From contig NZ_JMQM01000001.1 of the NCBI RefSeq assembly GCF_000733725.1, positions 1,488,001-1,552,000 of the forward strand: a DNA stretch of 64,000 nt, in the 5' to 3' direction. Shown one piece after another: positions 1 to 64,000 of the stretch. Numbering within the stretch: position 1 is the stretch's first letter; every line of letters begins with the position of its first letter. Source of the stretch: Nitratireductor basaltis (lineage in GTDB: Bacteria > Pseudomonadota > Alphaproteobacteria > Rhizobiales > Rhizobiaceae). The translations under genes were made by a program, and so were the position numbers. Below the pieces are notes generated by a model, which worked only from the letters and a program-made list of their open reading frames with translations, was not told the DNA's origin and did not search any database.

Positions 1-139
1 CAGCGGCTGCAAGCAGGAAGACAAGTGCAGCAGAGATGAGGGCAAAGAGCAACATGCCCAGCCAATGGCGACGCAGGCTGCCAAACAGCCGTCCCAGATC
101 GACATCAACGTCGTTCGCTGCAGCACGATCGCTGTTCAT
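1..139 (-). CDS. Wzz/GumC-type polysaccharide chain-length protein, N-terminal part (cut by window edge)
   Basis: Only the first 46 codons are present; the rest lies left of the window. The peptide has a short acidic start, then DVDLGRLFGSLRRHW followed by a hydrophobic segment, which is the usual N-terminus of Wzz/GumC/ExoP proteins just before the first membrane helix. Such inner-membrane proteins set the chain length of exported polysaccharide. The start ATG has AGGTGAG about 6 bases upstream. It is divergent from the export lipoprotein gene, so the roughly 190 bases between them should carry both promoters. The family call rests on a short stretch and on the exopolysaccharide genes next door. 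Confidence 0.6.
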   Translation of the reverse strand, partial: MNSDRAAANDVDVDLGRLFGSLRRHWLGMLLFALISAALVFLLAAA

Positions 140-328
140 TTTCTCACCTACTCCGCACAATGTGACGAAGATGGTAAAACAGCGTGGTAACCATGGGGTT
201 AACCCCCCTTCCCGCCTCGTTCCGTGTCCTTTCGGCTTTCATGCTTAACGCGCCATTAACCCTGATAGGCCAATAACTCTTCAGTCATTCCTGGGCAGGC
301 TGCCCGAAAAGAGATCTTGCGTTTCGTT

Positions 329-892
329 ATGAGATATCTGACCGCGCCTTTTTCGCTCCTGCTCGTGCTTGCATTGCTTGCCGGCTGCACTGGATACCGT
401 CCGGCACCTCCGGCTTTCCATGAAGCGCTCTACCAGCCCTATCTGCTTGATGCCGGCGACAGGCTGCGCATCACGGTTTTCGATCAGGACAATCTGACCA
501 ATACATATAGCGTCGATCAGGCTGGCTACATCTCGTTCCCGCTGGTGGGTTCCGTCCCCGCCCGTGGCAAGACGGCCAAGCAGGTCGAAGCACTCGTGGC
601 GCAGCAGTTGCGTGGCGGATATCTGCGCGATCCCGATGTCACCGTCGAAATAGACCGCTATCGTCCGATTTTCGTCATGGGCGAGGTCGGCGGCCCCGGT
701 CAGTATGACTATGTGCCCGGCATGACCGTGCAGAAGGCCATCGCTGCAGCCGGTGGATTCACCGCGCGTGCCAACCAGACAAATGTGGACGTGACGCGCG
801 AGATCAACGGACAGGTCATGACCGGACGCGTGCTGACCTCCGATCCTCTTCTTCCCGGCGATACGGTCTATGTGCGCGAACGCTTCTTCTGA
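329..892 (+). CDS. Polysaccharide export lipoprotein (Wza/ExoF type, SLBB)
   Basis: A 187-residue protein with a lipoprotein signal (hydrophobic core, then LLAGCTG lipobox with Cys about residue 19). A Poly_export domain follows (YLLDAGDRLRITVFDQDNLT), then an SLBB-like part (FVMGEVGGPGQYDYVPGMTVQKAI). Members form or feed the outer-membrane exit channel for capsule or exopolysaccharide. The ATG at 329 puts the signal peptide at the very N-terminus; an in-frame TTG at 317 is less likely. It leads a plus-strand run with the glycosyltransferase, sugar transferase and polymerase genes. It is shorter than Wza, like many rhizobial ExoF-like proteins. Confidence 0.85.
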   Translation: MRYLTAPFSLLLVLALLAGCTGYRPAPPAFHEALYQPYLLDAGDRLRITVFDQDNLTNTYSVDQAGYISFPLVGSVPARGKTAKQVEALVAQQLRGGYLRDPDVTVEIDRYRPIFVMGEVGGPGQYDYVPGMTVQKAIAAAGGFTARANQTNVDVTREINGQVMTGRVLTSDPLLPGDTVYVRERFF

Positions 893-922
893 TCGCTTCA
901 CCCATTCGGGAGCCATCTGACC

Positions 923-2044
923 TTGCGGATCGTGCATTGCTTCCGCTCACCCGTCGGCGGCATATTTCGGCATGTGCGCGATCTGGCACAGGCGCAAAGT
1001 GCTGCTGGTCACGATGTCGGCATCATCTGCGACTCTTCAACCGGCGGTGCTTACGAAGATTCACTTATCGAGGAAGCGCGGCCCTTCTTCTCGCTTGGTG
1101 TTGAGCGTACGCCGATGCAACGCCATGTGGGTCCGGGAGATCTGATGTCCGCTGGCCGCACGCTGCGGCTGATTGCGAAGATGCAGCCGGACATCCTTCA
1201 TGGCCATGGCGCAAAAGGCGGCGTCTATGCCCGCCTGTTCGGCACGCTAAGAGGTTTGCAGGGCAAGCGACCGGCGCGCATCTACACGGCCCATGGCGGC
1301 AGTCTTCACTATGACGAGAAGACACCGACCGGACGCGTCTTCTTTGCACTCGAAGCGCTGATGAGCGGTTTCAGCGACCACATTCTCTTCGTCTCGGACT
1401 TCGAGCGGCGCACTTACCTCACCAAGGTCGGTGAGCCCAAATGCCCATCCACGCTCGTCTATAACGGCCTCCAACGGCAGGAGTTCGAGCAGGTTGAAAC
1501 CGCGCCGGATGCCGCCGACTTTCTCTATATCGGCATGATGCGGGACCTGAAGGGGCCGGATCTGTTTCTCGATGCTCTTGCCATGGCTTCGAACCGGCTG
1601 AACAAGCCCCTGCGCGCCGTGATGGTCGGCGATGGCGAAGACCTTCCCAAATACCGGGCGCAGGCGATCCAGCTTGGCCTCGACACCCTCGTTCAATTCA
1701 AGCCCGCCATGCCGGCCCGTGAAGCCTTCGCACTTGCTCGCTTCATCGTCGTTCCCTCACGGGCAGAAGCCATGCCCTATATCGTCCTCGAGGCGCTCGC
1801 GGCTGGCCGTCCCATGATCGCGACCAATGTCGGCGGCATACCGGAAGTCTTTCCGGCGGGCAGCCCTGCCCTTTGCCTTCCGGAGGCTCCCTCCATTGCC
1901 GAAGGCATGTTGCAGGGACTGCGAGACGAGCGTGCCTTCCAGGAGGCCATGCCGGGGCCTGGTGAACTCAAACGCCGCTTTGGCGCCGATGTGATGGCGC
2001 AGCAGATTGAAGACGCATATCGCGCGGCGATGAAAAGCGATTAG
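923..2044 (+). CDS. Glycosyltransferase family 4
   Basis: A 373-residue GT-B fold enzyme. The N-terminal donor-like domain begins RIVHCFRSPVGGIFRHVRDL, and the C-terminal glycosyltransferase group 1 domain has the E-x7-E motif EAMPYIVLE at about residues 281-289 followed by GRPMIATNVGGIPEV. It should retain the donor sugar configuration and add one sugar to the lipid-linked exopolysaccharide repeat unit in the cytoplasm. The start is TTG, preceded by GGGAG with good spacing. It lies 30 bases after the export lipoprotein gene and shortly before the priming sugar transferase, so it is probably cotranscribed. The specific sugar cannot be told from sequence. Confidence 0.88.
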   Translation: MRIVHCFRSPVGGIFRHVRDLAQAQSAAGHDVGIICDSSTGGAYEDSLIEEARPFFSLGVERTPMQRHVGPGDLMSAGRTLRLIAKMQPDILHGHGAKGGVYARLFGTLRGLQGKRPARIYTAHGGSLHYDEKTPTGRVFFALEALMSGFSDHILFVSDFERRTYLTKVGEPKCPSTLVYNGLQRQEFEQVETAPDAADFLYIGMMRDLKGPDLFLDALAMASNRLNKPLRAVMVGDGEDLPKYRAQAIQLGLDTLVQFKPAMPAREAFALARFIVVPSRAEAMPYIVLEALAAGRPMIATNVGGIPEVFPAGSPALCLPEAPSIAEGMLQGLRDERAFQEAMPGPGELKRRFGADVMAQQIEDAYRAAMKSD

Positions 2045-2113
2045 GCTTTCTTCCATTCCATCAAGCAAATGTTAGGTGCTGGCGTGCTAGTTGCCCCGCC
2101 AAGGGGTAACGCC

Positions 2114-3649
2114 ATGAATGCCACGGAACCGACCGGAAAACTGACCAAGGACGCCGTTCTGCAGGGTGAAACTCCCGGCGAACGCAAGCCGCGCCCGGAA
2201 TTGGGGCGCATAGCCCGGCAGGTCGCACAGCAATATCGCAGGGATACGACGTCACCGGTCATGGTGAGCGGTGTCATGCGGTTGGCGGAATTCGGGCTGC
2301 TGGCGATTTCCGGCATCATTCTCTACACGTGGCATGTCGGATTGCAGACCCATCTGTTCTGGCAGTATCCGCTGATCATTTTCGGCTGCTCGCTGGTAAC
2401 GGTGATTCTGCTTGAATTCATGGACGCCTATCAGATGCCGGCGCTGCGCAGCCCGATCGGGCAGGTGGGGCGCGTATTCCTTGCCTGGACTTCGGCCTTC
2501 GCGCTCATCACGATTAGCCTGTTCTTCCTGAAGATCTCCGCCGATTTCTCGCGCTTCTGGATGGGAAGCTGGTATGTCACCGGTTTCGTCCTGATTTTCC
2601 TCACGCGTTCCCTCACAGCGCAACTGGTCAAGCGCTGGGCGCGCAACGGGCGCATCGAGCGGCGCGCGGTCATCGTGGGCGGCGGCAAGACGGCGGAAGA
2701 ACTGATCCGCTCCATTGAGCAACAACCCTATAACGACATCCGCATCTGCGGGCTTTTCGACGACCGCGACGACCGTCGTTCTCCCCCTGTCGTTGCCGGC
2801 TATCCCAAGCTTGGCAATGTGGAGGAGCTGATAGAATTCGCCCGCATCGCCCGCATCGACATGATGATCGTCTCCCTGCCGATGAGCGCGGAGACGCGTG
2901 TTCTCTCGATGCTGCGCAAATTGTGGGTTCTGCCGATCGATATTCGCCTTTCGGCCCATTCGAACCATCTGCGTTTCCGCCCGCGCGCCTATTCCTATAT
3001 CGGCTCCGTGCCGATGCTCGACATCTTCGACCGCCCCATCAATGACTGGGATTCGGTGGCCAAGCGCGCCTTCGACATCATTTTCAGCCTGATCGGCATA
3101 GTGGTCTTCTCGCCGGTGATGCTCGCAACCGCCCTTGCCATCAAGCTCGACAGCAAGGGGCCCGTGCTCTTCAAGCAGAAGCGCCACGGCTTCAACAACG
3201 AGGTGATCGAGGTCTTCAAGTTCCGCTCCATGTATGTGGACCAGTGCGATCCAACCGCGAAACAGGCGGTGACGAAGAACGATCCGCGCGTGACGCGTGT
3301 CGGTCGCATCATCCGCAAAACGTCGGTCGACGAATTGCCGCAGTTCTTCAATTCGCTCTTTGGCAGTCTCTCGCTTGTTGGTCCTCGCCCGCATGCGGTG
3401 GCTGCACAGGCGCATAACCGTCTGTTCGACGAGGTCGTTGACGGCTATTTCGCGCGCCATCGCGTGAAGCCCGGTGTAACCGGCTGGGCGCAGATCAATG
3501 GCTGGCGCGGCGAGATGGACACGGATGAGAAGATCCGCAAGCGCACGGAATATGATCTCTACTACATCGAGAACTGGTCGCTCTGGTTTGATTTGAAGAT
3601 CCTGTTTCTCACGCCCATCCGTCTGCTCAACACGGACAACGCCTATTGA
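2114..3649 (+). CDS. Undecaprenyl-phosphate sugar phosphotransferase (WcaJ-like)
   Basis: A 511-residue polyprenyl glycosylphosphotransferase that would prime repeat-unit synthesis by moving a hexose-1-phosphate onto undecaprenyl phosphate. It has four hydrophobic segments (about residues 50-175), a CoA-binding-like Rossmann domain (RAVIVGGGKTAEELIRSI), then the C-terminal bacterial sugar transferase domain from about residue 316 (KRAFDIIFSLIG, VFKFRSMY, TSVDELPQ, LVGPRPH, KPGVTGWAQINGWRG). I chose ATG 2114 because AAGGGG lies 8 bases upstream; an in-frame ATG at 2069 lacks a ribosome site. Its stop overlaps the start of the next gene, indicating translational coupling. Confidence 0.92.
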   Translation: MNATEPTGKLTKDAVLQGETPGERKPRPELGRIARQVAQQYRRDTTSPVMVSGVMRLAEFGLLAISGIILYTWHVGLQTHLFWQYPLIIFGCSLVTVILLEFMDAYQMPALRSPIGQVGRVFLAWTSAFALITISLFFLKISADFSRFWMGSWYVTGFVLIFLTRSLTAQLVKRWARNGRIERRAVIVGGGKTAEELIRSIEQQPYNDIRICGLFDDRDDRRSPPVVAGYPKLGNVEELIEFARIARIDMMIVSLPMSAETRVLSMLRKLWVLPIDIRLSAHSNHLRFRPRAYSYIGSVPMLDIFDRPINDWDSVAKRAFDIIFSLIGIVVFSPVMLATALAIKLDSKGPVLFKQKRHGFNNEVIEVFKFRSMYVDQCDPTAKQAVTKNDPRVTRVGRIIRKTSVDELPQFFNSLFGSLSLVGPRPHAVAAQAHNRLFDEVVDGYFARHRVKPGVTGWAQINGWRGEMDTDEKIRKRTEYDLYYIENWSLWFDLKILFLTPIRLLNTDNAY

Positions 3650-4956
3650 GCGCGATCACCCATAGCGCGCAGCTTGCGCCCGGTGTCTCCCGCGAGGCGG
3701 CCAATCGCCGTCTCGTGGAGCTCTTGCGCATAGGCGCGGTGGGTTTCGGTGTTTTTCTCTCCGGCTTCGTGATCCGGGAGCCTGCCCCATACGAGCTCTA
3801 CATGGCCGGGCTGATCGGCGTCTGGGCGCTTTTTGGCCTGCGCCTGTCTCGCTACATCGTTCCGCTGATCGTGCTGCTCATCGCCTTCAATATTGGCGGG
3901 CTCATCTCCATGAGCCAGCTTGCCGATCTGGGGGATATCCCGCTTTATCTCGCGGTCTCTCTCTTTCTTGCCTTCACCGCCATCTTCTATGCCGCGGTGG
4001 TGGAGAGGCAGGCGACACTTCTGCCGGTGATATTCGGCGGATGGCTGCTGGCGGCGCTCCTGACCGCGATGGCAGGCATTCTAGGCTATTTCAACGCCTT
4101 TCCGGGCGCCGAGATCTTCACGCGCTATGGTCGCGCGTCGGGCGTGTTCGAGGACCCGAACGTCTTCGGCCCCTTCCTGACGCTGCCCGCAATCTGGCTG
4201 CTCTATCGGATCCTGACCGGCGGCGTGCGTGCGATGCTTCTGGCCGCGCTGCCCTTCATCATCATCACGCTTGGCGTCTTCCTGTCCTTCTCGCGCGGTG
4301 CCTGGGGCCTCTATATCTTCTCTGCCGCCTTGTTGACGCTGACCCTCTTCATTGCCAACCGGCGCGGCACGGCGCGACTTCGCATTTTGATCATGAGCGG
4401 CGGCGCGATCCTGCTTGCCGGTCTCTCGCTGATCGTGGCTCTGCAGATACCGCAGGTCGCCGAACTGTTTTCGGAACGCGCGCAGCTGGTGCAGTCCTAT
4501 GACGGTGCGCGGCTTGGTCGTTTCGCCCGCTTCGGCATCGGCTTCATGATGGCGGTGGAACATCCCATGGGCATCGGCCCGTTGGAATTCGGTCAGATGC
4601 TGGGCGAGGACACGCACAATATCTGGCTGAAGGCGCTGATGGATTATTCCTGGCTCGGCTTTGCGGCCTATCTGACGCTCGTCATCTGGACGCTTGCCGC
4701 AGGTTTCCGCATCCTGTTTCGCCAACGCTACTGGCAGCCCTATCTCATCTGCGCCTATGTGGTGCTGATCGGCCATGTGGCGCTCGGCACGGTGATCGAT
4801 ACCGATCACTGGCGCCATTTCTACCTGCTGCTCGGGCTCGTCTGGGGCATGATCGCGCTGGAAGCGCGGTATGGACGCGCTGCCGCCTCCCCACTTCCAT
4901 CGGTTAGAACTATCTGCACCGTGGCGGCAGGTCGCGGGCGTTCTGGAGGCTCATGA
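3646..4956 (+). CDS. O-antigen ligase/Wzy-like polysaccharide polymerase
   Basis: A 436-residue protein with about ten or eleven hydrophobic helices and the Wzy_C-type region SFSRGAWGLYIFSAALL followed by a large loop (ARFGRFARFGIGFMMAVEHPMGIGP...DTHNIWLKALMDYSWLGF). Members polymerise or ligate undecaprenyl-linked repeat units on the periplasmic face. The TTG start overlaps the sugar-transferase stop by 4 bases (TTGA). The 3' end overlaps the convergent MORN gene by 47 bases. Polymerase and ligase cannot be separated by sequence alone; the exopolysaccharide context favours a polymerase. Confidence 0.82.
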   Translation: MSAITHSAQLAPGVSREAANRRLVELLRIGAVGFGVFLSGFVIREPAPYELYMAGLIGVWALFGLRLSRYIVPLIVLLIAFNIGGLISMSQLADLGDIPLYLAVSLFLAFTAIFYAAVVERQATLLPVIFGGWLLAALLTAMAGILGYFNAFPGAEIFTRYGRASGVFEDPNVFGPFLTLPAIWLLYRILTGGVRAMLLAALPFIIITLGVFLSFSRGAWGLYIFSAALLTLTLFIANRRGTARLRILIMSGGAILLAGLSLIVALQIPQVAELFSERAQLVQSYDGARLGRFARFGIGFMMAVEHPMGIGPLEFGQMLGEDTHNIWLKALMDYSWLGFAAYLTLVIWTLAAGFRILFRQRYWQPYLICAYVVLIGHVALGTVIDTDHWRHFYLLLGLVWGMIALEARYGRAAASPLPSVRTICTVAAGRGRSGGS

Positions 4957-6058
4957 CCGACCATTCCGGCCATTTCTCCCGCTGGAGCCTTTCGGCGGTC
5001 CGGCGCGCCTTCTTGCGGGCACCCTGCTCGCCCAGATAGAGCGTGTCGCCGCCGATGGTGGAGTTGCGCTGCTCCACACGGTTCAGCCGAGTGTAGAAAT
5101 TGTCGAAGGATGCGCGCTTGATGCGATAGTGATCCACCGTCACGCCCGAAGTGATCAATGTGCAGCGCGAAGCGCCGCGGCCTCGGATCCGGTAGATGAG
5201 GTACTGGTCTACGCGTCGGCGGGTGGCATTGTCCGTCTGCGCACGGGCGGGATAGAGTTCGCCAGGCCGGATGCTGTCAGCAGACCCCCAGGTGACGAGA
5301 TAGAGGCTTTTGCTATCGCCGGTGTCAGCCGTGTTGCCATTGCGGTTGCGGAAACCTGGAAACTGTCGCTCATCGCCTTTCCGCGCTTCACGCTCGGCGC
5401 GAGCCCTGTCTTCTGGACTGAGGCGGCCGAATCTTCGTTCTTCCGGCCTGTTCAACAGTTCCAGCTTGCCGCCAGACCATCGCGCTTCCTGGCGTTTTCC
5501 ATCGCGGGTGAAGGTTCCCTCGCCCTCTCCTAGCGAGCCGTTGAAGGTGCCGGAGAAAGTGTCGCCGCTGGGGCTCTCATAGGTGCCCTTGCCACGGACT
5601 TCTCCATCGACGAACTCGCCGACATAGACGCCGCCTGCAGCCGTCGTCAGGCGTCCCTTGCCGTGGCGTTTGCCGTCCTTCCATCTGCCGGTATAGGAGC
5701 CCCCCTCCTTCCAGTGATAAGTGCCCTCGCCGTGGCGCCTGCCATCCAGCGTCTCGCCGCTGTAGCGGTCGCCGCTCTTGTAGGTGTAGTTCTCCACCTT
5801 GGCGTAGCCTTGGGTAACCTGCTTCCTGCCCGCTAGCAGCTCTTCCTTCGACGGCAGCTTCAACTGTCCGCGCAAGACCTTGGACACATTGTCGAATGTC
5901 GGCTTGCGGCCCGAGAGGATCAGTCGCTCCTCGATATCCAGCATCTTCTGCGTCGTGTCGCCCGACTGGGCTGCGGCAGGCAGCGTGGCCAGTGGGAAAG
6001 CCAAAGCGAGAGCAAGGCATGGCAGAAGGCCAGCCGGATTCAGTTTTGCAGCGGACAT
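4910..6058 (-). CDS. Secreted MORN-repeat protein
   Basis: A 382-residue protein with an N-terminal signal peptide (hydrophobic stretch ending PAAAQS, about residue 29). Five or so MORN repeats follow in the middle (YSGETLDGRRHGEGTY, YTGRWKDGKRHGKGRL, YVGEFVDGEVRGKGTY, FSGTFNGSLGEGEGTF). The basic C-terminal region of about 150 residues (SLYLVTWGSADSIRPGELYP..., Cys pair near CTLITSG and PPRCR) is of no family I recognise. MORN repeats bind lipids or proteins. The start codon is placed so that the signal peptide is N-terminal; translation cannot begin further upstream because the tRNA gene lies there. It is convergent with, and overlaps, the polymerase gene. Confidence 0.75.
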   Translation of the reverse strand: MSAAKLNPAGLLPCLALALAFPLATLPAAAQSGDTTQKMLDIEERLILSGRKPTFDNVSKVLRGQLKLPSKEELLAGRKQVTQGYAKVENYTYKSGDRYSGETLDGRRHGEGTYHWKEGGSYTGRWKDGKRHGKGRLTTAAGGVYVGEFVDGEVRGKGTYESPSGDTFSGTFNGSLGEGEGTFTRDGKRQEARWSGGKLELLNRPEERRFGRLSPEDRARAEREARKGDERQFPGFRNRNGNTADTGDSKSLYLVTWGSADSIRPGELYPARAQTDNATRRRVDQYLIYRIRGRGASRCTLITSGVTVDHYRIKRASFDNFYTRLNRVEQRNSTIGGDTLYLGEQGARKKARRTAERLQREKWPEWSVMSLQNARDLPPRCR

Positions 6059-6188
6059 GAAGAAGATCGACCCAATGAACAGACAAGGGGCAGTACAATC
6101 CACCGCGCACAGGTTGTCAAACCGGAAGCAGATGCATGAGGGCGTTGCGTCGATGACCTGGAGATCGAGCAGGGGAAGAGAGAAAAAA

Positions 6189-6265
<77 letters not shown>

Positions 6266-6396
6266 AACCGCGCAAATCCCTATAGATTCGAACCTATGGG
6301 CGCAAGTGCAAAACGTCCTTCGGAGACGAAAAGAGCGCAGAATGGCGGCAGACAGAGGCAGACCGGACAACCGCCGGCCCGCCTCTGGGTCGGGTT

Positions 6397-6834
6397 TTAC
6401 TGAAGTGGCACGTTGATCGGGCCATCCGCGCCCATGGCGGGCGTATCCACATCCGTGGAACCGGGGCCGAAGTCATAGGTGTTGTTGTCGTTCGTCTCGT
6501 AGTGCAGCATCAGGGTTATGCCGCTGGCGGGATCGAGTTCACCGTCCGCTTCTATCGAAAGGTCGGATGTTTCACCGGGCTCCACACGCATGTGACCAAG
6601 CGATGCCGGCGGTGCGCCCTCGCCCTCATTGTGTATGACCACATAGGCCGGCTGGTTGCTCGTGACCGTCACGCCGGTGATCTTGTTGCCGTCAATCATG
6701 GCATTGGAGACGTCGATGCCGGGCATCATGTCGGTCATGTTGTTGTCATTGGTATCGGTGTCCGGCGAAGTCTGCGCGAACGCAGAACCGGCCAGAAACA
6801 CGGCCGAAGCAGCCGTCATCAGCAGATATTTCAT
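6397..6834 (-). CDS. Small secreted protein, DUF7282-like
   Basis: A 145-residue protein with a clear signal peptide (MKYLLMTAASAVFLAGSAFA). A short Asp/Asn/Thr-rich linker is followed by a beta-rich domain: TGVTVTSNQPAYVVIHNEG, ASLGHMRVEPGETSDLSI, ITLMLHYETNDNNTYDFGPG. This resembles the DUF7282 family as I remember it; function is unknown. The start ATG has GGAGGA 6 bases upstream, a strong ribosome site. Acidic linkers of this sort suggest a periplasmic or exported location. It stands alone between the tRNA and the merR gene, on the same strand. Confidence 0.7.
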   Translation of the reverse strand: MKYLLMTAASAVFLAGSAFAQTSPDTDTNDNNMTDMMPGIDVSNAMIDGNKITGVTVTSNQPAYVVIHNEGEGAPPASLGHMRVEPGETSDLSIEADGELDPASGITLMLHYETNDNNTYDFGPGSTDVDTPAMGADGPINVPLQ

Positions 6835-6945
6835 GAGAGTTCCTCCAAAAGAGGCGAGGTTCAGACCGCGCCTTGAGGAAAAACTGTCGAAGACCAAGCA
6901 CTGTTCCCGCCTCACGCAGTCGTGATGGCGAGCACCAATTTTCCT

Positions 6946-7473
6946 TCAGCGCACCTGGTCAAGCAGACGCTTGCATTCCAGCAGGTCGAAAAGGGTTTCC
7001 TGCAGAAGGGCCCGGTTCTCGCGGGTCAGCTTTTCGCCATCCTTGACAGGACCTTCTTCCTCTCCGCGCGAGAGGCCGAAAAAGCGGCGGTTGGGCTTTA
7101 CCTTGGGCGTACCGACGAGCATTTCCTCGTCGCCGGACTTCTCGCCCTTTGCTTCTGCCTCGGCGATTTTCTGGGCAGCGATGGCTTCCACCGCGGCAAC
7201 ATCGCCGCGACCGATGGCGATGACGAACTGGTTGCCGTTCTCACGCAGAAGCTTCTGGACGCCCTTGATGGTGTAGCCCTGGTCATAAAGCATGTGACGG
7301 ATGCCCTTGATCAGTTCGACATCCTGCGGGCGGTAATATCGGCGCCCGCCGCCGCGCTTCATGGGCTTGATCTGCGCGAAACGCGTCTCCCAGAAGCGCA
7401 GGACGTGCTGTGGCAGGTCCAACTCCTCAGCAACCTCGCTGATGGTTCTGAATGCGTCCGCGCTCTTCTCCAT
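6946..7473 (-). CDS. MerR-family transcriptional regulator
   Basis: A 175-residue protein with an N-terminal MerR winged helix ([51 protein letters not shown]). No Cys-rich metal site is visible in the C-terminal part, so it is not an obvious metal or redox sensor. Charged low-complexity sequence follows the HTH. It is the last gene of a plsX-fabH-ihfA-merR run, a common order in rhizobia. The ATG at 7473 has AGGAG upstream; an overlapping TTG three bases earlier is less likely. The target genes are unknown. Confidence 0.88.
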
Positions 7474-7566
7474 CAAACCCGCTCCTCGTGGAAATGCGAC
7501 TCAAGCCACATGGCTTTGGCTCATCTGGCAACAGCGATGCCGCGATGGCAAGGTGATGGATCCAGC

Positions 7567-7893
7567 TTATGCCTTGCCGTTGTGCTTCTTGCGATCCTGA
7601 TGTGCCTTCAGGATCTGGTTTTTCAGCACATTCGAAGCCTTGAAGGTCATGACGCGGCGGGGAAGTATCGGCACTTCCTCGCCGGTCTTTGGATTGCGCC
7701 CTACGCGCTCGTTCTTGTCGCGCACCTGAAAGGTGGCGAAGGACGAGAGCTTTACCGTCTCACCACGCACGATGGCGTCGCAGACTTCCTGCAATACCAT
7801 CTCGACGATCTGAGACGATTCGGTGCGCGACAGGCCGACCTTGCGGTAGACCGCCTCGGCCAGATCGGCGCGCGTCACAGTCTTTCCCCCCAT
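7567..7893 (-). CDS. ihfA: Integration host factor subunit alpha
   Basis: A 108-residue HU/IHF-fold protein. The N-terminal helices are [29 protein letters not shown], and the DNA-bending arm carries the IHF signature [20 protein letters not shown] followed by [21 protein letters not shown]. It bends DNA sharply as a heterodimer with IhfB, acting in transcription, replication and recombination. The length is typical. The chosen ATG gives [10 protein letters not shown]; an upstream in-frame TTG would add three residues. It sits downstream of fabH. Confidence 0.95.
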
Positions 7894-7999
7894 TCGGCCC
7901 AAACCTTCGAAACTATTGAAATTTTCTATGACGGAGCGACGTTAAAAAATTCGATGGAATAGGTCAAGAAGTGTTGCAACCTGTGATTCGCAGCGCAAA

Positions 8000-8971
8000 C
8001 TACCAACGCAGAAGAACCGCTCCCCAGGTGAAACCGCCGCCCATCGCCTCAAGCAGGACGAGATCGCCCTTCTGGATGCGACCGTCGGCAACGGCATGGG
8101 AAAGCGCCAGCGGAACGGACGCGGCTGACGTGTTGCCATGCAGGTTCACGGTGATGACAACCTTTTCTTCCGCGATGCCCAGCTTCCTGGCAGAAGCGTC
8201 GATGATGCGCTTGTTGGCCTGGTGTGGCACGAACCATTTCAGGTCGTCCGCCGACAGGCCGGTCTGATCGAAAACGTTTTCGATGACATCAGTGATCATG
8301 CCGACCGCATGTTTGAAGACCTCGCGGCCTTCCATGCGTAGATGGCCGATCGTGCCGGTGGTGGACACGCCACCATCGACATACAACTTTTCCTTGTGAC
8401 TGCCGTCAGAGCGCATGCATGAAGCCAATATGCCGGTGTCTTCAACCGTGCCCTCGCCTTCCTGTGCTTCGAGAATGACTGCACCAGCACCATCGCCGAA
8501 AAGAACGCAGGTGGTGCGATCCTCCCAGTCGAGGATCCTCGAGAATGTCTCGGCACCAATCACGATGGCGCGCCTGGCCTGGCCGCTGCGCAGATACATG
8601 TCGGCGGTAGAAATGGCGTAGACGAAGCCCGAGCAGACCGCCTGCATGTCGAAGGCAAAGCCATGCGTCATGCCGAGCCGTTTCTGGATCTCCACGGCAG
8701 TCGCCGGGAAGGTGTTGTTCGGTGTCGAGGTGGCGAGAATAATGAGATCGATGTCATCAGGCGTCATGCCTGCTGCATCCAGCGCCTTGCGTGCAGCTTC
8801 CTCGCCCAGCGAGGCGGTGGTCTCGTCATCACCGGCGATATGACGCTGCTGAATGCCGGTGCGCTGGACGATCCACTCGTCGCTCGTGTCGATGAACTTC
8901 TCGAACTCGGCATTTTTCATGACCCGGCGCGGCAGAGCCGAACCAACGCCGCGCACGGCAGACCTGATCAT
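8000..8971 (-). CDS. fabH: 3-oxoacyl-[acyl-carrier-protein] synthase III
   Basis: A 323-residue ketosynthase that condenses acetyl-CoA with malonyl-ACP to start type II fatty acid synthesis. The catalytic triad is visible: Cys113 in QAVCSGF, His250 in [10 protein letters not shown] and Asn280 in [10 protein letters not shown]. The C-terminal glycine-rich end ([18 protein letters not shown]) is intact. It starts 9 bases after the plsX stop, so the two are surely cotranscribed and possibly translationally coupled. Confidence 0.97.
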
Positions 8972-8980
8972 CCTGTTACC

Positions 8981-10036
8981 TCAAATGTTAGTAGCCGCCT
9001 CACCCGACACCGGGCCGGGCTTGCGCGCGTGATATAGGTCGAGCGTCGTTCGGGTCTTGTCGAACAGACCGGCCTTGACCATCTCGTAACCCAGTTCGAC
9101 GGCTGCGGCGAAACCTTCGTCATCCGCCCCGCCATGGCTCTTCACCACAAGGCCTTTCAGCCCGAGAAACACGCCACCATTGACCTTGCGCACATCCATC
9201 TTCTCGCGCAGACGGGAAAATGCACCGCGAGCAAAGAGATAACCTATGCGCGACATCAAGGTTGCGCCCATCGCCTCGCGCAGATAGCCGCCGATCTGGC
9301 GTGCTGTTCCCTCGGCGGTTTTCAAGGCGATATTGCCCGAAAAGCCCTCGGTGACCACCACGTCGACAGTGCCCTTGCCGATGTCATCACCTTCGACGAA
9401 GCCGTGGTAATCCATCGTGTCGAGACCGGCTTCGCGCAGCATGCGACCGGCTTCGCGGACCTCTTCCTGACCCTTGATTTCCTCAACGCCGACATTGAGC
9501 AGCCCTACCGAGGGGCGCTCCACGTCAAAAAGCGCATTGGCCATGGCCGCGCCCAGTATGGCGAAATCGACGAGCTGCTGAGCGTCGGCCCCGATGGTTG
9601 CCCCGACGTCAAGAACGATGCTTTCGGAACGCGCGGTGGGCCAGATGGCCGCGATAGCCGGACGGTCGATATCCGCCATCGTCCGCAGGCAGAATTTCGA
9701 CATGGCCATCAACGCGCCGGTGTTGCCTGCGGAAACACAGACATCCGCCTCGCCGGCCTTCACGGCTTCGATCGCCTTCCACATGGACGACTTCCACCGG
9801 CCCTGGCGCAGGGCCTGGCTGGGCTTGGCGTCCATGCGAACGGCCACATCGCAGTGGTGAAACTGGCTCACGGCTGCAAGACGCGGCATCTTCGCCAGAA
9901 CGGGCTCGACGGCCTCGGACCGACCGAAGATGACAAAACGCGCATCCGGCCTGCGCTCGGCGACGCGCTGCAGGCCCTGCAGTGTAACTTCAGGGCCGTG
10001 GTCGCCGCCCATTGCGTCAATCGAGATGCGTATCAC
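8981..10036 (-). CDS. plsX: Phosphate acyltransferase PlsX
   Basis: A 351-residue enzyme making acyl-phosphate from acyl-ACP for phosphatidic acid synthesis at the inner membrane. The N-terminus [18 protein letters not shown] and the internal [14 protein letters not shown] and [17 protein letters not shown] are typical of PlsX. It heads the plsX-fabH-ihfA-merR run on the minus strand; a 94-base gap separates it from the DUF177 gene upstream. Confidence 0.97.
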
Positions 10037-10130
10037 GCGAGAAATGCCTCACTGTCTGGCCCCCGTAGAAAGTGCGGCGAAAATAGCGTTTTTGCGCCAC
10101 GGCACAACCACCCTTCTGTCGCAGAACACT

Positions 10131-10694
10131 TCAATGGCGGTTTTGCAGTTTCTTGAGCTGTTCATAAAGCGGGCCCGCGCCTTCTTCCTCCGCGACCTCT
10201 TCGGTTGCGGGCTCGGGTACACTTGCGCCCGGCTTGCGCGGGTATGGATCGATCTCAAGCGCGAAGAACTCTTCTACCAGCTGAGCCACATTCACCGAAT
10301 CGCCGGTGAATGTTTCGGGAATATCCTCGCCTTCCGCCTCGACGACAATCTCGCCGCCCTCGATGTCGTAGCGGCCAATGCGGGAACCTTCGGGGATGAA
10401 AATGCCGGATACTTCCGTCTCGATCCGACTCGTCATCGGTTCAAGCGTGACAACGCAGGTCTGCTCGATCTCGGCGGTGAGCGTTCCGCTGACCCGCACG
10501 CCTTCGCGCTTCCACGGCTTTGCCAGAAGCTCGGCGTGATAGGTCTTGACGGCCACGAGATCATGCCGCTCGGCCAGTTGCTGCCGGTTCTTCTCGTCCA
10601 GTTCGATCAGAACGGTCTGCCCACGCGCGGGCAAACGATTGACCTGTACGGGAAAGGAGGTGGAAGTGGTCTTGTGATCGAATTTCGTCGTCAT
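10131..10694 (-). CDS. DUF177/YceD-family protein
   Basis: A 187-residue protein of the DUF177 (YceD) family, linked in other bacteria to 23S rRNA accumulation or ribosome biogenesis. The conserved region VSGTLTAEIEQTCVVTLEPMTSRIE holds the usual Cys, and an acidic segment (EGGEIVVEAEGEDIPE) with VNVAQLVEEFFALEIDPYPRKPGA follows; the family's P-Y-P-R-K pattern is present. It starts 8 bases after the upstream chaperone gene, and this order followed by plsX is typical of Hyphomicrobiales. Confidence 0.9.
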   Translation of the reverse strand: MTTKFDHKTTSTSFPVQVNRLPARGQTVLIELDEKNRQQLAERHDLVAVKTYHAELLAKPWKREGVRVSGTLTAEIEQTCVVTLEPMTSRIETEVSGIFIPEGSRIGRYDIEGGEIVVEAEGEDIPETFTGDSVNVAQLVEEFFALEIDPYPRKPGASVPEPATEEVAEEEGAGPLYEQLKKLQNRH

Positions 10695-10702
10695 GTCTTC
10701 GC

Positions 10703-11239
10703 TCAGGCCGGTTCGGGGAAGGCAAGCTTGCCGGACTGGATGTCCTCATCCGGTGCGGCCGCCAATGCTTCATGTGCCTTCATTACATAGGACGCGAGAT
10801 GGTTCGCTTCATCCCATTCTTCAGCCTCGGGACGCAAATTGCGCTTCAAGGCGGCAGCAAGAGCGGCATCGTCGCCGGCGTCGATGGCTTCACCGTAGGA
10901 AGAAAGGCGTCCGTAGAACATGCGCGCCAGCTTCTTGATGCGTTTGGGCACGCCCATGTCTCCAATGCCCAGCTCGCGCAGGGAATGGTCAACGTCCTTG
11001 AAGAACTGGTCGGTCACCTCCTGGCCGATATCCGCCAGTGCGCCCTTGCGATCACGGATACGATGAAGCAACAGGAAGAGATGCAGCGAGAGCATTTCGA
11101 AACGTCCGAGCGGTGTGTCGGGCACCTGCCAATCAGCATAAGGCACCGGCTGCCGCGCCGCTGCCACGATCTGGGCATAGAGCCTATCCACGACCGCACG
11201 CCGGTTGCGGCGGGCAGTGCCTGACAGCCATTGCAGCAT
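10703..11239 (-). CDS. Ubiquinol-cytochrome c chaperone (CBP3-like)
   Basis: A 178-residue protein of the ubiquinol-cytochrome c chaperone family (Cbp3/UQCC1-like), needed for assembly of the bc1 complex in mitochondria and proposed for the same in alphaproteobacteria. Diagnostic stretches are LYAQIVAAARQPVPYADWQVPDT, GRFEMLSLHLFLLLHRI, FFKDVDHSLRELGIGDMGVPKRIKKLARMFYGRL. It is divergent from bamE and cotranscribed with the DUF177 gene. Confidence 0.9.
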   Translation of the reverse strand: MLQWLSGTARRNRRAVVDRLYAQIVAAARQPVPYADWQVPDTPLGRFEMLSLHLFLLLHRIRDRKGALADIGQEVTDQFFKDVDHSLRELGIGDMGVPKRIKKLARMFYGRLSSYGEAIDAGDDAALAAALKRNLRPEAEEWDEANHLASYVMKAHEALAAAPDEDIQSGKLAFPEPA

Positions 11240-11393
11240 ATCGTATGGTCTCCTAATTCCGCGATGCGGACCGTGTCTGGTCCAAAACCGCGATCAGGCG
11301 GTCAGTTGCATCGGCACGCAAGCTGGTTTACCGCTTTTGCCGACAGGTTCAAGTTCGCTTTCCGGTCCCGGCCGAATAGCTTTGAGGATGGAG

Positions 11394-11909
11394 ATGTTGT
11401 TGCGGGTGCGTAAAATCAACAGGAACATTGTGGCCCGAAATCTTTTCGTGCTCACTTTCGGAGCCGGCGCGATGGCGCTTGCAGGCTGCAGCAATGTGGC
11501 GGGCACGCTTGATGCGAAGGAAACGCTGACGCAGGGCTATGTGATAGATCAGGACGCGCTCGACCTCGTCCCGGTCGGCTCCAGCCGCGACCAGGTGCTT
11601 TTGGCGCTTGGCACGCCCTCCACGACGGCGACCTTCGACAACGAGGTCTTCTATTACATTTCGCAGAAGCGCGTGCGAAATGCCGCCTTCATGCGGCCGC
11701 GTCTGGTCGATCAGCGCGTTCTGGCCGTCTATTTCGGCGCCGATCAGCGTGTAACGCAGATCGCCAATTACGGCATGAAGGACGGCAAGCTGTTCGACTT
11801 CATCTCCGAGACGACACCGACCGGTGGTCGCGACCAGAACTTCCTGGCACAGATGATTGCCGGTGTGGCGGCAGGCGGTGCGCCGTCGAACCCGCTGGGC
11901 GTGCAGTAG
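11394..11909 (+). CDS. bamE: Outer-membrane assembly lipoprotein BamE (SmpA/OmlA)
   Basis: A 171-residue lipoprotein with a signal peptide ending in the lipobox ALAGCSN. A BamE fold follows (LDLVPVGSSRDQVLLALGTPSTTATFDNEVFYYISQ), and the C-terminal tail is extended as in rhizobial members. BamE is a periplasm-facing subunit of the BAM complex that inserts beta-barrel proteins. GAGGA lies just before ATG 11394; ATG 11388, two codons earlier, is possible but lacks a ribosome site. It is divergent from the bc1 chaperone and ends at a strong hairpin terminator. Confidence 0.92.
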   Translation: MLLRVRKINRNIVARNLFVLTFGAGAMALAGCSNVAGTLDAKETLTQGYVIDQDALDLVPVGSSRDQVLLALGTPSTTATFDNEVFYYISQKRVRNAAFMRPRLVDQRVLAVYFGADQRVTQIANYGMKDGKLFDFISETTPTGGRDQNFLAQMIAGVAAGGAPSNPLGVQ

Positions 11910-11931
11910 GCGTTCCAATTCCCCTCAAACG

Positions 11932-11963
11932 AAAGCCCGCGGTGCACAGGCACCGCGGGCTTT
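11932..11963. terminator. Bidirectional terminator between bamE and hppA
   Basis: A perfect 12-base-pair GC-rich stem (AGCCCGCGGTGC / GCACCGCGGGCT) with a 4-base loop, flanked by A's on the left and T's on the right, so it can terminate both convergent genes. Confidence 0.93.
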
Positions 11964-11983
11964 TCTGTTCATGTCGCTTGGGG

Positions 11984-14116
11984 CTAGTGCGCGAGCACGG
12001 CCAGAAGCAGAAGCGCGATGATATTGGTGATCTTGATCATCGGATTGACGGCGGGTCCTGCCGTGTCCTTGTAGGGATCGCCCACCGTGTCGCCTGTCAC
12101 GGACGCCTTGTGGGCTTCAGAGCCCTTCAGGTGCTTCGTGCCATCCTTGTCGACGAAACCGTCTTCAAAGGATTTCTTCGCATTGTCCCAGGCACCGCCA
12201 CCGGCGGTCATGGAAATGGCCACGAAGAGCCCTGTCACGATGACACCGAGCAACATCGCGCCAAGCGAGGCGAAGGCCTCGTTCTTGCCCGCGATCAAAT
12301 AGATGATGCCGAAGACCACCAGCGGCGAAAGCACTGGCAGAAGCGACGGCACGATCATCTCGCGAATGGCCGCTCGCGTCAGAAGGTCGACCGCACGGCC
12401 ATAGTCGGGCTTTTCACGCCCTTCCATGATGCCGGGCTTCTCCCGGAATTGACGGCGCACTTCCTCGACGATGGCGCTGCCAGCGCGTCCGACGGCCGTC
12501 ATGGACAGGCCGCCAAACAGGAACGGCAACAGGCCACCGAAGAGTAGGCCGACCACAACATAGGGATTGGACAAGGAGAAGTTGACGCTGACACCGTCGA
12601 AGAATGTGCCCGGCTGCGCATTGGCGGCGAAGAATTTCAGATCCTCCGTATAGGCCGCGAAAAGCACCAGCGCGCCTAGACCGGCCGAGCCGATCGCATA
12701 GCCCTTGGTGACTGCCTTGGTCGTGTTGCCGACTGCATCCAGAGCATCGGTGGTCTGGCGCACTTCCGGCGGAAGATTCGACATTTCGGCAATGCCGCCG
12801 GCATTGTCGGTGACCGGCCCGAACGCGTCCAGTGCAACGACCATGCCCGCAAGAGCAAGCATTGTGGTGACCGCGATCGCGATGCCGAACAGGCCTGCGA
12901 GCAGAAAGCTTGCGATGATGCCCGCGATGATGACGAGCGCGGGAAGTGCCGTTGCCTCCAGCGAGACAGCAAGACCCTGGATCACATTGGTTCCGTGCCC
13001 GGTGACCGAGGCCTGACTGATGGAGCGCACGGGGCGGTAATCGACACCGGTATAGTATTCGGTGATCACGATGATGAGCCCCGTGACGGCAAGGCCGATC
13101 ACGCCACACAGGAGCAGATCCAGCCCGGTGAAGGTTGTCTGATCGCTGGCCTGGAACTCCGTACCCATGCCCAGCCAGAATACGATGACCAAGGCGATTG
13201 CGATGAGCGAAAGCAAGGCGGTTGCCCAGAACCCCTTGTAGAGCGCACCCATGATGGAATTGTTGGTGCCAAGCTTTACGAAGAAGGTGCCCGCGATGGA
13301 GGTCACGACGCAGACGGCACCGATAACGAGCGGAAAGAGCATTAGGGTGATTGCCGCCTCGCCCGTGAAGAAGATCGAGGCAAGAACCATGGTCGCAACA
13401 ACCGTCACCACATAGGTCTCGAAAAGATCGGCTGCCATGCCTGCGCAGTCGCCGACATTGTCACCCACATTGTCGGCGATGGTTGCCGGATTGCGCGGAT
13501 CGTCCTCGGGGATCCCCGCTTCCACCTTGCCGACGAGATCGCCGCCGACATCGGCACCCTTGGTGAATATACCGCCGCCCAGGCGTGCAAAGATCGAAAT
13601 GAGCGAAGCGCCGAAGCCAAGTGCGACGAGCGCATCAATGACCAGTCGATCCGTTGGGCCGTGGCCCATCGGCCCGGTCAGGATCCAGAAATACACGGAG
13701 ACGCCGAGCAGCGCGAGACCGGCGACGAGCAAACCGGTGATCGCACCCGATTTGAAGGCAATGTCCAGACCCGCCGCCAGACTGTTCGCGGAAGCCTGCG
13801 CCGTGCGCACATTCGCGCGGACGGAGACATGCATGCCAATGAAACCGGCCGCAGCGGAGAGAACCGCACCGACGAGGAAGCCGATAGCGGCGCTGGCGCC
13901 CAGAAGCCACCAGGCGATGATGAAAACGATGATGCCGACGATTGCGATGGTTGTGTATTGTCGCGTCAGATAGGCCTGCGCCCCCTCCCGGATTGCGCTG
14001 GCGATTTCCTGCATGCGTGCATTGCCCTGATCGGCGGCGAGCACCGATCTTGTAGCCCAGATGGCATATAGGACAGAAAGCAGGCCGCAGGCGATGACGA
14101 CGTAAAGCATGGTCAT
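11984..14116 (-). CDS. hppA: K+-independent proton-translocating pyrophosphatase
   Basis: A 710-residue membrane pyrophosphatase with about 16 transmembrane helices that couples PPi hydrolysis to proton export. The substrate site is visible: [20 protein letters not shown] (about residues 187-206) and the Asp-rich [12 protein letters not shown]. The K+-dependence switch reads [10 protein letters not shown] near residue 463: Lys in place of Ala, with Thr three residues on, the pattern of the K+-independent subclass, so protons rather than Na+ are the expected ion. It is transcribed alone toward the bidirectional terminator. Confidence 0.95.
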
Positions 14117-14269
14117 TGCCGAGTATCCCCTGATTGTTAGGCCCGCCGGACCTCCCCCCGGGCCACCGAAGACGGACCGGAAAGACGTGTCCGGCCCACC
14201 GAACTGTTGCGGAGAAACAGGTGCGCGTCAATCTGTGCTGCGACGTTTTGCCCCAACTTCGCCTTCAGG

Positions 14270-15481
14270 TCAGGCCGATTGGACTGTTCGGCGGCGGCGA
14301 AGGGCCAGCGTGCCCAGGGAAATGAGGCACAGGCCCGTGACGGGGAAGATCACCCAGTTGAGCATGTCCCAGCCAAAGGCATTGTAGACCTGCCCCGACA
14401 TGAGCGAGGAGAACGCAACCAGTGAGAAGAGCAGAAAATCGTGCATGCCCTGCACCTTGTTCTTCTCCGAAGGGCGGTAGCAATCGGCGACCATCGCGGT
14501 TGCGCCGATAAAGCCGAAATTCCAGCCGATGCCGAGCAGTATCAGTGCGGTCCAGAATTGCCATAGCGCGATACCGGAAAGCGCGACAAGTGCACAGCCG
14601 ATCAAGAGGAACATGCCCGCGGCAACCACCCTCTCCTTGCCGAAGCGGGTTATCAGGTGCCCTGTGAAGAAGCTCGGGCCGAACATGGCGATCACATGCC
14701 ACGAAATGCCGAGCGTGGCATCATCGGGTGAGAAGCCGCAGCCGACGATGGCGAGCGGCGCACCGGTCATGACGAAGCTCATCAGCGCAAAGGTGGCCAC
14801 ACCGCAGAAGAGCGCGACCAGGAAGCGGGGCTGTCGCAGTATGACTCCAAGGGGTCGCGCCTCGCCGCCTTCCGGCGTGCCGGTTTCGGCAGGTTCCTTG
14901 CGCAGACGCAGGAAGGACAGGATGAAGGCACCCACCACGCCCAGAAACGCAACCGACAGGAAAGCCCCGGCAAAGGATACCGGCGCGAAGAGTTCACGGG
15001 TATTGATCGCAAGCTGCGGGCCGATGATGGCTGCGAACACACCGCCGCCGAGCACCCAGGCAATGGCGCGAGGCTTGAAGTTGGCAGGTGCCTGATCCGC
15101 AGCGGCAAAGCGGTATTGCTGCACGAACGAATTGCCAAGCCCAACCAGCAGCAGTGCTCCTGCAAACATCCAGAAACTGGCCTGGAAGAGCGCGAAGGCC
15201 GCCAACACGCCGCCGGCGAATGTGGCGATGCTGCCACCCATGAAGCCGCTTCGTCGTCCGACGGCTCTCATGATCAGCGCCGCAGGCAAGGCGCCCAGCG
15301 CCACACCTATATTGAAAGAGGTGACCGGCAGGGTTGCCAGCGACTTGTCTGCCGACAGGAGGTAACTACCGGCCAGGCCGCCCATGGAGATTGTGATGGG
15401 CGTTGCCGCACCCACAAAGGCCTGCGCTGCCGCCAGAACGAGGGCGGTGCGCTTTGCTTCGTGGAGGCTCTGGCCGGTCAA
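14270..15481 (-). CDS. MFS transporter
   Basis: A 403-residue major facilitator protein with 12 predicted helices. The inter-helix motif between TM2 and TM3 reads [15 protein letters not shown], and the central cytoplasmic loop is charged ([20 protein letters not shown]). The substrate cannot be assigned. It overlaps the nusB stop by four bases (ATGA), so it is the last gene of the glyA-nrdR-ribD-ribE-ribH-nusB transcript; a riboflavin-related role is only a guess from position. Confidence 0.85.
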
Positions 15482-15984
15482 TTGCGGTCTTTCCCCCGCC
15501 CTTCATTGCGGGTGCGTCGTGCGACACGATCGAGCACGGCATTCACGAGCTTCGGCTCGTCTTCGTTGTAGAATGCCTTGGCGATGTCGACATACTCGGA
15601 GACGATCACGGCGACCGGAACATCCGCACGCTGGGTCAGCTCATAAACGCCTGCACGCAGTATTGCGCGGAGCGTTGAATCGAGACGCGACAGCGGCCAG
15701 TCATCCGTCAGGGACTGGCGGATGATCGGATCGATCGTCTTCTGGTTTTCGACGACGCCGGCGAGGATCGCGCGAAACCACTGATTGTCCGCCTCGCGAT
15801 AGGTTTCGCCGTCGATTTCCTTGCCAAGCCGGAAAGTCTCGTATTCCGTCGTGGTTTCAAGAAGACCGGTGCCACCCACATCCATCTGATAGAGTGCCTG
15901 CACCGCGCCAAGCCGCGCCGATCCGCGCTTGTTGGCGGGTTTCGATCCCGGCTGCGTTTTCGGCTGCCCGTTTTCTTCGGTCAT
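15478..15984 (-). CDS. nusB: Transcription antitermination factor NusB
   Basis: A 168-residue all-helical RNA-binding protein. After a polar N-terminal tail it has the NusB core [17 protein letters not shown], the central [19 protein letters not shown] and the C-terminal [27 protein letters not shown]. With NusE it binds boxA in rRNA leaders to prevent premature termination. It follows ribH by 6 bases, the common ribH-nusB pairing. Confidence 0.96.
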
Positions 15985-15990
15985 GCCGTC

Positions 15991-16458
15991 CTAGCTCCCG
16001 AAACTTTTTCTGATTTCAATCATCTTGAGCGCGGCAAGAGCGGCTGCAGCACCCTTGCCGGGCGCGTTTTCCGCACCTTCGCTCTTGGTGATGCGGGCGC
16101 GGGCCTGCTCCATGTTCTCGACAGTGAGTATGCCGTTTCCGATGGCAGCACAATGCTTCACCGCAATGTCGGTCAATCCGCGCGCAGATTCGTTGGCGAC
16201 GATCTCGAAATGATAGGTCTCGCCGCGGATGATGCAGCCGAGTGCGACGAAGCCATCGAACTGCTTTCCGCCGCGATAGGCTGCATCGATCGCCATGGAA
16301 ATGACGCCAGGAACTTCCAGCGCGCCCGGAACTGTCACGACCTCATATGCAGCACCAGCGGCATCAAGCGCCTTCTTTGCGCCATCCAGAAGTCCGTCTG
16401 CGATGTCGTCGTAGAAGCGTGCTTCGACGATGAGAAGCTTCAGCTGTTCGTCTGCCAT
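15991..16458 (-). CDS. ribH: 6,7-dimethyl-8-ribityllumazine synthase
   Basis: A 155-residue lumazine synthase that joins the pyrimidinedione and dihydroxybutanone phosphate in riboflavin synthesis. Typical motifs are [50 protein letters not shown] and [13 protein letters not shown] 16458 gives the expected N-terminus [16 protein letters not shown]; an upstream TTG is unlikely. It lies between ribE and nusB in one operon. Confidence 0.96.
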
Positions 16459-16502
16459 GAAATCCGTGCCCCTTGCGGCCAAGTCGTGTGAGAGCGGTGC
16501 AA

Positions 16503-17117
16503 TTAGGCCGGATTGGCCGTCTCTGCAAGTCGTGCGGCATAGCGCGCCATGGTATCGACCTCCAGATTGACCATGTCACCCGCATTGCGATTACCCCAGG
16601 TGGTCACATTCAGGGAATGGGCAATCAGAAGAACATCAAACCGGTTCCCCTCGACCTGATTGACGGTCAGCGAGGTACCGTCGAGTGCCACCGATCCTTT
16701 CGGCGCTATGAAGCGTGCCAGATCTGCCGGAGCTTCGAGGCGGAAACGTGTCGCATCGCCCTCCTCCAGCCTCTCCACGATCCTTGCCGTGCCGTCGATA
16801 TGGCCGGAAACGATGTGGCCGCCGAGCTCGTCACCGATCTTCAGTGCCCGCTCGAGATTGATACGGGTACCTTCGGTCCATGTGGATGCGGTCGTCAGTC
16901 GCAAAGCTTCTTCCCATGCCTCGACCTCGAACCAGCGGTCATTCGACTGCTCGTCCGGAAGCGCCACGACGGTAAGGCAGACGCCCGAACAGGCGATGGA
17001 AGCGCCTATGTCGATTGTCTTCGGGTCGTAGCCGGTGCGAATGCGCAGTCGCACGCCTTCTTTCAGCGGCCGAACGCTTTCCACCTCGCCGATATCGGTG
17101 ACAATGCCGGTGAACAT
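16503..17117 (-). CDS. ribE: Riboflavin synthase alpha chain
   Basis: A 204-residue enzyme that dismutates two lumazine molecules to riboflavin. It consists of two lumazine-binding repeats, the first starting [12 protein letters not shown] with [11 protein letters not shown], the second with [13 protein letters not shown] and [15 protein letters not shown]. Its ATG abuts the ribD stop (TGAATG), indicating coupled translation. Confidence 0.95.
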
Positions 17118-18239
17118 TCAGCCTTCCCTCACATATTCGAAATAGCGGTCGGGACCGTATCGAGCCTCGCGCTTCAGCACCATCCCATGTGGCACATCCT
17201 GTGGCGTGACGGGAGCGGGAATGCCGCGCGCGCCAATCTGCCCAGGCCCCACATAGAGCGCCAGGCGGTCGACCACATGTTCGGCCAGAAATGCTTCCGC
17301 CGTGAAGGCGCCGCCCTCGACTATGAGAGTGGAGATGCCCCGTTCGGCAAGATCTTCCAGCAATTCGGGGATGGCAATCTCGCGGCCCTCGACGTCCACG
17401 GCAATGAAGCCGACACCAAGATCCGCGAAGGGCTGTCGCGCCATTTCACAGTCCGCTGCGGACGTCAGCAGCAAGGCTGTCTGACGCGCGGATTTCACCA
17501 ATCTTGAATCCAGCGGCAGCCGCATGTTTCGATCAAGCACGATGCGCGTCGGCGAGCGCGCCTCAAGCCCTTCGAGACGACAGGTCAGTTCGGGATCATC
17601 GGCCAGCGCCGTGCCGATACCGATCAGGATGGCATCGCTTTCGGCACGCAGGCGATGCACCTGTCGGCGGGCGATCGCTCCGGTGATCGGCACCTGCCCC
17701 TCGCCCTCGATGCCGATCTTTCCATCGGCGGAAAGCGCAAGCTTCAGAATCACTTCCGGGCGCTTCTTCGCAGCCCGATTCAGGTAGCCACGGAGCTGAT
17801 CAGCGGCTTCTTCGGCCAGAACATTCTCGACGACCTCGATGCCAGCCTCGCGCAGCATGGCATAGCCGCGGCCACTGACCCGTGGGTCCGGGTCGCTAGC
17901 CGCGCCGACAACGCGTTTGATGCCAGACGAGATGAGTGTTTCAGCGCATGGGGGCGTGCGGCCGTGATGTGCGCAGGGTTCCAGTGTCACATAGGCTGTT
18001 GCGCCACGCGCGAGCTCACCTGCCTCATCAAGAGCCTGCGGCTCGGCATGGGGACGTCCGCCCACATGCGTGACACCACGCCCGACAATGCGCGGTCCGT
18101 CTTTCTCTTCGCGGACAATCAGCGTTCCGACGGAAGGATTGGTTCCGGTGAGGCCAAGATTGCGGCGCGAATAACGAATGGCCGCCGCCATGAAGCGGCG
18201 ATCCTGTTCACTTGCAGCCGTTTCTTCAGGCTCAGACAT
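17118..18239 (-). CDS. ribD: Bifunctional riboflavin deaminase/reductase RibD
   Basis: A 373-residue bifunctional enzyme of riboflavin synthesis. The N-terminal cytidine-deaminase-like zinc domain has HAEPQAL and EPCAHHGRTPPC; the C-terminal reductase domain begins VILKLALSADGKIG and has ESDAILIGIGTALADDPELTCR and IVEGGAFTAEAFL. It starts 9 bases after nrdR and abuts ribE. No FMN riboswitch is visible in front of it, in keeping with its place inside an operon. Confidence 0.96.
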   Translation of the reverse strand: MSEPEETAASEQDRRFMAAAIRYSRRNLGLTGTNPSVGTLIVREEKDGPRIVGRGVTHVGGRPHAEPQALDEAGELARGATAYVTLEPCAHHGRTPPCAETLISSGIKRVVGAASDPDPRVSGRGYAMLREAGIEVVENVLAEEAADQLRGYLNRAAKKRPEVILKLALSADGKIGIEGEGQVPITGAIARRQVHRLRAESDAILIGIGTALADDPELTCRLEGLEARSPTRIVLDRNMRLPLDSRLVKSARQTALLLTSAADCEMARQPFADLGVGFIAVDVEGREIAIPELLEDLAERGISTLIVEGGAFTAEAFLAEHVVDRLALYVGPGQIGARGIPAPVTPQDVPHGMVLKREARYGPDRYFEYVREG

Positions 18240-18248
18240 CTGCCTCGC

Positions 18249-18713
18249 CTATTCCGCGTCGGGCTCGCCCTTGAGCTCGCCCAGCACATCCTGAAAGTCC
18301 TTCGCCTCGCGGAAATTGCGATAAACCGAGGCGTAGCGCACATAGGCAACATCATCGAGCTGCTTGAGCGCTTCCATGACAAGGAGACCGATCTCGTCCG
18401 ACGGGACTTCGTTCTCCCCGGAGCTTTCAAGCTGGCGCACGATGCCGTTGACCGCACGCTCCACACGTTCCGGCTCGACATTGCGCTTGCGCAGGGCAAT
18501 GTCCACCGAACGGTTGAGCTTGTCGCGGTCGAAGGGCACCTTGCGGCCCGAGCGTTTCAACACCACGAGGTCGCGAAGCTGAACACGCTCGAATGTGGTG
18601 AAGCGTCCCCCGCAATCGGGACAAGCGCGGCGACGGCGGATCGCGCCGCCGTCTTCCGCGGGACGCGAATCCTTCACCTGCGTGTCTTCCGACTGGCAGT
18701 AGGGGCAGCGCAT
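18249..18713 (-). CDS. nrdR: Transcriptional repressor NrdR
   Basis: A 154-residue repressor of ribonucleotide reductase genes. The N-terminal zinc ribbon ([17 protein letters not shown]...[14 protein letters not shown]) is followed by an ATP-cone domain ([31 protein letters not shown]). It senses ATP/dATP. It lies 16 bases after glyA and before ribD, an order usual for alphaproteobacteria. Confidence 0.97.
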
Positions 18714-18729
18714 ACCGGTCGCCTATCCT

Positions 18730-20043
18730 CTAGCCTAGATAGGGATAGAGCGGGAAGCGCCCGGTCATGTTCATGACCTTCTGCTTCACGGCTTCTTCCA
18801 CGGCGTGGTTGCCTTCATCGGAATTGGCTTCCTTGAGCCCATCCAGCACTTCGGCGATGAGGCGGCCGATCTCCGCAAATTCGGCAACTCCGAAACCACG
18901 GGTCGTGCCAGCCGGTGTGCCGAGGCGGATGCCGGAAGTCACGAACGGCTTTTCCGGATCAAAGGGGATGCCGTTCTTGTTGCAGGTGATGTTGGCGCGG
19001 CCAAGGGCTGCCTCGGCGCGCTTGCCGGTCGCGTTCTTGGGGCGAAGATCAACCAGCATGGAGTGGTTGTCAGTGCCGCCTGAAACGATGTCGAGACCGG
19101 TTTCCTGCAGGCTTGCGGCAAGCGCACGCGCATTGGACACAACGGCATGCGCGTAGTCCTTGAAGTCCGGTTCCAGCGCTTCCTTGAAAGCCACTGCCTT
19201 GGCAGCAATCACATGCATGAGCGGGCCGCCCTGCAGGCCGGGGAACACGGCAGAATTGAACTTCTTGGCCAGCGCCTCGTCATTGCACAGGATCATGCCA
19301 CCGCGCGGACCGCGCAGGGATTTGTGCGTGGTGGTGGTCACGACATGGGCATGGGGAACGGGCGACGGATGCGCGCCACCGGCGACAAGGCCTGCAATAT
19401 GCGCCATGTCGACCATGAGATATGCGCCCACTGCATCGGCGATCTCGCGGAAACGCTTCCAGTCCCAGATGCGGGAATAGGCGGTGCCGCCTGCAAGGAT
19501 CAGCTTGGGCTTGTGCTCGTGCGCCTTGCGCTCGATCTCGTCCATGTCGAGGCGGTGGTCGTCTTCGCGCACACCGTAGGAGACGACATTGAACCACTTG
19601 CCCGACATGTTTACCGGGGACCCGTGGGTGAGGTGACCGCCGGAATTCAGATCAAGTCCCATGAAGGTGTCGCCCGGCTGCAGGAGCGCCAGGAACACGG
19701 CCTGGTTCATCTGGCTGCCGGAATTGGGCTGAACATTGACATAGTTGCAGCCGAACAGCTTCTTGGCGCGCTCGATCGCCAGTTCCTCGACCACGTCAAC
19801 ATATTCGCAGCCGCCATAATAGCGTTTGCCGGGATAGCCCTCGGCATATTTGTTCGTGAGAACGGTGCCCTGTGCTTCCAGAACGGCGCGCGAAACGATG
19901 TTCTCGGAGGCGATCAGCTCGATCTCGTGGCGCTGACGGCCGAGTTCGCCGCGGATCGCGTTGAAGATTTCGCTGTCGGCTTCCTCAAGCGGGCGGGAGA
20001 AGAAGGTCTCGGTTTCGGACGAGGCGGCGGATGCATTGGCCAT
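18730..20043 (-). CDS. glyA: Serine hydroxymethyltransferase
   Basis: A 437-residue PLP enzyme interconverting serine and glycine with transfer of a one-carbon unit to tetrahydrofolate. The PLP-lysine motif reads [16 protein letters not shown], and the N-terminal [20 protein letters not shown] and [10 protein letters not shown] are typical. ATG 20043 has AGGGG upstream; the longer reading frame upstream covers a structured leader and is not expected to be translated. It heads the glyA-nrdR-ribDEH-nusB operon. Confidence 0.97.
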
Positions 20044-20068
20044 GGTGTTACCCCTATAGGTCGGAAAC

Positions 20069-20118
20069 AGTGGCAGAGTGTGAAGGGCAAGTAGCACCTT
20101 TCACGCAGCTCCACCACT
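20069..20118 (-). promoter_or_regulatory. Structured 5' leader of glyA (candidate cis-regulatory RNA)
   Basis: On the minus strand the RNA folds into a long hairpin ending 25 bases before the glyA start. The outer stem is 20109-20118 with 20069-20078 (AGUGGUGGAG / CUCUGCCACU, 10 pairs including two G-U). After a small asymmetric internal loop comes an inner stem 20097-20104 with 20080-20087 (one mismatch) and a 9-base loop. Pairing was done by eye; ligand and mechanism are unknown, and I could not match it to a named riboswitch. Confidence 0.4.
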
Positions 20119-20189
20119 TCCGGAGGATAGAATCTTACCCTAGGAGACAATTTCCACAGCGCCGCGCCTGCTCAAAAGTCGCTCTATCG

Positions 20190-21446
20190 CTAGAGGACGT
20201 TGGACATCTGCAGTTCGGCTGCACCATCCATTCCGTAGATGTCGTCGCGGAAATGGACAGCGCCATCGCCGGTCGACCAAGCGGAAATATAGGTGAAGTG
20301 CACCGGAACCGGATTGGTCACGGCAATGCGCACATCCGAGTCGTTCTGGATCGTCTGCTCGATGCGGCGGCGGTCCCAACCCGGGGTCTCGCGCAGGATC
20401 CAGGTCACCAGGTCGCGCACATTCTGGACGCGCACGCAGCCAGAGGAGTGGAAACGCTCCTGGTCACGGAACAGGCTCTGCTGCGGCGTGTCGTGCATGT
20501 AGACGGCATGCTGGTTGTGGAAGTTGATCTTCACCGATGCCATGGCGTTGATCTTGCCCGGGTCCTGGCGGAAGCGGTATTTCGTTGCCTCATCCGTGGA
20601 CCAGTCAACCGTCAAGGGATCGATCTCCTGCCCGTCGGGTGCGATCATGCGGATATTGTTGTCGGCCAGATAGTTCGGATTCTTGCGCATCAGCGGAATG
20701 ATGTCCTTGCGGACGATCGAAACCGGCGCATTCCAGTAAGGATTCAGAATGATCTCGTGAATGTTGGAGTCGAGGATCGGGGTCTGGCGGTCGATCTTGC
20801 CTACAATGCCGGTGTGGCGAAGTGCGACGCGACCACCTTCCACGGCCTCGATTTCCGCAGCCGGGATATTCACCATGACGAAGCGATTGCCGCGGTCAAA
20901 AGCCTTTTCGCGCAAGCGCTGCAGATTGGTCTGCAGCTGACCGAGGCGCACCTGAGCGGATACATTCAGTGCGGAATAGGTATATTTGCCGGTGATGCCG
21001 TCATCCGGCATTCCGTGGCGACGCTGGAAGCGCTTGAGGGCGGTATCCACATAGGAATCGAATGCAGGTGACATGCCGGCCTGCTGTGCCAGATCGCCGG
21101 AAATCATCAGGCGGCGGCGCAGGATCTCGACATCAGGATCTACCACACCGATCTCAAGCTTCTTCGTGTCGGGCACACGCGGCCAGCCACCGGACATTGC
21201 GATGCGGGAATAATCGACGATCGCACGCTCGACATTGGAAACCGTGGCCGGGCTCAGGACCGGCTGACTGGAAACCACCTTGCCGCCATTCGAAGCCTGC
21301 GCATCGAACTGGTCATCCCATGCTCCGCGACGCGGGGAACGGATGACTGAATCCAGCAGCCCCTGAGCCTCAGCCGAACCGGTAACTGCTGCAGCCGCGG
21401 CTGCGCTGGCTCCGGTCAGGAACATGCGGCGAGTGGTATTCTTCAT
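20190..21446 (-). CDS. ldtP: L,D-transpeptidase (YkuD family, LdtP-like)
   Basis: A 418-residue periplasmic enzyme forming 3-3 peptidoglycan crosslinks or similar bonds. The N-terminus has twin arginines (NTTRRMFLTGASAAAAAA) and an Ala-rich signal. A peptidoglycan-binding domain follows (VDTALKRFQRRHGMPDDGITGKYTYSALN), then the catalytic domain with HDTPQQSLF and the active-site SSGCVRV (Cys about residue 336). The domain order matches the YcbB/LdtD type. It lies directly downstream of a MarR regulator like LdtR, which in Liberibacter and Sinorhizobium controls ldtP; the gene symbol rests on that synteny. Confidence 0.88.
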   Translation of the reverse strand: MKNTTRRMFLTGASAAAAAAVTGSAEAQGLLDSVIRSPRRGAWDDQFDAQASNGGKVVSSQPVLSPATVSNVERAIVDYSRIAMSGGWPRVPDTKKLEIGVVDPDVEILRRRLMISGDLAQQAGMSPAFDSYVDTALKRFQRRHGMPDDGITGKYTYSALNVSAQVRLGQLQTNLQRLREKAFDRGNRFVMVNIPAAEIEAVEGGRVALRHTGIVGKIDRQTPILDSNIHEIILNPYWNAPVSIVRKDIIPLMRKNPNYLADNNIRMIAPDGQEIDPLTVDWSTDEATKYRFRQDPGKINAMASVKINFHNQHAVYMHDTPQQSLFRDQERFHSSGCVRVQNVRDLVTWILRETPGWDRRRIEQTIQNDSDVRIAVTNPVPVHFTYISAWSTGDGAVHFRDDIYGMDGAAELQMSNVL

Positions 21447-21518
21447 TGGCCGAACCTCAATTTCCTTCAGATCGCTCGAACACGACCGGCAGGACTATCT
21501 ACTGTTGTGGTTAACATA

Positions 21519-21531
21519 CCGCCAATGGCGG
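21519..21531. promoter_or_regulatory. Inverted repeat upstream of ldtP
   Basis: CCGCCA-A-TGGCGG is a perfect 6+6 inverted repeat about 75 bases before the ldtP start, next to GGTTAAC. It could be an operator or a short RNA hairpin in the leader; there is no direct evidence that LdtR binds here. Confidence 0.3.
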
Positions 21532-21640
21532 GATTAGCGCCCTGCCCTGTCGGCTATGCGACCCCCGCATGGCTGCAGCATCCATCCCTTTCACCCGATT
21601 TTGGTCTAAACGTGACCAAGCAGCATTGCGCATACGAAAA

Positions 21641-21667
21641 AGGCCAGCGTCACTCGGACGCTGGCCT
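21641..21667 (-). terminator. Rho-independent terminator of ldtR
   Basis: The stem GGCCAGCGTC / GACGCTGGCC with a 5-base loop reads into TTTTT on the minus strand, about 60 bases after the ldtR stop codon. It separates ldtR from ldtP transcription. Confidence 0.88.
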
Positions 21668-21725
21668 GCCGTAACACGGCCCCGCAGATGACCAGGTGCC
21701 CCCGGCCGTCAAACTGGCAAATTGA

Positions 21726-22241
21726 TCACATGCGGTAGGCGATGGTGTCGTTCCAGAAGCGGTCCAGACGCTGGAGCGCGCGGTTCAGCTGAGCAAATTC
21801 GTCCATGCTGATGCCGCCGACCTGTTCGATGGAGCCGATATGGCGGTCATACAGGCGGGAGACGATCTTGGCGATCTCCTGTCCCTTCGGCGTCAGGCTG
21901 ATGCGCACAGAGCGGCGATCGACGCGTGAGCGCTGGTGGTGGATGAAGCCCATGTCGACAAGCTTCTTGAGATTGTAGGAAACGTTCGAACCCAGATAGT
22001 AGCCGCGCGAGCGCAGCTCGCCTGCCGTCAGTTCCGCACTGCCGATATTGAAGAGGAGCAGCGCCTGGATCGCATTGATGTCGTTACGGTTCTGACGCTC
22101 GAACTCGTCCTTGATGACATCAAGAAGACGACGGTGCAGACGTTCGACCAGCTGGAGCGATTCCAGATAGAGCGAACGCAGTGCGTCTTCGCGGTTTTCG
22201 TTGGTGTTACTGTCCTGTGTCGCGGGTCGCGTGTTCATCAT
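21726..22241 (-). CDS. ldtR: MarR-family regulator LdtR
   Basis: A 171-residue winged-helix regulator: ELTAGELRSRGYYLGSNVSYNLKKLVDMGFIHHQRSRVDRRSVRISLTPKGQ is the DNA-binding domain, with the wing DRRSVRI; N- and C-terminal helices would dimerise. Its strong resemblance to LdtR and its place upstream of an L,D-transpeptidase support the name. LdtR is described as an activator of ldtP involved in osmotic tolerance. Two ATG codons occur in tandem at 22241 and 22238. The 160 bases in front are AT-rich with TTAA-containing half-repeats. Confidence 0.85.
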   Translation of the reverse strand: MMNTRPATQDSNTNENREDALRSLYLESLQLVERLHRRLLDVIKDEFERQNRNDINAIQALLLFNIGSAELTAGELRSRGYYLGSNVSYNLKKLVDMGFIHHQRSRVDRRSVRISLTPKGQEIAKIVSRLYDRHIGSIEQVGGISMDEFAQLNRALQRLDRFWNDTIAYRM

Positions 22242-22400
22242 GGTTTGGTACCTTTCGTTTTGACGCCGGTGAGTTGTTTTTGTTCTTCACCTTGATCGCG
22301 AACCTAACGAAGGCACCTAAAATTCGACTTAAAAACCAGCCTTAACAAGGCCTTACAGAACTGTACCCTGCCATTACGGCTAAAAAGGCGTTAACTGAGG

Positions 22401-22823
22401 TTAATTGGCGCGGGCGCGCTGGCTGTAGTGGCGGGCAAGTCTGAGCCCGACATAGCCAAGCAGAACCGCCAGATGAAAAACCAGCAGGATCGGGCGCGAG
22501 CCGAATAGCTCAGGGAATGCCAGATGCATGATGGCTTCCATCAACGCGGCTGCAAACCAGATGACCGGTCCCCAGCTAGCCAACGCCCACAGACCCACCG
22601 CAGCGAAGGGATAGAGCACGGCGAGCGGCGCAGCCGTTACACGCCAATAGAATGGCATCAGGTCGAAGCGCCAGGCCTCGCCGGGGTAGAAACCGACGAG
22701 CCGTACCCAATAGGCAATTCCCAATGCCAGGCTGACAAGGGCAAGACTGCGCATGAAGAGTTCGGCGACAGCATCGATTGCCGCCGGTCTGAACTGCATC
22801 CCGCCCCGTGCCTCGCCTGTCAT
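22401..22823 (-). CDS. DUF6163-like small membrane protein
   Basis: A 140-residue protein with four hydrophobic segments (FMRSLALVSLALGIAYWVRLVGF, FYWRVTAAPLAVLYPFAAVGLWALA, VIWFAAALMEAIMHLAF, ILLVFHLAVLLGYVGLRLA). It resembles a small rhizobial membrane family (DUF6163) of unknown function. Its start overlaps the stop of the CoA hydrolase gene by four bases (ATGA), so the two are coupled. Confidence 0.7.
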   Translation of the reverse strand: MTGEARGGMQFRPAAIDAVAELFMRSLALVSLALGIAYWVRLVGFYPGEAWRFDLMPFYWRVTAAPLAVLYPFAAVGLWALASWGPVIWFAAALMEAIMHLAFPELFGSRPILLVFHLAVLLGYVGLRLARHYSQRARAN

Positions 22824-23860
22824 AGTTCCAGATCCCCGCCTTCGGGGGCGCTGAAATAGCGTTCGATCTCATCTTCACCAACATCTTCAAGAGTGGCTGG
22901 CTGCCAGCTTGGATCGCGGCTCTTGTCGACCAGTGCCGCACGGACGCCTTCATAGAAATCGTGACCAATCAGCATTTGCCTGAGAATGCGGTAGTCGGTC
23001 ACGAGGCAATCGTCGATCGAACGGCCTTCTGCCCGGGTGATCTGCCTGAACGTCACTCGCAGGCTTGTTGGCGAACGTGCGGACAACATCTCGAGCGTCT
23101 GCTTGGCGAAGTCGCTGCCGGAGGCTTCAAGCCCTTCAACAATCTCCTCGAGTGTCGCCCGAGAGAAAAGGTCGTTGATCTCGGCCAAAGTCTCTTTATC
23201 GCTCTCGCGCGGGATATGGATTGCGTGACGCGCCAGTAGCGCATCTACCTCCGCCCCATCACAAAGCTCCGCCTCGATCTGCGGCAGCGCCTCGGTTGCC
23301 ACGGTGGTTCTTATCAACCCGGACGCGGCAAGGTCACCTGCAGCAATCCTGTGCCCGGTAAGCCCCAGATAACGCCCATAGGCACCGAGCTGCGACAGAA
23401 GGTAGCCGCCGCCGACATCTGGGAAGAAGCCAATGGCCGTCTCCGGCATCGCAAACAGGGCGTTCTCGGTAATCACCGGATGGGAGCCGTGGAAGGAAAG
23501 GCCAACGCCGCCGCCCATGACAATGCCGTCGATCAGGCTGACATAGGGCTTGGGATAATGCGCGATGGCTGAATTGAGACGATACTCATCAGCGAAAAAG
23601 GCATGGGGCGAATTGCCTGCCCTGCCTTCCCTGTATACCGCAACGATGTCGCCGCCAGCGCTGAAGGCCCTGCCTTCCCCCTTCAGGATCACGCACTGCA
23701 CCTGATCGTCCTGCCGCCACGCCTCGAGGGCGCTCGCGATGGCCTTTATCATGGAGTGATTGATCGCGTTGAGCGGCTTGGGCCGGTTGAGAGTGATGAT
23801 ACCCGCCTTGCCGCGTCTGGAGAAAAGAACGTCCTCTCCGCCTCCGAAATCCGTTTCCAC
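22820..23860 (-). CDS. 3-hydroxyisobutyryl-CoA hydrolase (crotonase superfamily)
   Basis: A 346-residue crotonase-fold protein. It has the oxyanion-hole segments GRAFSAGGDIVAVYREGR and DGIVMGGGVGLSFHGSHPVITENALFAMPETAIGFFPDVGGGYLLSQL. The extended length and the ETAIGFFPDVGG signature fit 3-hydroxyisobutyryl-CoA hydrolase of valine breakdown rather than enoyl-CoA hydratase. It starts with GTG behind GGGAGG. It is divergent from hemB and coupled to the small membrane protein gene. Confidence 0.85.
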   Translation of the reverse strand: METDFGGGEDVLFSRRGKAGIITLNRPKPLNAINHSMIKAIASALEAWRQDDQVQCVILKGEGRAFSAGGDIVAVYREGRAGNSPHAFFADEYRLNSAIAHYPKPYVSLIDGIVMGGGVGLSFHGSHPVITENALFAMPETAIGFFPDVGGGYLLSQLGAYGRYLGLTGHRIAAGDLAASGLIRTTVATEALPQIEAELCDGAEVDALLARHAIHIPRESDKETLAEINDLFSRATLEEIVEGLEASGSDFAKQTLEMLSARSPTSLRVTFRQITRAEGRSIDDCLVTDYRILRQMLIGHDFYEGVRAALVDKSRDPSWQPATLEDVGEDEIERYFSAPEGGDLEL

Positions 23861-23982
23861 CGCTGCCTCCCTTTATTACCTTCTAGGTGATTATTGGCCG
23901 CACCCCGGGCAGTCAATGCTGGCGGCGATTGCGGCGGTGGACGGCGAAGTGCTAGACAGCGCGGCGGATCAGGAGTGGCGCG

Positions 23983-25011
23983 ATGAACAGAAAAGAAGCG
24001 ATTTCAGCCATGCAGCGCAGTGTAGACGAAATCACCGGTGGCCGCCGCTTGAGACGGATGCGAAAGGCGAACTGGTCGCGCCGGATGGTGCGCGAGAATC
24101 ACCTGAGTGTCGATGACCTGATCTGGCCCATCTTTCTGGTCGATGGAGAAGGCCGCAAGGAAAGCATAGACGCCATGCCCGGTGTCTACCGCTACAGCGT
24201 GGACCTAGCCGTGCGGGAGGCCGAACGTGCGGCAAAGCTCGGCATCCCCGCCATCGCTACCTTTCCCAATATCGACAACAGGCTGAAGGATGAGGGCGGC
24301 AGCCTCATTCTTGATGCGGACAACCTCATCAACAAAGCCAGCCGCGCCATCAAGGATGCTGTGCCCGAAATGGGCATCATCACGGATGTTGCGCTGGACC
24401 CGTTCACAAGCCACGGCCATGACGGCGTCTTGCGCAACGGCAATATCATCAATGACGAGACGGTCGAGCTGATCGCGCAGGCCGCCGTCCTGCAGGCTGC
24501 TGCGGGTGCCGATATCATCGCACCCTCGGACATGATGGACGGTCGCGTCGGCGCCATCCGGGATGCGCTGGATGTGGCTGGTTACAGCGATGTGGCCATC
24601 ATGGCCTATTCGGCGAAATATGCCTCCGCATTCTACGGGCCCTATCGGGAAGCTATCGGTACGAGCGGGCTCCTGAAGGGCGACAAGAAGACCTATTACG
24701 TCGATCCGGCCAATGGCGAGGAAGCCGTGCGCGAGGCGGAACAGGATCTTGCGGAAGGTGCGGACATGCTGATGGTGAAGCCGGGCCTGCCCTACCTCGA
24801 TGTGATCCACAGGTTGAAGCAGACATTCTCCGTGCCCACATTCGCCTATCAGGTCTCGGGCGAGTACGCGATGATCCGTGCGGCTGCGGCAAATGGCTGG
24901 ATAGACGGCGACCGCGTCGTCATGGAAAGCCTGATGGCATTCAAGCGCGCAGGCTGCGACGGCATTCTGACCTATTTCGCGCCTGAGATTGCAGAAAGAC
25001 TGAAGGGCTGA
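23983..25011 (+). CDS. hemB: Delta-aminolevulinic acid dehydratase
   Basis: A 342-residue enzyme condensing two 5-aminolevulinates to porphobilinogen in heme synthesis. The two Schiff-base lysines are in AYSAKYASAFYGP (about 211) and MVKPGLPYLD (about 264). The metal site reads DVALDPFTSHGHDG, lacking the cysteine cluster of zinc-type enzymes, which suggests the magnesium-type enzyme found in Bradyrhizobium. Its promoter lies in the 120-base divergent gap. Confidence 0.96.
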   Translation: MNRKEAISAMQRSVDEITGGRRLRRMRKANWSRRMVRENHLSVDDLIWPIFLVDGEGRKESIDAMPGVYRYSVDLAVREAERAAKLGIPAIATFPNIDNRLKDEGGSLILDADNLINKASRAIKDAVPEMGIITDVALDPFTSHGHDGVLRNGNIINDETVELIAQAAVLQAAAGADIIAPSDMMDGRVGAIRDALDVAGYSDVAIMAYSAKYASAFYGPYREAIGTSGLLKGDKKTYYVDPANGEEAVREAEQDLAEGADMLMVKPGLPYLDVIHRLKQTFSVPTFAYQVSGEYAMIRAAAANGWIDGDRVVMESLMAFKRAGCDGILTYFAPEIAERLKG

Positions 25012-25039
25012 ACCCAGCTCGAACCGGAAAGGCAGATCA

Positions 25040-25501
25040 ATGAGCAATCACAGCCAAGCGAGCGGACAGGATGTCGTGCTGCGCGACGAGGCACTCGATG
25101 GTGTGCGCACGCGGCGTGTCCTGGCATTCTGCGTGGATTACCTGCTTATCGGCCTGCTGCTCGTTCCGGTGGCCATCATCGTCTTCTTTATTGGCATCGT
25201 TACGCTGGGTCTTGGATGGTTCCTCTTCGGCGTTCTGGCACCATTGACAGCGCTTCTCTATGTCGGTGCCACGCTTGGCGGTTCCGCGCAGTCGACCATC
25301 GGAATGCGCATGATGGGTCTGAAGATGCTCAGAACCGATGGCGGGCGCGTGGACTGGATGTTGGCGATAGTGCACACGGTGCTCTTTTGGGCCGGCAATG
25401 CGGTATTGACCCCGCTCATCCTTCTCGCCTCCCTTTTCCTGTCGAACAAGCGCACGCTGCATGACCTGCTTCTGGGTACGGTCGTTGTTCGCGAATATTG
25501 A
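25040..25501 (+). CDS. RDD-family membrane protein
   Basis: A 153-residue protein with three or four hydrophobic helices. The RDD signature appears as TRRVLAFCVDYLLIGLLLVPVAI in the first helix, with QSTIGMRMMGLKMLRTDGGRVDW and the C-terminal LSNKRTLHDLLLGTVVV. RDD proteins have been proposed as small ion or solute transporters; the function here is unknown. It follows hemB by 28 bases, probably in one transcript. Confidence 0.88.
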   Translation: MSNHSQASGQDVVLRDEALDGVRTRRVLAFCVDYLLIGLLLVPVAIIVFFIGIVTLGLGWFLFGVLAPLTALLYVGATLGGSAQSTIGMRMMGLKMLRTDGGRVDWMLAIVHTVLFWAGNAVLTPLILLASLFLSNKRTLHDLLLGTVVVREY

Positions 25502-25656
25502 CGAGGGTCCAAAAAACGGGCCGATCAGGCAAAATTCTTCCCCGGTCCTGAGTGCGGAAAAACAAATGAATGTTTGCCCGGCAAGACGCAGACGATATTG
25601 TCCGGGTTCGAGGTAGCGGGCAGCCGCCATAATCAAACGAGGGGACAAGGCGGGAA

Positions 25657-27492
25657 ATGGGCGACCTCCATCTCTGGATGACCTATGGGATCATCCTGAT
25701 CAGCGTCGTTGCCTATGTCAGCGAGCGCTTTGCGCTTGAGCAGGTTGCACTTGCCACCCTCTCGGCATTCCTGCTGCTTTTTGCGGCCTTCCCCTATGAG
25801 ACGCCGGCTGGCGATATGCTCAAGCCGGAAGAGCTTCTGTCGGGATTTGCCAATCCGGCGCTCGCAACCGTCCTCGCCCTGCTGATCGTCGGCCAGGGAC
25901 TTTTCGCGACAGATGCCATGGATCGGCCAGCGCGCATGATGGCGCGGGCGGGCGGGCGGTCAGCCAATCGCGCCGTCATCATCACGCTTCTTACCGCGGC
26001 GACGCTTAGCGCAATATTGAACAACACACCGGTGGTGGTGATCTTCATCCCTGTCATCACCGTCATGGCGGCCAAGCATGGCTTCACCGCCTCCAAGGCG
26101 CTGATGCCGCTTTCGTTCCTGACCATTCTTGGCGGGATGACCACCCTGATCGGCTCGTCGACCAACCTTCTGGTTGCCGGTGTGGTCGAGCGCTATGGCC
26201 TTCAGGTCGGGTTTTTCGAGATCACCCTGCCGGGCCTCATGCTCGCCGCTGTCGGTGCGATCTATGTCCTGGGCATCATGCCCAAGATCCTGGGTCGCGA
26301 AAGCAACGATCTCACCTTCCGGCAATCCATTTCCGGTACCCAGTTCATCGGTGAGCTGCGCCTTGGGCCGAACCATCCGTTCCTGGGCATCGAATCGCGC
26401 GCCGGGCTGTTTCCCGGCCTCGGCGACCTGACACCGCGTCTCATCATCCGTCGCGGCATGAGCTTTTACCCGCCTTTCGAGAATGTCACGCTCTCGCAGG
26501 GTGACCGGCTGGTGGTGACCGCGACCCGGCGCGCCTTCATGAAAGCGCTCTCGATCGGCGGCCCCACCCTCGTTTCAAGTGAGGACGCCGACCGCTTCGC
26601 CCATACCGGTGACCCCGCCCAGCCGCTGGGTCCCGATTATCATGTGGCGGAAGCGGTCATCGCGCCCGGTTCGCGCCATGCGGGACGGACGATCCGCAAT
26701 GCGGGCATTGATACGACACATGGCATCCACCTGCTCGGGGTGCAGCGCAAAAGCCGCATGGGCCGCACCTCCATGTCCGATATCCGCCTGGAACCAGGCG
26801 ACACCATCCTGATCGGTGGGACGGACCGCGCATTCGAGGAGTTGCGCGAAAGCCATGACCTACTCGTGCTCGAATGGTCTGCCGAGGCCGTTCCCCAGAG
26901 GCGCAAGGCAGGCATTGCCATCGCCATATTTGCAGCCATAGTCCTGACCGCGGCATTCGAGCTTCTTCCAATCGTGGTGACGTCGATCGCAGGTGCTTTC
27001 ACCATGATCCTCGCGGGCTGCCTGACATTGCAGCAGGCGGGGCGCGCCTTTGATCGCCAGATATTCCTGCTTGTCGGTTCGTCGATTGCGGCAGCAACAG
27101 CGCTGGAGCGAACAGGCGGCGCACAGCTTATCGCAGACACGGCGGTCAATCTGATGCACGGGCAGTCTCCTGCCGTCTTCGCATCAGGCTACTTCCTCGT
27201 GGTGGCGGTGATGACCAATTTCCTGTCAAACAATGCCACGGCAGTGCTGTTCACGCCGATCGGCCTTGGCATCGCGCAGGCGATCGGCGCGCCGGTCGAA
27301 CTCTTCGTGGCTGCGACCATCTTTGCGGCGAATGCTTCCTTCGCGACGCCCATCGGCTACCAGACCAATCTGCTGGTGATGGGGCCCGGTCACTACACTT
27401 TCAGGGATTTCATTAAGGCGGGTGCACCACTTGTTGTGATAATGTGGTTGACCTTTTCATTGCTCGGCCCATGGTATTATGGGCTCTGGTAA
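25657..27492 (+). CDS. SLC13-type permease with two TrkA-C (RCK_C) domains
   Basis: A 611-residue divalent anion:Na+ symporter-type protein. N-terminal and C-terminal membrane halves each carry an ion-site-like loop (NNTPVVVIFIPVITVM...STNLLVAG and LSNNATAVLFTPIGLGIA...IGYQTNLLVMGPG). Between them, about residues 211-400, sit two TrkA-C regulatory domains (GELRLGPNHPFLGIESRAG..., EAVIAPGSRHAGRTIRNAG...). This architecture is typical of the SLC13/YfbS-like permeases; the substrate (sulfate, dicarboxylate or other) cannot be told. Confidence 0.88.
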   Translation: MGDLHLWMTYGIILISVVAYVSERFALEQVALATLSAFLLLFAAFPYETPAGDMLKPEELLSGFANPALATVLALLIVGQGLFATDAMDRPARMMARAGGRSANRAVIITLLTAATLSAILNNTPVVVIFIPVITVMAAKHGFTASKALMPLSFLTILGGMTTLIGSSTNLLVAGVVERYGLQVGFFEITLPGLMLAAVGAIYVLGIMPKILGRESNDLTFRQSISGTQFIGELRLGPNHPFLGIESRAGLFPGLGDLTPRLIIRRGMSFYPPFENVTLSQGDRLVVTATRRAFMKALSIGGPTLVSSEDADRFAHTGDPAQPLGPDYHVAEAVIAPGSRHAGRTIRNAGIDTTHGIHLLGVQRKSRMGRTSMSDIRLEPGDTILIGGTDRAFEELRESHDLLVLEWSAEAVPQRRKAGIAIAIFAAIVLTAAFELLPIVVTSIAGAFTMILAGCLTLQQAGRAFDRQIFLLVGSSIAAATALERTGGAQLIADTAVNLMHGQSPAVFASGYFLVVAVMTNFLSNNATAVLFTPIGLGIAQAIGAPVELFVAATIFAANASFATPIGYQTNLLVMGPGHYTFRDFIKAGAPLVVIMWLTFSLLGPWYYGLW

Positions 27493-27510
27493 AGAAGACA
27501 CAGCCTGGAA

Positions 27511-28257
27511 ATGACGCAGCAACCGAAACATTCTCCGCAGTTTTTCCTCACGGCAGCTTCGCCCTGCCCCTATCTGCCCGGAGAATATGAGCGCAAGGTT
27601 TTCACCCATCTGGTGGGTGACAAGGCGCCGGAGCTGAACGATCTTCTTACCCAGGGCGGTTTCCGTCGCTCCCAGAACATCGCCTACCGTCCCGCATGCG
27701 AGACATGTCGCGCATGTGTGTCGGTGCGCATTCTTGCTCAGGAATTCGAGCCGACCCGAAACATGAAGCGCATATTGAAGCGCAATGCGGATCTGATCGG
27801 CACGGCCAACACGGCGGAGCCAAGCTCGGAGCAGTATTCGCTGTTTCGCACCTATCTGGATGCCCGCCACAGCCGTGGCGGCATGTCCGACATGACGGTG
27901 CTCGATTATGCGATGATGATCGAGGACACCCATGTCTCCACCGAGGTGATCGAGTATCGCAGGCGCGGTCCGGATTCCTTCGTCACCGGCAAGGGTGAAG
28001 GCGAACTGATGGCCGTCGCACTGACCGACCGCATGGCCGACGGATTGTCGATGGTCTACTCGTTCTACAATCCACAGCTTCACGATCGGTCGCTGGGCAC
28101 TTTCATGATCCTGGATCATATCCGCCGCGCCCGCTCGGCCGGACTGCCCCATGTCTATCTGGGATATTGGGTCAACGGATCGCAGAAGATGGAATATAAG
28201 GTCCGCTTCAAGCCGCAGGAGCATCTTGGCCCAACCGGATGGGACCGGGTCGACTGA
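27511..28257 (+). CDS. bpt: Aspartate/glutamate leucyltransferase (arginyltransferase family)
   Basis: A 248-residue L/F-type aminoacyl-tRNA-protein transferase of the ATE/Bpt family. It transfers Leu from Leu-tRNA to N-terminal Asp or Glu, marking proteins for ClpAP. The N-terminal domain has [16 protein letters not shown] and [16 protein letters not shown] (the conserved Cys cluster); the C-terminal domain has [33 protein letters not shown]. The length is typical. Confidence 0.94.
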
Positions 28258-28308
28258 TCACTGCTGGCTGATCACAAGGAACATAGCGAACAAACCCATA
28301 GGTGCGCA

Positions 28309-29211
28309 GTGGCCCCGAGCGATGACAATCACACCAAGGGCCTGCTGTTGACCGCTTTTGGCGGTCTGGTGCTCACGATCGACATTCCGCTCATCCGGCT
28401 GGCTGATGGCGACCATTGGCCAATTCTCATGGTGCGCAGCGCGATTACCTTCTCTGTTTCGCTGATCGTCTGGCTCGTGTGGCGAAGTTTCTCGTCGAAA
28501 GCACCTGCATTCGTTCCAGGTCGGACCGGCCTGCTGGTGGCCGCTCTTTACGGGCTCAGCGCCGTGACCTTCATGGGAGCGGTGTTCTACACAACGACGG
28601 CCAATCTCGTGTTCATTCTTGCGCTGAATTCGATGTTCGCCGCGCTGTTCTCATGGCTGTTCCTTAAGGAGCGCCCCGCCCCGGCGACGCTCGTCGCAAT
28701 GGTCTTCATGCTGGCAGGCGTGCTCATCATTGTCGGCGACAGTATCGGTACGGGCAATCTTGCGGGCGATCTCATGGCTCTGGCATCTGCGATCATGATC
28801 GCGGCGGCCATCACCATAACCCGACACAGCGGCAAGGATATGGGTTTCACTGCACTTGCCGCAATTCTGCTGCCGTTTCTGGTGGGCGCCTTCATGACAT
28901 CGAAGGTCGGCTACAGGATCGACGATCCCCTTTGGATCATCATCAATGGCGCGATCATTATGCCGATCGCGTTTTTCTGTCTTGCCAATGGTCCGAAATA
29001 TCTGTCCGGGCCGGAAGTCGCGATGTTCTACCTTCTTGAAACCGTCCTCGCGCCGATCTGGGTGTGGATGATCTTCAGTGAGATTCCATCAACGCAAAGC
29101 CTGGTCGGCGGGACGATCCTGATCGTCACGCTCATCGCTCACTCTCTTTGGCAATTGCACCAGGGACGGCGCAGACGACAGGCTGCACGGGCGTTGCGAC
29201 ACCCGATCTAG
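28309..29211 (+). CDS. DMT-superfamily transporter (EamA)
   Basis: A 300-residue protein with ten predicted helices in two EamA repeats: the first contains GLSAVTFMGAVFYTTTANLVFILALNSMFAALFSWLFLKERP, the second GPKYLSGPEVAMFYLLETVLAPIWVWMIFSEIPS. Such proteins export or import small metabolites; the substrate is unknown. It starts with GTG behind AGGTG. The C-terminal tail is basic. Confidence 0.88.
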   Translation: MAPSDDNHTKGLLLTAFGGLVLTIDIPLIRLADGDHWPILMVRSAITFSVSLIVWLVWRSFSSKAPAFVPGRTGLLVAALYGLSAVTFMGAVFYTTTANLVFILALNSMFAALFSWLFLKERPAPATLVAMVFMLAGVLIIVGDSIGTGNLAGDLMALASAIMIAAAITITRHSGKDMGFTALAAILLPFLVGAFMTSKVGYRIDDPLWIIINGAIIMPIAFFCLANGPKYLSGPEVAMFYLLETVLAPIWVWMIFSEIPSTQSLVGGTILIVTLIAHSLWQLHQGRRRRQAARALRHPI

Positions 29212-29346
29212 ATGGTTCGCGAACTGATTCACTGTCCGGTTACAAGTCACTGATTTCATATAAATTTCGGCAACAAGTTTCCTCGCGTGAACTCTCCATT
29301 AAAGTTTTACCCCGATGCTGCCGGACAGTTTGGGGGGTATCCGATC

Positions 29347-30498
29347 ATGGATGCGATGACTATTGCGACGGGATTTTTGCGCAGCCTGGGACTGGCTGCC
29401 CTGGTGGGGATGTCGTTCGGCGCCTTGCTGCGGCTTGAGTTGCGGGGGGTGAAGCTGGGACTTGCCAGCGGTGCCCTGTTCGGATTTGCAGCAGTGGCAG
29501 CGATGGCAGATCCAATACGTTTCCAGGAAGGCGTTATATTTGATGCCCGAACGGTGCTCATCGTCCTGTCCGCCCCCATGGGCGGTCCGATCGCAACTGT
29601 GGTCGGGACGGCGTTGGCGGCCGCCTATCGGGCCTGGCTTGGCGGAGTGGGTGCAACAGCTGGTGTTTCAGGCCTGGTACTCGCGGGTCTGGTAAGCCTT
29701 ATCTATTACTGGCGCTGGCGCACTGCGCGAATGATCCGCGAGTTCGGCATTCTTGGTTTTGCCGGTGGCGTGACGATATTCACGATTTTCCTCATGCCGC
29801 GCCCGCAGGCCATGGCGGCTTTCGAGACCATGGCGTTCCCATACATCCTCACCACAACGCTTGGGACTATACTCGTGGGCATCTTCCTGACGGCGGAAAA
29901 GCGTCGCCACGATTTCGCCCGCGCGTTGAAACATGCCTCGGAAACGGATGCACTGACCAAGGTCTTCAACCGGCGCAAGCTCGACCGGCTTGCCAACAAG
30001 CTGGAAAACAGGGCTGCGATGCAGCAGGACTACGCGGTAATCATGTTCGACATCGACCACTTCAAGCGGGTCAATGACACCTATGGTCATGCTGCAGGGG
30101 ACGCGGTTCTGACACGCGTGGCAGAGATCGTCTCCGCACGCACGCGCAACATGGATCAGGTCGTGCGCTATGGCGGCGAAGAGATCGCGGTCATCCTGCC
30201 CGACACGAACGAGAAGGGCGCCGCAACCGTGGCCCAGCAGATCCTGAAGACCATCGCGGGCACGAAGGTCGATTGGGATGGTGCGGATATCGCGGTAACT
30301 GTCAGCGCAGGCGTTGCAGCCTCCAGCAGTCACGGGCCAGGTCTCGTGGACGTCGTTGCCGCAGCCGATCAGGCGATGTACGCCGCAAAGCGCGACGGCC
30401 GCAATCGGGTGCAGACGGCTACGACCATGCGTCGGTTGGAAGTGGGAGCAACACCCGGTCTGCAGGCAACGGCAGCCGAAACCGAAAAAGCGAGCTGA
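29347..30498 (+). CDS. Diguanylate cyclase with N-terminal membrane sensor (5TM-LYT type)
   Basis: A 383-residue protein. The N-terminus has about five or six hydrophobic helices resembling the 5TMR-LYT sensor; the C-terminal GGDEF domain contains DALTKVFNRRKLDRL, MFDIDHFKRVNDTYGHAAGD and the active-site RYGGEEIAVILP (about residue 275), so catalysis to c-di-GMP should be intact. No RxxD inhibitory site is visible before the GGEE motif. I chose ATG 29347 behind GGGGGG; a GTG at 29287 would lengthen it by 20 residues. Confidence 0.88.
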   Translation: MDAMTIATGFLRSLGLAALVGMSFGALLRLELRGVKLGLASGALFGFAAVAAMADPIRFQEGVIFDARTVLIVLSAPMGGPIATVVGTALAAAYRAWLGGVGATAGVSGLVLAGLVSLIYYWRWRTARMIREFGILGFAGGVTIFTIFLMPRPQAMAAFETMAFPYILTTTLGTILVGIFLTAEKRRHDFARALKHASETDALTKVFNRRKLDRLANKLENRAAMQQDYAVIMFDIDHFKRVNDTYGHAAGDAVLTRVAEIVSARTRNMDQVVRYGGEEIAVILPDTNEKGAATVAQQILKTIAGTKVDWDGADIAVTVSAGVAASSSHGPGLVDVVAAADQAMYAAKRDGRNRVQTATTMRRLEVGATPGLQATAAETEKAS

Positions 30499-30502
30499 GA
30501 AC

Positions 30503-30535
30503 AAAAAAACGGGAGCTCAAGTGGCTCCCGTTTTT
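30503..30535. terminator. Bidirectional terminator between the diguanylate cyclase and parC genes
   Basis: Inverted repeat ACGGGAGC / GCTCCCGT with a 7-base loop, with A's on the left and TTTTT on the right, between two convergent genes. Confidence 0.9.
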
Positions 30536-30552
30536 CGTCCAACCTCGATTTT

Positions 30553-32814
30553 TCAGCTGGCGAACTTGCCAGTCCGCGGGAACCCCTTGGGTGCCAGGCG
30601 CCCTGCCCCGGCACGATTGCCGATCCATTCAAGAAGTTCTTCGCGCTTGCGGTTGAAGGTGCGGTCGGCGGAATCCTGCCAGGTCAGCCCTTCTTCCATC
30701 GTGAAGGTCTTGAGGTCGGAAATGCCGCCATCCTTGTAGCGCTGCAGGCGTACGCCCTTGCCGCGGGTCATTTCCGGGATCTCGGACAGTGCGAAGACCA
30801 GAAGCTTGCGGTTCTCGCCAACAATGGCAACGTGATCGCCCGACACGGGCACGCAAAGCTTTGCCTCGTCCGGAGACTTTACATTCATGACCTGCTTGCC
30901 CTTGCGGGTATTGGCCACGATGTCCTTTTCAGCCACCACAAAACCGTTTCCGCCGTGGGAAGCGAGCAGAAGCTTGCGCTCGGCCTCATAGGGGAAAGCC
31001 GTCACGATGGCCTGGTCGTTTTCCATATCGACCATGAGGCGCACAGGCTCACCATGGCCGCGGCCACCGGGAAGCCTGTCGGCACCGACGGTGTAGAACT
31101 TGCCGCCGGTGGTGAACATCAGGATCTTGTCGGTGGTCTGTGCGTGGAAGGCGAGCTTCAGACTGTCTCCTTCCTTGAAGGAGAGCGTTGAGAAGTCAGC
31201 CAGATGGCCCTTCAGGGCGCGCATCCATCCCTTTTCCGAAAGTACCACGGTGATCGGCTCGCGCTCGATCAGGGCAACAGCCACGTCTTCCAGATCGTGC
31301 TCGGGAGCATCCGCAAAGGTGGTTCGGCGCTTGCCCAGAGCCATATTCTTTTCCGGGTCATAGGTCTGGCGCACCTTGGCCACTTCCCAGCGCACGGTCT
31401 TCCATTGCTTTTCGGTCGAAGCAAGCAGGGCTTCGATTCCCGTCTTTTCTTCCGAAAGCGCGTCATGCTCCTTGCGGATCTCGAATTCCTCGAGTTTGCG
31501 CAACGCACGCAGGCGCATGTTCAGGATGGCTTCGGCCTGGGTGTCGGTGAGATCGAAGCGGGCGATCATCACCTTTTTCGGCTCATCCTCCTCGCGGATG
31601 ATACGGATGACCTCGTCAATATTCAGATAGGCGATGAGGTAGCCGGCCAGCACTTCAAGGCGGCGCTCTATCTCGGCGAGGCGATGGCGCGAACGGCGCA
31701 GCAGAACTTCGCGGCGGTGATCAAGCCACTCGCGCAGAACCTGCTTCAGCGACAGGACGCCCGGCACCTTGCCGCGCGAAAGCACATTCATGTTGAGCGG
31801 GAAGCGGGTCTCCAGATCGGTCAGCTTGAAAACCGACTCCATCAGAAGCTCCGGTTCGACCGCCCTGCTCTTCGGCACGAGGATCAGGCGAATGTCTTCC
31901 GCACTTTCGTCGCGCACGTCATCCACCAGCGGCAGCTTGCGCGCGATGATCAGCTCCGCGATCTTCTCGATCAGGCGGGACTTCTGGACACCGTAGGGAA
32001 TCTCGGTGATCACGGCCTGCCATTGGCCACGGCCCTGATCTTCCTTCTCCCAGCGCGCGCGAACGCGGAAACCGCCACGACCCGTCTCATAGGCCTCGCG
32101 CATGGAGGCACGGTCTTCAACAATCACGCCGCCTGTCGGGAAATCCGGCCCCTTCACATGCTTGAGCAAACCATCGAGATCAAGCTCGGGATCATCGATC
32201 AAGGCAAGAGCTGCATCGCAGATCTCGGCGGCATTGTGTGGCGGTATGGAGGTCGCCATGCCGACGGCGATGCCGGAGGAACCGTTGCAAAGCAGGTTCG
32301 GGAACGCGCCGGGAAGAACCGTGGGCTCTTCCGTCTCCTCATTGTAGGTCAGGCGGAAATCGACGGCGTCTTCGGTGATGCCTTCAAGAATGCCCGTGGC
32401 GGCCTCGGTCATGCGCGCTTCGGTGTAACGCATGGCCGCGGCACTATCGCCGTCGATATTGCCGAAATTGCCCTGCCCGTCGACCAGCGGGTAGCGCATG
32501 GCGAATGGCTGGGCCAGGCGCACGAGCGCGTCGTATATCGAGCTGTCACCATGGGGGTGGAACTTGCCCATGACATCGCCGACGATGCTGGCACATTTGG
32601 AGAAACGCTGCCCCGGCTCAAGCCGCTGCATGCGCATCGTGTAAACGATGCGCCGATGCACGGGCTTCAGGCCATCACGCACATCGGGGAGTGCCCGGTG
32701 CATGATGGTCGAGAGTGCATAGGCCAGGTAGCGCTCTTCAAGCGCCTTTTTCATGTCCACCGGTTCGGAGGACGCTCCGTCTCCGCCGCCGGGCGGTTGC
32801 AAATCTTTTCCCAT
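30553..32814 (-). CDS. parC: DNA topoisomerase IV subunit A
   Basis: A 753-residue type IIA topoisomerase A subunit for chromosome decatenation. The breakage-reunion domain has [20 protein letters not shown], the quinolone region [20 protein letters not shown] and the catalytic Tyr in [11 protein letters not shown] (about residue 128). Length and the short C-terminal beta-pinwheel without a GyrA box favour ParC over GyrA. At the quinolone-associated positions it has Ser and Asp (E. coli Ser80, Glu84), the sensitive-type Ser being kept. Confidence 0.94.
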
Positions 32815-32882
32815 GGATTCGGGTTAACGAAGCAAGCAACACAAGGCAATAGCGGCCTTGCGCTCATCCACTGATCTGGCCC

Positions 32883-33728
32883 TTATCGGGTCACTTGAGC
32901 CAGAAAACGCTCGATCGTGACTGTTGCGGGGTCGCCTGGCTGGCCCAGTTTGCGCGCAATGGAGCCGTGGGTGTAACGGCCGCCGTCAAAAACCGCGACA
33001 CTCGTCCCTCTGGCGCGAAGAACATTCGCGTAGCCATTGGTCAGCGCACGGCGGCGAGCCCCGTTCGAGCCGGAATGCAAGAAGAGATGCGGTGCATAGC
33101 CGGAGCCCTGCCTTGCGTAGGTGACCGGCGACCAACGCACCCAGTTCTGCGGATTGGAGCCGAACGCATCGAGATAGGGATAGCCGAGCGAGCCGCGCAT
33201 GCCGGCATAGGCAACCATGTCATAGGCCTGGACATCGTTTGGAATGACGCCCCGGATATTGCCGCAGAGCTTGCGCGCCTCGCACAGCGCGACCAGATGG
33301 GCGCCCGCCGAGTGCCCCATGAGGACAATGCGGTTCGGATCGCCGCCATAGCGACGGGCATTGCGGCGAAGCCACTTCACCGATTGCGCCAGATCCTGCA
33401 CCTGTCCTTCAACGGTCGTGGCAGGCACCTTGCGGTAGTCGATGGCGACGAGCACATAACCCTTGGCGTTGAGCCATTGAGGCAGCGAGTAGACCTTCTT
33501 GCGGTTTCCCTTCACCCAGCCACCGCCGTGCACATAGACAACAATGGGTCTGTCGCGACCGCCTGCCAGCGAGAAGAGATTGAGCGCCGAGGCGCGCTTG
33601 ACCTGTGGTGTGTGAATGTCCAGCGCCAGCCCCCGCGTATAGGCCACACCGTCGTGGAGCTGACCTGCATGTGCGAAGGTGAGGCTGGTGATGAGCAGAA
33701 AGATCGCCAGCTTGAGCGGTCGCAACAT
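32883..33728 (-). CDS. Secreted alpha/beta-hydrolase (esterase, HSL-like)
   Basis: A 281-residue protein with a signal peptide (about 21 residues, ending FAHAG). The alpha/beta-hydrolase core has the oxyanion motif YVHGGGW, the nucleophile elbow GHSAG and a late His in GGRYTHGS as the probable triad base. It resembles HSL/BD-type carboxylesterases; the substrate is unknown. It is divergent from an unrecognised periplasmic protein gene. Confidence 0.83.
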   Translation of the reverse strand: MLRPLKLAIFLLITSLTFAHAGQLHDGVAYTRGLALDIHTPQVKRASALNLFSLAGGRDRPIVVYVHGGGWVKGNRKKVYSLPQWLNAKGYVLVAIDYRKVPATTVEGQVQDLAQSVKWLRRNARRYGGDPNRIVLMGHSAGAHLVALCEARKLCGNIRGVIPNDVQAYDMVAYAGMRGSLGYPYLDAFGSNPQNWVRWSPVTYARQGSGYAPHLFLHSGSNGARRRALTNGYANVLRARGTSVAVFDGGRYTHGSIARKLGQPGDPATVTIERFLAQVTR

Positions 33729-33865
33729 ATGGAATGCCCCGTCTTATTGCTTGAGGTAGAAACAAATCGCCTGTGGGCAAATTGACACAAGAGCGGGCGC
33801 TCGTCATCTTTCGTTCGGAATTTTCCCTTTCTCTGTGCGTCCAAATCGGTCCGGGAGTTCTATCC

Positions 33866-35047
33866 ATGAAGTGTATCAAGTCACTCTCTGCGTCGCTGGC
33901 CCTTGCCGGACTGACCAGCACCGCCCTCACCGGCCCCGGATTCGCGTTCGAAGCGGATGCGGTGGCCAAACGTTTTGAGGAGATCATCGAGAAGCAGCAG
34001 GTCGATGTCGAATGGTCGGCGGTTAGAAAGGACGGCACATCGGTCGTTCTGGAGGATGTCACCGCCATGGCCGAAGGCGAGGATGACAAGCTGGAGCTTG
34101 GCGACCTCGTTTTGCAGGATGTCAGCGAAGACGAGATGAGCTACCGCATCGGGACGGTCGTGATTGATGAATATGCGGTCGCTGACGATGATGTATCTGT
34201 TGCCATCAAGGGCCTCAGCATCGCCGGTCTCGTTTTGCCAAAGCAGGACGAGACAGATCCATATGGCGGCGTGATGCGGTATGAGCGGATGGAGGTTGCA
34301 TCCGTTTCCGTCAAGGATGAGGACGGCAGCCTTGTTGACGCCCGAAATGCCGTTGTGAGCATGGATGCCGATGGTGAGGACAGCCTCTCCTTCTCCGGCA
34401 GTGTCGAGAGCTTTACCGCCAATCTCGACAACCTGATGGAAAGCGGCAATGCGATGGCAGCCGTCAAGCAGCTCGGTTATTCCACAATTTCCGGATCTGC
34501 TGAAATGGAAGGCGCCTGGCGTGCTTCCGACGGGCTTGCGAGCCTCGATACCTATAAGGTGACCGTCGAGAATGCCGGTACCTTCACCTTGTCTGGCGAA
34601 ATCAGCGGCTACACGCCGGAATTCGTCAAAGCGCTGACGGAAATGACGTCCAAGATGCAATCAGGCGGCGAAAACCCGATGCAGGGCATGGCGATGCTCG
34701 GCCTGATGCAGCAGCTCAACTTCCACGGCCTGTCGCTGCGTTTCGAAGACGCTTCGCTCACGGGGAAGCTGCTTGAATTCGTGGCGTCAAAACAGGGTGG
34801 CAAACCCGCTGATGTGGTCAAGCAGGCCGAGGCCATCATCCCGCTTCAGGTTTCACCCTATCTGGGCCCGGACATGACGCGCGAACTCACGGAGGCGGTG
34901 ACGACCTTCCTGAACGATCCGCAAAACATCACGATTGCCGCGCAACCCGAAAGCCCAGCTCCCTTCACGATGATCATGGGTGCTGCGATGGGTTCTCCCG
35001 AACTGCTGGTCAAGCAGATCGGGCTTTCCGCGAAAGCCAATCAGTAG
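33866..35047 (+). CDS. Unrecognised periplasmic protein
   Basis: A 393-residue protein with a standard signal peptide (about 27 residues, ending GFA). The mature part is acidic and beta-rich with alternating polar/hydrophobic segments (VEWSAVRKDGTSVVLEDVTAM, LELGDLVLQDVSEDEMSYRIGTVVIDEY) and no motif or repeat that I can assign. A long helical stretch near the C-terminus includes EAVTTFLNDPQNITIAAQPE. It could be a lipid- or envelope-binding protein, but I assign no function. GGGAG precedes ATG 33866; a strong terminator follows it. Confidence 0.75.
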   Translation: MKCIKSLSASLALAGLTSTALTGPGFAFEADAVAKRFEEIIEKQQVDVEWSAVRKDGTSVVLEDVTAMAEGEDDKLELGDLVLQDVSEDEMSYRIGTVVIDEYAVADDDVSVAIKGLSIAGLVLPKQDETDPYGGVMRYERMEVASVSVKDEDGSLVDARNAVVSMDADGEDSLSFSGSVESFTANLDNLMESGNAMAAVKQLGYSTISGSAEMEGAWRASDGLASLDTYKVTVENAGTFTLSGEISGYTPEFVKALTEMTSKMQSGGENPMQGMAMLGLMQQLNFHGLSLRFEDASLTGKLLEFVASKQGGKPADVVKQAEAIIPLQVSPYLGPDMTRELTEAVTTFLNDPQNITIAAQPESPAPFTMIMGAAMGSPELLVKQIGLSAKANQ

Positions 35048-35064
35048 GTTCAGTCGTTGTGAAA

Positions 35065-35100
35065 TGAAAAAGGCCCGGCGAGTGCGCCGGGCCTTTTTCA
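35065..35100. terminator. Bidirectional terminator between the periplasmic protein and aspS genes
   Basis: A perfect stem AAAAAGGCCCGGCG / CGCCGGGCCTTTTT with a 4-base AGTG loop between convergent genes; A- and T-tracts on either side allow termination both ways. Confidence 0.95.
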
Positions 35101-35121
35101 TCTGCGTCGTCCTGCCAAATT

Positions 35122-36909
35122 TCAGTTTTTGGCCTGAGGGGCCAGGCGCAGGTGAAGCTCGCGCAGCTGTGCCGGAGTTGCCTCCGACGGCGCATTCATC
35201 AGTAGATCCTGAGCCTGCTGGTTCATCGGGAACATGGTGATCTCGCGCAGGTTCTTCGCGCCCACGAGGAGCATCACGATGCGGTCGACACCGGCCGCCA
35301 TGCCGCCATGGGGCGGTGCTCCATACTGGAAGGCGCTGTAGAGACCGCCGAAGCGCTCTTCCACTTCGCTCTGCTCGAAGCCGACAAGGCCGAATGCCTT
35401 GACCATGACTTCGGGCAGATGGTTACGGATGCCGCCAGAGGCAATCTCGAAACCGTTGCAGACCATGTCGTACTGATAGGCCTTGATGGTGAGCGGGTCC
35501 TGGTTCTCCAGCGCTTCCATGCCGCCCTGGGGCATGGAGAACGGGTTGTGCGCGAAGTCGACCTTCTTCTCGTCCTCGTCCCATTCGTAGAAGGGAAAGT
35601 CGACGATCCAGCAAAGCTCGAAACGGTCGCGGTCGACCAGATCGAGTTCCTCGCCTGCACGGGTGCGCGCAGCTCCCGCGAAGCTTGCAAATTTCTTCGG
35701 ATCGCCTGCGACGAAGAAGCAGGCATCGCCGTCTTCCAGACCAAGCTGCGTGCGTATGGCTTCGGTGCGCTCAGGTCCGATATTCTTGGCCAGCGGACCT
35801 GCGCCCTGCAGTTCCTCACCTTCCTTGCGCCAGAAGATGTAGCCCAGACCCGGCTGGCCCTCGCCCTGCGCCCAGGAGTTCATGCGATCGCAGAAGGCAC
35901 GGCTGCCGCCGGTCTTTGCGGGAATGGCCCAGACCTCGTTCTTCGGATCGGCTGCCAGGATATTCGCAAAGACCTTGAAACCGGAATCACGGAAATGCTC
36001 GGAGACTTCCTGCATCTCGATCGGGTTGCGCAGGTCCGGCTTGTCAGAGCCGTATTTGCGCATCGCCTCGTCATAGGGAATGCGGCGGAAACTCTCGGTG
36101 ACCGGCTTGCCGTTGGCGAAGGTCTTGAAGATATCGCGGACGACCGGCTCCATCGTGGAGAGGATGTCTTCCTGCTCCACGAAGCTCATCTCGAGATCGA
36201 GCTGGTAGAACTCGCCCGGCAGGCGGTCGGCACGCGGGTCCTCGTCGCGGAAGCAGGGTGCAATCTGGAAGTAGCGATCGAAACCCGAGACCATGATCAG
36301 CTGCTTGTAGATCTGCGGCGCCTGCGGCAGCGCATAGAATTTGCCTTCATGCAGGCGTGAGGGCACGAGGAAGTCACGCGCGCCTTCCGGCGACGATGCC
36401 GTCAGGATTGGCGTGGAAAACTCGGTGAAGCCCGCTTCGCCCATACGCTTGCGCATCTCGGAGATGATCTGCGTGCGCCTGACGATGTTCTTGTGCAGCG
36501 TTTCGCGGCGCAGGTCGAGAAAACGGTATTTCAGGCGAATGTCTTCAGGGTAGTCCGGCTCGCCGAAAACGGGAAGCGGCAGTTCCCTCGACTTGGAAAG
36601 CACCTCGATCTCGCCAGCGAATACCTCGACCTCGCCGGTGGGCAGATTCGCGTTCACCGTCTCGTCCGTGCGCGCCTTCACCTCGCCGTCAACGCGGATC
36701 ACCCATTCGCCACGTACGGTTTCGGCAATCTGGAAGCTCGGAGAATCAGGATCGGCAACGATCTGGGTCAGACCGAAATGGTCACGCAGATCGATGAAGA
36801 GCAGGCCGCCATGGTCGCGCACGCGGTGCACCCAGCCTGAAAGGCGGACAGTCTTGCCGACGTCGGATTTTCTCAATTCTGCGCAGGTATGGCTGCGATA
36901 ACGATGCAT
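35122..36909 (-). CDS. aspS: Aspartyl-tRNA synthetase
   Basis: A 595-residue class IIb synthetase. The N-terminal OB fold has [26 protein letters not shown]; class II motif 2 is visible as [24 protein letters not shown] and motif 3 as [13 protein letters not shown]; a bacterial GAD insert lies between. Whether it is discriminating or also charges tRNA-Asn cannot be settled here. ATG 36909 gives the usual [13 protein letters not shown] start. It is divergent from rnd. Confidence 0.96.
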
Positions 36910-37052
36910 GTTTTTCTGTTCCGCTGTGCTGAAGCTCGTCGGAAGGCGATGCGGGCTATGGCGCACCGGGCCTTGTTAACCGCGCGGGAAAAGCGCATGT
37001 GCGCACGGTTTTGTCAAGGATGGCCCCGTGTCTGCACCCCACTCCTGAGCGA

Positions 37053-37086
37053 TGCACCACTATTAATAGTGAAATATCAGGGTGCA
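37053..37086. repeat. Nested inverted repeats between aspS and rnd
   Basis: A perfect 14-base palindrome CACTATTAATAGTG (37058-37071) lies inside a second inverted repeat TGCACC (37053-37058) / GGTGCA (37081-37086). A further TGCACC occurs at 37033. It is AT-rich against the high-GC background and sits in the divergent promoter region, about 45-80 bases before rnd, so an operator is plausible. Confidence 0.5.
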
Positions 37087-37131
37087 CACGATTTTCTTCA
37101 CATTTGTGCCTCCAGCGCATAAAGAAGACGC

Positions 37132-38307
37132 ATGGAACTTATCAAGACGCGCGACGCGCTGGCTGAGGCTGTCAGCCAGCTTTCACAATCCGACTTCATT
37201 ACCATCGACACCGAGTTCATTCGGGAATCGACCTATTGGCCCGAGCTGTGCCTGATCCAGATGGCCGCGCCGGGTGTGACGGCGCTGGTCGATCCCCTGG
37301 CAGACGGAATGGATCTGAAGCCCTTTTTCGACCTCATGGCCGATGAAAGCGTGACAAAGGTTTTTCACGCCGCGCGTCAGGATATCGAGATCATCTACAA
37401 TATGGGCGGGCTCATTCCCCATCCGATCTTCGACAGCCAGGTCGCGGCGATGGTCTGTGGTTTCGGCGACAGCATTTCCTATGACCAGCTCGTCTTCCGC
37501 ATCACCGGCGAGCGGATCGACAAGACCTCCCGCTTCACCGACTGGCGTCACAGACCCCTGTCGCAGAAACAGCTTGATTACGCGCTTGCCGATGTGACCC
37601 ACCTCATTCCGGTCTATGAACACCTGAAGGCCGAGCTGGAGCGCGAGAATCGTGCCCATTGGCTGAAGGAAGAGATGGATGTGCTGACCGCGCGCGAGAC
37701 CTATGACCCGCATCCCGAGGATGCATGGAAGCGTCTGAAGCTGCGTGTGCGCAAACCGATCGAACTTGCCGTGTTGCAGCATGTTGCTGCCTGGCGGGAG
37801 CGAGAAGCGCGTGAGCGCAATGTGCCCCGCGGGCGCGTCATCAAGGACGATGCGATCTATGAAGCGGCACAGCAGCAGCCGAAGGACACGCAGGCGCTCG
37901 GCCGCATGCGCGCCATTCCGAAAGGCTGGGAGCGTTCAAGTACGGCCGCCGGCCTTCTTGGCGCCGTTGCCAAGGCACTTGCCACCCCCAAAGAGGAACT
38001 CCCGCGCTTGCCCAAGCAGGTTCATGCCCCCGAAGGTGCTGCCGCTGCGGCCGAACTCATCAAGGTTGTGCTGAAGCTTGTTGCCGAGCGCGAGGGCGTT
38101 GCACCCAAGATGCTTGCTTCCAGCGACGACATCGACCGCATTGCCGCTGAAGGCGAAAATGCGCAGGTGGCGGCGCTTTCCGGGTGGCGCCGCGAAGTCT
38201 TCGGTGAAGAGGCCCTGAAACTTCTGCGCGGCGAGACGGCACTGCGGTTCCGCAACCGGCGGATCGAGACCTTCACGCCCGTGAAGGAAGTCGTCAGCGC
38301 AAATTAG
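37132..38307 (+). CDS. rnd: Ribonuclease D
   Basis: A 391-residue DEDD exoribonuclease trimming tRNA 3' ends. The first exonuclease motif is FITIDTEFIRE (Asp26, Glu28); motif II is VFHAARQDIEII and motif III YALADVTHLIPVYEHL (Tyr-x3-Asp). HRDC domains follow (VLQHVAAWREREARERNVPRGRVIKDDAIYEAAQQQP). The length is normal. It is divergent from aspS. Confidence 0.95.
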   Translation: MELIKTRDALAEAVSQLSQSDFITIDTEFIRESTYWPELCLIQMAAPGVTALVDPLADGMDLKPFFDLMADESVTKVFHAARQDIEIIYNMGGLIPHPIFDSQVAAMVCGFGDSISYDQLVFRITGERIDKTSRFTDWRHRPLSQKQLDYALADVTHLIPVYEHLKAELERENRAHWLKEEMDVLTARETYDPHPEDAWKRLKLRVRKPIELAVLQHVAAWREREARERNVPRGRVIKDDAIYEAAQQQPKDTQALGRMRAIPKGWERSSTAAGLLGAVAKALATPKEELPRLPKQVHAPEGAAAAAELIKVVLKLVAEREGVAPKMLASSDDIDRIAAEGENAQVAALSGWRREVFGEEALKLLRGETALRFRNRRIETFTPVKEVVSAN

Positions 38308-38316
38308 GCCGCGAAG

Positions 38317-39837
38317 CTAGTCCTTCGCGACGTCCAGGACGAGATTGAGTCCCGTCACGCGGGCCAGATGAGCCATGCGTCCGATCGGCCGTTCCCCCAT
38401 CAGTTCCGCTCGGTCACGCGGGATCAGTAGCGCGATGGAGCCGTCATCGCGCTTTTCCCATCTCAGGCGCGGAATGACGCCGGGCATTGACGCCGACAGC
38501 AGATAGACCACGCGCATCAGACCGCCGAGCAGGCGGGCGCGTTCCGCATAGCGCGGTGTGGCAAGCGCGCGCATTTCCGGCGACAGATTGTCGTCGAACA
38601 GACCTTCGTGTCTGAACATGATGGCCAGCGCGATATAGGCGCGGCCAGGATGATCGATACCTGAGAATGAGCCGTGGGCGATGATGTTCAGCGACTGCGT
38701 GCCGCGATATTCGGGATGGGCGCGCCATCCGATATCGGCGAGCAGGCAGGCAGCCTGCCGGTAGCGCGCGTCATTTTCGCACTCTTCCACGCCCAGCACC
38801 TTGAACGCCTCGCCCGTCCATTCGGCGAGTTCCTGCGAATGGGTGTAGGAGCGCGAGCGAAGAAGTGCCAGCTCGCGTGAGGCAGACAGGAGCGGATCGC
38901 TCTTGCGCTGCTCTTCCTCCAAAAGGGAATAGAGATAGCCTTCGCGCACGCCATTGGCCGAGATCACCAGCTTTGACGGCTTCATTGCGCGCATGACTTC
39001 AAGAAGCACGGTCGCACCGAAAGGCAGCAATGCACGGCGGTTCTTCGAGACGCGGCCGATACCGCGCATCTTTTCCAGATTCCCTTTGGCAACGCGTTTG
39101 AGGAAAGCCAGATGCTTCTGGGGATCAAGCTCGTAATTATGCATGACCTGCAGTGGATATTTGGTCACGCTCATATGCAGACGGGCCAGGTTGCGCCAGG
39201 TACCGCCAACGCAGTAGAAGGCCCTGCCCTCGCCCGCCTTCAGCCACGGCGCACGCGCAATCTCCCCACGGGCGATCTTGGCGGCAATGGTCGTGGAATC
39301 TTCCGACATCTCCTTCAGGCGAAGGCCACCGAGCGGCAATGTTATGCCATCGCCCATATTGCTGCCGGAAACGTCTACCAGTTCGAGGCTGCCGCCGCCC
39401 AGGTCGCCGACAATGCCATCGGGCTCATGAAACCCCGACATGATGCCATAGGCCGAATATCTGGCTTCTTCGCGCCCTGACAGAACCTGGATTTCGGTAC
39501 CGAGAATCTCCTCGGCCCGGGAAATGAATTCCGGCCCGTTTTCGGCCTCGCGCGCAGCAGCGGTCGCCAGCACATGCAGCGACTGGGCGCCTGCCTGCTC
39601 CGACAATGCGCGGAAACGGCGGAATTCCTCCACGGCCCGCGAGACGCCATCCGGGTCAAGCTGGCCGGTCGTGACAATGGACTTGCCCAGACCTGCCAGC
39701 ATCTTCTCGTTGAACAGCACGGTGGGAGAGCGTGCAATGCCCTCATAGATCACCAGGCGGATCGAGTTTGATCCGATATCGATCACGGAAACGGGACGCC
39801 TGTCCTGCAACCGGCCTTGGGTCGATGCGATACTCAC
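38317..39837 (-). CDS. ppx: Exopolyphosphatase / Ppx-GppA phosphatase
   Basis: A 506-residue member of the Ppx/GppA family, which degrades polyphosphate or pppGpp. The sugar-kinase fold has VSVIDIGSNSIRLVIYEG and VGDLGGGSLELVDVSG; a C-terminal HD-like helical part follows (CLLADIGWRAHPEYRGTQSLNIIAHGSF). It lies just downstream of ppk on the same strand, the usual pairing of polyphosphate synthesis and breakdown. Confidence 0.93.
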   Translation of the reverse strand: MSIASTQGRLQDRRPVSVIDIGSNSIRLVIYEGIARSPTVLFNEKMLAGLGKSIVTTGQLDPDGVSRAVEEFRRFRALSEQAGAQSLHVLATAAAREAENGPEFISRAEEILGTEIQVLSGREEARYSAYGIMSGFHEPDGIVGDLGGGSLELVDVSGSNMGDGITLPLGGLRLKEMSEDSTTIAAKIARGEIARAPWLKAGEGRAFYCVGGTWRNLARLHMSVTKYPLQVMHNYELDPQKHLAFLKRVAKGNLEKMRGIGRVSKNRRALLPFGATVLLEVMRAMKPSKLVISANGVREGYLYSLLEEEQRKSDPLLSASRELALLRSRSYTHSQELAEWTGEAFKVLGVEECENDARYRQAACLLADIGWRAHPEYRGTQSLNIIAHGSFSGIDHPGRAYIALAIMFRHEGLFDDNLSPEMRALATPRYAERARLLGGLMRVVYLLSASMPGVIPRLRWEKRDDGSIALLIPRDRAELMGERPIGRMAHLARVTGLNLVLDVAKD

Positions 39838-39912
39838 GCTGTACAGAAACCACCAGAATTGTCATTGCCAGCAACCTGTTTGAGGTCTTGCAGGCAATAA
39901 ATCAATCCAAAC

Positions 39913-42117
39913 TTATTCAGCAGCGGCAGCTTTCTTTGCCTTCTTGAATGCCTCGATGCGGCGCGGTGCGTGAGACTTCAGCGCATCCCCGCGGCCCGAC
40001 AGGCTGGGATTGGTCATGAAATATTCCTGCGCGTTGAAGCTTTCCTCGCCTTCCTGCGGTAGGATGCGGCGCGATGTTCCGTCCGGCAGCACCTCGAAGC
40101 TTTGCTGGTTGTCCATGATGTTGCCGAGCATGATCTGTCCCAACACCTGCTCATGCACGGTGCGGTTGGTGATCGGCACCATGGCTTCGACGCGCCGGTC
40201 GAGATTGCGCGGCATCAGATCGGCGGAGGAGATATAGACGATGGCCTCGTCGGAAGGCAGGCCGTGGCCATTGCCGAAGCAGTAGATGCGGCTGTGCTCG
40301 AGGAAGCGACCAACTATGGACTTCACCCGGATCTTCTCCGACAGGCCCGGCACCTGCGGGCGCAGGCAGCAAATGCCGCGCACGACCAGATCGATCTCGA
40401 CCCCGGCATTGCCTGCCTCATAGAGCGCATCAATGATCGCGGGATCGACCAGTGAATTCATCTTCATCCAGATCTGCGCCGGCCGCCCTGCCCGGGCATG
40501 TTCGATCTCGCCCTGGATGTGCTCAAGAATGCGATTGCGCAGGGTGAATGGCGATACCGCAAGGCGCATATCCACGTCCGGCTCGGCATAACCGGTGATG
40601 AAGTTGAACACCTTCGCCACGTCGTGAGCTATAGCGGAATCGTCAGTAAAATAGGAAAGGTCGGTGTAGATGCGCGCGGTGATAGGGTGATAATTGCCGG
40701 TGCCCAGATGGCAGTAGTTGCGCAGGCGTCCATCCTCGCGCCGCACGACCAGTGACATCTTCGCGTGGGTCTTCAGTTCGATGAAACCGAAGACAACCTG
40801 CACGCCCGCGCGTTCAAGGTCGCGCGCCCAGCGGATATTGGCTTCCTCGTCGAAACGCGCCTTCAGCTCCACCAGTGCCGTGACCGATTTCCCCGCTTCC
40901 GAAGCGTCGATGAGCGCGCGCACGATCGGGCTGTCATTCGAGGTGCGGTAAAGCGTCTGCTTGATGGCTACGACGTCAGGGTCCTGCGCTGCCTGGCGCA
41001 GGAACTGCACGACCACGTCGAAACTCTCATAGGGGTGATGGACCACAAGGTCCTTTTCGCGGATGGCGGCGAAGCAATCGCCATTGTGTTCGCGGATGCG
41101 CTCGGGGAAGCGCGCATTGTATGGCTCGAATTTGAGGTCGTCGCGCGCGACCTTCACGATTTCGGAAATCTGGTTGATCGCAAGCGGGCCGTCCAGCACG
41201 CTTATGCGTCCGGCGGGAACACCCAGTTCCGATGCCACGAATTCGCGCAGCGACTCGGGCATCGAGCTTTCGAACTCGATGCGGATCACCGAACCGCGCC
41301 GGCGGCGCTTCAACGCGCTTTCGAACAGGCGTACAAGGTCTTCGGCCTCTTCCTCGACCTCGATATCGCTGTCACGAATGATGCGGAAAGTGCCGGAGCC
41401 GATCACCTTGTAGCCGGGGAAGAGCTTGCCGATGAACATTTCGACAATGTCTTCGAGCGCGATGAAACGAATGCCCGAAGAGCGCATCGGCAGCTCGATG
41501 AAACGCTGCAGCGCGACCGGCAGGCGCAGCAGAGCGGTCATCCGCTCCCCATCCGAAAGCTTCTGCAGGTCAAGGGCGATGGAAAAGCCGAGATTAGGGA
41601 TGAAGGGGAACGGATGCGCGGGATCGATGGATAGCGGCGTCATTACCGGATAGATCGAATCGAGAAAATGCTCCTCGACCCAATCGCGGTCCGCTTTCGA
41701 CAGGCTGTCCGGGCGGACCAGCTCTATCCCCTCCTTCTTGAGAAGTTCCAGAAGACCGCCGAGATTTTCATGCTGCTCCAGCTGCAGTCGGCTTACCTCC
41801 AGCAGCACCTGGTGAAGCTGTTCTTCCGGTGTGCGCCCATCAGCGCTCCGCGTGGTTATTCCCTCGCGTACCTGACCGGCAAGGCCTGCCACGCGGACCA
41901 TGAAGAACTCATCCAGATTGTCGGCGGAAATGGAGAGGAAACGAACACGCTCAAGAAGCGGATGACAGGGATTTTGCGACTCCTCCAACACGCGGCGGTT
42001 GAACTGCAGCCACGAGAACTCACGATTGACGAAGCGATCAGGGCTGGAGGCGGCCACCTCATCGGCCTTCTCCGGCTCGATCGGGAACTCGCTCTTGACC
42101 GGCTTCAGCTCATTCAT
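39913..42117 (-). CDS. ppk: Polyphosphate kinase 1
   Basis: A protein of about 734 residues making polyphosphate from ATP at the membrane. The N-terminal domain starts [19 protein letters not shown], and the phospho-His motif reads [23 protein letters not shown]. The C-terminal domain has [18 protein letters not shown] and [20 protein letters not shown] 42117 is preceded by GAGGAA at good spacing; an in-frame ATG at 42126 would add three residues. ppx follows. Confidence 0.95.
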
Positions 42118-42274
42118 CGTCTTCATCTTCCTCGAAACATGCAGGGACCTGGACAGCCTTGGCTGTCAGCATATGTCCTGACAGGCTTTTGCGACAGTTT
42201 CATATCACGGGCTTGCAAATAAGCCATTTATGCTACAAACGCTTTGACAAACTGACACCGAGCGGGAGACAGAA

Positions 42275-42520
42275 ATGGCGGGCCATGCGATACCGCATTT
42301 CCACAACACGGATGGTCACAGCGCCATCAATATCGGCGTCCGCGAATTCATGTGCGTCGGCGCAAATCCGCCCATGGATCATCCACATGTCTTCCTGGAC
42401 ATGGGTGACGATGTCGAGCGCGTCTGTCCCTATTGTTCCACGCTTTACCGCTACCGCCCGGAGCTGAAGGCTGACGAGACCCAGCCTGCGGGTTGCGCAT
42501 TCAAGCGCGACGCGGCCTGA
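42275..42520 (+). CDS. Zinc-finger protein (zf-CHCC, NDUFS6-like)
   Basis: An 81-residue protein with the CHCC zinc site: Cys in FMCVGANPPMDHPHVFLDMG with its His, and VCPYCSTLYRY. It matches the family of NDUFS6, an accessory subunit of mitochondrial complex I, which is widespread as a free small protein in alphaproteobacteria. It is divergent from ppk, and its stop lies 20 bases before the likely start of the monooxygenase gene. Confidence 0.88.
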   Translation: MAGHAIPHFHNTDGHSAINIGVREFMCVGANPPMDHPHVFLDMGDDVERVCPYCSTLYRYRPELKADETQPAGCAFKRDAA

Positions 42521-42539
42521 GGCGCGAGGCACAAGCACC

Positions 42540-43700
42540 ATTCCCGCCTCCATCGCCATTGCCGGTGCAGGCATTGCCGGACTGACAAGTGCGCTGGCGC
42601 TTGCCGCGCGCGGGCATGAGATTACCATTTTCGAGCGCGAAGCGCATCTGGGCGAAGCGGGCGCAGGCCTGCAGCTTTCGCCCAACGCCACGCGCGTGCT
42701 TCGCAACCTTGGCATTCTGGATCACCTCCAGAAGATTGCCGTACAGCCCCAGGCAGTGCTGCTGCGTTCCGCGCGCGACGGGTCGGTGAAATCCCGCCTT
42801 CCGCTTGGCGAACAGGCGCAGGACCGCTGGGGTGCTTCCTATCTCACCTGTCACCGGGCCGACCTGCAGAGCGCGCTTTTGGAATGTGTTACCGCGAACC
42901 GGGGTATCAAGCTGAAGTTGGATGCCCTGGCGCAAGGATTTTGCTTCACCGGTGACCGTGTCTCACATCCTCTCTCCGATGCACAATTCGATCTTCTGCT
43001 TGCGGCCGATGGCATCTGGTCCGGCCTGCGTAAGGAGGTGACATCGCTTGATGCGCGTTTCGTCGGCCGCATTGCCTATCGCGCCATGCTGTCTGCGGAT
43101 CATCCAGCCGCTCGCGCGATCTTCGGGACGACGCCCAATGTGCATGCGTTCATGGCGGCGGGTTTTCACACCGTCGCCTACCCTGTCAGTGGCGGCACTG
43201 CCTATAATCTGGTGGTCGTTCTTCCTGGTAATGAAACGCAACGTGGCTGGGTGCAAGGTGCTGATCTCGACGAGCTTCGCCATGCATTCAAGAGCACGAT
43301 CCTCGCGCCACTGATAGCGGCCGATGGCTGGAGCCAATGGCCGCTATACGAGGTCCCGCCGCTCGAAAGCTGGTCAAGACCGCCGAACCTGTTGCTCACC
43401 GGTGATGCCGCGCATGGGCTCACACCCTTTGCGGCACAAGGCGCGGCAATGGCCATTGAAGACGCTTCGGTGCTTGCCGGTGTGCTTGATGATGCAGGCA
43501 GCGTGGCGGAAGCGTTGGCGAAATTCGAGCGGCAGCGCAAACCCCGGATCGAACAAGTGCGGCGGCGCGCAGGCTTCAACAGTTTTGCATGGCATGCTGC
43601 AGGACCTGTGGCTTTGATCCGTGATCTGGTGCTAAAGCACCGCACTGGCGCGAAGCTCATGGCCGATTTCGACTGGCTTTATGGCTGGCGCGAAGACTGA
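42540..43700 (+). CDS. FAD-dependent monooxygenase (UbiH/salicylate hydroxylase type)
   Basis: About 386 residues. The FAD-binding Rossmann segment IAIAGAGIAGLTSALALAARGHEITIFERE starts right at the N-terminus; later motifs are the DG region LLLAADGIWSGLR and LTGDAAHGLTPFAAQGAAMAIEDA. The in-frame stretch back to a stop at 42465 has no ATG, GTG or TTG; the first GTG, at 42696, would delete the FAD loop. The best placed start is ATT at 42540, about 9 bases after GAGGC; a CTG further up is possible. The substrate is unknown. It directly follows the zinc-finger gene. Confidence 0.8.
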   Translation: MPASIAIAGAGIAGLTSALALAARGHEITIFEREAHLGEAGAGLQLSPNATRVLRNLGILDHLQKIAVQPQAVLLRSARDGSVKSRLPLGEQAQDRWGASYLTCHRADLQSALLECVTANRGIKLKLDALAQGFCFTGDRVSHPLSDAQFDLLLAADGIWSGLRKEVTSLDARFVGRIAYRAMLSADHPAARAIFGTTPNVHAFMAAGFHTVAYPVSGGTAYNLVVVLPGNETQRGWVQGADLDELRHAFKSTILAPLIAADGWSQWPLYEVPPLESWSRPPNLLLTGDAAHGLTPFAAQGAAMAIEDASVLAGVLDDAGSVAEALAKFERQRKPRIEQVRRRAGFNSFAWHAAGPVALIRDLVLKHRTGAKLMADFDWLYGWRED

Positions 43701-43720
43701 ACTTGCCTCCTTGAATGCGA

Positions 43721-43747
43721 AAAGGGGCAGCAGAAAGCCGCCCCTTT
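43721..43747. terminator. Terminator between the monooxygenase and aapP genes
   Basis: Inverted repeat AAAGGGGC / GCCCCTTT with an 11-base loop between convergent genes; moderate stem, short T tract. Confidence 0.7.
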
Positions 43748-43774
43748 GAGTGATTACCAGCGTCTCTGTTGCCT

Positions 43775-44581
<807 letters not shown>

Positions 44582-44612
44582 GACGTTTTTCCTCACTCGA
44601 GCTTTTCGCCCG

Positions 44613-46109
44613 TCAGTTCTTGTGGCCGGTGTTGAGCCGGCGTTCCATGTAGATCGAATAGCGCGACATGCCGAAGCAGAAGAGCCAGTACACGAAGGCA
44701 GCGAATACAAGTCCGGTCGCAGCCGTGGTTGGCGTGATCCAATTGGGATCGGCAAAGCCGCGACGCACGGTCCCCAGCAGGTCGGCGAGGCCAATGATGT
44801 AGACCAGGCTCGTGTCCTTGAAGAGGCCGATAAAGGTGTTCACGATGCCCGGGATCACCAGCTTCAACGCCTGCGGCATGATGATCAGACGCATCATCTG
44901 CCAGTAGCCGAGACCCAGCGCCTGCGCACCTTCATACTGGCCCTTCGGGATGGCCTGCAGGCCACCGCGGATGACTTCCGCCATATAGGCTGCCGAGAAC
45001 AGGGCAACGCCGATCAGTGCGCGAAGCAACTGATTGAAGGTCACGCCATCCGGCAGGAAGAGCGGGATCATGAATGCCGACATGAAGAGTACGGTGATCA
45101 GCGGCACGCCACGCCAGAACTCGATGAAGACGATCGAGAAAAGGCGGATGGCCGGCAGATGCGACCGGCGACCGAGCGCCAGCAGGACACCCAGCGGCAA
45201 AGATGCCGCAATGCCTGTCAGTGCCACGACGAGCGTGACAAGCAGACCGCCCCAGAGATTGGTCGGAGCCGGTCGCAGACCCATATCGCCTGCCAGCAAC
45301 ATGATGAGCAGCAGAATGCCGACCGGTGCCACCAGCACTTTCAGATAGCGCACCTTGCCGCCCTCACCCGGCTGCACCGCCAGAAGGCTGAGCGCGACCG
45401 AGACGATCGCAACGAGTGAAGAAAGCATGGTGAGCGTCGAGAAGCGGATATCCATGAACCGCACGGGGCCGGAATTGACGGCATTGTGCATGAACAGGAT
45501 CAGCAGTGCGGCGATTGCCGCCCACAGTCCCCACTTCAAACGGTCTTCACGGGCACCGGCGACCATGCCGCCCAGGGCGGATGCGATGAAGGCTCCGATG
45601 GTCAGCAGAAAGGCCACCCAGGCGCCGCTGACGCGCAGATTTCCGCCTGTCAGAAGAACCAGCGCGACGAACGGGAAAACAGCGAAAAGCAATATCGCGT
45701 TCAGTCGCTTGTAGGGAAGCGGCGGAATGAGCAGCGGCACGGCCAGAAGTGCCAGAAGCACCATGACCAGGTCGACGCGCCAGCGCTCGCCCATCGGGTA
45801 GAGACCGTAGACGAACTGCCCGAATTTGGCACCCACGAAGGCCCAGCATGCACCAAGTTCACCCTCGCCTTCCGCCGGAAGGCAGGCCTGACGGTCCGAG
45901 CCGGAAAAGACAGCGTGAAGAAACCCCCACTCGAAGATGTTCCACGCAGCCCATACCGAAAAGATCGACAGGACGATGGTGATGACACTGTCGAATGGCG
46001 TGGCGAACAGGTTCTTGTGCAATATCCCCACAATGCCCGCCTCCGATGGTGGAGGCGGTTGCGGTGCTTTCTGCTCGCGAGCGACGTAAAGAGAGACTTG
46101 TTCTTCCAT
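44613..46109 (-). CDS. aapM: General L-amino-acid ABC transporter permease AapM
   Basis: A 498-residue PAAT-type permease, longer than the usual 220-residue HisM type because of extra N-terminal helices, as in AapM of Rhizobium. The C-terminal permease core has the EAA loop [25 protein letters not shown] and [28 protein letters not shown]. The N-terminus is Pro-rich ([12 protein letters not shown]). ATG 46109 has GGAGG 8 bases upstream. It overlaps no neighbour but lies within 12 bases of aapQ. Confidence 0.93.
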
Positions 46110-46119
46110 TTTTTGCCTC

Positions 46120-47316
46120 CTACCGCTCAACCAGCGCCATTTTGGCGTTGAACCAGTTCATGAATGCGGAGACCGCGACGCTGAGGCCGAGATAGACGAC
46201 CATCCAGACAGCGACCACCTCGACGGACTGGCCGGTCTGATTCAACACCGTGGACCCCACGGCAACCAGTTCGGGATAGCCGACGGCCAGACCCAGTGAC
46301 GAGTTCTTCGTCAGGTTCAGATACTGGCTGGTCAGCGGTGGAATGATGACACGGAACGCCTGGGGCACGACCACCAGCCGCAATAGCTGGCTGCGCGTGA
46401 GACCCAGTGCCGAGGCGGCTTCGGTCTGACCCTTGGACACCGACAATATGCCGGCACGAACGATTTCGGCCACGAAGGATGCGGTGTAGAAGGACAGCGC
46501 GAGGAACAGCGCGAGAAATTCCGGCTTGACCTGCCAACCGCCCCGAAGATTGAAGCGTGTTGCTTCGGGCACTTCGAACGAGATCGGAAGTCCGGTGACA
46601 AGGAATACCGCAATCGGCAAGCCGAAGATCATGCCCAGAGCCGGTCCGAGCGTCTTGCGGCGCTCGCCTGTCTTGAGCTGATGTTTCGTGTTGGCCTTCG
46701 CCAATATAACCGCACCGGCGATGCCCAGTATGAGCGCGATCAGGGTGGCCAACGCGATGGGCTCGAAAACGGCAGCAGGCATTTGCAGGCCGCGATTCGA
46801 AAGATAGGTGCCAAAACCGAACTGTATGGCCTCGCGCGGCAACGGGAGCACCGAAAGGACGCCGAAATACCAGAAGAGGATCACCAGCAATGGCGGAATG
46901 TTGCGGAACACCTCGACATAGATGGTGCTGAGGCCGCGCACGATGTAGTTCCGTGAGAGGCGCCCGATACCTATGATGAAGCCGACAATCGTTGCGAGCG
47001 TGATACCGGCTATCGCGACGATGATCGTGTTTGCGATACCGACCATCAGCGCGCGGCCATAGGTGGAATTGGACGAATACTCTATCGGCACCTGGCCGAT
47101 ATCAAATCCCGCGCGCGAGGATAGAAAACCAAAACCCGAGGCGATGTTTGCCTGGGCGAGATTTCGGATCGTGTTGTTGATCAGCCAGGAGGCAAAAGCC
47201 AGGATGGCAATGATCATCAGGATCTGGATGATGAGACCGCGCGTTTTCGGGTCGCGCATCAGCGCGACACGCGGCTGCGAAATGCTTTGAGCTTCAACTG
47301 TCATATGATCCGCCAT
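46120..47316 (-). CDS. aapQ: General L-amino-acid ABC transporter permease AapQ
   Basis: A 398-residue permease partner of AapM. It has an N-terminal helix, a periplasmic stretch, then the PAAT core with [45 protein letters not shown], the EAA loop [25 protein letters not shown] and [22 protein letters not shown]. An alternative ATG at 47304 would shorten it by four residues. A stem-loop separates it from aapJ. Confidence 0.93.
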
Positions 47317-47370
47317 GCACGATGCTTGGCCATTGCAGGAACGGCCAGCGCATACGCTTATTAAAAGCGG

Positions 47371-47398
47371 GGGTGCTGCCGCATATGCAGCAGCACCC
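47371..47398 (-). repeat. Intergenic stem-loop between aapJ and aapQ
   Basis: Inverted repeat GGGTGCTGC / GCAGCACCC around a CATATG-containing loop, directly after the aapJ stop codon. It lacks a T tract, so it is more likely an mRNA-stabilising or attenuating hairpin that lets the binding protein be made in excess, as in other ABC operons. Confidence 0.6.
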
Positions 47399-47409
47399 TC
47401 ATCTACCGA

Positions 47410-48435
47410 TTAGCGGATCGGCGGTGCGTATTGCAGGCCGCCCTTGGTCCAAAGAGCGTTCTGACCACGCTGGATGCCAAGCGGCGTGTCCGGACCGACA
47501 TTGCGGTCGAAGATTTCGCCGTAATTGCCAACAGCCTTGATCACATTGACCATCCAGTCAGCCGACAGGCCAACATCCGCGCCGAAGGTGCCATCAGCAC
47601 CGAGCAGGCGGCGGATATTCGGATTGTCGGAATTGACCATCTCTTCGACATTGTCCTGCGTCACGCCGAGCTCTTCAGCGTTGATCAAGCCGAAGTGAAC
47701 CCACTTCACGATGTCGAACCACTGCTCGTCACCCTGGCGGACTGCCGGGCCAAGCGGCTCCTTCGAGATGATTTCCGGCAGAACAACATGCTCGTCCGGG
47801 TTGGACAGTTCGAGGCGCGATGCATAGAGGCCCGAGGCATCGGTGGTGAGAACGTCACAACGGCCCTGCTCATAAGCAGCATTCACGTCCGACTGGCTCT
47901 CGATAACAACCGGATTGTATTCCATGTTGTTGGCGTTGAAGTAGTCGGTCAGGTTCAGCTCGGTGGTCGTACCGGACTGCACGCAGACGGTAGCGCCGGA
48001 AAGCTGCAGGGCGGAATTCACGTTCAGGTCCTTGCGGACCATGAAGCCCTGGCCGTCGTAGTAGTTCACGCCGGCGAAGTTGAGGCCGAGCGCGGTATCG
48101 CGGTTCATGGTCCAGGTGGTGTTACGTGCCAGCAGATCGACTTCGTTGTTCTGCAGGGCGGGGAAGCGCTGGACTGCGGAAAGCGGAGTGTACTGCACCT
48201 TGCTGGCATCGCCGTCGAATACGGCTGCGGCCACGGCCTTGCAGTAGTCCACGTCGAGGCCCTGCCATTCGCCCTGGTCGTTCTGGGAAGCGAATCCCGG
48301 AAGTCCGGTATTCACACCACAACGCAGCTGGCCAGCGCTCTTCACGTCATCGAGCGTGGCTGCCGATGCCGCACCTGCAGCAAATGCAAATACAGCCGAG
48401 CCGAGCAGTGCCTTCATAAGATTCTTCATGTTCAT
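47410..48435 (-). CDS. aapJ: General L-amino-acid substrate-binding protein
   Basis: A 341-residue periplasmic SBP3-family protein with a signal peptide (about 23 residues, ending ASAA). The binding domain begins TLDDVKSAGQLRCGVNTGLPGFASQNDQGEWQGLDVDYCKAVAAAVF; NTTWTMNRDT and VCVQSGTTTELNL are typical of AapJ/BztA. The start MNMKNLMKAL at 48435 has AAAGGG close by. It heads the operon; the 239 bases in front, shared with a divergent outer-membrane protein gene, should hold its promoter. Confidence 0.95.
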   Translation of the reverse strand: MNMKNLMKALLGSAVFAFAAGAASAATLDDVKSAGQLRCGVNTGLPGFASQNDQGEWQGLDVDYCKAVAAAVFDGDASKVQYTPLSAVQRFPALQNNEVDLLARNTTWTMNRDTALGLNFAGVNYYDGQGFMVRKDLNVNSALQLSGATVCVQSGTTTELNLTDYFNANNMEYNPVVIESQSDVNAAYEQGRCDVLTTDASGLYASRLELSNPDEHVVLPEIISKEPLGPAVRQGDEQWFDIVKWVHFGLINAEELGVTQDNVEEMVNSDNPNIRRLLGADGTFGADVGLSADWMVNVIKAVGNYGEIFDRNVGPDTPLGIQRGQNALWTKGGLQYAPPIR

Positions 48436-48674
48436 TGACCCTTTTTTCTCAAGCACAGGGTTCATCCCCAAAGTCTGATGTGCGGAAACACGGTGACACA
48501 GTCTTGTGAATTTGCTGCGAATACCGGCTTCCTCTCCCATGCACGGCGTCCATCGAATGCCATAATTTCACACGGGTCAAGAGGGGAAGAGCGATTGGTC
48601 CAGAAGCAATAACTGATGGTTAACCCTGACGGATTACAACCATTCCTATATTATTTCACCATCGGGGGCTGGTC

Positions 48675-49568
48675 ATGAAGCCGGTACTGGCGGCAACTGT
48701 AGTCGCATTGATATCAACAGGGATTTCGGCAGCATTCGCAGCCGATTACGAGCCTGCGCCGTCCTATCAGACCGCGCCCTTGCGTCCCACGCATCAGGCA
48801 GGTCACTCCGGCTGGTATATTCGCGGCGATATCGGGCACAACTTCAAGACGAAAACCGACGGCGGTTTCCGCGTTTTTGAAGGCACTTACCGCGATGCGC
48901 ACTACGAGCATATGGAATTGCGCTCCAACACCTATTTCGGTGCCGGCGCCGGTTACCGGCTGAACGCCCATCTTCGCGGCGATGTGAGCCTGGCATATTG
49001 GAACCGCAGCGGCTTCGGAACGGCCACACTCGACGGTGATTGGTCCTTCGACGATTCGAGCTCCGCGAATGCATTCGAACTGATGGCCAATGCCTATGTC
49101 GACCTGAAGACCTTCGGTCGCATCACGCCCTATGTGGGCGGCGGCGTGGGCACGACCTATCTGCGCTACGGGCGCCTGACAAACCGCGCAACCTGCATTG
49201 ATGCCGCCGAATGTGGCGGGCTGGATTATGTGGCCTGGCATGAGGGCGAGGACAGCTGGCGCTTCACCTGGGCGCTGATGGCAGGTGTCTCGGTGGATCT
49301 GACCCATCGCGCAAAGCTGGATCTTGGCTACCGCTATGCCCATGTGGCCAGCGGACATGCGTTCGGTTTCGATGCGGCTGACATCGCGGCGGGTGCCACG
49401 GGCGTGCAGGGTTGGGACAACGGCTTTGGTACACACCAAATCCGTGCCGGCCTGCGCTACGAATTCGGTGGCGCGCAAACCGCGGCATACAAGCCCGAGC
49501 CCTTCGTCATCCCAGCGCCTCAGCCCGTTTACGACACCACGCCCTACGAGGCTCCGGTCTACAAATAG
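48675..49568 (+). CDS. Outer-membrane beta-barrel protein
   Basis: A 297-residue protein with a signal peptide (ending AFAAD) and an eight-stranded barrel pattern of alternating residues (GWYIRGDIGHNF, TYFGAGAGYRLNAHLRGDVSLAYW, RITPYVGGGVGTTYLRYG, AKLDLGYRYAHVASG, HQIRAGLRYEFG). It resembles the Omp25/Omp31/porin-like family of rhizobia and brucellae; a Pro-rich tail of about 30 residues follows the barrel. Probable surface or structural role. Confidence 0.82.
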   Translation: MKPVLAATVVALISTGISAAFAADYEPAPSYQTAPLRPTHQAGHSGWYIRGDIGHNFKTKTDGGFRVFEGTYRDAHYEHMELRSNTYFGAGAGYRLNAHLRGDVSLAYWNRSGFGTATLDGDWSFDDSSSANAFELMANAYVDLKTFGRITPYVGGGVGTTYLRYGRLTNRATCIDAAECGGLDYVAWHEGEDSWRFTWALMAGVSVDLTHRAKLDLGYRYAHVASGHAFGFDAADIAAGATGVQGWDNGFGTHQIRAGLRYEFGGAQTAAYKPEPFVIPAPQPVYDTTPYEAPVYK

Positions 49569-49648
49569 GCTTCTGGCGCAGACGCTTCCCTGCCCCGGCT
49601 GCTTGTCTCCTTCGCCTTCGCGCGCTACGCCCTTTGAGTGAACGGATG

Positions 49649-49673
49649 AGGCCGACCCCGCGTCGGCCTTGTT
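49649..49673 (+). terminator. Terminator after the outer-membrane protein gene
   Basis: Stem AGGCCGAC / GTCGGCCT with a 5-base loop followed by TGTT, 80 bases after the stop codon. Confidence 0.75.
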
Positions 49674-49716
49674 CATTCCTCACTGCGCGACAAGAGAAAA
49701 TGGCGAAGGGTGATCG

Positions 49717-50883
49717 ATGGCACGGGATCTTTCTGGCAAGGGCAGCAATACGCGGCTGGCACATATCGGCAATGATCCGCGAGACTTTCACGGGTTCGTC
49801 AATCCACCGGTCGTGCATGCCTCCACGGTTCTGTTTCCCGATGCGGAAACCATGGCGGGCCACAAGCAGAAATACACCTATGGGACGCGCGGCACGCCAA
49901 CCAGCGATGCGCTTGGCGCTGCGATCGACGCGCTGGAAGGCTCGGCCGGTACAATAGCCGTTCCCTCCGGCCTGGCCGCCGTTGTCGTACCCATGCTGGC
50001 CTTCCTGTCAGCAGGCGACCATGTGCTGATTGTCGATTCCGTCTATTTCCCCACCCGCCGCTTTGCAGACACGATGCTGAAACGCATGGGTGTGGAGGTC
50101 GAATATTACGAGCCGGAACTGGGCGGCAAGATCGCCTCGCGCATGAAAGACAACACAAGGGTCGTCTTTACCGAATCACCCGGATCCAACACGTTCGAGA
50201 TGCAGGACATCCCGGCAATCGCAGAAGCGGCACATGCCGGCGATGCCATCGTGATGATGGACAATACCTGGGCAACACCGCTCTACTTCAAGCCGCTTGA
50301 TCATGGCGTGGACATTTCCATTCATGCGGCCACCAAATATCCGGCAGGCCATTCCGACGTCCTCTCGGGTACGGTATCGGCCAACGCGAAATGCTGGCAG
50401 CAACTCTACGACACCTATCTGACGCTCGGCGTCTGTGCGGGTCCGGATGATGTCTACCAGGTTCTGCGCGGACTGCGCACAATGGGAGTGCGGCTTGAAC
50501 GCCACCAGGAAAGCGCGCTTGAAATCGCTCAATGGCTGGAGAGACGCGACGATGTTTCCCGCGTGCTCCATCCGGCCCTGCCCTCGCATCCCGGCCACGA
50601 AATCTGGAAGCGCGACTTTTCGGGCGCAAGCGGCATCTTCTCCATCGTTCTGAATGGCGGCGGCACGAAGGAAGCGCATGCTTTTCTCGACGCGCTCGAA
50701 ATCTTCGGTCTTGGATATTCCTGGGGTGGGTATGAGAGCCTCGCAGTGCACGTATCGCTGGGAGATCGCATTGTGGCAAAGGCACCGGATGAAGGGCCGG
50801 TCATCCGCCTGCAGATCGGGCTTGAAGATGTGAGTGATCTGAAGGTCGATATCGAGAAAGCTCTCGCTGCGGCAAGAGCTTAG
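49717..50883 (+). CDS. metC: Cystathionine beta-lyase
   Basis: A 388-residue Cys/Met-metabolism PLP enzyme that cleaves cystathionine to homocysteine, pyruvate and ammonia. Key segments are YGTRGTPTSDALGAAIDALEG, MMDNTWATPLYFKPLDHGVDISIHAATKYPAGHSD (PLP Lys about residue 207) and SWGGYESLAV. The SWGGYESL form rather than SLGGVESL is typical of the MetC group. It stands alone. Confidence 0.93.
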   Translation: MARDLSGKGSNTRLAHIGNDPRDFHGFVNPPVVHASTVLFPDAETMAGHKQKYTYGTRGTPTSDALGAAIDALEGSAGTIAVPSGLAAVVVPMLAFLSAGDHVLIVDSVYFPTRRFADTMLKRMGVEVEYYEPELGGKIASRMKDNTRVVFTESPGSNTFEMQDIPAIAEAAHAGDAIVMMDNTWATPLYFKPLDHGVDISIHAATKYPAGHSDVLSGTVSANAKCWQQLYDTYLTLGVCAGPDDVYQVLRGLRTMGVRLERHQESALEIAQWLERRDDVSRVLHPALPSHPGHEIWKRDFSGASGIFSIVLNGGGTKEAHAFLDALEIFGLGYSWGGYESLAVHVSLGDRIVAKAPDEGPVIRLQIGLEDVSDLKVDIEKALAAARA

Positions 50884-51025
50884 TCACAGAAGCCCAACAA
50901 AGCCGCAATCCGACTTATCGGGTTAAGTTCACCGTAACCAGAGAACAACCTCAGGCTGAGTAAAATCTTGGCGGCTGCATCACTAGTCGATTACCGTCCC
51001 ATCATTGCTTGATTCGAGGGGGCTC

Positions 51026-53680
51026 ATGATGCGCGGCATTAGATCAGGCTGTGGCACAAGCGCGATTGCGCTTGTGGCGGCAGCAGGCGGAACTCTATTG
51101 GCTGCTTCACCTGCAACTGCGGCCTGCGGTCCGACTGCCGGAACAAGCGACACCTATGTTTGCGACAGCGGCACCATGGCCGGAGGGCTGACAGATACAG
51201 TCGGCGACAACAGCCTGACTTTTCCCGATGGCGGCAATGGCACCATTGATGGCGATGTGGAGTTTGGATCCGGAGCGGACCGTCTCGACATGCGCTCGGG
51301 CCGCGTGACGGGCAACTTCGACCAGGGCAGCGGCATCGACATTTTCGAGATGAGCGGCGGCGTCATCGACGGGGCAGTCAATCAGGGCGGTGGAGAGGAT
51401 ATCTTCCGCATGAGTGGCGGCCAGATCGGATCCCTGAACCAGAGCGGCGATCTCGACGAGTTCTACATGACGGGCGGGCGGATCCTGGGCAATTTCAATG
51501 CCGGCGACTATGGCGAAATGTCCGGCGGGCGCATCGGCAGCGTGTCGCTGGTCGGTTCAAGCAACACATTCCTCATGTCCGGCGGTACTATTGACGACAA
51601 CCTTACCGCCATGGGCGGTCGCGGCGACGTTAATACGCTGACGATTTCTGATGGAGAGATCGGCGGGAGGATCGGTACGAACAACGCTCACGACCATGTC
51701 ACCATCACGGGCGGCAGTGTCGCGGGCAACATCACGCTGGAAGACAATTCCGACCGCTTCATCTGGAATGGCGGCGGCACTCTTGGCGGTTCGGTGGAGC
51801 TTGAGGCGGAAGACGACCAGGCGGAACTGACCAATCTGAACCTTGCACTGACCAGCGGCCCTACCCTTCTTTCCGGCGGCACCGGCACAGATAGCCTGAC
51901 CCTCACTGACGTGGACTGGACGGGTGCTGCACGCATCACCGAGTGGGAAAGCATCACGCTTTCAGGAGCCACCCTGCTCGATCTGGGCGGTGAAGCGCTG
52001 GTTCTCGGCGACGCCGGCACGCAAACCGGCAGTCTGGAAATCACACCGACCAGCGTCATTTCAGGTGCAGGCAGCGCTTCAGGCTCGATTTCCAGCTTCG
52101 TGTCCAGCTCTTTGGCGCAGGTGAACAATCGCGGTCGCCTGACCATGCAGGATGGCATTGCGGGCGACCGCATCACCATCACAGGCAACTATACCGGCCA
52201 TGATGCAGTGCTGAGCCTGGACACCGTTCTTGCAGGCGACGATGCCGCTAGCGACATGCTCGTAGTGGACCGAGGTGCGGCTGACGGATCGACCACGCTT
52301 GCCATTGTCAATGCCGGTGGAACCGGTGCGGCAACGCTCAGCAATGGCATCAAGGTCGTGGATACCACCAATGGTGCCACGACGACCGCGGGTGCTTTCG
52401 CGATTCCGGCACCTCTTACCGCTGGCGCGTTCGAATATCGCCTGTTTCGCGGTGGGTTGACCAGCGGAAGCGAGGAAATGTGGTACCTGCGCTCCACGAT
52501 GATGACACCACCCGAACCTGCTCCAACGCCCGCGGACCCGACGCCGTCCCCCATCCCCGCACCGCAGCCGGCACCCACACCTGCCGCAGGCCGAGAGATC
52601 GCGCTGCCGACCGCGGCAGCAACACCTCCCAATGGAGGTGCGGCACCGCTTGCGCCTGTCGCCGCCTCGACACTTGCCGCACTGACGCCGCAGTCTCCGC
52701 CTCCACCTGCAATGGCAGAAGCGGAAGTCGTTCCTATTATCCGGCCGGAAGTGCCACTTCACGCTGCAGTGCCGCCACTGGCGCAGGTTCTCGGGCAGGC
52801 CACGCTTGCGACATTCCATGAAAGGCGCGGCGAGGAAGACCATCTCGAGAAAGGTATGGCTGCAAACAGCTGGCTTCGCATATTCGGAGAGCACATCGAC
52901 ACGCGATGGGACGGTATTGTTGCACTGGGCTTCGAGGGGAACCTCTACGGCGTACAGATCGGGCAGGATATGGTGGGCCGTGAATGGTCCAATGGTCATG
53001 AGACCCATTTCGGCCTGATTGCCGGCTACAGCCGGTTGACGGGCGACCTCTCCGGTAGCGCGCTCGGTTGGTCAGGCCTTGAGGTCGGAACCGCGGATCT
53101 CTCGCTGATTACCGTCGGCGGCAGCCTTGCCCATATGGCAGCTTCAGGCTGGTATGTGGATGGTGTTGCCCTTTTTGGCTGGCTTGACGGCACGACGGGT
53201 TCCTACCGCGACACTGGCATCGAGGTGGAAGGAGAAACGATCCTGCTTTCGGCAGAGGCTGGAATGCGGTTCGCCCTCAATGACCGCTGGAACCTGCACC
53301 CCAACGCGCAGCTTGCATGGCAACATGTCTCACTCGACCCCGCTCATGACGGGCTTGCCGGCGTGAATTTCGAAGACATGGCAGGCTTCACCGCTCGTGC
53401 GGGCCTGCGTCTCGAAGGAGAGCTTGGAGAACAGCAGGTGCTGCGACCCGTTCTCACAGCCGACCTAACTCACAGCTTTGGCGAGGAAAGTGCGATCTGG
53501 CTCGGCGACAATCGTGTCACGACCGATCCGGACAATACGACGCTCGAATTCGGAGCAGGCTTCACGGCGCAACTCAATCCCAACATCCGCCTGCATGGCG
53601 AGGGACACTATGCTTTCGATATAGCGGGTGCAGAGCAGACCTCTCTCGGCGGCACGCTCGGTCTCACCGTCAACTGGTAG
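51026..53680 (+). CDS. Autotransporter (type V secretion) with repetitive passenger
   Basis: About 884 residues. After an Ala-rich signal peptide (ending ATAA), the passenger has about nine imperfect repeats of 20-25 residues each holding an MSGG-x-I-type turn (RSGRVTGN, MSGGVIDG, MSGGQIGS, MTGGRILG, MSGGTIDD, ITGGSVAG), as in a beta-helix. A Pro-rich linker follows (about residues 495-580), then a roughly 280-residue C-terminal barrel ending LGGTLGLTVNW, with the terminal aromatic BamA signal. Two ATGs occur, at 51026 and 51029, behind GAGGGGG. Adhesion or biofilm is plausible but unproven. Confidence 0.85.
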   Translation: MMRGIRSGCGTSAIALVAAAGGTLLAASPATAACGPTAGTSDTYVCDSGTMAGGLTDTVGDNSLTFPDGGNGTIDGDVEFGSGADRLDMRSGRVTGNFDQGSGIDIFEMSGGVIDGAVNQGGGEDIFRMSGGQIGSLNQSGDLDEFYMTGGRILGNFNAGDYGEMSGGRIGSVSLVGSSNTFLMSGGTIDDNLTAMGGRGDVNTLTISDGEIGGRIGTNNAHDHVTITGGSVAGNITLEDNSDRFIWNGGGTLGGSVELEAEDDQAELTNLNLALTSGPTLLSGGTGTDSLTLTDVDWTGAARITEWESITLSGATLLDLGGEALVLGDAGTQTGSLEITPTSVISGAGSASGSISSFVSSSLAQVNNRGRLTMQDGIAGDRITITGNYTGHDAVLSLDTVLAGDDAASDMLVVDRGAADGSTTLAIVNAGGTGAATLSNGIKVVDTTNGATTTAGAFAIPAPLTAGAFEYRLFRGGLTSGSEEMWYLRSTMMTPPEPAPTPADPTPSPIPAPQPAPTPAAGREIALPTAAATPPNGGAAPLAPVAASTLAALTPQSPPPPAMAEAEVVPIIRPEVPLHAAVPPLAQVLGQATLATFHERRGEEDHLEKGMAANSWLRIFGEHIDTRWDGIVALGFEGNLYGVQIGQDMVGREWSNGHETHFGLIAGYSRLTGDLSGSALGWSGLEVGTADLSLITVGGSLAHMAASGWYVDGVALFGWLDGTTGSYRDTGIEVEGETILLSAEAGMRFALNDRWNLHPNAQLAWQHVSLDPAHDGLAGVNFEDMAGFTARAGLRLEGELGEQQVLRPVLTADLTHSFGEESAIWLGDNRVTTDPDNTTLEFGAGFTAQLNPNIRLHGEGHYAFDIAGAEQTSLGGTLGLTVNW

Positions 53681-53769
53681 AACGCTTCCCGCCACGCATG
53701 CGCTTTTGCGACTGAGGCAGCGATGCTATCAGCTTGGTTGAACCTGACGCATGGCAAGGATGCTGCAGC

Positions 53770-54888
53770 ATGAGCGATGGATGGGCGATCGGCCTGATGA
53801 CGGGCACCGTTCTCGACGGCAATATCGATATCGCGATGCTGCGCACGGATGGGGAACGGATTTTCGAGTTCGGCCCCTATGAATTGGTGGCCTATCCCGC
53901 AGGCATCGTACCGCTGTTGCGGGAAGCCATGCAGGCAGCAATACAGTGGCGCTTCGTTGGCAGCGAGCCGGAAATCTTCGCCAGGGCCGAGCGCGCCCTG
54001 ACCACGGCCCAGTCAGAGGCGGTGAACGCCTTCCTGTCGCGCCACGGCTTTGAAGCGAAGCAGATATCCGCAATCGGATTCCACGGACAAACAGTGCTGC
54101 ATGTAGCGCCACAGAATGGTGTCAAAGGACAGACGCGACAGTTGGGCGACGGCGCCTTGATGGCCGACATTACCGGCATCACAACCGTCCATGATTTTCG
54201 CAGTGCCGATATCAAGGCTGGCGGTCAGGGAGCACCACTCGCACCCGTCTACCACCGAGCGCTGCTTGAGCAGATCGGCGCGGGCGCGGATACGGCCATT
54301 TTGAACCTGGGTGGCGTGGCCAATATAAGCTGGTGCCGGGGAAGCGAAATGGCCGCCTTCGACACCGGTCCTGCCAATGCCCCGGTCAATGACTGGGTGC
54401 GTGAACATACCGGGGGGGAGATGGATCGCGACGGCGCGATTGCCGCGCAAGGACAGGTGGACGAGGCGCTGCTGGAGACGCTTCTGGCTCATCCCTACAT
54501 GACACAGCGCTATCCAAAATCGCTCGACCGCAACGATTTTACGTCGAGTATGGCTGGAAACCTAAGCCTTGAAGACGGTGCGGCGACCCTGACCGCATTC
54601 TCTGCGGCAGCCGTGGGCAAGGCGCTCGATCTTCTGCCGCAACGCCCCACGCGCCTTATCCTTTGCGGCGGCGGACGGAAAAACCCGTACCTGAAGCGGG
54701 CCATTGCGGATCGGGCGCAGGTCGAAGCATGCGTGGCAGAGGACGTTGGCTTGCGCGGCGATGCGATAGAAGCCGAGTGCTTCGCCTATCTCGCCATGCG
54801 CAGCCTGCGCGACCTGCCGCTCAGCTATCCGGCCACCACCGGTGTCAGTGCACCGATCTGCGGCGGCAAGATCGAAGCGCGCGCATAA
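53770..54888 (+). CDS. anmK: Anhydro-N-acetylmuramic acid kinase
   Basis: A 372-residue enzyme phosphorylating 1,6-anhydroMurNAc in peptidoglycan recycling. The N-terminal motif [50 protein letters not shown] and [11 protein letters not shown] are as in AnmK. ATG 53770 is preceded by AAGGA; an earlier TTG would add 12 unrelated residues. It is the last core gene before the mobile element, 134 bases from the tRNA fragment. Confidence 0.92.
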
Positions 54889-55022
54889 ACTTTTCCAACA
54901 CCACCTTCCTGGCGGCACAATGTCACAAGCCACCGATCATGCGGCCTGCAGGGCGTTCCGGAAAAGTGGAAGACGATCAGGCAGTTGAGGCGCTCGAATT
55001 ACCGGCAATAAGACTTTGAATG

Positions 55023-55068
55023 TGGCGATCCCGGCAGGATTCGAACCTGCGACCATCGGCTTAGAAGG
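55023..55068 (-). pseudogene. 3' fragment of tRNA-Arg(TCT): element attachment site
   Basis: On the minus strand this holds the right half of a tRNA: anticodon loop CTTCTAA (anticodon TCT), the 3' anticodon stem, variable loop TGGTC, T arm GCAGG-TTCGAAT-CCTGC, acceptor strand CGGGATC, discriminator G and CCA. No acceptor 5' strand or D arm exists upstream. With an integrase gene 60 bases away, this is the att copy left at one end of an integrated element; the complete tRNA should lie at the other end, right of the window. Confidence 0.85.
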
Positions 55069-55127
55069 TCGAAACCCTACATTGTTTTCATTGATATTTT
55101 CTGCTCTATGTTGCGTCTATGTTGCAT

Positions 55128-56258
55128 TCATCCGAGCAAAGCGCTGGCAGCATCGGCCATTTCCTTGCCGTCATCCTTGCGCGGGAACAGGTGAGAATAA
55201 ACGTCTGCAGTGACCGCGATGGATGAGTGCCCCATGCGCGCCTGCACCGTCTTCATGTCGAGACTGAGCCCGCCTGCCTCTTTGGGGTTGATGAGCCATG
55301 AGGCATAGAAGTGCCTGAGCGCGTGCAGGCCGGTATAGGGCAGCCCTGCCTTCTTCATCGCTGGTTTCAGGCCACGGTTCACGACATTGGAATGTGATTC
55401 CGGATTGCCCTTTCCATTCGGGAAAACCAGATCCCCAGGCGGACAAGCAACCTTCCATTCCTTCAGCGTGTTGACCACGACAGGCGGGACCGGAACCGTC
55501 CGCTGCCCTGCATGTGACTTGGTGGAGCCGATTTCTCCCCACTTGTCTGCACGCTGCCTGACCGTGATCGTCGCCTTCTCCAATTCCACATCCTGCCAGC
55601 GCAAGCCCCTCAGTTCTGAGGAGCGCAAGCCGCTGAAGACCGCAGTGAGCAGGATCGGGCGCCAACGTCCCTCCAGCGCGCTCAGGAAGGCCCTGATCTC
55701 ATCCGGTGCGGGAATATCCACTCCCACCTCCAAAAGCTTCCTCTTGCGCTTCTCTGCCCCGTTGCGACGGCGAGACATTTCCTTCACGGCATTGCGTGTG
55801 ACAAGGCCCCTCTCCTGCGCATCCGAGAGCAAAGCCCCGAGGGCAGTCATTGCCTTGCCGACCATGGCAGGTGATCGACCTTCAGACCGCAGCTTGTCTG
55901 CAAAGGCCCGGGCGGCAGGAACGGTGATCTTGGTCAGCTTCTCATCACCGATGAAGGGCACGATGTGGAGATTGAGCCGCTGGCGATAGGCTTCGATGGT
56001 GGAGCGCTCCAGTCCAGCAGCCTCGCTGCTTTCAATCCACAGCTCCCCTGCCCGCTGGACCGTTACCGTATCGCGTTCTGCAACATGAACTCCTTCGCGT
56101 ATCTCAACGGCTGCCGTGGCTGCGAACTGGTCGGCTTCCTTCTTCTTCGCGAAAGTCTTCAGCCGGCGCTTGCCCCGTGCATCGGTGTAGTCGACCACCC
56201 AGGCAGTCTTTTCCTCACCCTTGCCGTTGATCCAGGTGCGCTTACGGACGGACATCAT
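55128..56258 (-). CDS. Tyrosine-type site-specific integrase
   Basis: A 376-residue recombinase. The N-terminal part has an AP2/Arm-type DNA-binding region (RKRTWINGKGEEKTAWVVDYTDARGKRRLKTF), then a SAM-like core-binding domain (STIEAYRQRLNLHIVPFIGDEKLTKI). The catalytic domain keeps all residues: Arg212 (GLRSSELRG), Lys247, His312-x2-Arg315 (HALRH), His344 (MGHSS) and Tyr354. Its start ATG overlaps the stop of the RHH regulator gene (TGATG), so expression is coupled to it. It likely integrated the element into tRNA-Arg. Confidence 0.94.
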   Translation of the reverse strand: MMSVRKRTWINGKGEEKTAWVVDYTDARGKRRLKTFAKKKEADQFAATAAVEIREGVHVAERDTVTVQRAGELWIESSEAAGLERSTIEAYRQRLNLHIVPFIGDEKLTKITVPAARAFADKLRSEGRSPAMVGKAMTALGALLSDAQERGLVTRNAVKEMSRRRNGAEKRKRKLLEVGVDIPAPDEIRAFLSALEGRWRPILLTAVFSGLRSSELRGLRWQDVELEKATITVRQRADKWGEIGSTKSHAGQRTVPVPPVVVNTLKEWKVACPPGDLVFPNGKGNPESHSNVVNRGLKPAMKKAGLPYTGLHALRHFYASWLINPKEAGGLSLDMKTVQARMGHSSIAVTADVYSHLFPRKDDGKEMADAASALLG

Positions 56259-56722
56259 CAATCCTCCCATGGCTGGCGCGGCACCTTCTCCGAAGCCTCA
56301 GAGGAGTTGTCGACTTCGATTGCCGCTAGGCCCGATGCGAGCACGCGGGCGAACTCAGACCTGTCACCGTCCGCTAGTATAGCCTCCCCCAATGAGCGTG
56401 CGAGGATCGACAGTGTCCGATAGGTTTCACGCTGCAGCTGCAGCAATCGTTCCTGATTGTTTAGCATCTCAAACAAGCTGCTGCGCTCTTCATACAAGCG
56501 AGCGATCTCGTCGGATTGGGATTCGACCTCACCCTCCAGCTTTGCCAGTTCGCTATCAACCTGAGCCCAGGCTGCCTGTGCTTTCTGGTAGTTCTCTATC
56601 CGCCAGATGATCTCCGCATTCATTGATCGGCCGTTCTGCTCGGCAGCGGCCTTCAGTTGATCTCTTAATCCGTCTGGCAAGCGTATCATCGCTTGCTCAG
56701 ACCCGCGGCTTACCTTTGCCAT
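56258..56722 (-). CDS. Arc/RHH-type DNA-binding regulator with coiled coil
   Basis: A 154-residue protein. Residues about 8-45 form a ribbon-helix-helix domain of the Arc type (EQAMIRLPDGLRDQLKAAAEQNGRSMNAEIIWRIENYQ). A long coiled coil follows (about 50-95: QVDSELAKLEGEVESQSDEIARLYEERSSLFEMLNNQERLLQL), then a helical tail. It is coupled to the integrase start and divergent from the excisionase-like gene, with three palindromic sites between them, so it probably controls integration/excision genes and itself. Confidence 0.82.
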   Translation of the reverse strand: MAKVSRGSEQAMIRLPDGLRDQLKAAAEQNGRSMNAEIIWRIENYQKAQAAWAQVDSELAKLEGEVESQSDEIARLYEERSSLFEMLNNQERLLQLQRETYRTLSILARSLGEAILADGDRSEFARVLASGLAAIEVDNSSEASEKVPRQPWED

Positions 56723-56747
56723 ACCCGCTACTCCAGTCTGTTGACCT

Positions 56748-56820
56748 AGCACTGTGCTAAATACCCGTTGACGTCAATATCAGCACGGTGCTAACAAATG
56801 GCTACCTTCAGCACGGTGCT
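56748..56820. promoter_or_regulatory. Three-copy operator AGCAC-N-GTGCT in the divergent promoter
   Basis: The sites are AGCACTGTGCT (56748-56758), AGCACGGTGCT (56782-56792) and AGCACGGTGCT (56810-56820), each a perfect 5+5 inverted repeat. Between the first two lies the palindrome TTGACGTCAA (56768-56777), which gives a TTGACG -35-like hexamer on both strands. Binding by the adjacent RHH protein is inference from position. Confidence 0.75.
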
Positions 56821-56844
56821 GATAGGCCGCAAGGGAGAAACTTT

Positions 56845-57027
56845 ATGGAAAAGATTGAGCTCATCTGGGGCTGCGAGGGCATAGCCAAAATCATCGGGCG
56901 CACGCCACGGGTGACCTTTTCACTTCTGGAAAAAGGTGAACTTCCGGCCAAGAAGGTCGGCGGCCGATGGGTAGCCGAGCGCAGCCAACTCATCGCCTTC
57001 TTCATGAAGACTGGAGAGGCCGCATGA
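56845..57027 (+). CDS. Small HTH protein (excisionase/AlpA-like)
   Basis: A 60-residue protein with a MerR-like winged HTH: CEGIAKIIGRTPRVTFSLLEKGELPAKKVGGRWVAERSQLIAFF. Such short proteins serve as excisionases or AlpA-type activators in integrated elements. AAGGGAGA lies 7 bases before ATG 56845. Its stop overlaps the next start (ATGA), so the two are coupled. Confidence 0.75.
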   Translation: MEKIELIWGCEGIAKIIGRTPRVTFSLLEKGELPAKKVGGRWVAERSQLIAFFMKTGEAA

Positions 57028-57764
57028 ATCAGAAAACGAAATGCCCCGGACGCGTTGCAGCGCAGTCCAGGGCCGAAACTCTTCCCCTCTCAAAAGGAAA
57101 TGAGCGACTGACTGATACCATGAGCAGGACCACACCCGCAAGCAACTGCAGCGACGAAGACCCTGCTATCGTTGCCACCCGCTCTTTCACGGCTTGGAAG
57201 CTGGAGCTCATCGACGCAATCACTTGCGACAAGCAACTTGCACACATTGATCGTGTAGTGGGCGTTCGCATCGTTCAGCACATCAACCGCAGAACCCGAG
57301 AGGCCAACCCCTCGCTGGCTCGTATTGCGGCGCAAGTAGGTATCAGCATCAAAACAGCTAAGCGAAGTGCAGCACGCCTGTGTCACAAGGAGTGCAGATG
57401 GTTCGCGCGAGCCCGTCCCAGCAGAACCGCCGGATATGTCTATCGGGTCAATGATGCCAAGGCACTGCATGTACTGGATGCAAAGGCGATGCGCGAGGAT
57501 CAAGCCAAGGAACTTCTGAGAGGCGAGAAACGGGAAATGTGGCAACGCCTCCGAGGGGACAGTTTAGTCCCTTCGCGAGGGTACGTATCAGAACATCTCG
57601 AGGGGACAAATGGTGACAATTGCGAGGGGACACCCTTGTCCCCGGAACACCTAGCTAAGAACCACCTACAAGAACACCATCATTCAGGCAGCGAGGGAAA
57701 CGGTTATTCTCTACATAGGGAAGCCGTCTCCAATTCCTATGCAGCGGCTTCAAGGGGGGCGTGA
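57024..57764 (+). CDS. Replication-type helix-turn-helix protein (HTH_36-like)
   Basis: A 246-residue protein. The middle part, about residues 68-135, is a winged HTH like those of plasmid and phage replication proteins (IDRVVGVRIVQHINRRTREANPSLARIAAQVGISIKTAKRSAARL). The rest is hydrophilic with no recognisable enzyme motif; the C-terminus is rich in His, Ser and Gly. The start ATG overlaps the upstream stop. A role in element replication or control is inference from the fold. Confidence 0.65.
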   Translation: MNQKTKCPGRVAAQSRAETLPLSKGNERLTDTMSRTTPASNCSDEDPAIVATRSFTAWKLELIDAITCDKQLAHIDRVVGVRIVQHINRRTREANPSLARIAAQVGISIKTAKRSAARLCHKECRWFARARPSRTAGYVYRVNDAKALHVLDAKAMREDQAKELLRGEKREMWQRLRGDSLVPSRGYVSEHLEGTNGDNCEGTPLSPEHLAKNHLQEHHHSGSEGNGYSLHREAVSNSYAAASRGA

Positions 57765-57765
57765 C

Positions 57766-57978
57766 ATGGCAGATCTTTCGCTCTTTTGATGAAAGCCTCC
57801 TGTTCAAGTGCTGGTCTTCCCTCGCGACCGCCGTGTGGGACGCATTCGTCACGTTGCCGGCAAGCTCGAGAACAAACGCCGTGATGCCGCGAAATCGGCG
57901 GCAGACGGCGCAATGATCGGGCCGACACATGGAAAGAGCAGGTATACTTCCTGCGCTGCCCGACATAGCCGCCTGTGA
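57766..57978 (+). pseudogene. Decayed DUF6074-like gene
   Basis: Behind a strong ribosome site (AAGGGGGG), the frame reads MADLSLF, then two TGA codons in tandem (57787-57792), then KPPVQVLVFPRDRRVGR and IRHVAGKLENKRRDAAKS. The similarity to the small rhizobial DUF6074 family continues (ADTWKEQVYFLR) only after a change of frame. DUF6074 normally has a Trp near the position of the first TGA. The two stops plus the frameshift make this a pseudogene. The family match is from memory. Confidence 0.55.
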
Positions 57979-58372
57979 GCACCAACCTAGAGTGCGATCT
58001 CGAGCACATGGCACAGGTGGACAAAGTGGAGAAGCTGAGGCCTAGGCGAGCAACGAGACATTCGCCTCACGAGCACGCTCATCCGATATATACGAAGGGT
58101 CAGCGTTGTCACGCACTGGCGCCATCCGGCATCTCGTGGCACCTTTTATTCACTGTCACCTAAGGGGCCGACTACGGACTGGCCGGATCTGGCCTACGTA
58201 CTGGGATAGCCGATGTTCAGCCCACGCTCCCATGCCGGGCAGGCTTGAGATGGGATACCATGCCGCATCGCATTCCTTGACAGACTCCACCTTTCCTAAT
58301 CAACAGTTACAGATAACGAATCCTCAAACGGGGCCGGCACGCCTTTGCAAACTGTGGAGTGGCACGCTCACG
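57979..58372. other. Non-coding stretch upstream of hsdR
   Basis: About 390 bases with no convincing gene on either strand; the open frame running into hsdR gives low-complexity, Arg-rich sequence unlike any HsdR N-terminus. A TTGACA occurs at 58277-58282, about 90 bases before hsdR, with only weak -10 candidates 16-18 bases downstream, so an hsd promoter here is possible but not clear. Confidence 0.5.
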
Positions 58373-61300
58373 ATGAACACAACAGAAAGCGATCTCGAGG
58401 CGTCCCTTGTTTCGAAACTGCAGGACCTGAAATATGAGTATCGCCCGGATATCCGTGATCGAGCCTCGTTGGAGCAGAATTTCCGGGGGAAGTTCGAAGC
58501 GCTGAATCGCGTCCGCCTTACAGACGCCGAATTCGCCCGGCTTCTCGACGAGATTGTCACGCCCGACGTGTTCACCGCTGCCCGAACACTGCGCGAGAGA
58601 AACAGTTTCATCCGCGATGACGGCACGCCGCTGAATTACACTCTCGTCAACATCAGAGACTGGTGCAAGAACGCCTTCGAAGTGGTCAACCAGCTCCGTA
58701 TCAACACGGACAACAGCCACCATCGCTATGACGTCATTCTGCTGATCAACGGGGTGCCGGTCGCCCAGATCGAACTGAAGACCCTTGGCATAAGCCCCCG
58801 TCGCGCCATGGAACAGATCGTCGAATACAAGAACGACCCCGGCAACGGCTACACCAAGACAATCCTGTGCTTCCTGCAGCTGTTCATCATCAGCAACCGT
58901 GATCGGACATTTTACTTCGCGAACAACAATACGCGCCACTTTGCTTTCAATGCCGAGGAGCGCTTCCTGCCGGTTTATGAGTTCGCCGATAAAGGCAACA
59001 AGAAGATCGTCCATCTCGACAGCTTCGCCGAGACGTTCCTCGTCAAGTGCACGCTCGGCCAGACGATCAGCCGCTACATGGTTCTAGTCGCAAGCGAGCA
59101 AAAGCTCGTGATGATGCGGCCCTATCAGGTCTATGCGGTGAAAGCGATTGTCGAGTCCATCGCCCAGGACTGCGGCAATGGTTATGTCTGGCACACCACT
59201 GGCAGCGGCAAGACTCTGACGTCCTTCAAGGCATCAACGCTGCTGAAGGACAATCCGGACATTGAGAAGTGCCTTTTTGTCGTGGACCGGAAGGATCTGG
59301 ATCGGCAGACGCGTGAGGAGTTCAATAAGTTCCAAGAAGGCTGCGTCGAGGAAAACACCAATACCGCCTCCCTTGTTCGCCGTCTGCTTTCCGATGACTA
59401 CGCCGACAAGGTCATCGTCTGCACGATCCAGAAGCTGGGTCTCGCGCTGGATGAAAACAGCAAGCGCAACAAGCAGCATAAGAAGAGCGGCAGGAAGAGC
59501 TTCAAGGAGCAGCTCAAACCCCTGCGCGACAAGCGCATCGCCTTCATCTTCGACGAGTGTCACCGATCACAGTTTGGAGAGAACCACAAGGCGATTAAGG
59601 AGTTCTTCCCCCGCGCCCAGCTCTTCGGCTTCACCGGAACACCGATCTTTGAACAGAATGCCGCCCAGCAAAAGATCGAAGACACCCAAGCCAGTTTGAA
59701 GACGACGGAAGACCTTTTCCCGCAGCGCCTTCACACCTACACGATCACCCATGCCATTGAGGACGGAAATGTCCTCCGGTTCCATGTCGACTACTTCAAG
59801 CCGGAGGGTAAGAACGTACCCAAGCCTGGCGAACCAATGGCGAAACGCGCGGTGATCGAGGCAATTCTCGCCAAGCATGACCAAGCCACCGGCCAGCGCC
59901 GCTTCAACGCCCTGCTGGCTACAGCGTCGATCAATGACGCCATTGGATATTACGACCTGTTCAAGACCCTGCAGGCCGAGAAGCTGGCCGCCGATCCCGG
60001 CTTCCAGCCGCTGAATATCGCCTGCGTTTTCTCCCCGCCGGCCGAGGGCAATCCTGATGTGAAGCAGATCCAGGAAGACCTGCCGCAGGAGAAGGAAGAC
60101 AACGCGGTCGAGCCGGAGAAGAAGAAGGAAGCGCTAAAGGCGATCCTTGCCGATTACAACGCGCATTACGGCACAAATCATAAGATTGGCGAGTTCGACC
60201 TCTATTATCAGGACGTGCAGAAGCGCATCAAGGATCAGCAATGGCCGGATGCTGACCTTAAGAAGGCTTACCCTAATCAGGCGCATCACAAGATCGACAT
60301 CACGATTGTCGTCGACATGCTGCTGACCGGCTTTGATTCCAAGTTCCTGAATACCCTCTACGTCGACAAGAACCTGAAACATCATGGCCTGATCCAGGCA
60401 TTCTCGCGCACGAACCGGGTGCTGAACGCCACCAAGCCCTATGGCAACATCCTTGATTTTCGCCAGCAGCAGGACGCGGTCGATGCCGCCATCGCACTGT
60501 TCTCGGGCGAGGCTGCCGCCGAGAAGGCACGCGAAATCTGGCTGGTCGACAAGGCGCCCGTGGTCATCCAGAAACTGGAAACAGCCGTCCAGAAGCTTGA
60601 CGCCTTCATGAAATCGCAGGGCCTCGACTGCGCCCCCGAAGAGGTGCCGAACCTCAAAGGCGATGCGGCCCGTGCGGCCTTCGTCGAGCATTTCAAGGAG
60701 GTGCAGCGCCTCAAGACCCAGCTTGATCAGTACACCGACCTGACCGAAGAGAACCGCAATTCCATCGAGGAGGTCCTGCCGCGTGACAATCTTCTGGGCT
60801 TCCGCGGCGCTTATCTGGAAACCGCTCAGCGGCTTCGGGCCCAGCAGGGAAAGGGTGCGGAGACGGCAAGCCAGGAAGCCGACCAGCTGGATTTCGAGTT
60901 CGTCCTCTTCGCCTCGGCGGTCATCGACTATGATTACATCATGGGTCTGATCGCTCGTTATTCCGATGCCACCCCCGGCAAGCAGAAGATGAGCCGCGAG
61001 GAGTTGATCGGCCTGATCCAGACCGACGCCAAGTTCATGGACGAGCGCGAGGATATCGCGGCCTATATCAACACTCTCAAGGCGGGCGAGGGCCTGAGCG
61101 AGAAGGCCATCCGCGACGGTTACAGCCGTTTCAAGGCGGAGAAGGACGCGGGGGAACTGGCGGACATAGCGGACAAGCACGCGCTGAAGACCGATGCGCT
61201 GCAAGGTTTTGTCGATACCATCCTGCAACGCATGATCTTTGACGGCGAGGCGCTGACCGACCTGATGGAACCCCTTGGCCTGAACTGGAAGGCGCGGCGA

Positions 61301-61393
61301 GTGAAGGAACTGGACCTGATGGCCGACCTGATGCCGCTGCTGCTGAAGCGCGCCGGTGGGCGCGAGATTTCGGGACTGAGCGCTTATGAGTAG
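58373..61393 (+). CDS. hsdR: Type I restriction enzyme subunit R
   Basis: A 1006-residue motor-nuclease. The N-terminal PD-(D/E)xK site is visible (HHRYDVILLINGVPVAQIELKT, Asp and Glu-x-Lys at about residues 118-134). The helicase part has Walker A HTTGSGKT (about 273), DEAD-like DECHRS (about 392) and motif III FTGTPI (about 419), then MLLTGFDSKFLNTLYVDKNLKHHGLIQAFSRTNR. It resembles the EcoR124I/EcoprrI (type IC) class. ATG 58373 gives MNTTESDLEASLVSKLQDL, a normal N-terminus. The stop overlaps hsdS by 8 bases. Confidence 0.95.
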   Translation: MNTTESDLEASLVSKLQDLKYEYRPDIRDRASLEQNFRGKFEALNRVRLTDAEFARLLDEIVTPDVFTAARTLRERNSFIRDDGTPLNYTLVNIRDWCKNAFEVVNQLRINTDNSHHRYDVILLINGVPVAQIELKTLGISPRRAMEQIVEYKNDPGNGYTKTILCFLQLFIISNRDRTFYFANNNTRHFAFNAEERFLPVYEFADKGNKKIVHLDSFAETFLVKCTLGQTISRYMVLVASEQKLVMMRPYQVYAVKAIVESIAQDCGNGYVWHTTGSGKTLTSFKASTLLKDNPDIEKCLFVVDRKDLDRQTREEFNKFQEGCVEENTNTASLVRRLLSDDYADKVIVCTIQKLGLALDENSKRNKQHKKSGRKSFKEQLKPLRDKRIAFIFDECHRSQFGENHKAIKEFFPRAQLFGFTGTPIFEQNAAQQKIEDTQASLKTTEDLFPQRLHTYTITHAIEDGNVLRFHVDYFKPEGKNVPKPGEPMAKRAVIEAILAKHDQATGQRRFNALLATASINDAIGYYDLFKTLQAEKLAADPGFQPLNIACVFSPPAEGNPDVKQIQEDLPQEKEDNAVEPEKKKEALKAILADYNAHYGTNHKIGEFDLYYQDVQKRIKDQQWPDADLKKAYPNQAHHKIDITIVVDMLLTGFDSKFLNTLYVDKNLKHHGLIQAFSRTNRVLNATKPYGNILDFRQQQDAVDAAIALFSGEAAAEKAREIWLVDKAPVVIQKLETAVQKLDAFMKSQGLDCAPEEVPNLKGDAARAAFVEHFKEVQRLKTQLDQYTDLTEENRNSIEEVLPRDNLLGFRGAYLETAQRLRAQQGKGAETASQEADQLDFEFVLFASAVIDYDYIMGLIARYSDATPGKQKMSREELIGLIQTDAKFMDEREDIAAYINTLKAGEGLSEKAIRDGYSRFKAEKDAGELADIADKHALKTDALQGFVDTILQRMIFDGEALTDLMEPLGLNWKARRVKELDLMADLMPLLLKRAGGREISGLSAYE

Positions 61394-62681
61394 TAAGGGA
61401 AGGTCATCAGCCGTGATGGGCGGTGGGGCAGTGTCCGTGCCTGAAAGGCGTTTTCCTGACTTTCATGAGGCAGGGGCTTGGAAGAGTGTTTCCCTGGGTT
61501 CTGTGGCGTCGATCAGCACCAAGAAGGTTGGGAACAAGACATGTATCCCAATGAGCATCACTTCTGGTGTTGGCCTTGTGAGCCAGATGGAGAAATTCGG
61601 ACGGATCATCGCTGGTGAGTCATATAAGAACTATTTGCTCTTGCAGAAGAATGACTTCGCCTACAACAAGAGCGCGACAAAGGAATTTCCAGAGGGGTTT
61701 ATTTCGCTTTACTCTGGTGAGGAGCTTGCCGCTGTCCCCAACAGTATCTTCACGTGCTTCCGTGTCAAGGAAGATGCGGTATCGCCGAGCTACTTGAACT
61801 ACCTATTTCTTGGAAATCTGCACGGACGGTGGTTGCGGAGGTTCATCGAAGTCGGTGCCCGCGCCCACGGGTCTCTTAGCATTAATGATCGTGATCTGTT
61901 GGCTTTGCCCGTACCGGTCCCAGCGGGTCCGAACTCTCTGAGGGAACAACAAAAGATCGCCGACTGTCTGGACTCGGCGGACGCGCTGATTACCGCTCAG
62001 GGGCGAAAGGTGGAGGCACTGAAAGCCCACAAGAAGGGCCTGATGCAACAGCTTTTCCCACAGGAAGGCGAAACACAACCCCGCCTTCGCTTTCCGGAGT
62101 TTCGGGATGCAGACGATTGGAAGGAAGTGACGCTTGCCAAATTCATCGAGGAGTTTCGAGAGCAATCGACGGTTCAAGATGAATATGAAGTTATGACCTC
62201 TGCTCGAAGCGGCTTGGTGAGGCAAAGGGAATATTATGACAATGATCGAATTACTGAGCGGGATAATGTCGGCTTTAATGTAATTCCACCCAATTACATG
62301 ACTTACCGAAGTCGTAGTGATAATCGGAAATTCTACTTCAACGAGAATAAACTTGGAGTAACAGGAATTGTAAGTATTTATTATCCCGTTTTTCGAATCC
62401 TGAACGGCTCGAACAAATTCTTCATAGAGCTTTTTTCGATGTTTTCGAGAATTATTGGGATGTACAGCGTTGGAACTTCGCAAACAGTCCTATCATTCAA
62501 TCAACTTAAAAAGATTAAGCTTCCGGTTCCCGGCGAGGCTGAACAACAGCGGATCGCCGACTGCCTCGCCTCGCTTGACGACCTGATCGCCGCCGAAGCC
62601 CGAAAACTCGATGCGCTCAAGACCCACAAGAAGGGTCTAATGCAGCAGCTTTTCCCTTCAGTCGCGGTGGGTGATGCATGA
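61386..62681 (+). CDS. hsdS: Type I restriction-modification specificity subunit S
   Basis: A 431-residue protein with two target-recognition domains, about residues 20-190 and 245-380. Each is followed by a conserved helix (EQQKIADCLDSADALI...KVEALKAHKKGLMQQLFP and EQQRIADCLASLDDLI...KLDALKTHKKGLMQQLFP), the in-protein repeat of type IC HsdS. The two domains differ in sequence, so a bipartite asymmetric DNA site is expected; the site cannot be predicted. The DNA for the second domain (about 62150-62520) is clearly AT-richer than its surroundings. It overlaps hsdR and the nuclease gene. Confidence 0.93.
   Translation: MSSKGRSSAVMGGGAVSVPERRFPDFHEAGAWKSVSLGSVASISTKKVGNKTCIPMSITSGVGLVSQMEKFGRIIAGESYKNYLLLQKNDFAYNKSATKEFPEGFISLYSGEELAAVPNSIFTCFRVKEDAVSPSYLNYLFLGNLHGRWLRRFIEVGARAHGSLSINDRDLLALPVPVPAGPNSLREQQKIADCLDSADALITAQGRKVEALKAHKKGLMQQLFPQEGETQPRLRFPEFRDADDWKEVTLAKFIEEFREQSTVQDEYEVMTSARSGLVRQREYYDNDRITERDNVGFNVIPPNYMTYRSRSDNRKFYFNENKLGVTGIVSIYYPVFRILNGSNKFFIELFSMFSRIIGMYSVGTSQTVLSFNQLKKIKLPVPGEAEQQRIADCLASLDDLIAAEARKLDALKTHKKGLMQQLFPSVAVGDA
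62028..62059 (+). repeat. Direct repeat in hsdS, copy 1
   Basis: A 32-base stretch coding HKKGLMQQLFP, repeated with three mismatches at 62625-62656. It could allow recombination between or within hsdS alleles that swaps or deletes the second target-recognition domain. Confidence 0.8.
62625..62656 (+). repeat. Direct repeat in hsdS, copy 2
   Basis: The second copy of the 32-base repeat encoding HKKGLMQQLFP at the end of the distal conserved region; see copy 1. Confidence 0.8.
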
Positions 62682-63907
62682 GAGGCATCCGCACTTATAC
62701 GGGCCTGGGCAAGCTGGTGGCGCGGCTTCGGGACGACCTGAACACAGCCGACCTGGTGTTGCTTTACGCCTATAACCGCACCGGAAAGACACGCCTCTCG
62801 ATGGAGTTCAAGGACGCCGGCAAGCGCAAGCATAAGATGAAGAACCCGACCGGCACGCCCGACACGCTCTATTTCAACGCCTTCACCGAGGATCTGTTCG
62901 TCTGGGAAAACGACCTCGAGGGCGACAGTGTGCGCCGCCTGCAACTGAACGAGAAGTCGTCCTTCTTTAACGCTATGACCGAACTTGCGCTGGACGAAAC
63001 CATTGCCCGGTACCTCTTCAGATATGCCGACTTCGAATTCGATTTCACCTACAAGGAGGTACAGCAGGACAAGGATACCATCTCCAAGCCGGATTTCGTG
63101 AGCTTCCGAAAAGGCGGCGAGGCAAACATCAAGGTGTCGCGCGGCGAACAAAACATCTTTATCTGGTGCGTCTTCATGGCGATCTGTGAACGGATGCTGG
63201 ATGGGCATGAATCCTATCAGGGGAAGAAGTACCTCTACATCGACGACCCAATCTCGTCGCTGGACGACAACAACGCCATCTCCGTCGCCTGCGATCTCGC
63301 CAAGCTTCTTCGTCGGGCGGCCACGCGAAAGGATGCCAACGGTGCGTCCGCTCCAATCAAGGTGATTCTTTCTTCGCACCACGCGCTGTTCTTCAACGTG
63401 ATGTGCAACGAAGTGGGTAGGCGGGCCGATGGCGAACCGAAGATCACCCACAAGCGCTATTTTCTGCACCGCCCAAATGGCGATGGCGCCTACACGCTTC
63501 AGGCAACGGAGGATACGCCGTTCTTCCACCATGTCGCCACCTTAGCCGAGTTGCTTCGCGCCGCCGATCCCGCGAAGGGCAAGCTCTACACTTTCCATTT
63601 CAACGCCTTGCGCAGCGTCATGGAGAAGACGGCATCCTTCTTCGGGCACTCAAGCATCGCCTTCTGCCTGAAGGCGCTCGACAACGACGAGGACCGCGCG
63701 CTGTTCAACCGAGCCCTGAACCTGTTGAGTCATGGCGCCTACGCAATCCATGAGCCGACCGAGATGGGCGAGGACAATAAGGAACTCTTCCGCCGCATCC
63801 TTCGCGATTTCGTCACGCGGTTCGAGTTCTCCTTGCCGGGCGCTGTTTCCGCCCCGTCCGCAGCTCCGGCATACACTCCCGTCCCTCAGGAAGTACCCGC
63901 ACAATGA
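62678..63907 (+). CDS. prrC: PrrC-like anticodon nuclease (ABC ATPase + ACNase)
   Basis: A 409-residue protein. The N-terminal ABC/SMC-type ATPase has Walker A AYNRTGKT (31-38), signature-like SRGEQ (154-158), Walker B YLYIDDPISSLDD (185-197) and a switch His in ILSSHH (234/235). The C-terminal domain has Arg312-x3-Glu316 (ALRSVMEKT) and His352 (NLLSHGAY), matching in order and spacing the triad Arg320-Glu324-His356 of E. coli PrrC (396 residues), which cuts tRNA-Lys at the anticodon when its partner restriction enzyme is inhibited. It lies between hsdS and hsdM with ATGA overlaps at both ends. Target tRNA and trigger are unknown. Alternative: another RloC/AAA-type effector. Confidence 0.82.
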   Translation: MRGIRTYTGLGKLVARLRDDLNTADLVLLYAYNRTGKTRLSMEFKDAGKRKHKMKNPTGTPDTLYFNAFTEDLFVWENDLEGDSVRRLQLNEKSSFFNAMTELALDETIARYLFRYADFEFDFTYKEVQQDKDTISKPDFVSFRKGGEANIKVSRGEQNIFIWCVFMAICERMLDGHESYQGKKYLYIDDPISSLDDNNAISVACDLAKLLRRAATRKDANGASAPIKVILSSHHALFFNVMCNEVGRRADGEPKITHKRYFLHRPNGDGAYTLQATEDTPFFHHVATLAELLRAADPAKGKLYTFHFNALRSVMEKTASFFGHSSIAFCLKALDNDEDRALFNRALNLLSHGAYAIHEPTEMGEDNKELFRRILRDFVTRFEFSLPGAVSAPSAAPAYTPVPQEVPAQ

Positions 63908-64000
63908 ACGACCAAATGCAAAAGCAACTGGGTAAGACACTCTGGAATATCGCCGACACGCTGCGCGGAGCGATGAACGCGGACGATTTCCGCGACTACA
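63904..64000 (+). CDS. hsdM: Type I restriction-modification methyltransferase M, N-terminal part (cut by window edge)
   Basis: Only 32 codons are present, MNDQMQKQLGKTLWNIADTL then RGAMNADDFRDY, which is the typical N-terminus of HsdM (HsdM_N helical domain). The start ATG overlaps the nuclease stop (ATGA), so the four genes form one tightly coupled operon. The catalytic motifs lie outside the window. With HsdS it would form the methylase M2S1. Confidence 0.88.
   Translation, partial: MNDQMQKQLGKTLWNIADTLRGAMNADDFRDY

Follow-up and report, generated by a model that had tools for sequence, protein, structure and literature searches.

The 64,000-nucleotide stretch of DNA analysed here (the window) raises the question of whether a PrrC anticodon nuclease stands behind a type I restriction enzyme at this locus, and of how far such a protein departs from E. 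coli PrrC. The original prediction assigned positions 62678..63907 (+) to a PrrC-type tRNA anticodon nuclease within a type I (Ic) restriction operon on a mobile element, and both the coordinates and the frame of this ORF were found to be correct on re-check. The encoded protein of 409 aa is composed of an ABC-ATPase and a predicted C-terminal anticodon nuclease of HEPN type, as indicated by PADLOC, Pfam and a 100-row alignment. The PADLOC PrrC model matches residues 9-385 with 420 bits (E 1.8e-126), and the second-best model, PDC-S06, which describes an ABC protein, matches weakly (E 1.4e-9). Pfam recognizes AAA_13 (E 1.6e-12), and no NCBIfam model scored above its cut-off on window PrrC. The E. 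coli comparator was L091 (396 aa, IncY plasmid, annotated as 'anticodon nuclease'), whose triad residues, R320, E324 and H356, carry the published numbers Arg320-Glu324-His356 (PMC2610378; PMC3014915). Window PrrC is 32% identical to L091 and shares with it the PrrC box, the ABC motifs, the R-E-H triad and the size. Together with the PADLOC score, the lengthwise alignment to the E. coli protein and the type IC-like operon, these features uphold the predicted PrrC identity; judged by its sequence, the window ORF is a well-supported PrrC orthologue.

RloC likewise joins an ABC-ATPase to an R-x3-E...H nuclease triad (PMC2610378). In PADLOC the protein also matches models of other ABC proteins weakly, PDC-S06 among them, and with the general AAA_13 match this would suit an RloC-like enzyme, an ABC-HEPN nuclease that responds to DNA damage and lies in the operon only accidentally, a reading to which we give almost no credence. 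RloC proteins are described as 658-897 aa long with a zinc-hook coiled-coil insert, as rarely linked to a restriction locus and as excising the wobble nucleotide (PMC2610378), and the same paper reports a PrrC box for PrrC only and none for RloC. In contrast, window PrrC, at 409 aa, contains no long coiled-coil insert, so that a zinc hook does not fit; it carries a PrrC box, its match to the PADLOC PrrC model is far stronger than that to PDC-S06, and it occupies the spot right after hsdS that is usual in both PrrC clades described below. An RloC identity was rejected on size, the PrrC box and the PADLOC score.

The ABC motif positions given in the original prediction were confirmed, with SRGEQ at residues 154-158 and the DDP of Walker B within IDDP at 188-191; SSHH lies at 232-235. 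One refinement concerns Walker A (residues 31-38, 62768..62791, +), which is a variant, AYNRTGKT, with R34 in place of glycine 43 of E. coli PrrC. Residues 64-80 (62867..62917, +; LYFNAFTEDLFVWENDL) are the counterpart of LYYNAFTEDLFYWDNDL in E. coli PrrC, and from this alignment we read them as the PrrC box of the N-terminal domain, a concept taken from PMC3014915. The counterpart of the E. coli tRNA-recognition stretch in the alignment covers residues 277-293 (63506..63556, +; TEDTPFFHHVATLAELL), with T277 at the Asp287 column. The predicted nuclease active site, R312-x3-E316 ... R345-x6-H352, follows at 63611..63733 (+), and H352 is preceded by S351. R312, E316 and H352, which had been proposed to match the E. 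coli catalytic triad, fall in the same columns as R320, E324 and H356, and the predicted Arg-to-His spacing of 40 residues versus 36 in E. coli PrrC was confirmed.

The bare triad pattern is weak evidence, because 823 of 20000 shuffled versions of residues 240-409 also contain R-x3-E-x25-55-S-H. A chance triad was rejected; the column-by-column match with PrrC orthologues decides. The alignment comprises the window protein, 79 of the 80 genome-scan loci, L083, four plasmid loci and 15 loci from the whole-genome search. L072 (319 aa) and the split fragment L110 stand outside the alignment and the tree, as do L001, L002 and L084, which are the window itself; L085-L090, weak hits in which neither Hsd nor PrrC was matched, were left out, and L122 lies outside the tree. 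R312 and E316 are kept in 100/100 rows and H352 in 99/100, with Arg in L036. R345, the R of the R-x6-H motif, is also kept in 100/100 rows, and an R-x4-6-H motif is described for HEPN RNases (PMC3710099). The residue after R345 is Ala, as in 77 of 86 rows; a polar residue is typical at this position in HEPN families (PMC3710099). In the ATPase half, K37 and T38 are present in 98/100 rows (two gaps), S154 in 99/100, and D190 and H234 in 100/100, and D189 is missing in one row of the window's clade.

The AF2 model of window PrrC (mean pLDDT 84.6, pTM 0.72) matches 11 PDB entries at E<=0.001, namely McrB and the heads of SMC, condensin, cohesin, RecN and Rad50; the TM-scores by query length are low (0.21-0.31). 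The SMC, RecN and Rad50 heads among the best matches were counted in favour of the PrrC reading. A 140-residue C-terminal model (pLDDT 73.5) is mostly helical from about residue 284. Foldseek of this model against the PDB returned no significant match (best E 1.1), and the HEPN protein 1wol appeared at rank 41 (E 5.4, TM 0.40), so the HEPN fold is unconfirmed by structure. Sequence searches of the PDB gave no match at E<=10 with the single PrrC sequence and none at E<=0.01 with a profile. Thr at the Asp287 column, R34 in the P-loop, Ala after R345 and the unmatched C-terminal model were all counted against the PrrC reading.

The gene order at the window locus is hsdR-hsdS-prrC-hsdM. The hsdR gene (58373..61393, +) encodes 1006 aa from the ATG at 58373, and the listed ORF opens with TTG at 58106. 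Its product contains the Pfam domain EcoR124_C (E 3.1e-70) and has five PDB matches at E<=0.001 (E 2e-114 to 2e-113), all of which are type I HsdR, one of them named EcoR124II. The hsdS gene (61386..62681, +) encodes two Methylase_S stretches (Pfam PF01420, E 1.9e-16). The start of hsdM lies at 63904..64000 (+); the gene, which corresponds to L002 10905-12557, encodes 550 aa and runs on to C1:1553556 beyond the window. HsdM matches 3lkd first in the PDB and the EcoR124II M protein second. HsdR keeps ELKT, TGSGKT and DECH and HsdM keeps NPPF, which we take to be the motifs of a working restriction enzyme, and their retention makes the enzyme look intact. The R and M subunits thus appear to be type IC-like and the operon is apparently intact, in agreement with the type I (Ic) restriction operon that had been proposed. 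ATGA overlaps join the hsdS stop to the prrC start and the prrC stop to the hsdM start. Since the genes for HsdR, HsdS, PrrC and HsdM overlap, the four probably form one translationally coupled operon. In a comparison of the window with 24 close relatives, the best tblastn segments give median identities of 86% (PrrC), 85% (HsdM) and 91% (HsdR), in contrast to 40% for HsdS. PrrC is therefore as conserved as HsdM, which suggests that it changes together with the constant core of the enzyme and that the target specificity is what is swapped.

The predicted location of the operon on a mobile element is supported by an integrase and by a 49-bp tRNA-Arg repeat that is present on both sides. The tyrosine integrase is encoded at 55128..56270 (-; Phage_integrase, E 1.3e-21). 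Next to it, at 55023..55071 (-), 49 bp that repeat the 3´ part of tRNA-Arg(TCT) (98% repeat, ARAGORN) form the left end of the island, and the intact tRNA-Arg(TCT) was located by ARAGORN at C1:1562463-1562539, beyond the window. The positions of the integrase-side repeat and the intact tRNA-Arg indicate an element of ~19.4 kb. Rfam gave no match at the gathering threshold within 54000-64000, and a search of phage records gave no match.

A quick tree of the 100 rows is split into clade A (90 rows, including the window) and clade B (10 rows, including E. coli), each with a support of 100. Most clade A loci were found in a genome scan that used the window protein as its query, which biases the set toward close relatives of this protein. 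In clade A, hsdM lies downstream of prrC in 88 of 90 loci; the exceptions are L081, where the contig ends, and L030, where no hsdM was seen. In clade B, hsdR lies downstream of prrC in 10/10. An upstream hsdS match is present in 10/10 loci of clade B and 86/90 of clade A. The clade A loci without one are L028, L060, L069, where the contig starts there, and L080, where the sole S match is inverted. Two script labels were set aside by hand: M-C-S-R for L105, which has a strong hsdS directly upstream and a second match of 54 bits, and S-C-R (hsdM-first group) for L030, in which the hsdR match (70 bits) is 5.4 kb away. The hsdS match ends <=60 bp from prrC in 82 of the 95 loci with an upstream hsdS (window not counted) and lies >300 bp away in 10 of them; L072 has no hsdS match. 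The next hsd gene is >300 bp downstream of prrC in 18 of 99 loci, often with another gene between. ATGA overlaps occur at the prrC start in 69 and at the prrC stop in 70 of 89 clade A relatives, compared with 2/10 and 1/10 in clade B. When 398 genomes were drawn evenly from the window's phylum (Pseudomonadota), 16 had a PrrC match at E<=1e-20 (eight clade A, seven clade B and the fragment L110), and the order rule of both clades holds in the 15 non-fragment loci. The whole-genome search returned these 16 together with the window's own genome. Of 14 named control genomes, two, E. coli and Bacteroides ihuae, match at E 0.001, and B. ihuae alone still matches at 1e-20. A single PrrC match is present in the window's genome, and 15 other genomes of its genus gave no strong match and three weak ones (E 3.5e-5 to 8.3e-4). 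In this sample, the two gene orders track the two PrrC clades. The placement between hsdS and hsdM, which had been thought to fit the E. coli model, is thus not that of E. coli, where prrC lies between hsdS and hsdR, although it is the usual one in the window's clade. EcoprrI resembles the window in its type IC-like partner and in prrC directly after hsdS, and differs in its order, hsdM-hsdS-prrC-hsdR. Among the literature titles and abstract openings listed, none dealt with the tie between clade and gene order or with an arginine in the P-loop, and no claim of a first report is made.

The closest functional precedent is PrrC170 of Klebsiella quasipneumoniae. This protein, which was found with DefenseFinder, has an ABC-ATPase domain and shares 35% identity with EcoPrrC (PMC11555353). 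The cloned system blocks the phages T1 and T7, the toxin arrests growth, and its target was assigned by tRNA sequencing to tRNA-Lys. Its locus, which was cloned with 300 nt before HsdR, lists HsdR, HsdS, PrrC and HsdM as in the window (PMC11555353). The clade A protein L093, carried by an IncC plasmid of E. coli, shares 35.1% identity with L091 and 51.8% with window PrrC. Judged by the listed gene order and this similar identity to EcoPrrC, PrrC170 probably belongs to clade A. Because a system with the same gene order has been phage-tested, the system kind and its mechanism are already known, and the window system is a member of that kind, not new in kind.

PrrC at this locus is very probably an anticodon nuclease that backs up its own type IC-like restriction-modification enzyme as a second line of defence. 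E. coli PrrC is latent on the Hsd complex, is released by an anti-restriction peptide and is controlled by nucleotides (PMC3014915). By extrapolation from E. coli PrrC and PrrC170, from which we infer latency, trigger, cleavage and target, window PrrC would probably be silent on the Hsd complex, bound through its ABC-ATPase half. A phage product that inhibits the restriction enzyme, or a change in the nucleotide pool, would then trigger a nucleotide-dependent rearrangement that releases the C-terminal HEPN-type nuclease. The freed nuclease would cut a tRNA anticodon loop, most likely that of tRNA-Lys, 5´ of the wobble base, and translation and thereby phage growth would stop. The locus documents a PrrC guard system that is complete and apparently intact, carried by a mobile island in a lineage remote from E. 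coli. PrrC biochemistry in the cited texts mostly concerns E. coli PrrC, which belongs to the hsdM-first clade. In the hsdR-first clade the recognition stretch has changed, as has the P-loop of one subclade, and this clade offers a ready natural comparison that bears on the evolution of substrate choice and nucleotide control in PrrC.

The altered P-loop is confined to one branch of the tree. Of the 90 clade A rows, 74 carry Arg at position 34, 13 carry Gly and one carries Ser, and two have a gap there; in clade B, 10/10 rows carry Gly. Arg34 occurs in every ungapped row (74/74) of a 76-row subclade with a support of 100, which includes several phyla, and is absent from the other 24 rows. The 14 Gly or Ser rows of clade A are exactly the clade A rows outside this subclade, so that one change suffices on the quick tree. 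In the even draw, Arg34 is found in one of the eight clade A proteins (L109), which indicates that the R34 subclade is over-represented in the 100-row set. L093, the likely relative of PrrC170, has glycine at this position in contrast to the window. R34 speaks for a decayed or catalytically dead PrrC-like accessory of the restriction enzyme that has lost its ATPase, but this is highly improbable. The other ATPase and nuclease residues examined are conserved, and in clade A single rows depart at H352 (L036) and at D189; prrC is under purifying selection, with dN/dS of 0.064-0.114 (seven relatives); and the presence of R34 in all ungapped rows of a multi-phylum subclade looks selected rather than decayed. 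Decay was rejected on dN/dS and the conserved residues. In E. coli PrrC, Walker A mutations abolish dTTP binding, and activity is lost on mutation of universally conserved Walker A residues (PMC3014915), so that R34 may matter for control. A bolder proposal, which we hold to be unlikely, is that the R34 subclade comprises PrrC guards with a trigger unlike that of the dTTP/GTP-controlled E. coli enzyme. If this were true, R34 would change the nucleotide bound or the coupling of ATP, GTP or dTTP binding to nuclease release.

The recognition stretch raises a similar question for the substrate. Residues of about 284-303 of E. coli PrrC, including Asp287, function in tRNA recognition (PMC3014915). 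Window PrrC has no equivalent of Asp287, with T277 at that column, and reads DTPFFHHVA where E. coli PrrC reads SNKSFSYHL. In clade A, 85 of 90 rows have Thr at the Asp287 column and no row has Asp there; in clade B, Asp is found in 7 of 10 rows. Because Asp287 of E. coli PrrC makes contact with the modified wobble base, the target could differ with Thr here, and the protein might be a PrrC orthologue that cuts something other than tRNA-Lys(UUU), either another tRNA or another modification state. Both the substitution and the altered DTPFFHHVA stretch speak for such a change, as do the remarks in PMC3014915 that PrrC proteins differ in their recognition sequence and may differ in their substrates. 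The same variability implies that Asp287 is not a defining feature of the family. We nevertheless consider a changed target distinctly unlikely, as PrrC170, here placed in clade A, targets tRNA-Lys in E. coli (PMC11555353), and L093 has an identical DTPFFHHVA stretch. From PrrC170, tRNA-Lys is the best guess and most likely the target of window PrrC. The loci of L093 and L122 differ from the window in carrying extra genes between hsdR and hsdS.

A RhuM-family gene (PF13310) directly follows prrC in three relatives, accounting for three of the eight inserted ORFs scanned for families (positions are counted within each PrrC-bearing record: L040, 9167-10177; L031, 9188-10189; and L030, 2114-2974). 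RhuM-like genes accompanying PrrC/RloC have already been remarked in PMC3710099. In eight further relatives (L038, L049, L050, L054, L056, L059, L061 and L072), the gap between prrC and hsdM holds an ORF of ~1.0 kb; these ORFs are separate from the eight that were scanned. Other insertions adjoining prrC in the same operon encode a YhcG/DUF1016 nuclease (L053, 6909-7919), a DUF3800 protein (L044, 2109-2831) and a PIN-domain protein (L078, 2121-2513).

On plasmids of E. coli (L093, 1946-5730) and Klebsiella (L122, 967-4754), the interval between hsdR and hsdS carries two additional genes; their annotations in the Klebsiella record are TrlF-family AAA-like ATPase and RNA-binding domain protein. 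In the comparator IncY plasmid (L091, 1-16996), the prr operon of E. coli is accompanied by terminase and late-promoter-activator genes, and this replicon is therefore probably a P1-like phage-plasmid. The mobile island of the window also encodes a DUF4145 protein (PF13643) of unassigned function, which is located beyond the window (L111, 3942-4592).

In Dysgonomonas sp. PF1-14 (L080, 7983-12493), hsdR is followed directly by prrC and an inverted hsdS match is located downstream, an arrangement that is possibly a shuffled specificity locus. In a Planctomycetota MAG (L036, 251-1441), the catalytic His at the position of H352 is replaced by Arg, which may reflect either loss of activity in this copy or a mistake in the assembly.
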